From the NCBI GenBank assembly GCA_963082975.1, contig OY720346.1, positions 37,475,787-37,539,786 on the forward strand: a stretch of 64,000 nt of DNA, read 5' to 3'. The DNA comes from Labia minor. Lineage: Eukaryota > Arthropoda > Insecta > Dermaptera > Spongiphoridae. The notes beneath the pieces are model-generated. The model searched no databases. It saw only the letters and a list, made by a program, of their open reading frames with translations, and was not told the DNA's origin. Positions 1-64,000 of this stretch are shown piece after piece (position 1 is the stretch's first letter; every line of letters starts with the position of its first letter). The position numbers and the translations under genes are program-made.

Positions 1-479
1 AATAAGTTAACTTCATAACATAATAATAATAAGTACCTGGTTCACTGATATTTTAAAAAATTATCCCTTATGAACTATGAATATTTAAGATTAAGATTAT
101 TATTTAAAATAATTAAACGACAAAATATTTGAATCAATTTCAAATAATTTAAAAGAACATAATTTAAAACATAATACTCATAAAACATACAGCCCTTAAC
201 GTATTAATCAGTGATATATTGGTAAAATAAGAAGTAAGGAAACTCATAGTGGGAACAAAAAAAGTCCTATTTTCAGCAAACTATTTTTTTCCATATAAGT
301 TTTTATTTTTTCTTATTCTTACTATACAAAATATTAATGAACACAAAAAAAGAAATTCTAATAGTAGATTTAAGTGGGAGTTGTCGGGACATGAAAAAGT
401 ACTAGAACGCGTTCAGGTTCTGAAAAAAGGTAAGGGAACGTCGATTCCCCGCATTCCCCTCCCAATACACCACTGGCAT
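1..479. other. AT-rich sequence, nothing recognised
   Basis: No coding, RNA or repeat signature is seen. A 77-codon reading frame runs through 249-482, but it is low in complexity, has no recognisable motif and is not considered a gene. Confidence 0.5.
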
Positions 480-539
480 TAATGCACCGAAAGACAGAAA
501 AGTATGACTTGTGGGATATAACCTAAATATGATTAATTT

Positions 540-850
540 TATTTTATTTTATAATATTTTGTATTTGAGTCTGGCGTTGCCCGTTGACATTAATAGTTAA
601 TAGTTAATAATTATTAATAGAATTTTAAATTAAGAAAAAACTAATGAAGATGATTTTTCCTGAGGATGAAACCAATACAGATCGATTATTTTTTTTAATA
701 AATACTATCTATGGTGTGAATTTCAAAAAAATCGTTATAGCGGTTTATTATATCCCATTTACAAATATATATACAATTTTAGCAGGTATAATAAGATTAG
801 GTAGATAATAAATATATAATATATATATGCTATTTTTGCTAGTATAATAA
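540..850. repeat. Old, decayed repeat related to family A
   Basis: It contains the family-A phrase GGCGTTGCCCG followed by an AAATTAAGAAAAA stretch, GATGATTTTTCC and CCAATACA. The same decayed version recurs at 27655-27870 and, inverted, at 41505-41760. None of the three keeps the terminal features of family A (see 5503-6125), so this is probably an older subfamily. Confidence 0.5.
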
Positions 851-1189
851 GATAAGATAACAATAATAATAGAAATTTCAATGATAATATAAAATAATAT
901 ATTCCTTTTAATACTTATTGAGAAAATTTGATTTATTTGTACTATTTTATATTTTTGACCAATAATAAAATGAAATAATCTTTTCAAGAACTTAGATTAT
1001 GTTTTGAAAGTTATGATTACTTTATTAAAGAACAAATATTATTGAGAAGAATGAATAACATTAATGCATGGTATTTTCTGAAAATTGAATAAATTATCTT
1101 TTTTCAAACTGAGAATCATTTTTTATGTTTTTTCTGGTATATTTGGGATAATTGAAAATATAAAAAAAGTATTCTGAAATGAGGAAAGT

Positions 1190-1640
1190 TTATCGTAGGA
1201 ATAATGTTCAAGTCACCGCGAAAGTAATGATAGGAGCGAGGAAAGTGGGGTGGGGGGAAGTGATGATAAAGAATGGAATGGGAGGGGGGGTGGAGAGAGG
1301 TGGTGCGTGTCAAACTGTCACCCTGGCGAGTGGTCAAACTGGCACGTGATTGCAACACCGTCAGGTTCAGGAAGGTTACCATCGATCCAACTTTTAGCTT
1401 CTATCAGTTATTTAATCAAGACAAGACTCGATTGCTTTTCTAGGAACGATCTATAGGCTGGAAAGGCGTGACTCGCCCAGGTATCCAGTGGTATGGGTAG
1501 CCAGTCACCTGCCCTCCAACCCAACTGACAAACACCACCCGGGGCATAAATCCCCAATGAAGAAAATATATATCGACAGGCAGCCCGTCGAGAGAAAAAA
1601 AAAATAAAGAATTACGTCCTCGTATTTTCATTTAGATAGA
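1190..1640. other. GC-richer unique island, possible regulatory DNA
   Basis: About 450 bp with clearly more G and C than its surroundings, starting with G-runs at 1244-1290 and continuing with mixed-composition sequence. No repeat family matches it elsewhere in the window. Short reading frames on both strands (1116-1382 minus, 1250-1456 plus, 1440-1631 minus) overlap each other and match no domain, so coding is unlikely. It could be a conserved non-coding element or an unrecognised exon. Confidence 0.35.
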
Positions 1641-1908
1641 AAATTTCACGAAAATCGGTCTTCTCTTTTCAGAATAAATACTAAACAAAAAGAACAATAA
1701 ACCTTTCATAGTTATGTAATTAATATGATAATAATTGGTATTTAATTGTGATATAATAAATTCAAGTCAATTAGCGTCCCCTCCAACAATCCATCCTCAA
1801 GTTAATATAATTTTAATTTTAATCCATCAGTAACTTTTATATTTATTCGAAATTTTAATAAAATAATTAATATTATTAATTTAAAATAAAAAAAACCTTT
1901 TAATTTAA

Positions 1909-2280
1909 TACGAGGGTCATTCAATAAGCAAAGAGATAAATGGATATAGCTTAAAAAAGATTTATTAGATTCTTACAAAATTCATTTTTCCAACATAATC
2001 CAACATCCCCCCCCCCGCACATTTATTCAGTCCCATCTTGTTAGCAGCTTCCTAATTCCCTATGGCGGAAAATTCTTTCGATTTACCCCGAAGCCACTTT
2101 TGCCTCCTCATTGTTAGCAAATCTTTTTCCACGTAGAGCTTTGAGTGGTCCAACAGGTGAAAATCAGATGGGGCGAGGTCGGGACTGTAGGCAGGATGAG
2201 GTAAGACCCAACCAAATTTTTTAAGCTTATCAAGGGTCAGCTTAGGAAGCTGCAAGAAATGTGGGATAAGTGCATAACTG
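1909..2280 (-). mobile_element. Mariner remnant with transposase C-terminal fragment
   Basis: The left end begins TA-CGAGGGTCATTCAATAAG, a mariner-type terminal repeat. The minus-strand frame at 2052-2255 carries the signature around the third catalytic Asp of mariner transposases (LPHPAYSPDLAPSDFHLL), followed by a poor copy of the C-terminal tail. The N-terminal DNA-binding part and the first two catalytic Asp are missing, and no clean right terminal repeat is seen before the G-tract at 2288, so the copy is dead. It differs in sequence from the main mariner family of this window. Confidence 0.75.
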
Positions 2281-2540
2281 TGTGTGTGGGGGGGGGGGTT
2301 AATTATGTTGTTTCTCTCTTTATTTATTCAATGGCTGTCGTAGAATTCATTCAAAAATAATAATAAAAATGATAATCCTTAATCCAGATGGCGTTGATTT
2401 ACTAACGTCCAAAAGTTTGAATAATAATTTTAAAATTTACTTACTTTACTGTCAAATGTATACACATATATTTATATAAATACTTAAAAATATTTATAAA
2501 TATTTATATAAATAGTTAAAAGTACGGTGACCATAAGTAC

Positions 2541-2852
2541 AGGCCAGCAATAGTATTGCAATCAAGAAAATTTTCGATGTCGAGATTTTGATGTTTTTAT
2601 ACGTTTTGAATGATCCTCAGCTTCACTGAGAAAAATGTCTGTGTGCAGTACTGGAATGAATTTTTTAACATTGCAATTCACGCGCCAGCACGTGAAGTGG
2701 TGCCATTAACAAACATCCAAACACGCGCTGGTTTAATAAATATTATTTATTAATTTTAATTTATAATTTAATTAATTAAATTTAATTTAAATATAATATA
2801 TGATATTTAATCCAATTCAAATTGCGAGATAGTCGAGTAGAGACACTTCAGC
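2541..2852 (+). mobile_element. Family B repeat (DINE/HINE-like), internally deleted
   Basis: The 5' part matches the AAAATTTTCGATGTCGAGAT segment seen in other B copies. The 3' part carries the conserved CGAGATAGT subterminal motif (2825-2833) and a slightly mutated terminal stem-loop (GAGTA-gaga-CACTT). The middle, including the CTTCCGG core, is deleted, giving about 310 bp instead of 500-650. Confidence 0.65.
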
Positions 2853-3011
2853 TTTTTTATTCATATTTTCCTAATTCTCAAATCTTGATTTTATAATATC
2901 ATCCAGATTTTGGTATTATATTGTCCCGTTTTTGTAATTAGACAATAAACTCATAAAAATTAAATAAATTTATATGTTTAATATTATTAATATTATTCTA
3001 ACCAATATATA

Positions 3012-3498
3012 TACGAGGTGGTCTGAAAAGTTTCTGACCTGACCAAGAAAAACGATGATTTTCAATTTTTTTTTTTGTTTTATTTTTCAAAATTCAAGAT
3101 AATTGAGAGCTGTACGATGTCAGCTGAACGTGTGCGAAATATTTTGCAAAACCATTTGAATATGGAAAGCTGTGTGCAACGTGGGTGCCGCATTTCCTAA
3201 CGTTAGACCAAAAATTGCTTCGAAAAACCATTTCTAACGACAATTTGGCGCTGTAGGCGTAATCCAAACGAATTTTTCCGTCAATTTATAACTGTTGATG
3301 AGACTTAAATGAAATTAAATCAAATTTAATTAATTAATTAAATAATTTATTTATTAATTAAATTAATTAAATTAATTAGAACACCGTTATGAGAAATGTA
3401 TCAGTGTTGATGGAGATTATGTTGAAAAATATAGCAAAAAAAATTGAAAAACATCGTTTTTCTTGGCCAGGTCGGAAACTTTTCAGACCACCCTCGTA
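3012..3498 (+). mobile_element. Deleted mariner with intact terminal inverted repeats
   Basis: Flanked by TA on both sides. Left terminal repeat starts CGAGGTGGTCTGAAAAGTTT and right end is its complement (AAACTTTTCAGACCACC then CTCG), each about 55 bp and including AAAACGATG/CATCGTTTT. Inside, forward-strand remnants of transposase are readable (a VRNILQNHL-type helix-turn-helix piece, and a C-terminal SVDGDYVEKY). The region between is deleted and filled with AT-rich repeats around 3330-3380. About 487 bp, non-autonomous. Confidence 0.8.
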
Positions 3499-5087
3499 TA
3501 TATATAATATTTAATTTACATTATTTTTTAGAATAGTGGTTTACTAAGGAAATATGGTAACAAGTAATAATTTAATTAATATAATAAGTAAAAAATATTA
3601 TATTAATTTATTGCAATTGAAGTTAATTAAAAAGTATTTTTAATTTTTATAATAAATTAAAGTATCTATAAATATTTTTACTTTACAGGATTTTTTTTAT
3701 TTTCATTGGTTTTACAAAGTAATACCTCAAAGGTGTTAGTTAGCCCTCCGCCCTTATTTCTATTGGTATATCTATAGATAGAGAATGTATATGGTATACA
3801 TACATACATTGATAAACAAAACAGCAATTAGTACTGATTAATCAGTTCACTAATAAATAAATACATTTAAATTGCCTTTGGAAATATTCCACTCTATTCA
3901 ATGAGTTCTTAACATTGTGGAGAATTACTAATTATCCTCATCGCAAAAGTAATCCTCTACGAAATTCAAAAGACGATTTGTTTAATTTGAATGACGCGTT
4001 TCCATTCCTAAACATTGATAGGAATGTTTATTTGCAAAAGCTGAAAAGCTTCTTTTGTTAGTAATTATTTCAGAAAAAAAAAAAATTTAAAAAGCAAAAA
4101 AAAAAACATTTCTAATCTGGAGAGAAAAAAAATAACAACAATAGAGCAAACAAATTATACTCATATTTATGTAATTATAATAATAATAATATTTTTTTAA
4201 ATAAATTTTAATCATAACAATAATAATCATACAAAATTTAATACATAAATAAATGAATGGAAAATTCTAAAAATAATAATCATTAAAAAACAAATATTTA
4301 TTTATTTAATTTTTGCGCATTTTATTAATTGCCCATTCATCAAGATTTTTACTAGGAGCATCAAGAAAATATATTCAAAAAATCAATTTCGGTCAAAATT
4401 AAAGCTTTCTAATAAAAGAACTTGAAAAAAATTAAATAACTTTTTTATTTGATTCTCATTGTTTAGCATAATATTAGCCACACAACATTAGTTATATATT
4501 ATCAACAAACAACCTCAAAAAAAAAAATCCTAATTTAATAAATCCTTTTTATTCAACAGTGAGTGTTTTTAAGATGAATTTTTAAAATATTTACAAACTA
4601 GGTATCTATTTAATCAATAAAATTTATTTTATCTCTTTTTAAGTAATCCCATTTTATTAAATAATATTCCTTATTAATTGTATGGTCAGTTAAAAGATAC
4701 TCTTTGAAGACAACACCATCGCAATCAAAGACAGTCAACAGTTAATATGACTTTTGATTTTTGAACGGCATTAAAGGGGATTTTTATACTCGCTTGATTT
4801 TTGAGCTGTTTCCGGGTCAGATTCATGCATTATGGCAATTTTGTTCACCCCAATTTACACGATAAGCGTGAAGAATAGCATTACTTAAAAAAAAAGATTT
4901 GTAAAAATGAATGTTTTATAATAAAAAAAAAAATATAATAATAGTTATTTTTTAAGATAAAATATAAATTTTTCTTGTATTATATTTATTATTTTTTTAT
5001 TATCATAGTTATGTAATTACCCTCTAAAAGAAATCTTCATACTTACATAATATGTGAAGGGGCCAAGGTTTTTACTTGGTAAAAAAT
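3499..5087. other. AT-rich spacer, no gene seen
   Basis: About 1.6 kb of AT-rich sequence with A-tracts and no open frame above 60 codons. No repeat termini or RNA motifs recognised. Confidence 0.5.
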
Positions 5088-5502
5088 CTGGAGTTTCTCC
5101 ACTCGATTATCTCGCAAATTTGAATTGGATAAATTAACATATATTATATTTAAATTAAATTTAATGTGAAAAAACTATCAAAAATATATATCTTTATTTT
5201 GACAGTCAGTTTAGAGGAAAAAAAATGAAAACGTGGTTGGTAATGACTCTCCTCCGTATGATAAATTTCTAAAAAGTTGATAGAAAACTACGAATTTTGA
5301 ATATTGCTCCTGTACCAAATTTCATTATTCTAGCTCAAACCGTTTGTGCGTAATCTTGTTTATATACAAAAACACACATACACATACATTTTCCTCAACT
5401 TTAGTAAAAATGACTCAGGGACCTTCAAAACGTATAAAAACATCAAAATCTCGACATCGAAAATTTTCGTGATCGAAATACTATCTCTGACGAGATAGTA
5501 AA
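5088..5502 (-). mobile_element. Family B repeat (DINE/HINE-like)
   Basis: Lies in reverse: the stem-loop terminus (CTGGAGTTTCTCCACTC) is at 5088-5104 and the other end carries CGAGATAGT at 5491-5499. Near that end ACTATCTC-tgac-GAGATAGT forms a perfect 8-bp hairpin. Between them are the core phrase ACCAAATTTCATTATTC and the CACATACACATAC tract. It abuts a family-A copy without spacer. Confidence 0.7.
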
Positions 5503-6125
5503 TAAGTTGACCTGTGGCCATGTCCGAACCGACCGACGGTTTGAAATAAATTAATTTTCAGCTACAGAAACAATTTCAAATAATTTAAATGTTTCTATTA
5601 ATGTAATAAAAAACAGATATGGATATAACATTTTAATTTTATTTTATTTATAATATATATATGTAAGACCAGGTTGTGACGTCATGAATGGTTGGATGAC
5701 GACATATAATTTTAAATTGACAAAAAACTAATAAAGATGATTTTTCTCGAGGATAAAACCAATACAAAGTGCATGATTCGTGGTGATATGTAAAAAATCT
5801 CCTCATGCGAAATTTGGTGTGAAAATAACCCTTCCCTTCCTATCGTCGATCGCTAATACTACCACTTCCGGTTTTTGGATTTGCACCAAAAGTTGATCAA
5901 TTCATCCCACTGATGCATTAAGTAAATATACCAAATTTCATCAAAATCCGTTGAGCCGTTCAGGCTGTACACATCTATACGGACGGACAGACGGACGGAC
6001 AGACATCATGCTAAAAATACTTTTTTCTGTTAACAAAATGCATGATTCGTGGAGATATGTAAAAATCTCCACATGTGAAATTTGGTGTGAAAACAATACC
6101 TCCCTTACTATCGTCGGTCGGTAAA
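5503..6125 (-). mobile_element. Family A repeat (DINE/HINE-like), complete copy
   Basis: Subterminal inverted repeats are visible: ACCGACCGACG at 5528-5538 and its complement CGTCGGTCGGT at 6112-6122. Just outside the left one lies the terminal stem-loop region (GACCTGTGGCCATGTC, one mismatch in the stem). The interior has the ACTTCCGG core, ACCAAATTTCATCAAAATCC and a GGACGGACAGAC tract (about 5980-6003). This arrangement (subterminal inverted repeats, stem-loop outside the 3' one, short-repeat tract) is what is known for Drosophila DINE-1/INE-1 and other Helentron-associated repeats; assignment to that group is inference. No open frame of any size. Confidence 0.65.
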
Positions 6126-6296
6126 AATTAACATAATGAATAATTTTTGGGGGTTATTAATAACTGTCCTAATACTACCTATTATTATAAGACATATTTG
6201 AATTCTATTAAAGAGCACTCAAGTAATGATAGAATAGAAAAGAATTCAAATAAAAAATATTACTTAAAAAATAACGTAAACGACCTACGATTTGAT

Positions 6297-6455
6297 AAAA
6301 TAAGTTGACCTGTGGCCAGGTCCGAACCGACCGACGGTTTGAAATAAATTAATTTCCAGCTACAGAAACAATTTCAAATAATTTTAATATATCTATTAAT
6401 GTAATAAAAAACAGATATGGATAGAACATAAATATTTTTAATTTTATTTTATTTA
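6297..6455 (-). mobile_element. Family A repeat, left piece of the copy split by the PLE
   Basis: Carries the stem-loop GACCTG-tggc-CAGGTC (6307-6322) and the subterminal repeat ACCGACCGACG (6326-6336). It breaks off at TTTATTTTATTTA (6443-6455) and resumes with the same 13 bp at 12581. The rest of this copy is at 12581-13112. Confidence 0.8.
6443..6455. repeat. Left target-site duplication of the PLE (13 bp)
   Basis: TTTATTTTATTTA occurs here and at 12581-12593 and only once in the uninterrupted paralogue at about 14567-14580. The last two or three bases could equally belong to the element, so the true duplication is 10-13 bp. Confidence 0.75.
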
Positions 6456-7196
6456 ATTATTAAGAGAATTTTTATTAAAAGACCACATTATTTGTATAAA
6501 ATTATTTATTAAATTAAAATAATTGTACAACGTTTCAACTGCTTATTCTGCAGTCGTTTTCAAGTAACCGTACGCTTGCTCCGATTCAAGCGGACTGATG
6601 CATGTCGGGACACGTCACCTTTTATATAGGCAGTGATATTGGCGCCAATTTTTGGCTCCAATTTTTACCGCCAATTCTTAATCTCAACATGAAGTCAGCA
6701 GCAATTGTCAAAGCAAGCGTTTACAATCAAGAAGTATGATAGTGCATTATGTCTCTAAAATGAAGATACTAAATTATTTCCATAATCAAGATATATACAC
6801 AAATACACATTAGATTAATTATATTTAATTTAATTTGACAAATTTTACTCATCCAACACTATGTTCCACATCTTATTAAGTCTATATCCATCCTCTTTGT
6901 TAATATTATTGGGATGATTATCAATTTCTATAGATTCTTTTATTTTTCTTTTCCACCAATTATTTTCAATATGAAGTGTTTCTACATTATCTAAATTTAT
7001 TTTATGTCCTGTTGTTAAGGCATGTTCTGCAATTGCTGATTGATTTGGATGTTTCAATCTAATGGCTCTCTCATGTTCAGACAGTCTTGTAGAAATCTTT
7101 CTACTTGTTTCACCAATGTATACTTTTTTGCATTCACAAGTTACCTTATAAACTCCATTATTTTCGTTTTTAATTTTGTCTTTTATATTTGAGGTG
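6454..7196 (-). mobile_element. Inverted 3' fragment of the PLE
   Basis: Exact reverse complement, as far as read, of 9077-9819 (paired coordinates sum to 16273). It holds the C-terminal part of the GIY-YIG domain in reverse (visible as the 70-codon minus frame 6845-7057), the 3' UTR and the terminal block with its promoter. At 7196-7198 it switches to forward element sequence with a single extra G at 7197. Confidence 0.9.
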
Positions 7197-9428
7197 GTAT
7201 TAAGTTCTTTGAATTTCTTAAAAAGATGTCGTGATCAAGATATTATACCAAAAGGCTTTTATATTAACCGAGTTGTATACACAAAAAGAGCGACTAGCAT
7301 ATATAATAATGCTAGTTTGGCTCTGTTACGAGAACGCATCACAAATATCAGGCAAGTTTTATTTACATTAGACACTGATTTATTCAATATATATAATAAT
7401 CTAAAATCTGTTTTAACCCAGGAAGAAATTTCTTATTTGCAGCACGTATCCCAAACACACTTTAAATTTACACATAAAAAACAAACCGATATTCAAAAAT
7501 CAAAATTTGATAAACTTTCATTCAATAAGACTAAAACATCTATTCAGAATTTTGATAATAACAAATTAGTAGTCAATCTATCAAATAAAAGTCTTGACAA
7601 AAATACCATCTCAGTGTTAGCAAAAGGACCAAAGTTCTCCATAGCACCGAATAAAATTCCAAAAATTGAGATAGTTAGTTCAATTGAATCATCCTTATAT
7701 AACTTACCAAACAACATTGCAGAGGAAATTAGATTTGATACGATTAACATACTGAAAAATGCTAAACCACCCAAACCAAATTTGACCAAATCTGAGATGC
7801 GTGCTCTGAAGGAAATTAGAAACGATGACTCTCTAAAGATTATCCCTGCCGACAAAGGTAACGCCACTGTTGTAATGAATACAGCGGATTATAAACAAAA
7901 AATGGAAAATATTTTGAATTCTTCTACCTACGAAATACAGAAAAAAGATCCAACGGATAAATTCTGTAGAAAACTAAAATCAATAATAAAGAATCTACCT
8001 ATTGAGGAAAAAGATAAAGATAAATTAAAACCGAAAGATCCACAAATACCAAAAATATACGGTAATCCCAAAATCCATAAAACCAACAAATCTTTAAGAC
8101 CAATAGTTAGTCAAATCAATTCAGTGACTTACAACTCATCAAAATATCTAGCACATTTGTTAAAACCATTTACAGGTACTAATTTTTCATACGTTAAAAA
8201 TTCCACCCACTTAGTAGAAATGTTATCAAAAGTAGAAATTACAAAAAATGATATATTGGTGAGTCTGGATGTGGACTCCTTGTACACAAATGTTCCTATT
8301 GACGAGACCATTGAGATTATAAAATCAAACATTACCTTAGATAAAAATACTCTCGAATTAATAGAATTTTGCCAAAAATCTACATACTTTATTTATGATA
8401 AAAAGATTTATAAGCAAAAAGAAGGATGTGCTATGGGTAGTCCACTAAGCCCAGTATTCGCTAACATATTCATGGAAGAATTTGAATCAAAATTGGTCAA
8501 TAATGCAATAAAGAAACCAAAACTGTTTCTTAGATATGTGGATGATATTTTGATGATTTGGCCTCATGGTAAGGATTCTTTAGTTAAATTTGTAGAAGCA
8601 GCAAATAATTTACATAAAAATATAAAACTAAGCGTTGAATGGGAAATAAATGAAGAGTTACCGTTTCTTGATGTATTAATTAAAAAGAAACAGAATAGAT
8701 TAAGGTTTGATATTTTCAGGAAAACAACTCACACCAACAGATATATCCACGCAGATTCCCACCACCATCCATCACAAAAATATGGAGTGATAAAAACACT
8801 GCACAAAAGAGCCGAAGAGATATGCTCAAATGAAAACATTAAAAAAGAAAAACAACGATTGAAGGAAGCTTTCATAAACAATGGCTTCTCGGAATATGAA
8901 ATTAGGAAATTCAGTAAAACAAAAAAGACAGAAATCAAAAATGAAAATGAAAAACCAATATACAGATCACAAATAACATTACCTTATATAAAAGGAACAA
9001 CAGAAAAAATAGCGTCAAAATTGAGGAAACACAACATCAGAGTAACATATAAACCTCATAAACAAATGTCTTCTCTCACCTCAAATATAAAAGACAAAAT
9101 TAAAAACGAAAATAATGGAGTTTATAAGGTAACTTGTGAATGCAAAAAAGTATACATTGGTGAAACAAGTAGAAAGATTTCTACAAGACTGTCTGAACAT
9201 GAGAGAGCCATTAGATTGAAACATCCAAATCAATCAGCAATTGCAGAACATGCCTTAACAACAGGACATAAAATAAATTTAGATAATGTAGAAACACTTC
9301 ATATTGAAAATAATTGGTGGAAAAGAAAAATAAAAGAATCTATAGAAATTGATAATCATCCCAATAATATTAACAAAGAGGATGGATATAGACTTAATAA
9401 GATGTGGAACATAGTGTTGGATGAGTAA
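7176..9428 (+). CDS. PLE reverse transcriptase with GIY-YIG endonuclease, copy 1, N-terminally truncated
   Basis: A 750-codon open frame. Residues from about 10 onward equal the second copy from about residue 64, with one change (Asn for Lys in FYI-N/K-RVV). Reverse-transcriptase motifs: SLDVDSLYTNV with catalytic Asp, EGCAMGSPLSPVFANI, and YVDD at about 454-457. The C-terminus has the GIY-YIG nuclease (GVYK, YIGETS, TRLSEH). The first nine or so residues come from the antisense of the inverted arm: the ATG at 7176 lies before the junction and is in frame only by accident. The native N-terminus and promoter are lost here, because the arm just upstream points its promoter leftward, so expression of this copy is doubtful. 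Ends with the native TAA-type stop shared with copy 2. Confidence 0.85.
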   Translation: MSFIFEVVLSSLNFLKRCRDQDIIPKGFYINRVVYTKRATSIYNNASLALLRERITNIRQVLFTLDTDLFNIYNNLKSVLTQEEISYLQHVSQTHFKFTHKKQTDIQKSKFDKLSFNKTKTSIQNFDNNKLVVNLSNKSLDKNTISVLAKGPKFSIAPNKIPKIEIVSSIESSLYNLPNNIAEEIRFDTINILKNAKPPKPNLTKSEMRALKEIRNDDSLKIIPADKGNATVVMNTADYKQKMENILNSSTYEIQKKDPTDKFCRKLKSIIKNLPIEEKDKDKLKPKDPQIPKIYGNPKIHKTNKSLRPIVSQINSVTYNSSKYLAHLLKPFTGTNFSYVKNSTHLVEMLSKVEITKNDILVSLDVDSLYTNVPIDETIEIIKSNITLDKNTLELIEFCQKSTYFIYDKKIYKQKEGCAMGSPLSPVFANIFMEEFESKLVNNAIKKPKLFLRYVDDILMIWPHGKDSLVKFVEAANNLHKNIKLSVEWEINEELPFLDVLIKKKQNRLRFDIFRKTTHTNRYIHADSHHHPSQKYGVIKTLHKRAEEICSNENIKKEKQRLKEAFINNGFSEYEIRKFSKTKKTEIKNENEKPIYRSQITLPYIKGTTEKIASKLRKHNIRVTYKPHKQMSSLTSNIKDKIKNENNGVYKVTCECKKVYIGETSRKISTRLSEHERAIRLKHPNQSAIAEHALTTGHKINLDNVETLHIENNWWKRKIKESIEIDNHPNNINKEDGYRLNKMWNIVLDE

Positions 9429-9856
9429 AATTTGTCAAATTAAATTAAATATAATTAATCTAATGTGTATTTGTGTATATATCTTGATTATGGAAATAAT
9501 TTAGTATCTTCATTTTAGAGACATAATGCACTATCATACTTCTTGATTGTAAACGCTTGCTTTGACAATTGCTGCTGACTTCATGTTGAGATTAAGAATT
9601 GGCGGTAAAAATTGGAGCCAAAAATTGGCGCCAATATCACTGCCTATATAAAAGGTGACGTGTCCCGACATGCATCAGTCCGCTTGAATCGGAGCAAGCG
9701 TACGGTTACTTGAAAACGACTGCAGAATAAGCAGTTGAAACGTTGTACAATTATTTTAATTTAATAAATAATTTTATACAAATAATGTGGTCTTTTAATA
9801 AAAATTCTCTTAATAATTATCAAAATAACCACAAAAGCTTTAATAAATACATTTAT
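9429..9856 (+). repeat. PLE terminal block (pseudo-LTR), middle copy
   Basis: 3' untranslated sequence of copy 1 that also serves as 5' region of copy 2. It repeats at 12158-12585 and, inverted, at 6454-6844 (to the equivalent of 9819). It contains a TATA-type promoter (9645-9708), a hairpin CGCTTG-aatcggag-CAAGCG (about 9681-9700) and ACTGC-agaataa-GCAGT just before TTGAAACG, and the start codon of the copy-2 ORF. Confidence 0.85.
9645..9708 (+). promoter_or_regulatory. PLE core promoter: TATA box, initiator and DPE-like motif
   Basis: TATATAAAAGG at 9645-9655. TCAGTC at 9675-9680 matches the arthropod initiator TCAKTY with A+1 at 9677, so the TATA box starts at -32. GGTTA at 9704-9708 falls at +28 to +32 and fits the DPE consensus RGWYV. 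The predicted start leaves a leader of 66 nt before the ATG at 9743. Duplicate promoters lie at 12374-12437 (forward) and 6565-6628 (reverse). Confidence 0.7.
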
Positions 9857-12157
9857 GAGAAATATAACCTAAAAATTCAAAAGCAGGTAAGGAGTTATGA
9901 TGGATTAATTGTTAAAAAAGCAAAATTATTAAGTTCTTTGAATTTCTTAAAAAGATGTCGTGATCAAGATATTATACCAAAAGGCTTTTATATTAAGCGA
10001 GTTGTATACACAAAAAGAGCGACTAGCATATATAATAATGCTAGTTTGGCTCTGTTACGAGAACGCATCACAAATATCAGGCAAGTTTTATTTACATTAG
10101 ACACTGATTTATTCAATATATATAATAATCTAAAATCTGTTTTAACCCAGGAAGAAATTTCTTATTTGCAGCACGTATCCCAAACACACTTTAAATTTAC
10201 ACATAAAAAACAAACCGATATTCAAAAATCAAAATTTGATAAACTTTCATTCAATAAGACTAAAACATCTATTCAGAATTTTGATAATAACAAATTAGTA
10301 GTCAATCTATCAAATAAAAGTCTTGACAAAAATACCATCTCAGTGTTAGCAAAAGGACCAAAGTTCTCCATAGCACCGAATAAAATTCCAAAAATTGAGA
10401 TAGTTAGTTCAATTGAATCATCCTTATATAACTTACCAAACAACATTGCAGAGGAAATTAGATTTGATACGATTAACATACTGAAAAATGCTAAACCACC
10501 CAAACCAAATTTGACCAAATCTGAGATGCGTGCTCTGAAGGAAATTAGAAACGATGACTCTCTAAAGATTATCCCTGCCGACAAAGGTAACGCCACTGTT
10601 GTAATGAATACAGCGGATTATAAACAAAAAATGGAAAATATTTTGAATTCTTCTACCTACGAAATACAGAAAAAAGATCCAACGGATAAATTCTGTAGAA
10701 AACTAAAATCAATAATAAAGAATCTACCTATTGAGGAAAAAGATAAAGATAAATTAAAACCGAAAGATCCACAAATACCAAAAATATACGGTAATCCCAA
10801 AATCCATAAAACCAACAAATCTTTAAGACCAATAGTTAGTCAAATCAATTCAGTGACTTACAACTCATCAAAATATCTAGCACATTTGTTAAAACCATTT
10901 ACAGGTACTAATTTTTCATACGTTAAAAATTCCACCCACTTAGTAGAAATGTTATCAAAAGTAGAAATTACAAAAAATGATATATTGGTGAGTCTGGATG
11001 TGGACTCCTTGTACACAAATGTTCCTATTGACGAGACCATTGAGATTATAAAATCAAACATTACCTTAGATAAAAATACTCTCGAATTAATAGAATTTTG
11101 CCAAAAATCTACATACTTTATTTATGATAAAAAGATTTATAAGCAAAAAGAAGGATGTGCTATGGGTAGTCCACTAAGCCCAGTATTCGCTAACATATTC
11201 ATGGAAGAATTTGAATCAAAATTGGTCAATAATGCAATAAAGAAACCAAAACTGTTTCTTAGATATGTGGATGATATTTTGATGATTTGGCCTCATGGTA
11301 AGGATTCTTTAGTTAAATTTGTAGAAGCAGCAAATAATTTACATAAAAATATAAAACTAAGCGTTGAATGGGAAATAAATGAAGAGTTACCGTTTCTTGA
11401 TGTATTAATTAAAAAGAAACAGAATAGATTAAGGTTTGATATTTTCAGGAAAACAACTCACACCAACAGATATATCCACGCAGATTCCCACCACCATCCA
11501 TCACAAAAATATGGAGTGATAAAAACACTGCACAAAAGAGCCGAAGAGATATGCTCAAATGAAAACATTAAAAAAGAAAAACAACGATTGAAGGAAGCTT
11601 TCATAAACAATGGCTTCTCGGAATATGAAATTAGGAAATTCAGTAAAACAAAAAAGACAGAAATCAAAAATGAAAATGAAAAACCAATATACAGATCACA
11701 AATAACATTACCTTATATAAAAGGAACAACAGAAAAAATAGCGTCAAAATTGAGGAAACACAACATCAGAGTAACATATAAACCTCATAAACAAATGTCT
11801 TCTCTCACCTCAAATATAAAAGACAAAATTAAAAACGAAAATAATGGAGTTTATAAGGTAACTTGTGAATGCAAAAAAGTATACATTGGTGAAACAAGTA
11901 GAAAGATTTCTACAAGACTGTCTGAACATGAGAGAGCCATTAGATTGAAACATCCAAATCAATCAGCAATTGCAGAACATGCCTTAACAACAGGACATAA
12001 AATAAATTTAGATAATGTAGAAACACTTCATATTGAAAATAATTGGTGGAAAAGAAAAATAAAAGAATCTATAGAAATTGATAATCATCCCAATAATATT
12101 AACAAAGAGGATGGATATAGACTTAATAAGATGTGGAACATAGTGTTGGATGAGTAA
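9743..12157 (+). CDS. PLE reverse transcriptase with GIY-YIG endonuclease, complete copy
   Basis: An 804-residue protein expected to nick target DNA and reverse-transcribe the element RNA in the nucleus. The first 38 or so residues are encoded within the terminal block and are rich in Asn, Tyr and Phe. Next comes a basic N-terminal region, then reverse-transcriptase motifs: IPADKGNATVVM, a PKIYGNPKIHK and SLRPIVS region, catalytic Asp at about 419 in SLDVDSLYTNV, MGSPLSPVFANIFMEEFE, and YVDD at 508-511 with both Asp present. A thumb/linker region follows. The C-terminal GIY-YIG endonuclease has GVY at 702-704, YIG at 714-716, then R and H in TRLSEH and a Glu in the KIKES stretch. Two Cys (VTCEC) lie between GIY and YIG and two His follow (AEHALTTGH), the CCHH arrangement known for Penelope-type GIY-YIG domains. 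No frameshift or stop, and all catalytic residues recognised are present. The start at 9743 is the first ATG after the predicted initiator; a second in-frame ATG is at residue 15. Confidence 0.93.
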   Translation: MYNYFNLINNFIQIMWSFNKNSLNNYQNNHKSFNKYIYEKYNLKIQKQVRSYDGLIVKKAKLLSSLNFLKRCRDQDIIPKGFYIKRVVYTKRATSIYNNASLALLRERITNIRQVLFTLDTDLFNIYNNLKSVLTQEEISYLQHVSQTHFKFTHKKQTDIQKSKFDKLSFNKTKTSIQNFDNNKLVVNLSNKSLDKNTISVLAKGPKFSIAPNKIPKIEIVSSIESSLYNLPNNIAEEIRFDTINILKNAKPPKPNLTKSEMRALKEIRNDDSLKIIPADKGNATVVMNTADYKQKMENILNSSTYEIQKKDPTDKFCRKLKSIIKNLPIEEKDKDKLKPKDPQIPKIYGNPKIHKTNKSLRPIVSQINSVTYNSSKYLAHLLKPFTGTNFSYVKNSTHLVEMLSKVEITKNDILVSLDVDSLYTNVPIDETIEIIKSNITLDKNTLELIEFCQKSTYFIYDKKIYKQKEGCAMGSPLSPVFANIFMEEFESKLVNNAIKKPKLFLRYVDDILMIWPHGKDSLVKFVEAANNLHKNIKLSVEWEINEELPFLDVLIKKKQNRLRFDIFRKTTHTNRYIHADSHHHPSQKYGVIKTLHKRAEEICSNENIKKEKQRLKEAFINNGFSEYEIRKFSKTKKTEIKNENEKPIYRSQITLPYIKGTTEKIASKLRKHNIRVTYKPHKQMSSLTSNIKDKIKNENNGVYKVTCECKKVYIGETSRKISTRLSEHERAIRLKHPNQSAIAEHALTTGHKINLDNVETLHIENNWWKRKIKESIEIDNHPNNINKEDGYRLNKMWNIVLDE

Positions 12158-12580
12158 AATTTGTCAAATTAAATTAAATATAATTAATCTAATGTGTATT
12201 TGTGTATATATCTTGATTATGGAAATAATTTAGTATCTTCATTTTAGAGACATAATGCACTATCATACTTCTTGATTGTAAACGCTTGCTTTGACAATTG
12301 CTGCTGACTTCATGTTGAGATTAAGAATTGGCGGTAAAAATTGGAGCCAAAAATTGGCGCCAATATCACTGCCTATATAAAAGGTGACGTGTCCCGACAT
12401 GCATCAGTCCGCTTGAATCGGAGCAAGCGTACGGTTACTTGAAAACGACTGCAGAATAAGCAGTTGAAACGTTGTACAATTATTTTAATTTAATAAATAA
12501 TTTTATACAAATAATGTGGTCTTTTAATAAAAATTCTCTTAATAATTATCAAAATAACCACAAAAGCTTTAATAAATACA
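12158..12580 (+). repeat. PLE terminal block (pseudo-LTR), right copy
   Basis: Repeats 9429-9851 with no difference noticed. It carries a full TATA/initiator promoter (TATA 12374-12384, initiator 12404-12409) that points into the flanking repeat. Ends at the right target duplication. Confidence 0.85.
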
Positions 12581-12593
12581 TTTATTTTATTTA
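12581..12593. repeat. Right target-site duplication of the PLE (13 bp)
   Basis: TTTATTTTATTTA, identical to 6443-6455. From here the interrupted family-A repeat continues with TAATATATAGCTGAAG as in the intact copy at 14441-15058. Confidence 0.75.
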
Positions 12594-13112
12594 TAATATA
12601 TAGCTGAAGTAGCCGGCGTTGCCGGCGTTATCTGAGGCTGTGACGTCATGAAGGGCTGGGCGGTGGGTGGTATAATTTTAAATTAAGAAAAACATAATGA
12701 AGATGATTTTTCCCGAGGATAAAACCAATACATTCGTGGTGATATGTAAAAAAATCTCCTTATGTGAAATTTGGTGCGAAAATAACCCTTCCCTTCTTAT
12801 CGTCGATCGCTAATACTACCACTTCCGGTTTCCGGATTTGCACCAAAAGTTGATCAATTCATCCCACTGATGCATTAAGTAAATATACCAAATTTCATCA
12901 AAATCCGTTAAGCCGTTCAGGCTGTACACATCTATACGGACGGACAGACGGACAGACGGACGGACAGACGGACAGACGGACGGACAGACATCATGCTAAA
13001 AATACTTTTTTCTGTTAAGAAAATGCATGATTCGTGGAGATATGTAAAAATCTCCACATGTGAAATTTGGTGTGAAAACAATACCTCCCTTACTATCGTC
13101 GGTCGGTAAAAA
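12581..13112 (-). mobile_element. Family A repeat, right piece of the copy split by the PLE
   Basis: Continues the copy begun at 6297. It has the ACTTCCGG core, the ACCAAATTTCATC phrase, an expanded GGAC/AGAC tract (about 12937-12988) and the subterminal repeat CGTCGGTCGGT at 13097-13107. A minus-strand frame (12932-13261) reading through the tract is simple-sequence translation, not a gene. Confidence 0.8.
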
Positions 13113-13390
13113 AGCTTATCATAAGTTATTAACAAAAAATGTATAAATAAAAAACTAAAAATAAATTTAAAAAAAAACACCCAGTCTTTACGATTAATAT
13201 CAAAATTATCCTTATTTCCTATCTTTTTTTTAATATTTATAAATAAAATAAAATATTTCATAAAAATCTATAAATTTCATAAAAATAATATTAATTGATT
13301 AAAGATATACCTGTATATCATCCTACTCATAAAAATAAAAGTAAATAAAAACAAATAAATAAATAAAAAAAAATTAAAATATCAAACATT

Positions 13391-13524
13391 AAAATTTAAC
13401 TGTTATCATGAAATACATTAGTATTATCTTTTTTATTAAAATTAATATATTAAATTTAAAATTTAACTGTTATCATGAAATACATTAGTATTATCTTTTT
13501 TATTAAAATTAATATATTAAATTT
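13391..13524. repeat. Tandem duplication, two 67-bp units
   Basis: AAAATTTAACTGTTATCATG begins at 13391 and again at 13458, and the whole 67-bp unit repeats with no difference noticed. Recent local duplication of AT-rich spacer. Confidence 0.85.
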
Positions 13525-13679
13525 AATTTTAATATGTAATACTTCAAATTTTATTAAAATGTTAGTGTTCAGTAAATATAATAAAACATCTATTAAATGA
13601 AAAATAGAAGGGAGGTTATTGAATTTTTTTTTTAAATTGAGTGGTAGATTTAGGAATTTAATCGAGATTGTGGGATATT

Positions 13680-14000
13680 CTAGAGGGTGGGGAGTTGGGG
13701 GGGGGGGGTATTCTTAAAGGCCATTAGATAAAATATTTCAACAGCATTGTGCTGAGACCCCAATGGTGGGTATCGTCATAAAAACAAATATTGATCGTAT
13801 AAAATTGCTATCTGAGAGGTCTCGGGGCGAGAAATGGCTGCCATCCAAGCCATTCGCCGTCGTCGACATCGGATCATCTTTCCCGGATACCGATGTGTCA
13901 GACATGTGGCGAAGAAATGGAAACGAGACAGCAAAAAAAAAGGAGAAAAAGGGGATGAGAATGGAAATGTCACAAAAACAATCAAATGAAGATGTCTAAA
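13680..14000. other. G-rich motif and GC-richer unique island
   Basis: Starts with GGG-T-GGGG-AGTT and a run of 12 G (13685-13708), a G-quadruplex-type sequence. Then comes mixed-composition unique sequence at 13740-13960. Open frames on both strands (13763-13999 plus, 13776-13985 minus) overlap and match no family. It could be regulatory DNA; an exon is not excluded. Confidence 0.35.
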
Positions 14001-14440
14001 ATTATACTTACCATTGGAGGAAATGTACTATACAATGAGAAGGATTACCATGTCAATCCATTTATCCACTTCAAGACAGAGGGGTGTGGAAATTTAAATA
14101 AAAAAAACTCAATACTTCGCATAAAATCAAATCAAAATAAATTAACTAAATTAAAGAATTAATTATTTTTCATTTTTTTTTATTTTATATTATTATTTAT
14201 TTATTTATTTTGTTCTCTCTATTTTACCTTATAGAAGAGTAAAGTGACAAATAATAATAAAAAAATTTTCAAAAGAAAAAAAATTAAGACAGATTTCTTA
14301 TAACAATAATAGAACAATATTTATCCATTCATTCTACTAGTCCGCTTTTTGGGTTTGGAGTACATATACAAAATATACAGGGACAAGTCAATAATTTCGT
14401 GACTTTGAACAGGTGAATGAAACAGGTTTTTAGATAAAAA

Positions 14441-15058
14441 TAAGTTGACCTGTGGCCAGGTCCGAACCGACCGACGGTTTGAAATAAATTAATTTCCAGC
14501 TACAGAAACAATTTAATGTAATGTAATAAAAAACAGATATGGATAGAACATAAATATTTTTAATTTTATTTTATTTATAATATATAGCTGAAGTAGCCGG
14601 CGTTGCCCGTGATCATAATACGGAGGCTGTGACGTCATGAAGGGCTGGGTGACGTCATATAATTTTAAATTAAGAAAAACATAATGAAGATGATTTTTCC
14701 CGAGGATAAAACCAATACATTCGTGGTGATATGTAAAAAAATCTCCTCATGTGAAATTTGGTGTGAAAATAACCCTTCCCTTCCTATCGTCGATCGCTAA
14801 TACTACCACTTCCGGTTTTTGGATTTGCACTAAAAGTTGATCAATTCATCCCACTGATGCATTAAGTAAATATACCAAATTTCATCAAAATCCGTTGAGC
14901 CGTTCAGGCTGTACACATCTATACGGACGGACAGACATCATGCTAAAAATACTTTTTTCTGTTAAGAAAATGCTTGATTCGTGGAGATATGTAAAAATCT
15001 CCACATGTGAAATTTGGTGTGAAAACAATACCTCCCTTACTATCGACGGTCGGTAAAA
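14441..15058 (-). mobile_element. Family A repeat, intact copy (equivalent of the empty PLE site)
   Basis: Terminal stem-loop GACCTG-tggc-CAGGTC (14447-14462), subterminal repeats ACCGACCGACG (14466-14476) and CGACGGTCGGT (15044-15054, one mismatch). The stretch TTTTATTTTATTTATAATATATAGC near 14566-14586 is uninterrupted here and marks where the PLE inserted in the sister copy. The GGAC tract is short (one or two units). A mariner follows directly. Confidence 0.75.
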
Positions 15059-15439
15059 ATACTTTATTTTTCAAAGTAGTCTCCTTTGAGTTCTATATAC
15101 TTCAATTTTTTTATCCCTTCCAAAAAATAAGATTTGTCGAGGACATCAAAATAGATATTTGTGCCGATACCCCCCTTGAAACCCACGGTTTTGACTGCTG
15201 TCTCTGGCGTGTTGTGATGGATCCACGTTTCATCCACGGTTACTAAACTGAAATTCACCTTTTTCCATTTTTTCTCAAATCACGAAGTAATCTCTATTAA
15301 TGGATGTTAAACAAAAACTAAAAGACCGAACTGGTTTTAATTCCGACAGGAGTCAGCTGATAGATGAAAGGAGCATTGTTGCCATTTCTTTTAAGAGACG
15401 GGAAATTCAAAAAGTCTTATGGACCTGCCCTTCTACATA
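15059..15439 (-). mobile_element. Deleted mariner with transposase fragment containing DETW
   Basis: The minus frame 15064-15258 reads VTVDETWIHHNTPE, the region of the first catalytic Asp in mariner transposases. It then jumps to the C-terminal IYFDVLDKSYFLEGIKKL, so the middle, including the second and third catalytic Asp, is deleted. The right end (ACCTGCCCTTCTACATA) is a decayed copy of the family terminal repeat; the left terminal repeat is missing. Dead copy of the main mariner family of this window. Confidence 0.8.
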
Positions 15440-16735
15440 CGATACAATGATTACATTTATCTATAAATATAAATTTACAAATTTACACATAGATGACTCC
15501 TAACACCAGATTTTTTTCACAAACTGGAATTTCACCTGCTGACTCGAAAAAACTGGACTGCTTCTCTTCTTTTTTTATTTTATAATATTAATTTATATTG
15601 GTACGTTGTAGTAAATTTTAACGTATTTGAATCCTTGAAATCATAGTCCTTAATTATTTTTCGAATTGAAGTAGAATTTTCAGTATCATTTATTATTTCT
15701 TTAATAAACGTATTTTATAGATGTATTTAAGATTTATTAAATATAATGTTGTACAACATTATATAAATAAATAAATAAATTTTATATAATAATAATAATA
15801 ATACTCTTATCTCACTGTACTCCTCAAGAAATCTCATTTTATACGTGAATTAAATATAAAATGATACAGTAGAGATAGAAAGAGATATTGTTTGTGTGTG
15901 TGGGGGGGGGGGGGAATGAGAAAAAGTGATGTGTTTCACTTTATTTTCGAATAAAGTTCGATTTTTTTTTAATAGTAATAAACATCCATTCAAATCTCTG
16001 TTTTTTATGACATGTTACCCCGCCTATAGATTATTTATTAGGTATTTTCGTTCTCTTCAGTCTTTTATATATAACATATAGAGTATATAAAAATGTAATT
16101 GGTTTAATACTATATTCATATGAATTTAAGGTAGAATAGTGAAAGTTATGAAGATATTATTACATATTAAAAAAAATGTTAAAATAACTTTTGTGGGTGA
16201 AGATGTATATACACCTGAATATAAATATAAATATGAAGTTAAAAATTATCCATTTTTATAATCTTAAGTCTTATTAATTTCTAGATATACTTATCGATGT
16301 GTAATTTGAAAAATATTTTTATTTTGAATATTATATAATTAAACAACTTTCTATTAAGCAACATTTTTTATTCATACATATATCATAACAAATGACAAGT
16401 TTTGGGGTCAAACTTGCTTGTTCCCTTGATCAGTGAATAATGTGGTCCTAATATCTTTATATATATATATTACTACTAGTATATATATATATATATATAT
16501 GGCTAGAAATATAATTTGATTAATTCAACCTTCAGTTGAATCTCATCATCTTGATTCGAATCAACAATAAATGGGTTGTTGAATAGATGATGTCTTTGAA
16601 CTGTCTATTTAATTGATCAAAAATAGATTTCTGGCTAAATATATACTCTAATTTTGTAAAAATAAGAAATTTCTTATATAGATACATATTATTTTAAAAT
16701 TAATAAAATTATTTTCCTTTTAAGTTTAAGCAGCA
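15440..16735. other. AT-rich spacer with simple repeats
   Basis: No gene or element recognised. Contains a run of G at 15902-15914 and (TA)n at about 16457-16500. Confidence 0.5.
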
Positions 16736-16737
16736 TT

Positions 16738-16955
16738 TATGGATCAAAGAAAGATGAGGTCACTGGGGAATGGCGGAGACTGCATAACAAGGAATTGCAT
16801 GACCTCTATGCATCTACAGACATAAAAATAAATTCAAGAAGGTTGCGAAGTTAGGACACTTTGTAAGAATGAGTGATATTCGGGTGACGCCTGTTATCAT
16901 GAAGTAAAGGGGCTTATCTCGTCAAAATTATTATCCAAGGGAATAATAATTAAAA
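16738..16955 (+). pseudogene. Two scrambled LINE reverse-transcriptase fragments
   Basis: The first piece (about 16738-16870) encodes the LINE C-terminal segment KDEVTGEWRRLHNKELHDLY. The second (about 16885-16955) encodes an upstream segment around ACYHEVKGLISSKLL. They are in the wrong order relative to other copies (26560-27350), so they are two separate fragments or a rearranged copy. The second is cut off by the Helitron end at 16956. Confidence 0.65.
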
Positions 16956-18215
16956 CTAGCTGCTCCGAGCGCCTACGGCGCTCTTCACACCTAGGCGGGG
17001 GTTCCGCCCCCTGTACCCCCGAGTGATACAGTATTTGGTTGAAAGTCTGTATGTAAAAGGTTTTCATCAATTTTGTTTCAATCAGTATAAGAAGATAAGA
17101 CATGTATTTGTTTTCTTGTAAAATATATTTTAATTTAATCAGTAAATTAATTAAATATTATTATTGTATATGTTATATTTATCTAACTCTGTGTCTCTAC
17201 AGTTTTCGAAAGTTCTTAGCCGCAGCATCCACATTGCTCTAAGCGTCCCTATCCTGAGCTACAACCAAATCCTACCCTGTCCCATCTCTCCCATGTCCGA
17301 TCCTTCATTGTCCACCCACCTTGGTCCTTTGTCTTCCACCGGATGTTTCCCAATCGGTTTCTCCCAATTTCTAGTTTCTCCAATTCAAACCACGTCCCCT
17401 TCCCATCCCAGCCTTCTCGATTTTATAACCTTAACTATACCTGGACATTATTTCTCGTTATGCCATCTCCGCCACCCCCTATGACCTCATCTTCTTTTGG
17501 CCTATAAATGCTCCGAACAATATTAATCTCACAAATACTCTAAATCTACTCTCGTCTCCCAGAGTCATTGATAGGGTGACCAAACGTCCCGTCTTTAGGT
17601 GCTGTGTCCCAAAAATGTCTTCGGGACAGCCTACTTTTTTTCAATATTTAGGACATTTCGTAATTTTTTTTTTCAAATTTTTTTCAATTTAGTTCTAAAA
17701 AAAAGGTATACCGTTTGTCCCGGTTTGGTGTTTTCGAAATATGGTCACCCTAGTCATCGATCAACATTAAAATAATTGTTTTATATATTTTAATTTTAAT
17801 CCTCTTTGATGAGATAAGCCCCTTTACTGCATAACAGGCGTTACTCAATTACAACGTCGATTTAAATTCTTCTCGAATATTATTATCCTTCGTGATTAGA
17901 GATCTTAAGTATTTAAATATTTATACTTTTTCAAATTCTACATTTTGTATGTTAATTGTATGTAAGTCGTATCCGTAGCATAATTCTTGAATTTTTTTGT
18001 TTAATTACATTTCGGTTGATTTTTCCCCAATTTCTCTAATCACATGTCTCCTCTTCCAGTCCAATTCATTTACCTGGCTTAAGAAATTTTTTAAAACTTT
18101 AAATAGAGGGAGAGAGAGAGGTTATAATTATATATATATATATATATATCTGTTTCTATGACAACAAAAAAGTAAACAAATTACATACATACAAACACTC
18201 TCCTTTAAATATATT
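16956..18215 (-). mobile_element. Helitron-like element (copy i) carrying LINE sequence, split by a hAT MITE
   Basis: The 3' terminus in reverse is CTAG (16956-16959) next to a hairpin (GAGCGCC-tac-GGCGCTC type, about 16967-16983) and flanked by A on the left, i.e. CTAG then T on the element strand. The other end resembles the 5' end of copies at 25700 and 39456 (ACAAACACTCTCCTTTA at 18191-18207) but its last bases are degraded. Inside, minus-strand LINE reverse-transcriptase sequence runs from about 18080 to 17190, with stops and frameshifts. A MITE sits at 17572-17752. Confidence 0.65.
17572..17752. mobile_element. Short hAT-type MITE (181 bp)
   Basis: Terminal inverted repeats TAGGGTGACCA / TGGTCACCCTA. 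Flanked by an 8-bp duplication with one mismatch (GTCATTGA at 17564-17571, GTCATCGA at 17753-17760); 8-bp duplications are typical of hAT. It interrupts LINE sequence within the Helitron copy. A relative is at 19911-20140. Confidence 0.75.
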
Positions 18216-18345
18216 TCTGGAAAATGGAACACCCGCAGCTCAGCTCAGGAGTTACCTAATATTCTAATTTCTTTTTTATTTTTCATCATTTGAGGAACCC
18301 TTCACCTCAGAAAAATTTGGTTACCTTACTCCCCTTGTATTTTAG

Positions 18346-18386
18346 GCTCTGGAGTTTGCATACAGACGGACACTGCCGTATTAAAT
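18346..18386 (-). repeat. Fragment of a repeat 5' end shared with 57046
   Basis: The complement reads CTATATATTTAATACGGCAG and ends in ACTCCAGAGCCTAA, matching the start of the family-B copy at 57046 over about 45 bp. The rest of that repeat is absent here. Confidence 0.5.
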
Positions 18387-18399
18387 ATATAGATAAGAA

Positions 18400-18610
18400 A
18401 ACCTTCTACCTCTTACCTTCTAATACGGATATCGTTGAATATTTGAACTCAAATTGAGAAAAATCAAATAAATCAAATATCAATATAAACCATTACATAT
18501 TTTTCTTTTTCATTTTTTTTATTCTGTTTGATTTCATCCTCATCATCATCAGCATTTCATTTTTGTTTTATATTTATATACTTTTCAAGATTTACAAGAT
18601 AATATTTTTA
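18400..18610. repeat. Diverged paralogue of 58410-58600
   Basis: Shares a 16-base identity ACGGATATCGTTGAAT (18425-18440 and 58435-58450) plus scattered similarity over about 180 bp (TTTGATTTCATC against TTGATTGACTTCATC). No transposon termini are seen. Confidence 0.4.
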
Positions 18611-19000
18611 GAAAAAAAAAGAATTATTAAACTTAAAAAGAAAATCGTTATTTACTGTTTTTTTGAAAAGAATAAAACAATAATATTATTTAGAACGAAC
18701 TTAAAATAAAGATTATTTTTTATTTACCATGTCTCTTGGAATTTTAAAAAACATCCCTTTGGATTTATTTTTTCATTTTGTTAAATATAAAAAGTTAAAA
18801 AAAAAATAGCACCAGAGAAAATAAATTTTCATTAAAAATTTCTTCTTCCTCTTAGGCTGTGTGTGATTTTTTTTAAACAAATTACATTAACATTCATTTC
18901 AGGTATTATTATGATCTTAAGATAAAACGGTTTCTAAAAATATTTCTACTCATGGTAGTAAAATCCTTTTTTGTTTTTAATTTTAATCCTGAAATAATCT

Positions 19001-19320
19001 TTACCGACCGACGATAGTAAGGGAAATTTCACATGTGGAGATTTTTACATATCTCCACGAATCATGCATTTTGTTAACAGAAAAAAGTATTTTTAACATG
19101 ATGTCTGCCCTTCGGACCGTCTGTCCGTCAATTGTGTATCCGTATAGATAGCTTGATCGGCTGAACGGATTTTGATAAAATTTGGTTTATTTAATTAATG
19201 TATCAGTAGCATGAATTCATCAACTTTTGGTGTATATCCGGAAGCCGGAGGTGGTAGTTAACAAAGTATTAATTTTATATTCATTGTCTGAAATTTTTTA
19301 TTACATTAAACTAACTGGTG
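19001..19320 (+). mobile_element. Family A repeat, 5' piece, split by a SINE
   Basis: Starts with subterminal repeat ACCGACCGACG (19003-19013), then the fixed segments of family A in the opposite orientation to 5503-6125. It breaks in a (TA)n tract and resumes at about 19640-19705 with CGTGGTCGG and the stem-loop CTGTG-cctgga-CACAG. Confidence 0.6.
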
Positions 19321-19340
19321 AAATAATATATATATATATA

Positions 19341-19612
19341 TAAAACCTCTGACTTTGTACGTCCTACGCAAGGACAACGCCTATCAAGCCGGTTATATCA
19401 ATTGAGGTGTCCTATTATCCTCTCAACCTTTACCTTGATTTTTTTGATCGGAGGCACTATCAAGTAGCTTTTCCCCAATGTTGTTCCCGGAGGCTGGGTT
19501 GACTCCATCCCATAGACCCAGCTAGGGAAATTCCCTTGCCAGGCCCGGGACTTGAACCCGGGACCATGTGAATGTGTGGCAGGTTCGCTACCCGCACATC
19601 CAATGATGCCTC
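19341..19612 (-). mobile_element. tRNA-derived SINE
   Basis: On the minus strand a box-A-like TAGCGAACCTG (19590-19580, 10 of 11 positions fit) is followed 32 bases on by box B GGTTCAAGTCC (19558-19548), which lies in a T-arm-like CCGGG-ttcaagt-CCCGG. These are the internal RNA polymerase III promoter elements of tRNA genes. No full tRNA cloverleaf or acceptor stem is present, and unrelated sequence continues for about 200 bp downstream, as expected for a SINE. It is inserted in the (TA)n tract of a family-A repeat; TA-runs flank both ends. Confidence 0.75.
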
Positions 19613-19774
19613 ATACATATATATATATATATATATATAAAGTTGTTTTTAATTATTTTTAAATCCGTGGTCGGTTCTGTGCCTGGACACAGCTCATTTT
19701 TTAAATCAAATTAATTTTGTTAAAAGATTATAACTTACTATTTATTTTCCTTGGGATAATATAAAATATCTAAT

Positions 19775-19823
19775 TGGCGGGGCCCTAATGACTGCAACGC
19801 GGCTCTCACTTTGGGAAACACTG
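19775..19823 (-). mobile_element. hAT-like terminal fragment
   Basis: The complement begins CAGTGTTTCCCAAAGTGAG, a hAT-type end. The opposite end was not found. Confidence 0.35.
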
Positions 19824-19910
19824 GATTAGATAATTTATCATAAATTGTTATATTATTGACTTATAATTAACTTAAGGAGCAAAAATGTAAAAAAATATAT
19901 ATGATATGAG

Positions 19911-20140
19911 TAGGGTGACAATATTTCGAAAACATCAAATCGGGACATTTGCGTTTTTTTAGAGCCATATTGAATGAAAAATCGAAAATGTTTAAGAACC
20001 AAATCGGAAAAAAACGTTCGCCGGACCTTAATATTTAAAAACCGGGACAATAGACTGTTCCGTAGACATATTTCAGGACTCCGGGACGGAGCACCTAAAA
20101 TCGGGACAATCCCGGAAAACCGGGACGTTTGGTCATGCTA
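19911..20140. mobile_element. hAT-type MITE (230 bp)
   Basis: Left end TAGGGTGACAAT, right end ATTGTCACC-like but mutated (GGTCATGCTA). Flanks GATATGAG and ACTATGAG agree at 6 of 8 positions, consistent with an old 8-bp target duplication. Shares GGGAC/GTCCC motifs with the MITE at 17572. Confidence 0.6.
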
Positions 20141-20439
20141 ACTATGAGGGAGGGAATGAGTATTTATATGACACAATGGGTACCCTTGATATAAAACTAT
20201 AGATTATTAGATTTTTGAAAGTATATTCCTAATTATTCTTTAATAATTTCATAATTTAAATAAATAATTCTTATATTAAAATAATGTAGTATTCTGTGTA
20301 TTATCCCATTCCTTTTTTAAAGTCTCGTTTTTTGTTTATTTGACATTGTATTATAATTAATCTCACCCTCATTTATGTAGTTTCCAATATGTATCTTCCC
20401 GGTTTTATTTAGATATTTATCCTATAATGAATATTTAAT

Positions 20440-20720
20440 GCACTTTGTGTGTGAAATGCGAAAGGAATCGACCCATGTTTTTTTAGAGGGTAAAATGGGG
20501 AGGAATACTGGTGGGTGAGTGAATATGGGGAGATGTAGAGTGGGTGGGGTATGGGGGGAGGTGCACTGTTACGAAATCGATCACCGCCTTTAATCCTATT
20601 TAAATTTCATATAAACCGGAAAGACGTTTATCTCGTTCGCCTAGCGAAATAGCCTCCTTTTTATTTCTCGACAAGCGCGATACAATCAATGGAAAACGGA
20701 TAAGAAGTTATCAAAAATTT
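20440..20720. other. GC-richer unique island with G-quadruplex-type run
   Basis: GGG-T-GGGG-tat-GGGGGG at 20542-20558 with further GGGG upstream at 20527, followed by unique mixed sequence. No coding signal; possible regulatory DNA. Confidence 0.35.
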
Positions 20721-21222
20721 AAAATTACAATTTTCTTTTTTTTTTCAAGCGAAAAAATAAACTATAAACAAAACAAAAATAAGACATGTATTTTATTTTA
20801 GTCCAAAAAAAGAATATTTTTGTATAATAAATTCTTAAAATTATTTATAATTTAACTTTTCAATAATTTACAATGTTAGATAAGTTATTTTAAAGAAAAA
20901 AAAAAGTAAATGTAAAATCGAAATTATGCATTTTTCGATAACATAGGAATAGTGTAGGAATAGTGAAAAATATTAAAGAATCTAATTTCCTTGAAATTAA
21001 TTTTTTAGTGAACAATAAAATATGTAATTAAAAATAATTTTCAACTGTTTTTTTTTATAATTTTCAGTTCATAAGAACAAGAGTTCAAATCTCACGAAAT
21101 TGAAATAAATTTACAATATAATAAAATAAAATTTTAAAAAATAAAAATTAAAAATGATTTTTTTAAAAATTGTCCTTAAAAAATAGACAAAATATTGTAT
21201 AAATGTTAATTCTAATCATTAT
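20721..21222. other. AT-rich spacer, nothing recognised
   Basis: Homopolymer-rich AT sequence with no element ends and no open frame of note. Confidence 0.5.
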
Positions 21223-21275
21223 ACTGCGAGGGCAGGTCATAAAGTCCGTGACTTGTTGAATTTCCCGTCTTTTAA
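21223..21275 (+). mobile_element. Solo mariner terminal fragment
   Basis: TACTGCGAGGGCAGGTCATAA and AAGTCCGTGACTT match the left end of the main mariner family. It stops after about 50 bp; a fuller copy starts at 21346. Confidence 0.6.
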
Positions 21276-21345
21276 ATAATATCCATTAATACTTAAATCT
21301 TGATTAATAAATAAATAAACTATTATTTTTAAAAAATACATATAA

Positions 21346-21834
21346 TACGAGGGCAGATCAATAAGAGTCCGTAACTTTTTAAATTTCCCGAGTCTCAAAT
21401 GAAATGACAATACTGCCCCTGTCTGCAGGCAACTATCAGCTGACTTATATCTAAATCGGAACCAGTTGGGTCTTTTAGTTTTGTGTGTCATCCATTAATA
21501 GTATACTTCATCGTAATTTGAGAAGAAATTGGAAAAAAGTGAATTTTCATGAAAATGCATGAATTGGGATACGAATTGCTCCCTCATCCGCCCTATTCTC
21601 CGGATTTAGCCCCGAGTGAATATTTCTTGTATTAGAAAGAGATTTGACTCCAACGATGAAATTATCTCACAAACCTAGCTATTTTGATATCCACAAATCT
21701 TATTTTTTGGAAGAAATAAAAAAATTCGAGAAATGTTGGACGAAGGAGACTACGTTGAACATTAAAATAATTTTTTTTATCCAAAAACCTGTGTTCCATT
21801 CAAAAAGTCACGGGTTTATTGACCTTCCCACGTA
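21346..21834 (+). mobile_element. Internally deleted mariner, both termini present
   Basis: TA-flanked ends: CGAGGGCAGATCAATAAG on the left and TTTATTGACCTTCCCACG on the right. The 5' untranslated part and start region (GGAAAAAAGTGAATTT) are joined directly to the transposase C-terminal part: GYELLPHPPYSPDLAPSEYF with the third catalytic Asp, then remnants of FLKKLEK-type tail with a stop and frameshifts. About 489 bp; cannot make transposase. Confidence 0.85.
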
Positions 21835-21979
21835 TAATTAAATAAATATAAATTTTATATAAAATTTTGTAATTTACTGGTTTATCTTATATATATACAA
21901 CTTTTATAACACTAAATTTTTCTAAATCATTTTTCTATTTCAAGAGAAATTCTTTCATTCTATCACGTAATATAAAAAT

Positions 21980-22350
21980 TGAAATATTTTAGGTATTTTG
22001 AACGAATGATGGGAGAGGGGATAGGATGCTCCTATGTAATTTCCCTCCTTCTCATCACCCCAACAACGCGTGCAAGAAAGGAATGGTGTGGCAGAATAGA
22101 CGGGGGTGGGGGTGGGTGATGGGGAGGTTTGAGGAGTTGTATTATGCGTTGGCCATCGCTTGGGAAATTTATTCGTTTTCCTTGTTTGATAAAATGCGCT
22201 TCTTTTGCGGCTTTCTCCGATGGTCCAACTTCTAATTTGATGCACGTGCCACGCATAAAAGATGAATGCCTTGAAAATATTGAGTTGATTATTCGTTCTT
22301 TTACAGAAAAAAAAATGAAAATATAAGAGAAGAGAAGGGAGGGGAGTAAC
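21980..22350. other. GC-richer unique island with G-quadruplex-type run
   Basis: GGGGGTGGGGGTGGG then TGATGGGG (22102-22124). Overlapping short frames on both strands (22026-22326) show no domain. No copy elsewhere in the window; candidate regulatory element. Confidence 0.4.
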
Positions 22351-22873
22351 GCTGGCGAATTTTAAATATGTATTCTTATTTACGAGAGAATCGAGTCATT
22401 CCATCTATTTATTTTTTCTTCTTCTTCTTTTTCCCCTCTTTTCTCATTCCATTCGCGTATTAAGCATCTTGTTAAATTGATGTCAATTTCCATTATTTTT
22501 CAGGATATAAAATGCCATTCTATATGATATATACTAATGTAGTGGTGGGGAAAAAGTAGAATATAAGTATAGACGATAGAGGGGTGAGAAATTTTCTCTC
22601 TCTTCTCTCGCTTCTTTTTTTTCCTTCCACAATCCCTTAGAAAATGTTCATAAAGTATTTCCTTTATTTTTCCATTTATTTCAATATAATGAAAAATCAC
22701 AAGATAAAGCAATTTCAAACTACAAATGGAAATTTTAATGATAATTTTGAATCATTTTATTCAATTATATAATAATTTACTAAGAAATTTAATTTTTAAT
22801 TTTATTTTAATTTTCAATAATTCATTTGATTATTATTTTTTAGAAAATTTCAATTAATATCATTATTTGATTA

Positions 22874-22960
22874 CTAGCCGTTCCCGGCATCATATGCTGC
22901 CGGCGGCATAAAAGTCTTCTTAGAGGGGCAGGCGGCTTCTAGCCGCACGAGATTGATTAA
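22874..22960 (-). mobile_element. Second Helitron-like 3' terminus
   Basis: On the minus strand: hairpin CCGGCA-gcatatga-TGCCGG (22884-22903), six or seven bases, then CTAG (22877-22874) followed by T. That is the classic Helitron 3' layout (hairpin shortly before CTRR, inserted at A/T). Its sequence differs from the family at 25700-27594. The 5' end was not located, so the length is unknown. Confidence 0.45.
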
Positions 22961-24313
22961 TAATAACAATTTATAGGAAATGTTTCAAATACTTACAAAA
23001 CAACACAATGTTTAAATATAAAATTATTAACTTTATTCAAATCGTCAAAATAAGTTTTTTATTTTTTTTTTATTTGACAAACAAAATTTAAAAAAAATGA
23101 AGTTAGTTACAAATTAAATTAATTTTGACAATTTGTTTGTAACTAATTTCATAGTGTTACAGACATCACATACATACATACATACGGCGGAAATTATGTA
23201 GTTTGATTACATTGAATATCTTATACCCTATTTATAAGGCCCATTATAAAGGAAAATAGAAAATATAGTAGACCAGGGTTTCCCAGCCTTTTTTATAGAA
23301 GTCGGTCCCTTTTAAACTTTATATTAATTAAATAATTAAATAATATAAATAAAAAACAATGAAGAGTTGAAAATGAAAACCTCAAATTGAAATACATAAG
23401 CAAGTGAATAAATATAGAAAAATTATATATTATTGGGCTGTATAAAGAATTTGTCAAATATTTATTTAAATATTAAAAACTTGGATGTTTTTTTACCAGT
23501 AACCACATAATGAATGGTTTTAATTCCATTTTACTTGCGTTTCTACCTTGGTCAATTTTTTTTACCATCTGACAAATATAATCCACACTGGTAATGAAAT
23601 AAGGGCAATATATTTATTTTGATTTTTTTTTTATTTATTAAATTATGCCGGAATGTTGTTATTAAATATATTTTCATTGAAAAAATTTAAGAAAAATATT
23701 TAATTTTACATTCACATTTTAGTTATATTAAAAGTTTAATAAGTTAATAGCTATAATAATATTTAATAGAGTTAAAAAAAATAATAATCAATATTGTTTT
23801 CCAGATGAGATTTGATTAAATTATAAAATTTGACTCTTTAACAAAAATTTATACAATTTATTATTGTTTAAATTTTACAATTTTTTAATTATTTATTTCA
23901 ATTGTTAAATGGGTTTTCTAAAAATGACCCATCAAAAATTTGTTTCCTAAAATGGTACAAATTAATTAAAATAACTTGATTTTCATTTCAAGATGAAAAA
24001 TATATTCAAATTTACTTGATAAAATATTTGATCCCATTTTATACAGTATATATATGGATGATTTCTGATATATATACTAGTATATTAATGACAATCAATA
24101 TAAGAGAAAATAATTTATTTTGAAAAGTATTATTAGCAGGATTAGAATAATAATGAAATGAAGATTTTTTATAACGTTGATATTTTATAATTTACTTTTG
24201 ATTTTATATATAAATAATATTTTTTTAATTTTTAATTTTCTTTCAATTTTTTAATCTTTTGTTATTATTTAAAAATATCTATAATAATAATTTCCTATGT
24301 ATTATAAATATGT
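22961..24313. other. AT-rich spacer with one hAT-like end
   Basis: Mostly A/T. CAGGGTTTCCCAGCC at 23274-23288 looks like a hAT terminal repeat, without a partner. No gene. Confidence 0.4.
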
Positions 24314-24321
24314 GATGTCTG

Positions 24322-25073
24322 CAGTGGCGTACCTAGAACTTTTGCCGCCCGGGGCGATCTCCAGTTTGCCGCCCTTTTTATTATAAGTCAATCAAATAGT
24401 GGTTTTTATAAATTAATACATATAAATAAATTATTAAGTTATTTAATCAATATTAATTAATACACAGAGTAAATTTTTTTACACATATTTATACGCACTC
24501 GTAAACATATTTATATAATATTTACTCTTCTAGCTTTCATACTAGAAAAATCGTGTATAATGCTCTCAAAATTTATATTTATATTTTTTCCGCCGGCTCT
24601 GCTTTTCAAAAGAAAAATCGATGATTTAAAAAAATATTGGTATATCACTTCAAAGTAATCATATAAACTTTTCAATAGAAATGACACTTATAAACTAATA
24701 TCAAAAAATTTTAGTTAAGAAAAATTGCCGAACAAAATCGTAAAGATGCGTTTACGAATTCAACGAATTTTAATGAATACAATAAAATAAAATTATTATC
24801 CTGTTCTTGGAATTAGAATTCGAAATTTACACTAAATAGCATTTATATATACCGAGGAATAATATTCGAAATCATATACTTGATCATAATTTATATAAAT
24901 GAAATAGTAAACTTATAATAATCATTATAATCATTTATTATTCAAGAAAGAAAAAAAAATAAATATGAATGAATAAGTTGCTTTTTACAACTATAACTAA
25001 ATATAAAAAATGCCGCCCCAAGATAAGTGCCGCCCGGTGCGGACCGCACCCCCCCCCCCTAGGTACGCCACCG
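24322..25073. mobile_element. Non-autonomous hAT element (752 bp) with perfect target duplication
   Basis: Inverted ends CAGTGGCGTACCTAG and CTAGGTACGCCACCG, flanked by the perfect 8-bp duplication GATGTCTG (24314-24321 and 25074-25081). Four TGCCGCCC motifs sit near the ends (two by 24342-24378, two by 25011-25036); subterminal repeats of this kind bind transposase in hAT elements. No transposase coding is left. Confidence 0.85.
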
Positions 25074-25179
25074 GATGTCTGAATATTATGAAGTTAGTTA
25101 CAAATTGTCAATTAATTTGTAATTAACTTCATTTTTTTAAAATTTTGTTTTATTAAATTAAATCAGTGTCAATTAAATA

Positions 25180-25595
25180 AGTTGAGCTGTGTCCAGGCAC
25201 ATAACCTACCAACGATTTGAAATAAATTAATTTCCAAACAACATTTTATATATATAAAGTATAAAAAAAAAATTTTCAAACTTGAATTAAAATGATTAAA
25301 TTATATTATATTAGTTTTTATTTTTAGTTTAATTAATCAATTATTAATTACTACTATATTTTAAGTGAAATATTTTGGGACAATGAATATAAAATTATCA
25401 CTTTGTAAACCACCACTTCCGGTTTCCGGATATACTCCGAAAATTGATGAATTCATGTTACTGATGCATTAAGTAAATATATCAAATTTTATCAAAATCC
25501 GTTGAGCCGGTCAAACTATACACGTCTATACGGACACACAATGGGCAGACGGACAGACATCATGCTAAAAATAGATGAATATTTTTTTTTTCGGG
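25180..25595 (-). mobile_element. Family A repeat, diverged copy
   Basis: Stem-loop CTGTG-tccagg-CACA near 25185-25200. ACTTCCGG, the ATCAAATTTTATCAAAATCC phrase and CGGACAGACATCATGC are present. Subterminal repeats are eroded. It ends about 100 bp before the Helitron at 25700. Confidence 0.6.
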
Positions 25596-25699
25596 TTGGC
25601 GAATGATAAATATATTTTATTCTCAAATATTATTAAAATAAATATTTTTGATTTTATTTCGAAATTAAAATAAAAATTTTAAAATATTTTAAATATTAA

Positions 25700-27594
25700 T
25701 CTATATATATAAAGGAGAGTGTTTGTATGTATGTATGTATGTATATATGTATATATGTATGTAATTTGTTTACTTTTTTGCTGTCATAGAAACAAACAAA
25801 AAAGAAATTTCCTACTTAACCGACACTTTACCGGTAATTTAGAATTATGAACATCAAAAAATAAGAAACGATTTCTATGAAATTACATCACAATATTCTT
25901 ATATATCTCTATGGTAACATAGGCTATAGATTTTATTAATATCTAATTCTAATCAATAACCGCAGAATTTAATTTTTTAAAGTTTATATAGTTCTCCGTG
26001 TTGTTCATTCAAGAGCCAGGCGTGGCCCACTGACTGGCGGACTCATTTTACACAATGTATATAACTAGCAATCAAAGAATTATTATAATATTTAACTTTT
26101 TATTTTAAATTCTAATATTCAAATATCATTTCAATTAAATAATTTATTCTAAAAGTTCTCATTTTAATTAATATAATAAAATATTTAAATCATATTTAAC
26201 TTAAATTATTTTGTATTTATTCTTTCTATTATATATTTGAAAACTTCTTTTATTTTAAGGGAGGGAATTAACTATGATCTAAAAAAATTAATAAATGAAC
26301 TTAATAATAAAAAATCAAATAAATCCATTAATTTAAATTAATACTATTAATGAATTTATTTATTGTTAATTTATCTTTAGTTTTATCAATACTTTTATAC
26401 CGTTAATTTTTATAAATTGTCTCAAGTCTCTAACTTTGCAGTTTCTAAAATTTTATTATAATTAAAAATATTCAATAAAAATCAAGCAATGAAATTAAAA
26501 TATCAAAATGAAATGATCAAGAAATATTATACTCTATTATAACATATACAATACTTATAAACTATAGGCGGAGGAAATATTAGACGATATCATTGCGGGT
26601 TCAGGCCAAATCGATCAACATTAATTAAGATATTTTCATTATGACAGATATTAAAAAAACCGCGAATTCAATATCTCTGTTCACTAATTATTTGTAGACT
26701 TTAGTAAAACCTACGCATGACTCAATAGATCCGGATAAACTTTTTCAAATTTTGATCTTAAAATTTATCTTGAAGGTAGTAAAGAAAGAGTAAGATGCGG
26801 AAATCAATTGTAAAATATTAGGTGATTCAGACGACTTAAATATAATAGAAGATTTCGGCAATTGCAATTACAGATAGCGAGGAAAAATTAATCGAGGTAG
26901 GAAAAGAGATGAGGTTTGAAATTAATAATGATAAATAAATATATTTAGAAACAAACAGGAGCAGTATTAACATACAAAATGTAGAATTTGAATATGTAGA
27001 AAAATTGAATGTAATCACGAAGGATAATAATATTTGAGAAGAATTTAAATCGAAGTTGCAATCGGGAAACGCCTGTTATCATTCAGTAAAGAGGCTTATC
27101 TCATCAAAATTATTATAAAAGGGAATGAAAATTAAAATATATAAAACAATTATTTTGTCTGTTGTATTATATGAGTGTGAGACATGGTCTATGATCTTAG
27201 GAGATGAGAGTGGATTCAGAGTATTTGAGAATAGGATTCTTCCCAGCATTCATGGGCCAAAGATGAGGACACCAGGGAATGACGTAAGAAAGATGGAACA
27301 GAGGCTCAGGATAAGGACACTTGGAGAAATGTGGTTGTAGCTGCCAAGGACTTTCGAGTAGATAGTTATAACATATTCAATAAATATATATATAATTAAT
27401 TTATTCATTAAATTAAAATATATTTTAAATAATCACACAATAAGAAATGAATGTTTTATGTTATACATTGATTGAAACAAAATGGATGAAAACCTTTTAC
27501 TACTTTCAACCAAATACTATGTACCACTCGGGGGTACAGGGGGCGGAGCCCCCGTCTAGATGTGAAGAGCGACGAAGGAGCTCTGAGCAGCTAG
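25700..27594 (+). mobile_element. Helitron, non-autonomous (copy ii), carrying a LINE reverse-transcriptase fragment
   Basis: Starts TC (25700-25701, TCTATATATATAAAGGAGAG) after A, and ends CTAG (27591-27594) before T, with a hairpin AGAGC...GCTCT just upstream: the diagnostic Helitron ends with insertion between A and T and no target duplication. Copy iii (38133-39456) has the same two ends, and there the boundaries are proven by a split mariner. No Rep/helicase coding is present, so it depends on an autonomous relative. The 3' half contains LINE sequence (26560-27350). About 1.9 kb. Confidence 0.8.
26560..27350 (+). pseudogene. LINE reverse-transcriptase C-terminal region, broken
   Basis: Forward-strand remnants: CGFRPNRST-like, then AFDSIDREKL-like (THDSIDPDKLFQIL), then FEYVEKLN, then the open 71-codon piece 27125-27340 (KIKIYKTIILSVVLYECETW and FRVFENRILPSIHGPKM). 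This C-terminal segment, with VLYGCETW and RVFENR, is typical of non-LTR retrotransposon proteins common in arthropods. Frameshifts and stops separate the pieces. It lies within the Helitron, in the same orientation. Confidence 0.75.
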
Positions 27595-27654
27595 TACAAT
27601 ATAAATTAAAAAAGAATTGCGGGAGGCAAATTTCAATATGGATGAGGAAATTTG

Positions 27655-27870
27655 TGACGTTATTTAAATTAACTATTTTAAATTAAGAAAATACCAATTA
27701 AGTTGATTTTTGTCGAGACTGAAAGCAATACAGATCGATTTTTCTTTATAAATATTATGATGTGAATTTCAAAAAAAATCATTAATTTAATATCTCAAAA
27801 ATATACGAATATATATATATATAAATATACTTTTTACTAGTATAATAAGATAAGATAAGATATAATATAG
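27655..27870. repeat. Old repeat related to family A
   Basis: Same decayed segment as 540-850 (AATACAGATCGATTTTTCTT and TGTGAATTTCAAAAAAA). Confidence 0.5.
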
Positions 27871-28129
27871 ATGTTACTATGTATTTAAATATACCATATT
27901 TACAATATATGCCAATTATTATTATTTATTTTCATATTTATTTGAAAAATTATTAAATAAGTAATTTAAAGTGAATAAATAGTAAATTGAATTTATAAAT
28001 AAAGAAATCAAATTCAATGTAATGATAATAAATCGAATGATGTGATAATTGAATTTTGTAAAGCCAAAACACTTTTATTTGTAGCTTTTTGTCATGGTGG
28101 TTGTTGAAAATGTATTATTAAAATAAATA

Positions 28130-28640
28130 TAAATTAATATCCAATAGTGGGTGGGAGTTTGTTTAGAAGTAATTTATATTGATGGAAGTATATAAAGTAA
28201 CCAAATGGGCATCCTTGATAGATAGCCCGGATGAATGTCAAAGATCTTTCCATCTCTCGCTCTCTCCGCCTGGCTTTATTTACTTTGAAGAATATTCCAA
28301 TAGGATGAATATTTAACGAGTTCATCTTGAAAATTAATAACGATTGCCTTTGGAATCAATCGGGGCAACTCGACTCAGTTGAAAAGGCAATCTTAATTGA
28401 TCCATCTTTCCACCCACCAATCCGTCAGGGCAACATTTCGTATTCATAATGAATCAACTCCCTGGACCAAGGGAAAATTTCTGGATGGAATAATTTTCCT
28501 GATATTACTTGCCTTGAAACTTGGAAGAGTTTATAGAAAATCGAGTTCAAGTTGCAAGGTAGAAGAGGTTAAAGAACGGGGTAGGGTGGAGGTGAGATAG
28601 GGGGGGTGGAGGCTTGGTGGGTGGATGGAAAATGGAGAAT
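28130..28640. other. GC-richer unique island
   Basis: Mixed-composition sequence with a G-rich end (28583-28628). The short frames 28134-28325 (minus) and 28397-28600 (plus) have no known motif. Candidate regulatory DNA. Confidence 0.35.
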
Positions 28641-28879
28641 GAATTTAATTCAACATTCTGTTGAGATATTATTCTGAGGAAAACTACTATTTTGTTTTTA
28701 AATTTTACAGATTTATTTACTTTAATAAAATATTTATTTATTTAATTACATACAAATAGAATCTTTTGTTAATAAAATTCTATATTATTATTATTTATTT
28801 ATTTATATCGATAGAAAAATGATCCATTCAAATGAATATACAAGAAATGGTGAAGGAGGGGTTGGTAAAGATGAAACGT

Positions 28880-29162
28880 GTAGATCAGACTTTTTGAATG
28901 AAACACAGGTTTTTGGATAAAAAATTATTTTATTTTTCAAAGTAGTCTCCTTGAGTTCTATACACTTCTTCCAACGTATCTCCAATTTTTTTATCCCTTC
29001 CACAAAATAAGATTTGTCGAGGACATCAAAATAGGTATTTGTTTATTAGATGATTTCATCGTTGGTGGAAAATTTCTTTCCGCCGAGCAATTTTTTCAAG
29101 TTTGAAAACAAGAAATAGTCACTCGGGGCTAAATCCGGAGAATAGGGTGGATTAAGATAAAT
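28880..29162 (-). mobile_element. Mariner fragment, transposase C-terminus
   Basis: The complement encodes PYSPDLAPSDYF (third catalytic Asp) at its start and the tail with FVLYGIQKTCVSFKK-type 3' sequence at its end, with frameshifts. The right terminal repeat of the element (ACTTTTTGAATG) is eroded and the left part is missing. Confidence 0.75.
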
Positions 29163-30112
29163 ATAGTTTATAAATTAAATTAAATTTTTATCAAGTAATC
29201 TTTTTTTCATAATAAGAATATATTTTAATAAATATGAAATATGAAAGAGATAAAAGTGTGATAGGGAGGGGGGAAGGCCACTTGAGGATAGAGAGATGGG
29301 ATGCAAAGGGTTCTAGGAAACTCTGTAGCTCCACTCACAGAAAGTCAAGTCTTTTGCAAGAAAACATAATTTCAATTTTTATTTTCAATTGATTTTTGGC
29401 AAACGAGCATTATTAACGAGAAATCTACACCCAACATAATACATACTACACTCAAATATAAAATATAATGAAATTAAAATAATAAATTTTCAAACAAAAA
29501 ATAATGAATATAATATTATTAATAATTGAATATATATTATATATATATATAATATATATACTTTATATTAACAACAATTTTATCTTTAAAATAAAAACAA
29601 AATGTGTTTTATTGGTTATTTATGTAATCGTATATATTTGTATATATTGATTTCTATTTATTTATCAATATCAACTCGACAATTTCATTATCAAAAATAA
29701 GTTTAGAAGACAAAGAAACTAATTGAAGAAGTAGATGATAATATTCAAATTGTATTATTATATAATAGGATTCAGTATTCAAGTATTCAATAATAGTATT
29801 CAAGAAATAAATTAAATTGGAATAAGTTTTAAAATATATATTATAAATCATATTTTATTTATTGTTGTTTTGTGGTACTCCTATAGCTGTGAATTTTTAT
29901 GAGTTTACACATAATAACAAATAAACTTTGAAAATGATGAATATTGGAGGTCGAAATCTGAATCTCAATATCTAATAAAAAGTACAGAAACATAAACTGT
30001 AATTACCTACTTATTTGAATCCAATGATGTTTAACTAAAATTGACATCAATTTTGAAATAAAATCGAACTTACTTCCAACCCGAAATGATTTTTTGTAAA
30101 TCCTAAATATGT
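29163..30112. other. AT-rich spacer, nothing recognised
   Basis: Contains (TA)n around 29530-29560. No element ends or coding motif found. Confidence 0.5.
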
Positions 30113-30120
30113 TAGAAAGA

Positions 30121-30507
30121 CAACACCTGATAATAGGACGGGCAAATCGGGCGACCGTTCGGGCGCCAAATTTAGAGGGGCGCGGATATATAAAAATAAA
30201 ATATTTTTTTACATCTATTATTTTTTGCTATTTTATTAATTAAAATTTAAGCTAGCATTACATTGTTTTTTCTTTAATAATACCAAATAAAGGTCATACT
30301 AATTATTTTATTATTGTTAACAGATTGAATAATTGTAATATTATTTATAAGAAAACTTTTGACTATATAATTTTTTTTTCTTCTTCTGACTATACAACTA
30401 GTTTTGTTAAAAAGTTTATTTTTATAAAATTAATTTATATAAAAGGACGCTAAATTTTGTTTTGTTTTTTTTTGCCCAGGGCGCTTAAAACTCTAGAACC
30501 GGCCCTG
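30121..30507. mobile_element. Probable hAT-type non-autonomous element (387 bp)
   Basis: Perfect 8-bp flanking duplication TAGAAAGA (30113-30120 and 30508-30515). The right end reads, on the complement, CAGGGCCGGTTCTAGAG, a common hAT-like end; the left end starts CA but is otherwise diverged. GC-rich subterminal regions enclose an AT-rich middle. Confidence 0.65.
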
Positions 30508-30689
30508 TAGAAAGAATACAGTCTAAATGTAGTACCAATCGTCATATATAACCAGGATAAAAAAATAAAAACATATTTTTGTTAAATCAAAAAATATATT
30601 AAATATAAAATAAATATTTGGAATCAGAATTCAGTGACTTTTTGAATGTAAAATATATTCTTTTTTCTTTTAATCATAAAAATTATTGC

Positions 30690-31300
30690 TCAGCATCAGC
30701 AGTCTTCTCTTAGAGTATTTCCAGATTTTTTGTTATTTTTCACGGTCCTCATAAGGCATTTGTTTCAGTGATGATCTGTTTTTGATTTTTTGATATAGGA
30801 AATTGTCTCATGGGAGAAATTGATACGGTTTCTACATATCATGGAAAAAAGAACTTTAATATCGAGCTGTTGGTTTTCCATTCAGCACTTTCAACCCCCC
30901 CCCCCCTCTTCTCAAATTCCGTTCTCCTCCAGTCTGTCCGAAACTTAATTCATTACTCATCTTATGAGGTTTTCATTTAGCTTACGAGCAATTAGCTCCG
31001 AAGAGACAGAACAGTCGGCGGTCGTCTATCAAAAACAACTCATCACATCTAGAAATGCTTGATCGATTACAGTCGTTAAGGTTCTTTTTTTTCTTCACTA
31101 GGATTTTTATATATTTAATTTTTTTTCTACTTTTCTTTTTTTATAATATTTTAAGTAGAAAGCTTAAAAGGGCTAATTCCTTGGAAAGTATTGAGAGAGA
31201 GAGAGAGAGAGAGAGAAAGAGGGAGAGACAAAGCGAGAAAGGAGTGGGAGTGAAAAAAAGAGATAATCATCCATTGATGATGAATTGTCTAAAAAATGTT
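30690..31300. other. Unique island with simple repeats
   Basis: Mixed sequence at 30690-31080 with a C-run (30894-30906), followed by a GA-tract (31194-31216). The 82-codon frame 31055-31303 translates simple sequence and is not considered a gene. Confidence 0.3.
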
Positions 31301-31626
31301 TAACTTGGCAAGTGAAGGAAAGAAAAGAATCAAAACGACCGCGATTTTATTTAACAAAATAGATTATATATATATAAAGCATGGTTAATCCATTTAGTTT
31401 GCTTTCTTTTACTTGTCAAAGCATCCTATTTTCCGGCAGAAGTTGCTTGATATTGATTCCACTCCCACACCCAATCCTCAATTTACACAAGAAGTTAAAA
31501 TGAAAATTATATTTCTTTATTATTTTATTCATTGAAAGCTATTATTTTATTATAAGAGTTATACTAATATAAAATACTTTAAAAGTTTATTGGTATTCAA
31601 ACTATACAAATGCAAATTTCAATATA

Positions 31627-31870
31627 TACGAGGGGAGGTCAATAAGTCAGAGGCACTGCAACACTGCTCCTGTGAATAGGCAACTTTTAGCTGACTCCTG
31701 TCAAAATTTGAACCAGCTGGGTCTTTTAGTTTTTGTTTGACATCCATTAATAGCAGACTACTAAAATAAAATGGAAAAAAGTGAATTTCGTGTGCTCATT
31801 ATGCATTATTTTTTTCGAAAAAAACATCACTGAAACCAAGGCTAAGCTTGATAAATTCTATGGGAACTCT
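31627..31870 (+). mobile_element. Mariner 5' fragment with transposase N-terminus
   Basis: TA-CGAGGGGAGGTCAATAAG left end, 5' untranslated region, then ATG at about 31770: MEKSEFRVLIMHYFFRKK, the typical mariner N-terminal helix-turn-helix start, with a frameshift afterwards. Truncated at about 31870. Confidence 0.8.
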
Positions 31871-32012
31871 GTACCATAGTAATTTAATATAATAAATGAA
31901 TTTATATTTAATTAAAATAAAATAATAAAAAAAAATATATTAATTAAATAAACTAGGAAAGTAGAATGTGTAAAAGATGAAGAAAGATGTTCAATTTTCT
32001 TTATTATACACC

Positions 32013-32519
32013 TATACTAGGTTGTTCAATAAGTTCGCAGAGCGCAAACTAATCGTCAATATCATCTGAAAAATACAAGAAATGGTATTGGAAGACCGTC
32101 GATTGACAGAGGCTTTAGGCATTTCATTAGGCACAGTGAGCAATATTTTAAGTCTTGATTTGGGTTTCAAAAAACTATGTGCAAAATGGGTGCCGCAAAA
32201 ACCATTGCTAAAATAACTGAATTGAAGTACGAATTGTTGCAACATCCAGCCTATTCTCCTGTTTTAGCTCCCACCGACTTCTGGCTCTTCCCACACCTCC
32301 AACAAAACCATTTTTTTCAAACTAAGAGGTAATAGCTGCCGTGGAGGGATATTTTGCAGAGCTACCCGAAAACCACTACAGTCAAGTGATCCATAAATTA
32401 GAAGACCGTTGGAACAAGTATATTGAAGTTGAAGGAAACTAAGCTGAAAAATAGTCATTTTTACAAATAAAAATTGGTTTCTTCATTTCCGTTCCGAGAA
32501 CTTATTGAACAACTAAGTA
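32013..32519 (+). mobile_element. Mariner of a second family, deleted, with both ends
   Basis: TA-flanked. Left ACTAGGTTGTTCAATAAGTTC, right GAACTTATTGAACAACT, an end pair different from the main family. Forward remnants: QEMVLEDRRLTEALGISLGTVSNIL (second helix-turn-helix; split here as VLEDRRLTEALGI and SLGTVSNIL), LCAKWVPQK, then ELLQHPAYSPVLAPTDFW with the third catalytic Asp, and the C-terminal RWNKYIEVEGN. The catalytic middle is deleted. About 505 bp. Confidence 0.85.
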
Positions 32520-32689
32520 TATATATTAGATCTGACTGATACACTGTATATTGTTATATCTTATGTAATCCTGTATAAACCAAAAGTGTTTTTTATCCTC
32601 TGAATCGACTTATCGTAGACAAAATTTTAATTAGACTTCTTTAAGACAATTCGTTGAGAAGAACAAACAATTTATCAAAGGTGAAAGAA

Positions 32690-33210
32690 GTGAAGGATTA
32701 ACAGTACGATTTCAATTTCGCTTGGAAGGATATTACCAAAGAGTGTGCGCTACCCCACACCTTTAACTCTCACCAAAGCTTTAAGGGCATGGGGATGAAA
32801 AGGGTGGCGGAAAGTGGAGGGACGAAAACGATCAGTTGGCTCATTGGGACTGACATGCGCCATCATCTATCTTAGCCAATCACGTTAGATTAATCTAAAA
32901 GAGATATTTACAATTTGGGTATAAATAATCAACATTGACCTGATCAGAATTTATTAATATATATTAAGAGATGATTAAAGAAAGAAGTATATATATTAAT
33001 ATATGATAAATTTCTTTAATAAAATACATATATCATAGTATGAGTTTAAAAGAAAGGAGAGATGGACAGAGAGAGAGGAGGAGAGAATGAAAACGAGAAG
33101 CTAGAAGGGAGTGTCAAGTGACGACAAATTGATGAGTTACTATCTTTAATCCATTGCCGGAAAATTAACTTTGGAGCTGTCGGTAAGTTCGTTTTTCCTA
33201 AAGGGTAAAA
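32690..33210. other. Two GC-richer unique islands
   Basis: 32690-32900 and 33050-33210 are mixed-composition, non-repeated sequences separated by AT-rich DNA. No coding motif. Confidence 0.3.
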
Positions 33211-33408
33211 TAAATGACCCGATCTTGAATTATATAATATATAGATATATCTGTTACTTTTTGTTCTCGATCCATTTATGTATAAAAAGAACAAAAAAAA
33301 AGGGTAAAACATTAAAAATCTAATTGACTTGTTTTAATTTTTCTCCTTTGTAAATTTTTCATTTTTTTTTTTAACTTTTAGTTTTATTTATTTATTTATA
33401 TATTTAAT

Positions 33409-33782
33409 TACGAGGACAGGTCAATAAGTCCGTGACTTTTTGAATGAAACACAGGTTTTTGGATAAAAAATTATTTTATTTTTCAACGTAGTCTCTTTTG
33501 AGCTCTATATACTTCGTGTAACGTTTCTTCAATTTTTTTTATACCTTCTAAAATTATTATTTTTTATAAAATTTGTCGAAGAGATCAAAATAGATTTGTT
33601 TGTATGATGACTTCATCATTCGAGTCAAATCTCTTTCCGCTGAATGAATGTCAAACAAAACCTAAAAGACCCAACTGGTTGAATTTCTACAGGAGTCAGC
33701 TGACCTCGTGAAATGATCATTGTTACATTTTCATTTAGGAGACTGGAAATTCAAAAAGGCACAGAATTATTGAATTATCGTA
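33409..33782 (-). mobile_element. Mariner deletion derivative (374 bp)
   Basis: TA-CGAGGACAGGTCAATAAG left end; the right end (GAATTATTGAATTATCGTA) is eroded. It joins the transposase 3' region in reverse directly to the 5' untranslated region, losing almost all coding sequence. Confidence 0.8.
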
Positions 33783-35220
33783 TTAAATGTATTTATTCAA
33801 AATAATAGTTTATTTATTTATCAATCAAGATATATAAATATGTAGTTAATATAAAGTCTTACTGTGTTAAGTCACGACAAAAACGATTCTATTCACCATC
33901 TTTATGATGATCATAAAAATGATTTGGAATAATCTACAAATCTACATAAATGATGTATAATTAATTAATTACACTAATAGCCTTGGTGGCTGATGTCATA
34001 TTTAAAGAAAAATTAAATTAATAAATCTACACTGAATGAACAAATTAAATAAATATTAAATATTAAAGTTAAGTGTTTGATTTTTATTAAACAAAATAAA
34101 ATATACCTACGATTAATATGTACTACGGTTAATATTTATATTTATCAAAATAAATAATCATAAAAGGAGAATTTCACATTTCTATAATGTAAATATTTTT
34201 ATCATAAGATTTTGAATCCTTATCATTTTTTCCTTTTTTTTCTGACTTATAAAAAATATTACTTTATTATAATTATTCAGATTGTGTCCAATCAATTATC
34301 TTTTAGTACTTTCTCCTATATGTACTTAAAAAAATAAAAAAAAATGCAACGTGATTCTGAATAAATTAATTCTCCTCCTCCATCGGCAGAATATTATTAT
34401 CATTATTATTATTATTTTGCTGTTTTTAATAAAACTTGAGACCTTCTCACCTTTGTAAATAAAAGAGTGACATTGTTCTGGTAGGAACTACTAAAATATT
34501 GTAATATCCAATTTGGTTATGTAGTTCATGCGACAGAGAGGGATGCAAGGGTCGAACACTATCAAAGGGGGCAGCATTCTATGAATCATCATTTTGAATG
34601 GACTTATGAAAACGTTCATTAATATTTACGCTAACATGCATTTCAAGAGCATATAATTAATGATAAATAATAAATATAAAAATAAAATAATCCCCTAAAT
34701 GAGCTCTAAGAGCTTTATAATTACTCATCAAACATTCATTAGAATTAATTTACCTACTTATACAAATTAATAGATTTTTTTTTATATTTTTCCTATTGAT
34801 TCAATTTTAGTAAATTAATTGAAGATTAGACAACGTAATTTTCAAAATTATTATTTTAACATAAATAATATTGATCTTTAGTTTGAACTACTATTATAGC
34901 ATATTTTTATTAAACAGGTAGATTTTATTGTAATTTTGTAGTTTGATTTCTTTTCATTTTATTTTCATGATGAAAAATGATTGAAAAAAAATTTAACATT
35001 TTTAATTTAATCTATAAGTATATGATTATATTGATTGATTATATTCAATCATAATTCATTAGTACTAAAATAATAATAAAGCTGAATGGATGTCAATTCA
35101 GAAAAAAAACTATACAAAAAAGTAAAATTCAAACGTATTTTACAGGAAAAAAATATTCGACTATTAATAATAAAAAATAATAATTAAGATAGATAAAAAA
35201 TAATAAGATTTATTGATATA
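33783..35220. other. AT-rich spacer, nothing recognised
   Basis: About 1.4 kb. A slightly richer patch at 34490-34600 has no recognisable content. Confidence 0.5.
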
Positions 35221-35229
35221 TGCATAAAT

Positions 35230-35350
35230 ATAATATATATGTATATAATGTACAGTGACAGAAAAAAGAAAACGCCAGAGTGGCGCTGATATGGGGCAAT
35301 CAACCGGTTGAGAAGACACATTGCCATTGCCCGACAACAGCGCCATCCTT
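35230..35350. other. Short GC-richer unique patch
   Basis: About 120 bp around CAACCGGTTG, with CGCCAGAGTGGCG nearby. No repeat partner found. Confidence 0.25.
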
Positions 35351-35799
35351 GAGTTTACATATTTTTCTGTAACTATACCTATATACTCAATTAATTTTAC
35401 TTAATAAGTTTTATGAATGTTTTATGTGACTTATTTACATATATCATATACCTTTATACCTATTTATATACCTAAATTATATAAATTATTGAAATACAAT
35501 AGAATATAGAATTATTTTATTAAAACTTTTTACAACAAGACATACTTTTACTAAGTTTAAATATAAATTAATATATATAATATGTTGAACTACTTAAGAT
35601 TGAAAAAAAAAATTATCAAGACTTTTCAAGAGCTATTGACAAATAACCAAAGTTTGAATAAATATATATAGAATTGATCGGTTCGATTCTCTATTAGAAT
35701 GGTGAAATAAGTATCCCATTAAAAATCAAATTGGAGAAAGTTATCTGAAATCTTCTTTCTATTAACAAAACTAACTAACAAGCAAGTGAAAGACATTTT

Positions 35800-36060
35800 C
35801 GTTGAAAAGTTGCGTTGTTTTGTCAAAATAGAGAGATGCTCTGCTTTTGGTAGAGATTTAGGGGTGGGGGTGGGGAGGGGGCGTTGGTACCTCGGTAGCT
35901 AGAGAGGACAATATTAATTGTAATTTGAGTAAATGTGGAAGTTATTCATTTAAGTAGAATAGGCGTAAGCTTTCGAAAGTCAAATCACACCATTGGCTTT
36001 GAAAAGCTTCCAGGAAACTTTACAGTATTCAATTTCACTTGGATGAATGGTAACAATTTA
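35800..36060. other. Unique island with strong G-quadruplex motif
   Basis: GGGGTGGGGGTGGGGAGGGG at 35861-35880 (one more G follows), with four runs of at least four G and single-base loops. Mixed unique sequence follows. Confidence 0.45.
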
Positions 36061-36609
36061 AAGCAAAACTAGAAATATTTTAATTTCGTATGTACTTTTA
36101 AGCAAATTAAATTTTCCGATTGGAAACGATAAATAAATTTTAAAAAATAAATAAAAGAATAATAATAATATATTGAATTTATATTTAGAGATAAATATAT
36201 TAATGGAAAATAATACTAGATTATTTTCACGTTGACTACTGAGATTGAATCTAGACGTTTCGGCGCCCACTTTGACACATTTTCAAAAGGGTTTTAGGAA
36301 GAGAATTTTTGGATTGTAGGTCTAAATCTCTATGACTAAGAGTCATGATCTCAGACAGTAGTAGTCCCCAGACCACATTTGATAGTATCAACAGCATTCC
36401 GATCAAAACAAAGTAAATTAAAAGTTACCCATTCATTCAATTCAAAATACCAACTATTGCCCTTGGTCCGAGACCCATAATTTTAAAAATGTATTCATGT
36501 AGTGAGCTCAATCTGTCTATTAGTTATTAGTTACTTGTTTAGTTCATTGATTACAAAATTGGTGCAAAATTTGGGAAGAAGTTATAGGGAATTGAACTGT
36601 ATTGTGCAA

Positions 36610-36745
36610 TTTTCAAAACAATGTAATTGGATGAATTAGGTTATGAATTGGTTCCCCATCCGTCATATTCTCCAGTTCTGATCCGAAGCGAAAATTTTAT
36701 GTTTGCATATCTCAAGAAAGAAATTTATTTCTGGTAAAGAAATGA
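36610..36745 (+). pseudogene. Mariner transposase C-terminal fragment
   Basis: Forward remnant LDELGYELVPHPSYSPVL then SENFMFAYLKKEI; the third catalytic Asp in SPDLAPS is lost here (SPVLIRS). No terminal repeats. Confidence 0.7.
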
Positions 36746-36749
36746 GACA

Positions 36750-38130
36750 TATTATATTTTTTTTTACCTATCTTACTAACTCAATGAAGGGAATAATTAT
36801 TTATTAAATAACCTATATATTAATTGTTTGTTTTTAGCAGTTAATATAATAATAATTATATACGATTATATATAACACGAAAATAATTAACACAATCAAT
36901 TATTTTAAATCGATTTAAGCGCTTGAATTACAACTAATTCTTGAAAGTAATTGATTTATCTTACTAGATGAAAGTGAATTCAATTTCATTTCATTTAAAA
37001 TAGGTAGCGTAATTGATCGATTACAAAAGCAGTGGAATTGGAATCCAGTATGTGATAATTCTGTTACATGTAAAATTGTGTATAGTAAATCAAATAACAA
37101 AATTATTTTCTCTAGGTTAGTGAAAAATTAATTACAATTGATATTATTATATTTAGGAAACACTTGTAGCGATTATAAAATAATATTTTAATGGGTTATG
37201 TGTTTTATTTAATTAAAGTATTTTTTATCAAGAAATTATTTTCTTATATTTTTAGAAATTGGATAGAGAAATTAATATTTGTTTGGATTTTAAATTTATA
37301 AAGAAATTAAAAATTAATTTCTTCTGTATTTAGTTGTTAGCTCCCTTTCATTTTGTCCCTCTATTATTGTTATAACTACTGGAAGGTGTTTAAGGCATAC
37401 AAATAAATTAATTTAAAATCAAACCTAATTTTAAAATTTGTACTTATTTTTATTTAAATAATATTTATTTTATATAAATTTTAACTAAATATATTCTGAA
37501 GGTGTACTCTATACCTATTTAGATATATTTTAAATTTAATTTAAGATCCATCACATCATGTCTCTAATGGACAAAATTTAATAACATATTTTATTTTAAA
37601 TATATATATCTGATGAGCTGGATAATAGATAAGTTGAGTTTTAAAAATAAATAAATAAAGAGATATTGTGTAATAAATTTAAGGTATGTATGGTTCAAAA
37701 CTATAGAGTGATTATTTAGTTTTCAAAAAATGATACATTTTTGCAATTTAATTAATGAGATTAAATTGACTCAACCTTTCATATACTGTACTACTTTTCC
37801 TACTTTATTTACCCCATCTGCTTAGCCCCTAAATTTTTTTAATATCTAGGTCCATAAATTATGGGAAAATTTCAATTAAAAATATTATATTCAAATGTTG
37901 AAATTGTACACAAAAACAAAAAATACTTTCAAATTTAATTTAGGTATAGATATTTATAATGTTTTCTTACTGATAAAATGGCCTTTAGTTTTTATATAGA
38001 AAAACATTAGAATCAATTAAAAGAAACTTTAATCTTCTTTATTTTATCAAAAAAAAAAAATCATTAATCGAATCAGTATAAAAATTAAATGTTATTATAT
38101 CTAAAAAGGATAGGATTATATTTTATTAAA
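36750..38130. other. AT-rich spacer, nothing recognised
   Basis: About 1.4 kb with no element ends, coding motif or RNA signature found. Confidence 0.5.
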
Positions 38131-38380
38131 TACTAGCTGCTCAGAGCTCCTTCGTCGCTCTTCACATCTAGACGGGGGCTCCGCCCCCTGTACCCCCGAG
38201 TGGTACATAGTATTTGGTTGAAAGTAGTAAAAGGATTTCATCCATTTTGTTTCAATCAATGTATAACATAAAACATTCATTTCTTATTGTGTGATTATTT
38301 AAAAGATATTTTAATTTAATCAGTAAATTAATTATATATATTTTATATGTTATATCTATCTACTCGAAAGTTCTTGGCAG

Positions 38381-38596
38381 CTACAACCACATTTCTCCAA
38401 GTGTCCTTATCCTGAGCCTCTGTTCCATCTTTCTTACGTCATTCCCTGGTGTCCTCATCTTTGGCCTATAAATGCTGGGAAGAATCCTATTCTCAAATAC
38501 TCTGAATCCACTCTCATCTCCTAAGATCATAGACCATGTCTCACACTCATATAATATAACAGACAAAATAATTGTTTTATATATTTTAATTTTCAT
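38381..38596 (-). pseudogene. LINE reverse-transcriptase C-terminal fragment
   Basis: 71 codons, almost identical to 27125-27340 (ILSVILYECETW and FRVFENRILPSIYRPKM). Lies in the Helitron copy iii. Not functional alone. Confidence 0.75.
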
Positions 38597-38655
38597 TCCC
38601 TTTGATAATAATTTTGATGAGATAAGCCTCTTTACTGCATGATAACAGGCGTTAT

Positions 38656-38848
38656 ATATGTAAGACCAGACTGTGATTACATATATATTATAAATAAAAT
38701 AAAATTAAAAATATTTATGTTCTATCCATATCTGTTTTTTATTACATTAATAGATATATTAAAATTATTTTAAATTGTGTCTGTAGCTGGAAATTAATTT
38801 ACTTCAAACCGTCGGTCGGTTCGGACATGGCCACAGGTCAACTTATTT
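38656..38848 (+). mobile_element. Family A 3' fragment inside the Helitron
   Basis: Ends with CGTCGGTCGGT (38804-38814 region) and the stem-loop area GGCCACAGGTCAACTTATTT. It replaces the segment that copy ii has between its LINE and 5' parts. Confidence 0.6.
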
Positions 38849-39384
38849 ATTATTAAGTTCATTTATTAATTTTTTTAGATCATAGTTAATTCCCTCCCTT
38901 AAAATAAAAGAAGTAACTATTCAAATATGGAAAGAATAAATACAAAATAATTTAAGTTAAATATGATTTAAATATTTTATTAAATTAACTAAAATGAGAA
39001 CTTTTAGAATAAATTATTTAATTGAAATGATATTTTAATATTAGAATTTAAAATAAAAAGTTAAATATTATAATAATTCTTTGATTGGAAATACTTAAGA
39101 GTTATATACATTGATGAGTCCGCCAGTCAGTGGGCCATGAATGAACAACACGGAGAATATATAAACTTTAAAAAATTAAATTCTGCGGTTATTGATTAGA
39201 TATTAATAAAATCTATAGAGCCTATGTTACCATAGAGGTATATAAGAATATTGTGATGTAATTTCATAGAAATCGTTTCTTATTTTTTGATGTTTATAAT
39301 TCTAAATTACCGGTAAAGTGTCGGTTAAGTAGGAAATTTCTTTTTTGTTTGTTTCTATGACAGCAAAAAAGTAAACAAATTACA

Positions 39385-39432
39385 TACATACATACATAGA
39401 TACATACATACATACATACATACATACATACA
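39385..39432. repeat. TACA microsatellite
   Basis: About 12 units of TACA, one interrupted by TAGA. Located in the 5' part of the Helitron; copy ii has the complementary TATG tract at 25724-25762. Confidence 0.9.
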
Positions 39433-39456
39433 AACACTCTCCTTTATATATATAGA

Positions 39457-39917
39457 TGAGGACAGGTCAATAAGTCCGTGACTTTTGGAATGATTTTTGA
39501 TAAAAAATTATATTATTTTTAAGGTAGTAAGCTTTATACACTTCTTTATCCTTTCCAAAAAATAAGATTTGTTGAGAACATCTAAATAGATTTGTTATGA
39601 GATGATTTCATCGTTGGAGAAAAATCTCTTTCCGCTGAGCCATTTCTTCAAGTTTGGAAACAAGAAATATGCGGGGCTAAATCCGGAGAATAGGGCTGAT
39701 GATGGAGAAATTCGTATCCCAATTGATTGATTTTCATTTTTTCCATTTTCTTCTCAAATCACGAAGTAGTCTGCTGTTAATGGATGACAAACAAAAATTA
39801 AAAGACCCAGCTGGTTCAAATTTCGAGAATCAGCTGATAGTTGCCTGCTGACAGGAGCAGTGTTGCGTTTTCATTTATGACATGGGAAATTACACAAGTC
39901 ATTGACCTACCCTCGTA
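39457..39917 (-). mobile_element. Mariner deletion derivative interrupted by the Helitron
   Basis: Left end TGAGGACAGGTCAATAAG with its TA at 38131-38132, right end ATTGACCTACCCTCG-TA. In reverse it holds PDLAP-type and GGKRFS-type C-terminal pieces, then the start-region AAAATGGAAAAAATGAAAA. The coding middle is lost. Confidence 0.8.
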
Positions 39918-40039
39918 GATTTTTAAAAAATCAAGACTTCCAATACCTTTATTAATAAATATATATATTATTATATAAACATGATAATAAATTTAAAGAA
40001 AAAAATAATTCATCTGTATTTCAATTAGACTGTTAATTG

Positions 40040-40410
40040 ACACTTCAGTAACCTTCTTTGGTACGGATTCGTCCCGAAAAACCCACTGTTTTGACTGCTG
40101 TTTGATCTCTGGTGTGTTGTGGTAGATCCACGGTTACGAAACAGCGCAAAAACTCGTCTATATTGCGGTTAAACAGTGCCAATGCCATAATGCTTAATTA
40201 CCACATGTTATTCACTTGTTTCCATTTTGCTCTAAAATCACGAGGAAGCCTGCTGATAATGGATGTCAAACAAAAACTAAAAAACCCAGCTGGTTCAAAT
40301 TTCGTCAGGAGTCGCCTTATAGTTCCTTAGTGGCAATAGCAGTGTTGCCGTTTTATTTAAAATACAGGAAATTCAAAAAGGCACGAACTTATTGACCTGC
40401 CCTCTTATTA
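40040..40410 (-). mobile_element. Mariner fragment including the DETW region
   Basis: The complement reads WIYHNTPEIKQQSKQW near the first catalytic Asp, then the N-terminal start region. The right end ATTGACCTGCCCTC is present; the left end is missing. Frameshifts throughout. Confidence 0.7.
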
Positions 40411-40739
40411 ACATATAAGAGACTGAAATATATTCACTTAAAAGATAATCCCATAAAATATACCCTGAAAAGTTAGTAATGATTTGATTTCCTTATTATT
40501 TATTATAGTATAATATTATAATAAATTATAATTAAATTCATAGGTTCTATTTTTAATCATCAATCAATGGTTTATGAATTGATTAATAAATTAAAAAGAT
40601 TAATTCTTTCCTTTCTTACTTGGTAAATCCAATGTAATTTATTTCTTCACACAAAGACTATATTCTATATACTAATTAAGAGTAATTTTAATTAAAAATA
40701 TACTTATACCTATTCATTTATAAAACAAACAGTTGAATT

Positions 40740-41120
40740 AAAAGCTCACGAGGAGGTTTTAGTATTCTTTACTTTTTGTTTTGCCACGTTGCAATGGAAT
40801 TCTATTTACGACTCAGGCGAATCTTCATTAAACCACAGGATCTTAATTTGACGCAATACAATGTAACATTTTCTTTACGCTGAGACGAAATTCAATTTGT
40901 TAAATTAGCGAGACTAATCACGAACATCCTCATCCTTGCCATCTTCTTCCAAGGATCAGTGAAATCAATTTTATTGTAATTCGTGTGCAAATTGATCGGA
41001 AACTTGAAACGGGTGTCTGATAAAAACCTAGAGGGTGTCATCATTAGACCTACGATAGAATACGATCCCTGGCTGTTGTTATTATTAATGAGTAGTAGAA
41101 AAGACAATAACCAGGAGAGG
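40740..41120. other. GC-richer unique island
   Basis: Mixed sequence with a 71-codon minus frame (40892-41107) that has no known motif. Candidate regulatory DNA. Confidence 0.35.
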
Positions 41121-41504
41121 GGATGGGGTTAAAAAAAAAGGTGAAATATGCAGAGGTGAGATTCAATAAATCACAATATCATTGTTTAGAATAGAAAATA
41201 ACAAGAGGTATATAACAACGCTTGAATTATATTATATCAATAGATATTTTTTAATAATTATAATTTTACAATATTTTTGTTAAGAAGCTTATGGTATTCT
41301 ACAATATGTATAAATAAAAAATGTGGCTCGAATTGGTGAGAAAACCTAGTGAGAAATTTGGTTATGAAAAATTTAAAATAGTCATAGGATAGATTAAGGA
41401 TAGATATACAATGGTGAAAAGATTTTAATTCATTAATGGATGTAGCTCAGCATAGAGATGGTTAGAGAAATTTTTATGTTGAGATCAAGTTTTTATTATT
41501 TTTA

Positions 41505-41760
41505 AAGAATATATATCTTATCTCTTTATACTAGCAAAAATTATATGATATATATATATATATTTGTATTTTTGAATTATTTAACCGCTAGAAGGAATTT
41601 TTTAAAATTCACACCATCATTTTCTAAAGAAAAATCGATCTGTAATGGTTTCAGCCACAGAAAAAATCATCTTTGTTAGTTTTTTCTTAATTTAAATTAG
41701 GAATTTTAATAATATATATACAAATTATTATAAATAAAATAAAATTAAAAATATAATTTC
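41505..41760. repeat. Old repeat related to family A, inverted
   Basis: Complement of the segment at 540-850 and 27655-27870 (AAAATCATCTTTGTTAGTTT, GAAAAATCGATCTGTA). Confidence 0.5.
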
Positions 41761-42529
41761 AAAAATTATTTAAATATACTCAATTTCAAATTCCAAATTT
41801 TAAAGAGTAAATCCATATAATTAAAAAATCTACAAAAGTGTAGTAGAATTCTAATTAAATTTGTTAAGCATCCAGATTGAAATAATCACTTGAATATAAA
41901 AAAAAATAATTTGTATATAATTGGTGCTTTTATATATTTTGATCAGCGACATCTCTTGGTTAAGGTGATAAGTATCAATGAAAACAAACTAACCTAACTA
42001 TTAATATCGATGATTTTGTAATTTCCCTACAAAAAATAAAAGTTTTCCATTTAGTATTATTGAGTTATTCAGAGTATATAAACGCTAATCATGAAACGTT
42101 CAAAATTGCATTTTTGCCATTCATTACTTTTGTTGTTTAATTTGAATGAATCTTGTAGAAGCATAAAATTTTTTCTTTAAAGTTCAAATAATTTTTAATA
42201 CTCTAAATAGTTTTATCAGTTTTCGGTAGATATTGATTTTAATTTCTCTTTTATTACTTGTTTTTTGATAAATTACTAATATTAGGTATACAATATTTTT
42301 TAATTTAAAAATTCATTAGTTGTATGAATTTTTGACATACAAATTGAAATTAAATTTTTCATATGAGTTGTTTATATATATTTAAAGTAAATTGGACATT
42401 AAATTGAATCAAAAAATATCATTTGTCATATATAAGAGGTATAAATATTAAAAATAAAAAAAAATATGTATACATTTTGCTAATTTTATCATTTTAATAT
42501 ATGAAATAAATGTTAATAGAAGGTAAACA

Positions 42530-42870
42530 GTCATGTACATTTTTTTACACTTGTCAAGTGTATATTTCTACCTGAATCTCCCCTTTGCCTTTTTCCATCC
42601 CTTTAGGCATTCATCGTCGTCATTCCTTCGCTTTTGTTCGATTAATAATAGCGAATTGCGAAAATATTCATTTGAAATGAATGTCTCGGTGTTTTATCTT
42701 CCTCTAATCCGAAGATTTGCATAAGACATGAAAGAAACGTGTCACCTGGAAGATAAACTAACCCTTTCATCCCTTTTACAAATGATTGCCAAAAGGAAAA
42801 GTATAAATGTCAAAGGCGTGGGAACAGAACAGAGAAAGAAATAGACCCAGACCTAGAATTTAATTTCGTT
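42530..42870. other. GC-richer unique island
   Basis: Non-repeated mixed-composition sequence. The 63-codon frame 42533-42724 has no motif. Confidence 0.3.
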
Positions 42871-43018
42871 CAATTTTTTTTCATCTTCACAGCTTATTTT
42901 CGATGCAACTGTAAATACGAGGAATATTTTTTTTCTTTTATTAGAAATATGACTTTTAAAGAATTTATTTTTTTTTATTCTCATAATTTGTACATGTTTT
43001 TTTAGCCACGTGCCCTGT

Positions 43019-43305
43019 CTATCGCAGCTTTTTCCCTTTTATAACCTTAACTATTTCTGAAAATGCAGAGAGGTCATGCAATTTCTCGTTATGCAGTCTC
43101 CGCCATTCCCCGGTGACCTCATAAATGCGGGGAAGAATCCTATTCTCAAATACTCTGAATCTACTCTCATCTCCCAGGGTCATAGACCATGCCTCCCTCC
43201 CATATAATACAACAGGCAAAATAATTGTTTTATATATTTTAATTTTGATTACTTTTGATAATAATTTTGATGAGATAAGCCTCTTTACTGCATGATAACA
43301 GGCGT
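43019..43305 (-). pseudogene. LINE reverse-transcriptase C-terminal fragment
   Basis: Complement encodes PVVLYGREAWSMTLGDESRF, RVFENRILPRIYEVTGEWRR, then LHNEKLHDL. Compared with the relative at 61850-62330 a short PKKD segment is missing. Not part of a recognisable Helitron. Confidence 0.8.
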
Positions 43306-43824
43306 TTCCAATTCTGAGTCTATAAAATAGTTATTTTCCGTACAGACAGACAGCCATGACAAATTCTAAAGTCACTTTTGGATTCTAGAGGTCATGAAAC
43401 GCGAAGATCTGCAAAAATTTAAATTTTCTTTTTTTATCTCGTATTAAATCATCTTTTGATAGCTCTTTACTTTTCTATTTTTATTAATTCTATTTAAACC
43501 CATTTATGAAAATATCAAAACAATATTCCAAAAAAACCTAATATATATGATATATCTATCATCTTGATATTATCTTGATATTATACTATAATTCATATTT
43601 TATTTTCCAATAGTTTCTTTTAATATTTTTATTTGTTTATTTTTTTTTCTAAATTCCATTAAAATTGATAACCATTCGTTATTAGAAAATTCAAATATAT
43701 AAATTTATTTAAAAATTTTTGCATGCTTATTAAAAATTTTTATGGAAATATTAGATGCAGAATTAATACGATTAATAATTATTAATAGAGTATACTATTT
43801 AAATATTTCAAGTTTAAATTGGGT

Positions 43825-43970
43825 GGCTTGTAATGCTGGTTGCCTAAATGCCAGGGGCTCCTAGTCGAGCGAAAGCTCGCTCAGTCAGTCAGTCGATTTC
43901 GTTGTGTGAGTGCGCATGCCAACTCAAACCAGGCGGGCGGCGATGACGCTCTTTCTCTCTCCTTACTATA
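43825..43970. other. GC-rich patch with GNRA-capped hairpin
   Basis: CGAGC-GAAA-GCTCG (43866-43879) followed by CAGT repeats and a GC-rich stretch. No repeat partner in the window and no coding motif. Could be the end of an unrecognised element. Confidence 0.3.
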
Positions 43971-45090
43971 TCAAAAGCGTAAGTGTATTTTCTATTGAAA
44001 TTATCATAATTCACCAATATAAAACGATCAATTAACATCACCTCTACCATCATAAAGTCTCAAATGATTTACTGATTTTTTTTAATAATTATTTTAATAG
44101 AAAAATATCATATTTGTTTTTTATTTCATATTCATATTATGAATGATATTTTATTTATTAATATATATATTTAACGTGATATATATCTGCACATTACTCA
44201 AAATTTAATTTAAAATTATTTACACATTTTATTAGAATTTGAAAATGTATATATCTTCTTTCCTTCTAATTAATCTCTTTTCTATTTCATTTTTCTCATG
44301 TCATTTAATATAATAGGATATATTATATATCGTTCCCTATATATATATATATATATATTGGTATATATATTTCTATTTTTTAATATTTTCTATTCAATAT
44401 GAGTTGATTTTTTTAATACATATTTTGATATTATTATTCATTTAAGTAAATATAATTTTTTTATTTTCAATTTGAAGTGACATTTATTCTAGAGGCGCCC
44501 AAACGGCATGGCTAATTTATTTTCTTTTTTTTCTTTTATCTTGTAATTTACTGTTTAATTTATCTAAAAAAATGATAAATTCTGATAAATATTTATTCTT
44601 TCAATATCAATTATTTTCTGAGAATTCTACATGATTATCAAAATCAAAAATCAATTGAAATTTAAATAGAAATCATTTTAACATTCTCTTTTAATTATAG
44701 ATAATAGAAGAGATCAGTTTTTAATACTTTCATTTATTAAACAAGAATTTTATTATGTGTCTTTGAAATATATTTAAATATTATTATTTCATTAAAAGTT
44801 ATAATAACAACCTTTTTTATATTTATAGATATATATTTTATACATAAAATAAATAAGTTTGAAAATAATTGTAATTAAGAAGAAGAATAAACTAAGAAAT
44901 GAATATTGAAATAAGCATATATATTTTTCAATGCCAAATGACAATATATATGAGTATTTTAATGTCTGATTGAAATAACATAAATTTGTAAGATTGGTGT
45001 TTTATCAAATGTAGAAATCGAAAGCAGAATGTTAGGTAGATTTTTCTTGTTTTTTAATTGAAAGGTAAATTTGTTACCCAATTAATTAAG
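43971..45090. other. AT-rich spacer with (TA)n tracts
   Basis: No gene or element recognised; (TA)n near 44340-44360. Confidence 0.5.
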
Positions 45091-45094
45091 GAAA

Positions 45095-45230
45095 AGTGTA
45101 GATGTATTGGCCAAAAAATAATTAGAAAATTTTGAACTACGTTCTGGGAAGCCAAATAAAGTTGATGACAACAAAATAAAGGAATTTATTAATGAAAACC
45201 TCCGAATGCTGCTACTAAAATAAATCATGG
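45095..45230 (+). pseudogene. Mariner transposase N-terminal fragment
   Basis: Reads SGKPNKVDDNKIKEFINENL, the linker and second helix-turn-helix start of a mariner transposase of the SGRPNKVDD type. Degenerates after about 45 codons. No terminal repeats. Confidence 0.65.
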
Positions 45231-45609
45231 ATTGTTGCTCTGCTTGATATTAATAAATCATGATTTTTTTGATGAATAAAATGACAAATTGATTAAATCT
45301 TCGTTGATGATTTTATGAACAGAGATTATTAATATTTCCATCGTCATAACACACGAATATATATATAGGATATATATTTATAATAATATTAGATAATATA
45401 ATATGAGATTGTGGAAAAATAATATTTCGGTGAAAATTTATGTGAAAATTAAATCATCAGCATACAATTAGCATAAACTTTACTCACAATTACAAAAAAA
45501 TTGAAATAAAAACAATTGAATGGATTTGGTGATTTTTTTTTCTTAATTGTATTTTCTCTTCTCTTTCGTTTTGTTCGCCCTCATCCTCTCTCTCTATTAT
45601 TTATCTTCA

Positions 45610-46180
45610 TCGCATTTTACCGGACAATTAAGACTTGGATGATATTAGATCCTTTTTTAGCGCGTTCCATCTTGAAAGTTGGAGTTGGTTAGGGAGGAGG
45701 TGGAATTGTAACACCCCCCTCCCCTCCCCTCTATCCCTTCAAGCTTCTTCGACCACCAACCGGGCAAGTAAAAACCCAACCACCAGTTCTAATTTAATTA
45801 TTTCGTCTCTGACGAAGGCGTGTTTTTGCCCTCCGATCCCGTTATTCACCCACCAGGACCAAAAAAAAAGTTTAAATAAATATCGTCGGTTGACTCAGCA
45901 CCTCTTCTATTTCCACCCTAACTTCGACTGTAAAAAAATAGTGAGTTTGTTGTATCGGTGTCGTTGTTAGAGACATTGGAGTGGGGTTGGAGTGGGAGGA
46001 TGAGGTACGTGCACAAACGACTGTTTGCCAAACTGTTGTTAATCTTCAACTTGAGTCATATATCTACATTCCCCCACTTTGTGCAGGATCAGCAGCGTCC
46101 CTCCATCCCCGTGACCTGGCTCCGATTTCCAGGCTTAATGACCACTTCGCAAACCCACATTCCTGATTTCTAGCTATATT
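45610..46180. other. Largest GC-richer unique island
   Basis: About 570 bp. A 111-codon frame at 45635-45970 and two overlapping frames (45958-46173, 45981-46166) show no domain, and two frames plus an antisense frame overlap over the same bases, so coding is not supported. Candidate conserved non-coding DNA or unrecognised exon. Confidence 0.35.
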
Positions 46181-46399
46181 TCTTTCATTTATTTGTTTAA
46201 ACAAAAAAAAATAAAAAGTAAAAAAACACACTCGCCTTATCATTCTAAACGGAGGTTTATTCAAAAATGGTGATTAAGCATGATTATTTGAACAAGTATG
46301 TGATTAATACTTAAAAAAAATAAATAAATAAACAAAAATTTGATTCCATATTTTAATACTAGTCTCTACTAGATTATATCTCTCCCTATTTACGATTAA

Positions 46400-46932
46400 T
46401 ACGCGGGTAGATCAATAAGTCCGTAACTTTTTGAATGCAACACAGGTTTTTGGATAAAAAATTATTTTATTTTTCAACGTAATCTCCTTTGAGCCCTATA
46501 CACTTCGTCCAATGTTTCTCCAATTTTTTTTATCCCTTCCAAAAAATAAAATTTGTCGAGGACATCAATATAGGTATTTATTTTTGAGATGATTTCTTCG
46601 TTGGAGTCAAACCTCTTTCCGCCCAGCCATTTCTTTTAGTTTGGAAACAATAAATAGTCACTAAGAGCTAAATTCGTAGAATAAGGTGGATGAGGGAGCA
46701 ATTCGTATCCGAATTCATTAACTATCATGCAAATTCTCTTTTTTCCATTTTGTTCTCAAACCACGAGGTAATCTGCTTTTAATAGATGTTAAACAAAACC
46801 TAAAAGACCCATTTGGTTCAAATTTCGACAGGAGTCAGCTGATAGTCGCCTGCTGAGACGAGCAGTGTTGCCATTTCATTTAAAAGATGGGAAATTCAAA
46901 AAGTCACTATTTTATTGACCTACCCTCAAATA
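46400..46932 (-). mobile_element. Mariner deletion derivative (about 530 bp)
   Basis: TA-CGCGGGTAGATCAATAAG left end and TTATTGACCTACCCTC right end. In reverse: 5' untranslated region, a short start region, then the C-terminal LLPHP-type, GGKRFDSNEE-type and tail segments. The catalytic core is lost except near the third Asp. Confidence 0.8.
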
Positions 46933-47339
46933 AAATATATAATGAATATACGAGTAAATAGGGAGTGTGTATAATTGTGTATTTTTGGTATACAAATATA
47001 TAATATAATATAACAAGCGATAGAATGTAATAATAAAAAAACTTTCTTATGATTCTAATATAATCATATTATGGTAATATGATGGAATTTCTTATTAGAA
47101 GAATTATATTTTCCTTTAAATATACTGAATGATATATTATTATACACATCTTAGTAAATTATTTTTATTATCAATAGCAAATATTCAAATTTTAACAAAT
47201 ATTTTCTTTTTTTTTATTTAATTAATTATATTTCTTGATTCCTTTACTGTCATTCTTTTTATTATCAAAAAACAAAAACAAAAAGAAAGAAAAATAAAAG
47301 AAAAAAAAACTTCTTTAATAATGTAGTTTAATTCTAATA

Positions 47340-47600
47340 ATGGAGGTGGCACGTGCCGAGGGATCCTAGTATCAAGTAGAACGTCTTGTCTTGTCCTCCT
47401 GCCCTAAGCTGCACTTCATCCCTCTACGACCCTTCCTTCTCACACTTGCGATTAATGGAAGACAACCGAGTAGAAGTCGACCAACAATCAACGATGCCAC
47501 CATCATCCTCCACCACCCAAAACCAACAACAAAAAACATCAATGACTGCACTTTTAATTATAACAAAATTCTTTACAATTTCCTCCCCATTTTACTGCCA
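47340..47600. other. GC-richer unique island
   Basis: Two overlapping forward frames (47386-47622, 47391-47612) of similar length and no motif; judged non-coding. Confidence 0.3.
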
Positions 47601-48446
47601 TCTTTTTCATAAACAATCCTAATTAATAATAAAAAAAAAATACGTCTTTTATTTCAATATTTACCATATTTGATATTTTTTTTAAATTTATATTTAATTG
47701 AAAGAGTAACCGAATATCTAATCAAACGACAAAATCATTCATATAAAAATTTCCTTTCACTCATAAAAATATTATATATATATAGAAATTTTAATTAAAT
47801 TTCAACTTGGGAATAAAATAGTTACCAAAAAAAAGTTTATTATTATTAACTCATTAATTTATTTGATATTAATTTTTTTTTTTTGCTATTTTTGAGAAAA
47901 AGAAATGAAATAGGACAAGAGAAGAATGTAATGTGTGATGGCAAATTTAATAATCAACCTATGGCGCCGATTATTAAAAATAGATTAAATCAGACAAGGA
48001 TGGATTTAAAATTGGTATATATTAATTGGATTACCACGAGTGGAGGATTAAATACATGCAGATGTAGCAATTTATCGGTTAGCCATTTAGAGTATACAAC
48101 CATCAGATAAATAACCAAATTCATAATCAAAATAAAAAAAAAATTGATTTAATGTGTGATCTAATTTTGTTTTTGTTTTTTGAATATTTAATATGAAAAC
48201 AATCAAAATTTCTATCAACAGCTTAAGATTGTAAGATTATCGTGATTTAAAGATTAAATGGATTACTAATCTGAATATTAATTTGAAAATTATGTATATA
48301 TTATTTCTATAATAATATTAATAATAATAATAATAATTAAACATATCCACTGTACTCGTATGTTCAAGAAACAAACAAATTTTAATATTCTTTGTAAAAA
48401 ATATATTAATAATAGAAAGATTTAAAATTATTCTTTAAATAAAAAA
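47601..48446. other. AT-rich spacer, nothing recognised
   Basis: A 75-codon frame (47883-48110) has no known motif. No element ends. Confidence 0.45.
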
Positions 48447-48920
48447 GCTGGAGTGTCTCGATTATCTCGCAAATTTGAATTGGATTAATTAACATATATT
48501 TTATTTAAATTATATTTAATTAATTATAAATTAAAATAAATAAATAATATTTATTAAATCAGCGCATATTTGGCTCTATGATGATGGCACCACGTCACGT
48601 GTTGGCGCGTTATTTGCAGTGTTAAAAAATTAATTCCGATACTTTCAGCGTTTATATCAAGCTGAAATTCTATATATAGCAGTTTTATACAATTTTCAAT
48701 CTTGTGAAAAACTATAAATCATATATCTTTATTTTTACGGCCAGTTTAGAGTGAAAAAATTAAAACTTGTTAGGTAATAACCCACTTCCGGATGAGGTAC
48801 ATTTCTCAAAAGTTAATAGAAAACTACAAATTTTGAATATTGCCCATGTACCAAATTTCATGATTCTAGCTCAAACCGTTTTTGCCTAATCTTGTATACA
48901 CACGCACACACACACATTTT
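48447..48920 (-). mobile_element. Family B repeat
   Basis: Stem-loop end (CTGGAGTGTCTCG, shortened by deletion) at 48448, subterminal ATTATCTCGC, GGCACCACGTCACGTGTTGG, the CACTTCCGG core, ACCAAATTTCATGATTC and a CA-tract. Its 5' end is replaced by the family-E element that starts at 48923. Confidence 0.7.
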
Positions 48921-48922
48921 TT

Positions 48923-49506
48923 ACTTTCCCGCATACTTCGTATAAGGGAAGTATTGGAATCGTCAAAAATTTCGACTTCGAGATTTCGATAGATCTTGAC
49001 GTTTTAGACCTCCCTGAGTCGGAAAATACCATTTTTCGAATTATGTCTGTGTGTGTGTGTATGTAAAGTTTGTCTGTGAGCAAATTTACTCAGAAAGTTA
49101 TCAAGCTATGACTTCGAAATTTGGTACACCAATATTATTCACAGTTTGTAGATTTCTATCAAAATTTCGTCAAAATCGGTTAACCGGAAGTGGTACTTTA
49201 CCTACACTGGTTGCGTTTACCTTTCAAGTAAAGTACCAGTTTGCTTCGATATATTTGCTTCCTATTTTGTATATAGATTTAAAAATATGAAAAAATTTCA
49301 GATACCAAATTTCATCATGATCTGACTACCGGAAGTGACATTTTACCTATACAAGTAGCGTTAGGTGTAAATTATAAATATATATAATAGTGTTAAACCA
49401 TTTTACTTTATAATTTAAATTAATTACTTTGTTTATTTTTATTGTTGTTAAAACATAATAATAATAACCTAATTACCTATTTATATGCGGGAAAGTCTAG
49501 GGGAGG
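48923..49506 (+). mobile_element. Family E repeat with 13-bp inverted ends
   Basis: ACTTTCCCGCATA (48923-48935) and its exact complement TATGCGGGAAAGT (49494-49506). The interior has a TGTG tract (49046-49060), ACTTCGAAATTTGGTACACC and ACCGGAAGTGG, a variant of the core of families A and B, and a second ACCAAATTTCATCATGATC and ACCGGAAGTG further on. No coding capacity. Confidence 0.6.
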
Positions 49507-49749
49507 TTGTGAAGTTATGAAAATTGATCAGGGAGGATAGAAATTTTTTTTTCTATATAGATAGAGAAAAAATTTAGGTAATAACAGTATAATTCATAAA
49601 TCAATGAAATATTAATTTTAAAAAATACTAAATTTAATCAAGTATACTATATATCAATATATTTTGATTCTGAAAATAATTATTTGAATAGTAACATATT
49701 TATTTATTGAATTATTATATAACTTATATAATTATATTAGTTTGGAGGA

Positions 49750-50130
49750 ATTCTTTTCAAGATCCATTTTCTGTCATTTTTATGGTGCCACCTATGACAA
49801 ATGGACCATTGTCCCTTGCGTGATTTGATTAAGGCTCGACAATAAATCCCTTGAAATGCCCTTCAAAGGTCACCTAGTAAGCTTCCACGACATTAGCCAG
49901 TTCTAAATAACCAAAGATGTCTGACAAATAAAAAAGAATCACTCAATTAATCCCCTTCCATTCCTCATTTCTCACCCCGCGGCCACTTTTTTTCCACTAC
50001 CAAATGATAAAAAATGGTGGCTTATGTTTCAGCTCTTCGTACTAAATTGAAAAACTATAAAATTTTATTGCACCCACTTTATTATCTATTTCTCGCTCCC
50101 TCCTCGTTTTGGTTTTTGAGTTTTTTTTTT
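49750..50130. other. GC-richer unique island
   Basis: Mixed unique sequence without open frames or repeats; candidate regulatory DNA. Confidence 0.3.
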
Positions 50131-50492
50131 ATTTTTTACAAATTAAACCGATGAATCAAGAAAAGATATGAATATTTGCAAAGTATACCTTGACTAAAAA
50201 TAAATGAAATATATATATATTATAAAAAAAATTAAATTAATAAATAAAGAAAATTATTATTTTAGACAAAAATATCTATCAATTATATATATACATAGAA
50301 GAAAAATCAAATAGTGAATATTTGTTCATAGTTTTTTTGTTTTTTGTTTTTAATTTTTAATCTGAGGAAGAAATTCTATCAATAAAACAAATATTAAATG
50401 AAAATGAAAAAAACAAAAGATTTTAAATTAATTTACAATTTTTCATTTGCAGTTTGAAAGACTTGCACCCCCACTCACTACTAATGACAATT

Positions 50493-50995
50493 TTTACCAC
50501 CGACGAATGGAAGTGAAGATATTTTCATACCAAATTTCACATGTGTAGAATTTTACATTTCTCCACGAATCATGTATTTTGTTAACAGAAAAAAAGTATT
50601 TTTCGCATGATGTCTTGTCCGTCTGTCCATTGTGTGTCCGTATAGACGTGTACAGCTCGAACAGCTCAACGGATTTTGATAAAATTTGGTATATTTACTT
50701 AATGCATCAGTAGCATGAATTCATAAACTTTTGGTGTATATCCGGAAACCAGAAGTGATAGTTTACAAAATATTAATTTTATTTTCATTGTCGGAAAATA
50801 TTTCATTTAATTTTTATAGTAGTAATTAATAATTGAGTAATTAAACTAAAAATAAAAACCAAGATAATATAATTTAGTCATTTTAATTCAAGTTTTAAAA
50901 ATATTTTTTTTATACTTTATATATATTATATATATATTGAAATTAATTTATCAAATTGTTGGTCTGTTCTGTGCTTGGCCACAGCTCATTTTTAA
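50493..50995 (+). mobile_element. Family A repeat, diverged copy
   Basis: Subterminal ACCACCGACG at 50496-50505, short TGTCCGTCTGTCC tract, core in reverse, and 3' stem-loop CTGTG-cttggc-CACAG (about 50971-50986) after a decayed TTGTTGGTC. Confidence 0.6.
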
Positions 50996-51029
50996 TCAAA
51001 GTAAAATGATTGAATTTTTATTTAATAGC

Positions 51030-51500
51030 CAACTATATATATAATCTGCAGTTAACCAATTGAGAAGGATTCTAAATGATATAAAATAAATTGAATCTTA
51101 ATTCTGTCTCATCGTCTTTGGCTCATTTCTCTTCATTCATAATCCGATAGGAAGTTTTGCCCACCACAAGGTCCTCCAAGCTTCTCGGACATTTAATTTC
51201 TCTACCCGAAAACCACAAAATTTATCTCTGATATTATTAGTTGGACATGTCAGCGTGTATTTGCTTGAAATTAAATTACAAACTAGTTCGGGTGTGATAA
51301 TTCGGTTCTTAAATGGACTGAGAAACTCAGTTTTATTGACTTTAGTATCTCTTAATAGCCTTCAGGCATCATTTTACGGCTGGCTAATGTTTACTGATAC
51401 CACCGTTACTTGTGGAAGGGTTCTAATCATATTCCGGGTAACCTTCGGAAAATTCCCCACTACCCCTCGCGGTATAAATTATATAGAAAAGTAATGAGAC
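51030..51500. other. GC-richer unique island
   Basis: Contains a 79-codon frame 51255-51494 without known motif, followed by a GA-tract (51507-51525). No repeat partner. Confidence 0.3.
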
Positions 51501-51525
51501 GAGAATGAGAGAGAGAGAGAGAGAT

Positions 51526-53662
51526 CTTTATTAAATCAACAGCAAAGACCCAAAGGGATCTTAATCATACTAGTACTAGTATTTCTTTCAACCTCCTCAC
51601 CCCCTCCCTCTTTCTTTTTCTTTCATTATATTATCTGATGAATATTAAATAACGGAGGTAATTAAATTCAAATGATAGCTAAAAATTAAAATAACTCAAT
51701 CTCAACCATGAAATCATTCAAAAAGATCAACATTAGAATTATTTGAATATTTTATTTTAGTTTTTTTTTTTTTTTGTTTTGTTTTTTTTTTTTAAATAAA
51801 TATTAAGAATAACAGAGAGGAAATTTGAAAGACTTGTGGAAGTTGGGATGAGGAGAGGGTAAAAGTGATGCATAACTTTCAGAGATGGTTATTAACATAT
51901 GCACATATTTTAACTGGGCTTGCGTTTAAGATGAAATAATCAAATGTTTGTGGGTGGGTAGATAGCATTTGAATAAAAACAATAAAAATATAGATGAGGG
52001 TAGTAGATGGAGGAAATAAAAATAAAAAAGAAAAGAAATGAAAACTAATTTTTATTTTTAGTGGGATTAATGAAAGAAATAAAAATAGAAGATAAAGATA
52101 AATAAATAATTTTATTATTAAATTGAAACACCATTTGAGAATGCAAGAAGTCAGTGAGGGAGTTCTTAATATTAGATTTAACAAATAATAGTCTTTAAAA
52201 TATTTATTTTATTAGTAAATAAAATCTTGATAAAGAAAATATTGATATATTCAAGCAAAATGAAAAGAATAACAAACTTTTATTATTCCAGATTGAAGAA
52301 ATAGAATAAAATTATTTGCTATTAAATAAATACTACGCCTTATGGTTATGCATCCATCTTATATAAACCTTATTGAGGTGATGTTTTTTTCTCATAGTAC
52401 TAATCTTCCTCCCCCTCCCTTCACTTTGGGGAATAATAAAGCAAGCATGCGAATAATTGTGCATCATTCAATTGGAAATGAACAAATATAAAAATGATAA
52501 AAAAAACATTATTAAAGGGTTCTAATTTTATTTTATTTTGAACTTTAAAAAAAAATAAAAGACTTTATCGAAGAATCTCTCGAACAAACAATATTTTTGA
52601 TTAGTAAAACATTTGGATAATTGAATTAGTGAAGTTTATGAAGTGTTTTTTTTTTACTTTTTAGCTACACTATTAAGTTATTGGAACAAGATAAAAATGA
52701 TGTGGTAAATGAGTGATTGGAAAAAGAAAAAACAGCATTCTGTAAGTGGAGGGACTGATAATTAATAAGCTGATTTTTTTTATAAATGAAAGAAAGAGGG
52801 AAGGGTATTGGAAAACTCCAAAGTTTTAATTAACTAAATTAGCAGATTAGAAAAATGACAAAAATAAATTCGATTTTTCCGTGACGGTACAAGGGTGGAA
52901 AATTAAGAATGATCGAGAACCTTTAATAGAATTACGAATTTCCTAATCAAAGAGATGTTCCTTACTTGTTAAGAAAGACAGATATTGGACTATATAAACA
53001 TTTATATAAACATTTTAACACATAAAACTTCAATATTTATTCATCAGTTTAATAGGTAGTAAATATATCTAGTAATTATTTTTTTTAAATTTTATCATTC
53101 TTAATGCTCATGTTACCAAAGGGATTTATTTTGTTAAATAATGTTTATAGTTATAATTAAATTAATTAATTCCAAAAAAGATATCTATATATTCCAAAAG
53201 AATAGTAATTATTTGGAATATTAAACAAGTGAAGTAGAAATTACGTGTTAAATTACCTACCGAGTAGAAAAGATTGTTATTTTTCAATATTCAAAGGAGA
53301 TATCCTTATTGTCCAAAATATAATAGCCCAAATTCAAGAAAAATTAATAATTTTTAGTTCTTGTTTTATTATTTTAAACTAAAAGTAAAATAAAAATAAA
53401 AAATTAATATTTTATAGCTGAAATATCACAAACATTAGAGATATAAATAATAAAAAAATAATAAATATTAATTGTAAACCTATTATTAAAACTTTTGAAA
53501 ATCTTAATATATTATAAAAATTATTAATTGAAATATGTAAATCCTCTCTCATCTTTAAAATATGTTATTTAGACTATACAATATAATGTGTATAATATGT
53601 CTAGGTAAAAAGAAGTTAAAATCATAAATATACTAGATTTCGTATAAAGAAAATATAAATTT
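51526..53662. other. AT-rich spacer, no gene seen
   Basis: About 2.1 kb including T-tracts at 51762-51793. Slightly richer patches near 52380-52440 and 52870-52930 show nothing recognisable. Confidence 0.45.
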
Positions 53663-53683
53663 TTAATAAAATTTTTAACGTAT
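53663..53683. repeat. Left target-site duplication of the mini-PLE
   Basis: TAATAAAATTTTTAACGTAT (53664-53683) recurs at 53971-53990. The first six or seven bases could belong to the element, so the duplication is 14-21 bp. Confidence 0.8.
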
Positions 53684-53970
53684 TTATTAAAGCTTTTGTG
53701 GTTATTTTGATAATTATTAAGAGAATTTTTATTAAACGACCACATTATTTGTATAAAATTATTTATTAAATTAAAATAATTGTACAACGTTTCAACTGCT
53801 TATTCTGCAGTCGTTTTCAAGTAACCGTACGCTTGCTCCGATTCAAGCGGACTGATGCATGTTAGGACACGTAACACGACTGCAGAATAAGCAGTTGAAA
53901 CGTTGTACAATTATTTTAATTTAATAAATAATTTTATACAAATAATGTGGTCGTTTAATAAAAATTCTCT
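53684..53970. mobile_element. Mini Penelope element: two inverted terminal pieces
   Basis: The left part (to about 53876) is the reverse complement of the PLE terminal block, from the TTTAATAAA end up to about 14 bases beyond the initiator. The right part is the forward terminal block from CGACTGCAGAATAAGC to CTTAATAA. No coding sequence is left. A few substitutions relative to 9429-9856 (e.g. TTAGGAC for TCGGGAC) show it is an independent, older insertion. Confidence 0.85.
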
Positions 53971-53990
53971 TAATAAAATTTTTAACGTAT

Positions 53991-55259
53991 GTATCACCTT
54001 TATGTAGATTTTTTGTGTTGTATTAATTTTTTTTTTTAAGCTTTTTATTTTATTTTTAAAAAGTTCAAGTTTTTTTATTTTAAATTTATTTTATCTCAAT
54101 TAAAATTTCTCTCTATTTCATTTTAAACTATTATTATAAATATTTTTCTATTCAAATAATATAATTACTGTACTATACAATTAGAATATTGAATTATTTA
54201 TAGTTGTTATACATGTATATTTTTTAAAATACAATTTAAATTTGTTTATGTTAAGAAATTTTAATAAAAAGCAAATAAAATAAGTAATTAACACTATACT
54301 ATAGTTGGAATAATACGGGAGTAGTTTGATGAGCCAGTGATGAGCCCTCGTATTTATTAATTTATTATCATATATATATATAAAAGAGAATAAAAATTTA
54401 TTTATTTTTTTTCTTTAATTTATTGAATTATTAATGCATATAATAAATATTTAATTAATTTACTAATTAATATGAAAATGAACATTAATAATTTTGTGTT
54501 AAGTAAAGTATACGAGTATAACAAATAATTTATCAATGATATAATAATTTACAAATACCATTATATAACGAAAGATTAGAATTGTGGTAGTATTTAATTA
54601 CAAACAAATATAAAAAAAGGCATCCGAGAAGATTATTATAAATATTTTATGTTAAAATTGGATATGAATTTTCATAAGCAACTGATTCGAATCAATGAGA
54701 GATAATTATTTTTGATTCATTATTTATATGAATAGAATGAAATTAAAAATAAAAAAAAATGACCAATTCGTTTGGTTTTTGGTGCAGTATAGAAAATTAA
54801 TAGAGACGAATTACAATTTTTCAATATTAGTCATTTTCCCCAACGGAGTCATTTCAGTCAATTGTTTGTTTTTTGTTTATTAATTTTTTTTTTTCATTAA
54901 ATGTGAAAAAAAATCAACAAAATTATTATTATTCTGGATATTATATATGTTATCCTTATTTGCTTTATTATAAAATTGTAAGTATAAATTATTTATAAAA
55001 AAAAAAAAATAAAAATATTTTTCATTATAATCAATTTACTTTAATTAATATGAAAATTCATATTAGGAAATCAGTAATAAATAAATAAATATATACTTTA
55101 TGATTGGCAGATAACAAGCATTTGCCCACACCAATGCAATTTCCAATTACCTTGTAATTTATCATGAATAAATTTCTAATATCTTCTTTTAAGATCTAGA
55201 AAACAAGCAGGTCATATAAATTGAAGTTTTTAGCTTGAATTTTCAAAGCTAATGAATAT
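53991..55259. other. AT-rich spacer, nothing recognised
   Basis: No element ends, coding motif or RNA signature found. Confidence 0.5.
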
Positions 55260-55700
55260 ATTCTATTAACGTTAATGATTCGAATCTATACTCAAGTAAA
55301 AGAAAAGAGGAAACGGCAAGTGGATAGAAACAAGAGGAAGACGAAAGTGTGCGGATGAGAGGTGATAAAGAGCTTCTGATTTAGAATGGGCTTTAAGTAT
55401 TCAATGAATCAATTTTATAGCTTTTTAATCCTTCATCTCAAATAGGTTTAATTAATTAAATTTTGTGCATTTGAGATTCATTTCAACAATTCTAAACGGC
55501 GTTTTATTACTTTCCTTATGGTATGCAATATGTTTATATTGAGATACACAGATAAAGGGAAAGAGAGAGGGGAGATAGGGAGAGGATAGGGGTAGAAGGG
55601 TGAGATTACAAGGGAGAAAATTTCATAATGCTATTTTTCAAAAGGAGATTAATTAAACTCTACGACAGAGAAATTTAGAAGGAATGTCAATTAAATGCGG
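55260..55700. other. Purine-rich unique patches
   Basis: GA-rich stretches at 55300-55375 and 55545-55615 in otherwise unique sequence. No coding motif. Confidence 0.25.
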
Positions 55701-56032
55701 GTCTCTTTCGAAGAATAATAAATAAGATTTAAAAAGACAATAACAAAACAAAAAAAAAACACAAAGTACAAACTTTTTAAAATATTAAAAATAATTAATG
55801 AAGTACTTTTTTATATTAATAAATTTTGAATAGCTCTTGATTGTCATTGTTTATGAAAAATTTTAAAATATTTAATTAAAAATTGATTGAAATTCAGGAC
55901 TCTGTAAAAGAAATTCAATGTACATTTACCATTTACATATGTAAATGAAATGAAATTTTTAGATTTCATAATACATTTATTTTCTTTGAATTATTGAAAT
56001 TATTTTAATTCTTTAAAGAAAATTATATATAT

Positions 56033-56215
56033 ACAGGGTCCGCCATTTAGCATTTTTTTTAAATGTAATAAAACAAAAACGGTTTGATGAATTTTCAAAT
56101 TTATTTTTTCATAGTGAAGTATAGACCTTCCGATTATTTATGAAATACTATTTCATTCAAATGGCTGCCTCGGCTGGCCTTGCAGTATGCCATACGGTAA
56201 TTAACTTAAATAAAA
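56033..56215 (+). repeat. Possible DNA-transposon end
   Basis: ACAGGGTCCGCCATTTAG resembles a transposon terminal repeat and is followed by a distinct segment (ATGGCTGCCTCGGCTGG). No partner end in the window. Confidence 0.3.
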
Positions 56216-57045
56216 ATTTCATTTTGATTCAGCTGAGTGATAAAAGTTGCTTTTTTTATTCATTAGATTTTAGAGCAGAAGAATCCTAAGTAGTAAAATG
56301 TGAGTGACGAAATTACATACAATTATGACGAAATTAACATCAACGATAACATGAATTGACGAAATTGTCTACTTTTCAGGAAATGCTTAATTTTCTTCCA
56401 AAATTTCTGGTATCAGTATCAGTAAATAAAATTAAAATTAATAAGTTATTCAAATAGGCTTTACTGAGTTATGTTATGAAAAGTCAATTAGAATATATGA
56501 AAACTAACATGGCAGCATTAGGAAATGTGTACAAAAATGGCTTAGGGTTACGAAATTACCCTCCTTTACCTTAATAAACATTTTCAAAAGAAAAAAAATA
56601 ACAAAACAAAAAATATTTTTGGATAAAATATTATACTTATTCATATATATAAAATAAATTAATGTTCATATATATATTATATCTACTTTAAATATTGTAG
56701 TTGTGATTTTAAATCACAGCATTTCAGCATTCCATGCCAAAGAACTTATGACTCTTTGCTGAAAATAATATATATAAATGTGAGTTATTGAGATTTGATC
56801 TTTCAATAACGTTGATATTTAAATGAAAATTCAAACAACAAAAAAAAAAAAAAAATCAGATACATTCAGACAAAATTGCTAAATTTATATCAAATATTTA
56901 AAATATTTTGCTTTTTCTTTATTTAATATTATTTTAAATTTTCAAACTTACTTAAAGATATATTGGATTGTTAATTATTCAATTATCCCATTTCTTTGGT
57001 TCATTTATGAAATGTTTCATTGAGTTGAGTTAATGTTGAGTACCT
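56216..57045. other. AT-rich spacer, nothing recognised
   Basis: No gene or element seen. Confidence 0.45.
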
Positions 57046-57692
57046 ATATATTTAATACGACAGTCTGTCCGTCCGTACACAAAAAACTCCAGAGCCTAAG
57101 AGATAGTATTGCGATCACGAAAATTTTCGATGTTGAGATTTTGATGTTTTTATACGTTTTGAAGGTTCCTGAATCATATTCACTAAGGTTGAGAAAAATG
57201 TCTGTGTGTGTGTATGTGTGTGTGTGTGTGTATGTATGTAACCAAGATTACGCAAAAACGGTTTGAGCTAGAATGATGAAATTTGGTATATGAGCATTAT
57301 TCAAAATTTGTAGTTTTCTATCAACTTTTGAGAAATGTAGCTCAACCGGAAGAGGGTCATTACCTACAACGTTTTGATTTTTTTTCCTCTAAAGTGACCG
57401 TAAAAATAAAGATATATGTTTGATAATTTTTCACATGATTAATAATTGTATAAAACTGCTATATATAGAATTTCAGCTTGATTGATTCGCTGAAATTACC
57501 AGAATTAATTTTTTAACACTGCAAATCTCACGCGCCAACACGTGACGTGATGCCATCAACAAAAAGCCAAACATGCGCTGGTTTAATATTTATTATTTAT
57601 AATTTATAAATAATTAAATTTATTTTAAATATAATATATTATGTTATTTAATCCTATTCAAATTGCGAGATAGTCGAGTGGAGACACTCCAG
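57046..57692 (+). mobile_element. Family B repeat, long copy
   Basis: 5' CTATATATTTAATACG segment (shared with 18346-18386), a long TGTG/TATG tract (57195-57240), the core in reverse (GAAATTTGGTATATG, ACCGGAAGAGG), GCTATATATAGAATTTCAGC, and the 3' end: CGAGATAGT (57666-57674) followed by GAGTG-gaga-CACTC-CAG (57676-57692). A 77-codon frame at 57033-57266 is repeat translation. Confidence 0.75.
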
Positions 57693-57786
57693 CTAATTTA
57701 TTAATTCAATTAATATTTTCTTTTTTTTATTTTTATTTTTCGCTAAAAAGATCTATAGTTTTTTTTCAGACAATTAAAATTTATTA

Positions 57787-57891
57787 TTTTACATACAGAC
57801 TTCCAACCAAATACTATGTATCACTCGAGGGTACAGGGGGCGGAGCCACCGTCAAGGTGTGAAGAGCGCCGTAGGCGCTCGGAGCAGCTAG
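57787..57891 (+). mobile_element. Helitron 3' end (copy iv)
   Basis: Same 3' sequence as copies i-iii: perfect hairpin GAGCGCC-gta-GGCGCTC (57864-57880), GGAGCAG, CTAG (57888-57891), then T. Only about 105 bp are present, so this is a truncated or rearranged copy. Confidence 0.65.
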
Positions 57892-58079
57892 TTATAATTT
57901 ATTCTAAAGATATTGTATCTATTTAGTAATAGGTAAATGCCTTATCAGATTTCAAGTATGATAAGCAAGCAAGCATATGAACAATCTCTGTTCTAATTAA
58001 GACATTTGATATATTAGCTGGCTATTAGATACATTCAATATATATATATATATATTGAGAGATAGAGAGATAGAGAGAA

Positions 58080-58470
58080 GAAAGGACATCAAGACAAATG
58101 GCTCATCGAACAACACGGATATTAGGAATTGGTAGGGTTTCTGGATGATAATTCGGCCATAACATCAATGGTGGATCGTTGCCTCGCTTCATTTTATGAC
58201 CAGTTTCGTTTAGAAATAGGCCCAAATGGAAAATAGGAAGTAAGTGCGGCAAGAAAAAGTATTCAGCAAGCGGGGGTGTGAATCGATTACGTTTTCTAAG
58301 GGTTAAGAGGCCGAGAGAAGGAATGAAGGTGTCGGTGGAAAGGGGTGGGGAGGAAAGGGGAAAAGAAGATGCTCGAACGTTGTGGAAGATGTCTCCAACT
58401 CAACGACCACAAATTGAATAACTTGTCTTTTTAAACGGATATCGTTGAATGTTTGTGAGCGGTCTCAGAT
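58080..58470. other. GC-richer unique island with G-rich motif
   Basis: Nearly 400 bp of mixed composition, with GGGGTGGGG and further G-runs near 58340-58365. The end overlaps the segment shared with 18400-18610. Good candidate for conserved non-coding DNA. Confidence 0.4.
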
Positions 58471-58599
58471 TTGAAACAAGATGATCAAATTTCAATAGAT
58501 TCGTTTTTTTTTTCTTTTTTTATTTCTTTATTTTGATTGACTTCATCAATATTTTTTTTTATTCATACATTTTTGGAATATCTAGAATATTATTTAAAT

Positions 58600-58680
58600 C
58601 AGAGGTTCTCAACCTTTCAGGCTCTGTGCCCCACTTAGAACGTTGATGTGAGGTCACGACCCTCTCCCCACCACATACAA
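58600..58680 (+). mobile_element. hAT-like terminal fragment
   Basis: CAGAGGTTCTCAACCTTTCA is a widespread hAT-type end. The other end was not found. Confidence 0.45.
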
Positions 58681-59160
58681 TAAAAAAAAAACAGTTTACC
58701 TGTTTTTATTATCACGTTTTACTTAAGTTGTATTCTTGTCTGTGAATTGTTTGTATGCGTCAAATCTTGCAATCGATTTTTCGACGACTTCCAATCATCC
58801 GATTTTCTTGAAACTTCACCAACAGCTTTGCTCTCGATGACAATACAATATTATCATTTCTATGAGCTTCTAATTGCTACAATTTGAATGAAATAATCCA
58901 AAATTATTCCTATATATAAAAATTCAAAATGTCGGATGTAAACAAAAAAATACGATCTTTTTCATATTTTCTCCACATTCATGAAGTGGCGCTACTTTCC
59001 AGTCTGTTACCGGCTATTTCAAATTTACATCTCTCTCCCTCAGTTTATTTACTCAACTGAGAAAAAAATTTGAAGACTAAAAAGTAGAAAATAATACTTT
59101 ATAAAAAAAAAAAATTTAAAAAACCACGTTTTACTAACGGACTAAAAAGGAGAAAATATT

Positions 59161-59722
59161 TTTTTTCTGAAAATCCATACTGACATTACATACAAAAGAT
59201 CTGATTTGAATCAAACTGTCCATAACGTAAAACGTGGGGTGCAACAAATAATAATTTTTCTATTCAAATATGATTTCCTTTATTAATTTTTATTTAGCAT
59301 CAATCGTTGTATTTTTTAAGGCTTAAGTTTTCACCAAAATTCTTGTAGAAGGGAATATTATTAGTAATACAATAGGATAAGTTTCGTGATATAATGATGA
59401 ACTTATACTATCAAACTTTTCAAATATCAAATTTTTTATCAGACCACTTGTAAAAGGGATTAATATTAGTAGTCCAATAGATTTTTTTTAATTTAAATTC
59501 TTTCGAGCATTAAATTTAATATTTTTGATAAAGATCAATATTCATTCGTCAAATTATATTATGCGTGGTTTTAATGTTTATTTTGAGATTTTTATATATT
59601 TTCTATATTTTTATTAGAAACAGGATATTTTAGACATATTTGCGCCCCACGTTTTACGTTATGGACAGTTTGATTCAAATCAGATCTTTTGTATGTAATG
59701 TCAGTATGGAATTTCAGAAAAA
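59161..59722. repeat. Long inverted repeat (80-bp arms, about 400-bp spacer)
   Basis: 59161-59242 and 59642-59722 are reverse complements with about two mismatches, including ACGTAAAACGTGGGG and its complement. The spacer is AT-rich and non-coding, with two loosely similar halves around CTTGTAGAAGGGAATA and CTTGTAAAAGGGATTA. Could be a foldback/MITE-type element, though no target duplication was identified. Confidence 0.7.
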
Positions 59723-59751
59723 AATTTTATAGAACCATATTGAAAAATTAA

Positions 59752-60245
59752 CTGGAGTGTCTCCACTCGACTATTTCGCAATTTGAATTGGATTAACTAA
59801 CACATATATTAAATTTAAATTAAATTTAATTAATTATAAATTATAAATTAAAATTAATAAAAAATATTTATTAAACCAGCGCATGTTTGGCTCTTTGTTG
59901 ATGGCACCACGTCACGTGTTGGCGCATGAGATTTGCAGTGTTAAAAAATTAATTTTGGTACTTTCAGCGATTCAATTAAGCTGAAATTCTATATATAGCA
60001 GTTTTATACGATTTTAAATCATGTGAAAAATTATCAAACATATATCTTTATTTTTACGGTCACTTTAGAAGAAAAAAATCAAAACGTTGTAGGTAATGAC
60101 CCTCTTCCGGTTGAGCTACATTTCTCAAAAGTTGATAGAAAATTATGAATTTTGAATAATGCCCATGTACCAAATTTCATCATTCTAGCTCAAACCGTTT
60201 TTGCGTAATCTTGGTTACATACATACACATGGCGAGATAGTAAAA
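59752..60245 (-). mobile_element. Family B repeat, near complete
   Basis: Terminal stem-loop GAGTG-tctc-CACTC (59755-59768), decayed subterminal ACTATTTCG, full interior with CTTCCGG and ACCAAATTTCATCATTC, short ACATACATACACA tract, and the other subterminal repeat CGAGATAGT at 60233-60241. Confidence 0.75.
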
Positions 60246-61232
60246 AAATGTGAAACAAAATTATTTTCTTCTGCCTATTATATAACAAAAATATAATAAG
60301 TAATTAAAAAAAACAGATTAACTACCTATTTTTTTTTACATAAAGTTAAAAATAAAGCAGCTTCAATGGGAAATATTACGTTTTCTTGTAAAGTCTGTTT
60401 TTTTGAAATATCAATAAGGGCCATATGTATATTTAACTCTTATTCAAATTTACTCGAAAATTGAATTAATATATTATAAGTCAATGCGAAATTTTTTTAT
60501 ACCTCCAGCCTTCTTTCTCTGCTTTTTTATGTTTAAAAATCACAAACCACCATCCAGCTCATTTTGTAACATTCTTTTTAAAATTTTTCAACATCGCCAA
60601 AAAAACGAATGAACAAGGAAATATAAAAAATGAGGCATAGAAAAATCGTTTTTAGATTATTTCAATAAAAGGAAAAGACAAGAAAAAAAATGAAGAAAAT
60701 AATATAGTGATATACTATATATATGTATATAACTACAAATAAAATGAAAATTGAATAATAAAATTTACATAATTCTTTTATTGACAAAATTTTTTCAAAG
60801 GAATTGTATAAATCTACAATGAAAATAAGGGATTCAAATTATTATATTTATCATTAGAAATGAAAAGAATAGTATTTTTCATTATTTATTTATATTCTTT
60901 TTGCATATATTAAATAGTAAATGTTTAGTAGAAATATTATGTTTCTATCATAAGGGTTATGTACAACAGTATAATTTGTATTCGTTTAAATTTGTAGCCG
61001 CTTATACGGTTATGTTCAGCTCTGACTAATATTTGATGCCTTGAAAAATATAAATATCATGTTAAATTAATTATAGAAATTTATTACCTGATATTTCACA
61101 ATTCATAAATAATATATATATTAAATAAATATTAAATTAACTAAAAAATAAAATAAAAAATAAATAAAAATAAAATAAATACATAATATTTTTAATATTT
61201 CTTATTCAGTAGATTGAAAACCGTTCGAATTT
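60246..61232. other. AT-rich spacer, nothing recognised
   Basis: Homopolymer-rich; no coding motif or repeat ends. Confidence 0.5.
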
Positions 61233-61233
61233 T

Positions 61234-61770
61234 ACTATCACGCCAGAGATAATATTGGGATCACGAAAATTTTCGATGTCAAGATTTTTATGTTTTTATA
61301 CGTTTTGAAGGTGAGCTGAGTCATCAACGGTTTGAGCTAGAATAATGAGATTTGGTATACAGGTATTATTCAAAATTCGTAGTTTTCTTTCAGCTTTTGA
61401 GAAATATAGCTCATCCGGAAGTGGGTCATTACCTACCACGTTTTGATTTTTTTTCCCTCTAAAGTGACCGTAAAAGTAAAGATATATGTTTGATAGTTTT
61501 TCACATGATTAAAAATTGTATAAAACTGCTATATATAGAATTTCAGCTTTATTCCATCGTTGAAAGTACCGGAATTAATTTTTACACGACTGCAAATAAC
61601 GCGCCAGCACTTGAAGAGGTGTCATCAACAAAGAACCAAACACGTGCTGGTTAAATAAATATTATTTATTGATTTTAATTTATAATTAAATAATTAAATT
61701 TAATTTAAATATAATATATGTTAATTAATTCAATTCAAATTTACGAGATAGTCGAGTGGAGACACTCCAG
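61234..61770 (+). mobile_element. Family B repeat, complete
   Basis: 5' subterminal ACTATCACG (61234-61242, one mismatch) and 3' CGAGATAGT (61744-61752) followed by GAGTG-gaga-CACTC-CAG (61754-61770). The interior core is present; the CA-type tract is lost. A LINE end follows about 40 bp on. Confidence 0.75.
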
Positions 61771-61814
61771 CTTAATTTACTTAATTTTGTAATTCTTATT
61801 GATATTATATATCT

Positions 61815-62420
61815 ATCTATCTCAGTGACTCTACGGAACTCGAAAGTTCTTGGCCGCAGCAACCACACCCCTCCAAGTATTCCTATTCTTATCCACAACC
61901 TTCCAGTCCCTATTTTCTCCCATCCTTTCCCACATTATCCCCCCACCGTGTCCTTGGTTTTCCAAGTGGACGTTTCCCACTCGGTCTCCCTACCAATATA
62001 TTTTTTGCCATTCTAATTTGTCCCATTCTAGCCACTTGTCCTGCCCACCGTAGCCTTGTCGATTTTATAATTCTAACTATATCTGGAGATGCATAGAGGT
62101 CATGCAATTCCTCGTTATGCAATCTTCGCCATTCCCCGGTGACCTCATCTTTCTTTGGCCCATTTCTAAATCTACTCTCGTCACCTAAGGTCATAGACCA
62201 TGCCTCACACCCATATAATACAACCGGTAAAATAATTGTTTTATATATTTTAACTTTTATCCCCTTTGATAATAATTTGGATGCGATAAGCCCCTTTATT
62301 CCATGATAACAGACGTTCCCGAATGTAACCTCGCTTTAAACTTCGTTATCACAGAACCTAAGTATTTAAATTTTTTTACATTTTCAAATTCTATATCTTG
62401 TATATTAAGATTTTGTTTAT
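61815..62420 (-). pseudogene. LINE reverse-transcriptase C-terminal end, 3' end of the element
   Basis: Complement: KIKVYKTIILPVVLYGCEAW (broken into pieces), MTLGDESRFRNGPKKDEV, TGEWRRLHNEELHDLYASPD, then RLRWAGQVARMG and GRPSGKRPLGKPRTRWGDNV. This is the longest C-terminal run of this family in the window (94 codons open at 61910-62194). It is followed by a short tail ending in a GATA-type repeat (61808-61822), as expected for a LINE 3' end. Upstream it continues to about 62420 with NIQDIEFENVKKFKYLGSVI-like sequence, broken by stops. Confidence 0.8.
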
Positions 62421-63149
62421 TAATACTATTCCTCTTTGTTACTAAATACTGATATTAAATCTATAAATGAAAAATTTAAATCTAATAATTTTCTAGTAAA
62501 TATATTCCTAGAATTTATTCGATAATGAGGGTGGGGCATAGAAATTCAAGTTACTTGAAGAATAATTGCACCCTCTCTTCTGTTGAAATGTGTAGAGAAC
62601 ATTAAATGATAAGCTTTTGATTTTTTTTTTAGAATCCAATTTGTATAGAATAAATAAATAAAAATGAACACACATTTATTTATACTTAAAAAAAATATAA
62701 TAAAATAAATAATAATAATAATAAGTTTAAGTCTGACATTTTAGGTCAGATAATTCTATTTATATTTGTCGTGAAAAATCTCAAGTCATAGAATTTATTT
62801 ATTTATTCTGAAATGAAAAATTAAAATCCCCTCACCCTTTATATATTATTAGTCAATTTATTTCGAATTTTATTTATTTATTTATTTAGAAAATCATATG
62901 AATATAAATCCATCTCATCTATATAGTTAATGTTTTTTCTTTTCTCATTTCTATTTATATTGAAACGATTTAACTTTGTCAAAAATGTCAACCCACTATT
63001 CAAGGATTCAGATTAATCGGAAGCCATCTTTTGAATTCATCATTTGTCATTATAATTATACATTTTATAAAATATATTTCACTTACAATTGGAAATCTAA
63101 ATCAGTTGATACATTAATTAAATAATCTAAATATATATATATATATCAT
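62421..63149. other. AT-rich spacer, nothing recognised
   Basis: A slightly richer patch at 62520-62600; (TA)n at 63134-63146. No gene. Confidence 0.45.
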
Positions 63150-63483
63150 TATAATCCGCGGAAAACTTGGTAACCTGGTTTTCGACTACACTTTTATTGG
63201 CCAATTTATTCCATCAAGGGTTCTTTGCAGAGACCGAAATAAATGGTAGTCAGAAGTGCAATGTCCGGGTTATATGGAGGATGCATTAAAACTTTCCAGT
63301 CAAGCTCTGTTAGTTTTTGAAGGGTCATCAAAGAAGTATGTGGTCTGGCGTTGTTGTGTTTGGACCCAACACTTTTTCTATTGAGAAGAAAACAGAATCG
63401 ACTATTTGGCTAGGTTCAAAAAATTCATAGTAGTCGATTCCCTTCCAATCCCAACATAGCATTACCTTATTGGCGGCAGACAT
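63150..63483 (-). pseudogene. Mariner transposase fragment of a third type
   Basis: Complement starts MSAANKVMLCWDWKGIDYYEF, the region of the second catalytic Asp (usually WWDWKG), continues as a NQTVDSDLY-like stretch, then VLMHPPYNPDIA before the third Asp region, in more than one frame. No terminal repeats seen. Related to transposases of the SETMAR/Hsmar type. Confidence 0.75.
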
Positions 63484-63921
63484 GTTTGAATTAAAAATTT
63501 AAATTAAACTTTTGTCAATTGATAATTTTTTTTTGTTTATTGTTTTTTTTTTTAAAAAAAAAACACATAATCCCAAAAGGAGAAAGGGTGCGAGAGCAAC
63601 ACCGGGGACACGAACTATTCAAAATGAAATAAAAATGTAAATTAGAAACAAACAATTCCTTAGAGAGGGAGAAAGAACAGAAAACATTGTTTTTATTGCT
63701 ATGAATCCCTATCAAAATAATTCATATATTAATTTTAAATATCGTATTAAACTCACCTTCTCTTCTTTTTTAAAAAAATTATTTATATTTTATTGTTATA
63801 CTTATACATTGATTTTATATCTACAAAATATATAAAACTATTGAATATAATAAAATTACAACATATCTAAATAGTAATGGATAAAGTAATAAAGACTTAA
63901 ATTCAATTTTTAACTTATATA
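63484..63921. other. AT-rich spacer, nothing recognised
   Basis: A 66-codon minus frame (63515-63715) has no motif. Confidence 0.45.
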
Positions 63922-64000
63922 CAGGGCCGCGACGTGGGTGCAAAGCGCCCGTGTGCAAATTTGTAAAAAGCGCCCCCTTTATCAATAGAACAATAAAAGC
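63922..64000 (+). mobile_element. hAT-like element end, cut by the window
   Basis: CAGGGCCGCGACGTGGGTGC followed by GC-rich AAAGCGCCC repeats, like the ends at 30121-30507 and 24322-25073. The remainder is outside the window. Confidence 0.5.

Follow-up and report, generated by a model that had tools for sequence, protein, structure and literature searches.

Nearly all resolved two-armed insertions of a Penelope-like retrotransposon family in the Labia minor genome carry one outer end of each of two kinds, short (S) and long (L), as a comparison of about seventy members shows. This suggests that most insertions were copied from RNA twice, once for each broken DNA strand, from two neighbouring start points, each used once. 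The pairing recurs across the family and would account for the inverted arm of the array found in the window (the whole 64,000-nucleotide stretch of DNA analysed); it was invisible to the earlier note, made from the window sequence alone. No statement of this rule was found in the literature searched.

The array in the window is a young, canonical-looking Penelope-like insertion from a family of known kind. Its features are given below in positions of the window and, where applicable, of the repeated unit:

5494–6136, plus strand: uninterrupted paralogue of the joined flanks (empty site), 84% identity over 707 columns
6443–6455, unstranded: left copy of the target site duplication (TSD), TTTATTTTATTTA, 2-bp overlap with the element
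6454–7196, minus strand: inverted arm, unit 2692 to 1950, with the S start site at its outer end
7197: one base of filler between the inverted arm and copy 1
7198–9856, plus strand: copy 1, 5'-truncated, unit 71–2729; open frame fragment to 9428
9645–9679, plus strand: TATATAA (9645) and initiator-like TCAGT (9675), unit 2518 and 2548
9673–9819, plus strand: pseudo-LTR upstream of the complete ORF, unit 2546–2692
9785–12157, plus strand: complete 790-aa ORF with a reverse transcriptase domain (RVT_1, E 5.4e-17) and a C-terminal GVY...YIG region
9857–12585, plus strand: copy 2, a complete unit of 2729 bp with the L start site at its outer end
12402–12548, plus strand: second pseudo-LTR, unit 2546–2692
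12515–12562, plus strand: predicted hairpin TGTGGT...ACCACA across the S site, also at 9786–9833 in copy 1
12549–12585, plus strand: tail between the S and L start sites, present at the outer end of copy 2 and missing from that of the inverted arm
12581–12593, unstranded: right copy of the TSD, 5-bp overlap with the element

The period of 2729 bp reported in the earlier note was reproduced by base-by-base alignment of 7198–9856 with 9927–12585, which left a single mismatch over 2659 bases (C at 7268, G at 9997). The same mismatch produces the single residue by which the two open frames had been said to differ (FYINRV and FYIKRV). The 743-bp inverted arm described there is complementary at 743 of 743 positions both to 9077–9819 and to 11806–12548. 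The opening of the frame 7152–9428 falls inside this arm by chance. The Penelope-like identity, the partial tandem and inverted arrangement, the TSD and the youth of the insertion all hold. Judging from the letters of the assembly, it is unlikely that the tandem is an artefact, because its units differ at one base and the 2729-bp period recurs at other places.

The structure of the family agrees with that of canonical Penelope-like elements: there are tandem or partial tandem units with pseudo-LTRs and variable 5' truncation, inverted partial copies with an optional tail of 30–40 bp, and short TSDs at AT-rich targets. A single ORF carries the reverse transcriptase domain, in which a YVDD motif can be seen by eye; its ATG start codon sits in the tail of copy 1. 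TERT chains match this ORF only at E 0.12–0.14, below group II intron-like and retron-type reverse transcriptases. The GVY...YIG motif near the C-terminus was likewise noted by eye, and the GIY-YIG model was absent from the Pfam output for the ORF. The best C-terminal matches, all insignificant, were the NCBIfam UvrC model (E 0.022) and Endonuclease II (PDB 2wsh, E 0.65), both GIY-YIG nucleases, followed by WbgU (E 1.1). The AlphaFold2 model of the C-terminal 118 aa was unusable (pLDDT 34). A search of a phage collection returned no match.

The promoter-like motifs indicate a probable transcription start at about 9677, and 21 of 177 inner segment ends lie at unit 2546–2557. Copy 2 may plausibly still be active: it has an intact ORF, preceded by a full pseudo-LTR along with TATA and initiator-like motifs. 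The folding z-score of the hairpin is −2.2 for a piece of 71 nt, and +0.3 and −0.2 for pieces of 132 and 91 nt. The Rfam match to mir-558 on the minus strand (E 0.0042) scores 23.6 bits, where the gathering score is 90; the identity was rejected, and the match is taken to reflect only the hairpin. Another cluster of inner ends lies at unit 2616–2625, adjoining a GAAACGTTGTAC stretch that resembles the 3' half of a hammerhead ribozyme. The region around it is palindromic, and the 5' hammerhead half is not intact. Hammerhead-driven 5' ends are a candidate cause of this cluster; Rfam gave no hammerhead match in the pseudo-LTR, in a search made without a positive control that minimal Penelope-like variants may escape.

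On sequence grounds, the family is young and abundant: the 28-bp end sequence has 1655 matches in the genome, the single genome from which all family counts come. In the window and 20 loci, 24 of 25 complete ORFs are intact (the script counted 23, and L028, one of its two failures, is intact from its own ATG), so fixed stops in all copies, which the earlier note had named as evidence against its reading, are not what the family shows. The 13-bp target duplication proposed in the earlier note was found at the ends of the whole array, and a match of this length occurred in none of 3000 random pairs of window sites (draws less than 100 bp apart were skipped). The paralogous empty site at 5494–6136 carries the target once. 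Across the family, TSDs are short (modal length 12 bp) and lie at AT-rich targets; at least 11 bp are common to the true ends in 63 of 69 insertions versus 3 of 409 mispaired ends. These data bear on the idea that the inverted arm and the tandem were made by recombination after insertion, or by misassembly. The family is indeed dense, palindromes are hard to assemble, and loci L013 and L023 run into N. However, the TSDs bound the whole array in those 63 insertions, the paralogue shows the window target, and the ends are confined to two sites, which makes such an origin scarcely credible.

The two outer end sites lie about 35 nt apart, with modes at unit 2692 (S) and 2722 (L). The S start is about 35 nt into the predicted ORF, and the L start is about 65–72 nt in, sometimes further. 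The 45 resolved head-to-head insertions, picked regardless of end type, comprise 44 S+L, one S/S (L036, a clear case) and no L/L; P = 1.3e-12 under independence. The script tally was 43 of 44, to which C1:39156-39169 was added as S+L after the far left end L127 was matched to C1:39165; L044 is outside the resolved set. Among loci picked entirely or in part because they had a tail, a further 26 S+L and no L/L were found; many of these belong to a subfamily diverged by about 5%. Across 69 S+L insertions, all L ends fall within 2719–2750 and 62 of the S ends within 2685–2698; the other seven S-class ends lie at 2659, 2662, 2677, 2680, 2699, 2701 and 2702. In L111 and L121, one end is well inside the unit.

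This distribution is difficult to reconcile with two target-primed events that use independent RNAs and choose their start at random. In vitro, the two strands did not differ in their start sites (PMC11167929), and in the family each site is also found on its own in one-armed insertions. Random choice nevertheless predicts at most half S+L, and independent RNAs predict arms as different as those of random copies. Within 13 insertions, the two arms differ at only 2 of 19,484 aligned bases (0.10 per kb), whereas re-paired arms differ at 1.65 per kb (about 16-fold, P = 0.00005); random choice on independent RNAs is thus extremely unlikely. L009 was omitted owing to a gap; its arms show no mismatches and three gap columns in 2609. 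In 7 of 32 insertions, both arms carry a base found in no other sampled insertion. Arm identity indicates a common source locus rather than a common molecule, and it could also have arisen through gene conversion of one arm by the other after insertion.

Nearly identical arms would also result from self-priming, in which a single cDNA or antisense strand folds onto itself and serves as the template. A few symmetric junctions (2616/2616 in L029, 1930/1930 in L045) fit this, and self-priming from palindromes is argued for Adineta vaga Penelope elements in PMC3846280. The copied arm should then stop at the same point as the first, yet 44 of 45 insertions have one S and one L outer end. Moreover, in 12 of 21 pairs the inner junctions are separated by over 200 nt of the unit, as in the window (1950 and 71). 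Self-priming is therefore very unlikely and, on end types, was rejected as the general origin of the arms. The inner ends lie within 200 nt modulo the unit in 9 of 21 pairs versus 3.1 expected (P = 0.0007), a suggestive excess, with the threshold picked after looking and P of 0.09, 0.13 and 0.005 at 50, 100 and 160 nt.

The best explanation, and probably the correct one, is staggered priming from both target strands on one RNA, or on sister RNAs of one locus, with the cDNAs joined head to head. The enzyme would make a cut in AT-rich DNA staggered by about 12 bp, and each cut strand would prime reverse transcription of a same-sense element RNA, one at S and the other at L. We propose that the template arises by transcriptional read-through along a tandem array, so that the long cDNA may span more than one unit. 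Head-to-head joining of the two cDNAs where they meet would yield the TSD, 3' ends that face outwards and an inverted arm whose length is arbitrary. The simplest way to have each start used once would be for two enzyme molecules to work on a common RNA, or for the first initiation to leave a single start available. One-armed insertions with TSDs occur, so the second priming can be omitted. The array structure, the TSD, the two end sites, their one-each pairing and the arm identity are observed, whereas we infer the protein dimer, the single RNA molecule, the joining step and present activity. The S/S insertion L036, the internal ends of L111 and L121, and the S-class outliers (7 of 69) speak against this explanation. 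One enzyme trailing another on one RNA predicts that L arms do not outrun S arms, which is often violated (5388 versus 743 in the window). The longer L arms are easier to explain if two enzymes form an asymmetric complex, each using a separate RNA made from one source locus, one always starting at S and the other at L. Such a complex fits the end pairing and arm identity equally well; however, it requires an inherent difference between two like complexes and does not predict the suggestive excess of near-equal inner ends, and we consider it unlikely.

The mobility of Penelope-like elements is still poorly known. Under the pairing rule, two long-standing oddities, the optional tail and the inverted pseudo-LTR, can both be read as outcomes of a single reaction. 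The rule connects the in vitro findings with natural insertions, and it can be tallied wherever a genome contains a young family. The palindromes of about 300 bp in this family could likewise be understood as solo pseudo-LTR insertions. We see about an even chance that Penelope-like elements integrate by a coupled two-strand reaction, with one RNA, two adjacent starts, one per target strand, and joined cDNAs, of which the optional tail and inverted pseudo-LTR are two traces.

In twin-primed LINE-1 insertions, two primings at one target produce an inverted 5' part. The Labia minor insertions are similar in the two primings; however, the second LINE-1 priming occurs at an internal RNA position, whereas both Labia minor arms end in the same start region.

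The Anolis carolinensis Poseidon/Penelope (PAc) enzyme cuts and extends both strands in vitro. Its reverse transcription begins at two adjacent internal sites close to the beginning of the ORF, and the tail corresponds to the segment that separates them (PMC11167929). The Labia minor family shares these adjacent starts and the tail, the tandem units with pseudo-LTRs and the AT-rich cuts, but its evidence comes from insertions in the genome to which the window itself belongs. Its starts are at about +35 and +65–72 of the predicted ORF, whereas the commonest PAc starts are at 111–118, and unlike in the PAc description, its insertions use one start of each kind. Short target–template overlaps are commoner in Labia minor than in simulation, whereas the PAc start is called non-homologous to the cut DNA (PMC11167929). 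The Adineta vaga Penelope elements share the direct and inverted pseudo-LTRs, head-to-head arms and partial tandems, with described TSDs of 8–10 bp and a 31-bp tail optional at one of the inverted pseudo-LTRs (PMC3846280). That account has few copies and ascribes the arms to self-priming, whereas the dozens of young insertions in Labia minor make a test possible, and its outcome speaks against self-priming as the main route.

The Penelope-like array contains two tandem copies with a period of 2729 bp, exactly as claimed in the earlier note, and the 743-bp inverted arm and the 13-bp target duplication described there are also present, the arm being perfect. Unit positions refer to the 2729-bp period, with position 1 at window 9857.

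Features in window coordinates:
5494-6136, host-repeat paralogue, uninterrupted
6443-6455 and 12581-12593, target site duplication (TSD), 13 bp
6454-7196, inverted arm, 743 bp
7198-9856, copy 1
9785, ATG of the 790-aa ORF
9857-12585, copy 2
12671-13112, host repeat
13389-13522, perfect 67-bp tandem duplication

Each unit has a single ORF of 790 aa. Its ATG is located in the tail of the preceding copy; a gene is therefore complete only where it spans a tandem junction. The reading frame contains an RVT_1 domain (Pfam), and the top matches of its C-terminal GVY...YIG stretch, UvrC and Endonuclease II, are both statistically insignificant. We infer that the array can make protein. The insertion target is a host repeat: the uninterrupted paralogue matches the joined flanks, with the target present once. 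This repeat forms tandem units of ~800 bp; the insertion interrupts one, and its neighbour represents the empty site. The element is an ordinary Penelope-like retrotransposon, young and possibly still mobile; the interest lies in the integration mode of Penelope-like elements, as revealed by its many fresh relatives.

Further copies were searched for and found in the genome (604 Mb, 71 contigs, including the window). The 28-bp sequence preceding the tail has 1655 matches at no more than one mismatch, a 37-bp tail-spanning sequence has 952, and a 24-bp tail sequence has 1449; the reversed-pattern controls gave 0 in each case. A 601-bp internal query revealed at least 41 places, all 100% identical after rounding, with 40 of 257 candidates scored. 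The idea that all copies carry fixed stops is contradicted by 24 intact ORF spans among 25 complete ones (window and 20 loci, counting both duplicates of one insertion, L015 and L016). The automated count was 23, and L028 proved intact once translated from its own start codon; the exception, L015, carries a single extra stop. The two duplicates lie ~9.4 kb apart on contig C34 and share the TSD and arms, with the in-frame stop found in one only; apparently, this is a later duplication of host DNA. On contig C70 (G000:C70:40633-49420), 3.6-kb pieces around matches (L003-L006) showed a head-to-tail series of four or more units spaced exactly 2729 bp apart, which could be a source array.

When loci were mapped onto the unit, the 3' ends of two-armed insertions were found to face outward and to fall into two classes, short (S) and long (L). 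S ends lie at unit 2685-2698 in 62 of 69 cases (mode 2692), and L ends at 2719-2750 (mode 2722); they lie ~35 nt and ~65-72 nt or more inside the ORF, respectively. The S class was bounded widely (2655-2712), and the seven remaining S ends are at 2659, 2662, 2677, 2680, 2699, 2701, and 2702, some being accounted for by flanking matches or small deletions. Among 64 insertions with a TSD of at least 9 bp, the left end is S in 30 and L in 34.

Two-armed insertions nearly always pair one S with one L end. The 108 rows of loci were grouped by selection route. The first group (20 rows) comprises the window, places matched by internal sequence with their ends completed, and C1:17737; 18 rows are S+L (L016 duplicating L015), L019 is one-armed, and L023 reaches N. 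The second includes 25 head-to-head clusters picked by eye among 100 listed of the 1655 matches, all fetched whole or by their ends; 24 remain, as C1:17737 is counted in the first group. Of these, 22 were S+L, or 23 after C1:39165 was resolved, and one is S/S. C1:39165 forms the right-hand portion of an insertion that runs from L127 (left end, S, 2692) to L061 (right end, L, 2722); the two ends have 15 target bases in common. This insertion (C1:39156412-39169300; L127, L129, L060, L061) is interrupted by a different retroelement, which has an integrase core (Pfam rve, 1.4e-11 in L129), and the outer ends of the insertion are S+L. The S/S case, L036 (C1:43859450-43860050), is the sole insertion in which both arms end short. 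It is a clean exception, and its target sequence is shared over 16 bp. Among 19 single matches to the 28-bp sequence, four are two-armed, all S+L, with displaced S ends in two (2662, 2677); 15, including L127, are one-armed or run off the locus. Pooling these three groups gives 44 S+L, one S/S, and no L/L among 45 resolved insertions (P = 1.31e-12 under independent, equally likely ends; 43 of 44 and P = 2.56e-12 before C1:39165 was resolved).

The fourth group (45 rows) was picked wholly or partly for bearing the tail, many rows belonging to a ~5% diverged subfamily. In it, 26 rows are S+L and 16 are one-armed or without resolved structure; L093 was classed separately, as its long end (unit 45) exceeds the set limit, and L111 and L121 have one apparently damaged end inside the unit (2644, 2318). 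Eight rows (L116-L123) are also 28-bp matches, none scored as S+L by the script; by eye, L122 has a very short S arm. No L/L insertion was found in this group, whose selection under-represents S/S but could show L/L. Snap-back, or self-priming, as a source of the inverted arm predicts equal outer ends and is contradicted by the S+L ends.

Arms of the same insertion are nearly identical, with 2 differences in 19,484 bases (13 insertions, arm overlap of at least 500 bases), compared with 1.65 per kb for re-paired arms (P = 0.00005, 20,000 permutations). Segments with alignment gaps were dropped, which removed a single long case, L009 (0 mismatches, 3 gap columns in 2609). Across all 32 insertions, short arms included, there are 11 within-insertion differences versus ~45 from the listed between-insertion means, and in seven, including the window (unit 2525 A), both arms carry a base found in none of the other insertions sampled. 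This shows that both arms stem from one source locus, and we infer one RNA molecule. Independent RNAs with a free choice of start fit neither the end pairing nor the arm identity; an asymmetric complex with two RNAs from the same locus is a possible alternative, and later gene conversion between arms may also have produced identity.

At the target, 63 of 69 true end pairs share at least 11 bp versus 3 of 409 mispaired ones. The TSD length mode is 12, chance extension included, and resembles a simulated 12-bp stagger. Overlap between TSD and element is absent at 5/64 S and 7/64 L ends, versus about four in ten in a simulation without sequence preference of the cut; therefore, short matches between target and template seem usual. 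The commonest overlap is 2 bases at S and L alike. Inner junctions show mainly small overlaps or fillers, with a number of longer fillers, and resemble end joining. In 21 insertions with the longer arm above 300 bp (ends copied by hand), the inner ends of 9 pairs are no more than 200 nt apart modulo the unit, versus 3.1 expected (P = 0.0007; at limits of 160, 100, and 50 nt, P = 0.005, 0.13, and 0.09), which is suggestive of arms stopping near each other more than expected. Two of the nine pairs (L021, L026) differ by approximately one extra unit, as expected if a single multi-unit RNA was entered at different pseudo-LTRs.

Target-primed synthesis from both strands, each taking one start site, would account jointly for the outward 3' ends, the S+L pairing, the TSD around the whole array, the arm identity, and the arbitrary inner junctions. 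One-armed insertions with TSDs show that the second priming event can fail; among the part of the single 28-bp matches that was fetched, those with a TSD of at least 9 bp comprise seven S (L069, L070, L075, L078, L080, L081, L126) and three L (L117, L118, L119).

As for the template, a TATATAA motif at unit 2518 and a TCAGT motif at 2548 lie upstream of an inner-end cluster (21 of 177 inner segment ends at 2546-2557); thus, transcription probably starts there. If reverse transcription began at the first pseudo-LTR of this kind of RNA, it would give arms of ~150-180 nt, which would account for the many small palindromes on contig C1. The main source of full-length templates may be longer arrays, such as the one of at least four units on C70. 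L040 (C1:27233750-27234700) is built from several short fragments that end at unit 2546 and have similar spacers, which looks as though the template was switched at the RNA 5' end. Further inner-end clusters occur, notably at 2616-2625. The cluster at 2610-2625 (window 12466-12481) adjoins GAAACGTTGTAC, which we take to resemble a hammerhead ribozyme 3' half; the ribozyme 5' half looks degenerate.

In the accessible parts of the open-access literature searched, no statement of the one-S-one-L rule was found, and its priority is uncertain; the parts of PMC12910113 and PMC7761336 available do not touch on it, and the available part of PMC8969392 mentions inverted pseudo-LTRs and short 3' extensions. 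For the Anolis element, two adjacent reverse transcription start sites with the tail between them have been defined biochemically (PMC11167929). The S and L ends match these sites in kind; however, the offsets differ, and the short target-template matches seen here contrast with the in vitro description of that element (PMC11167929).
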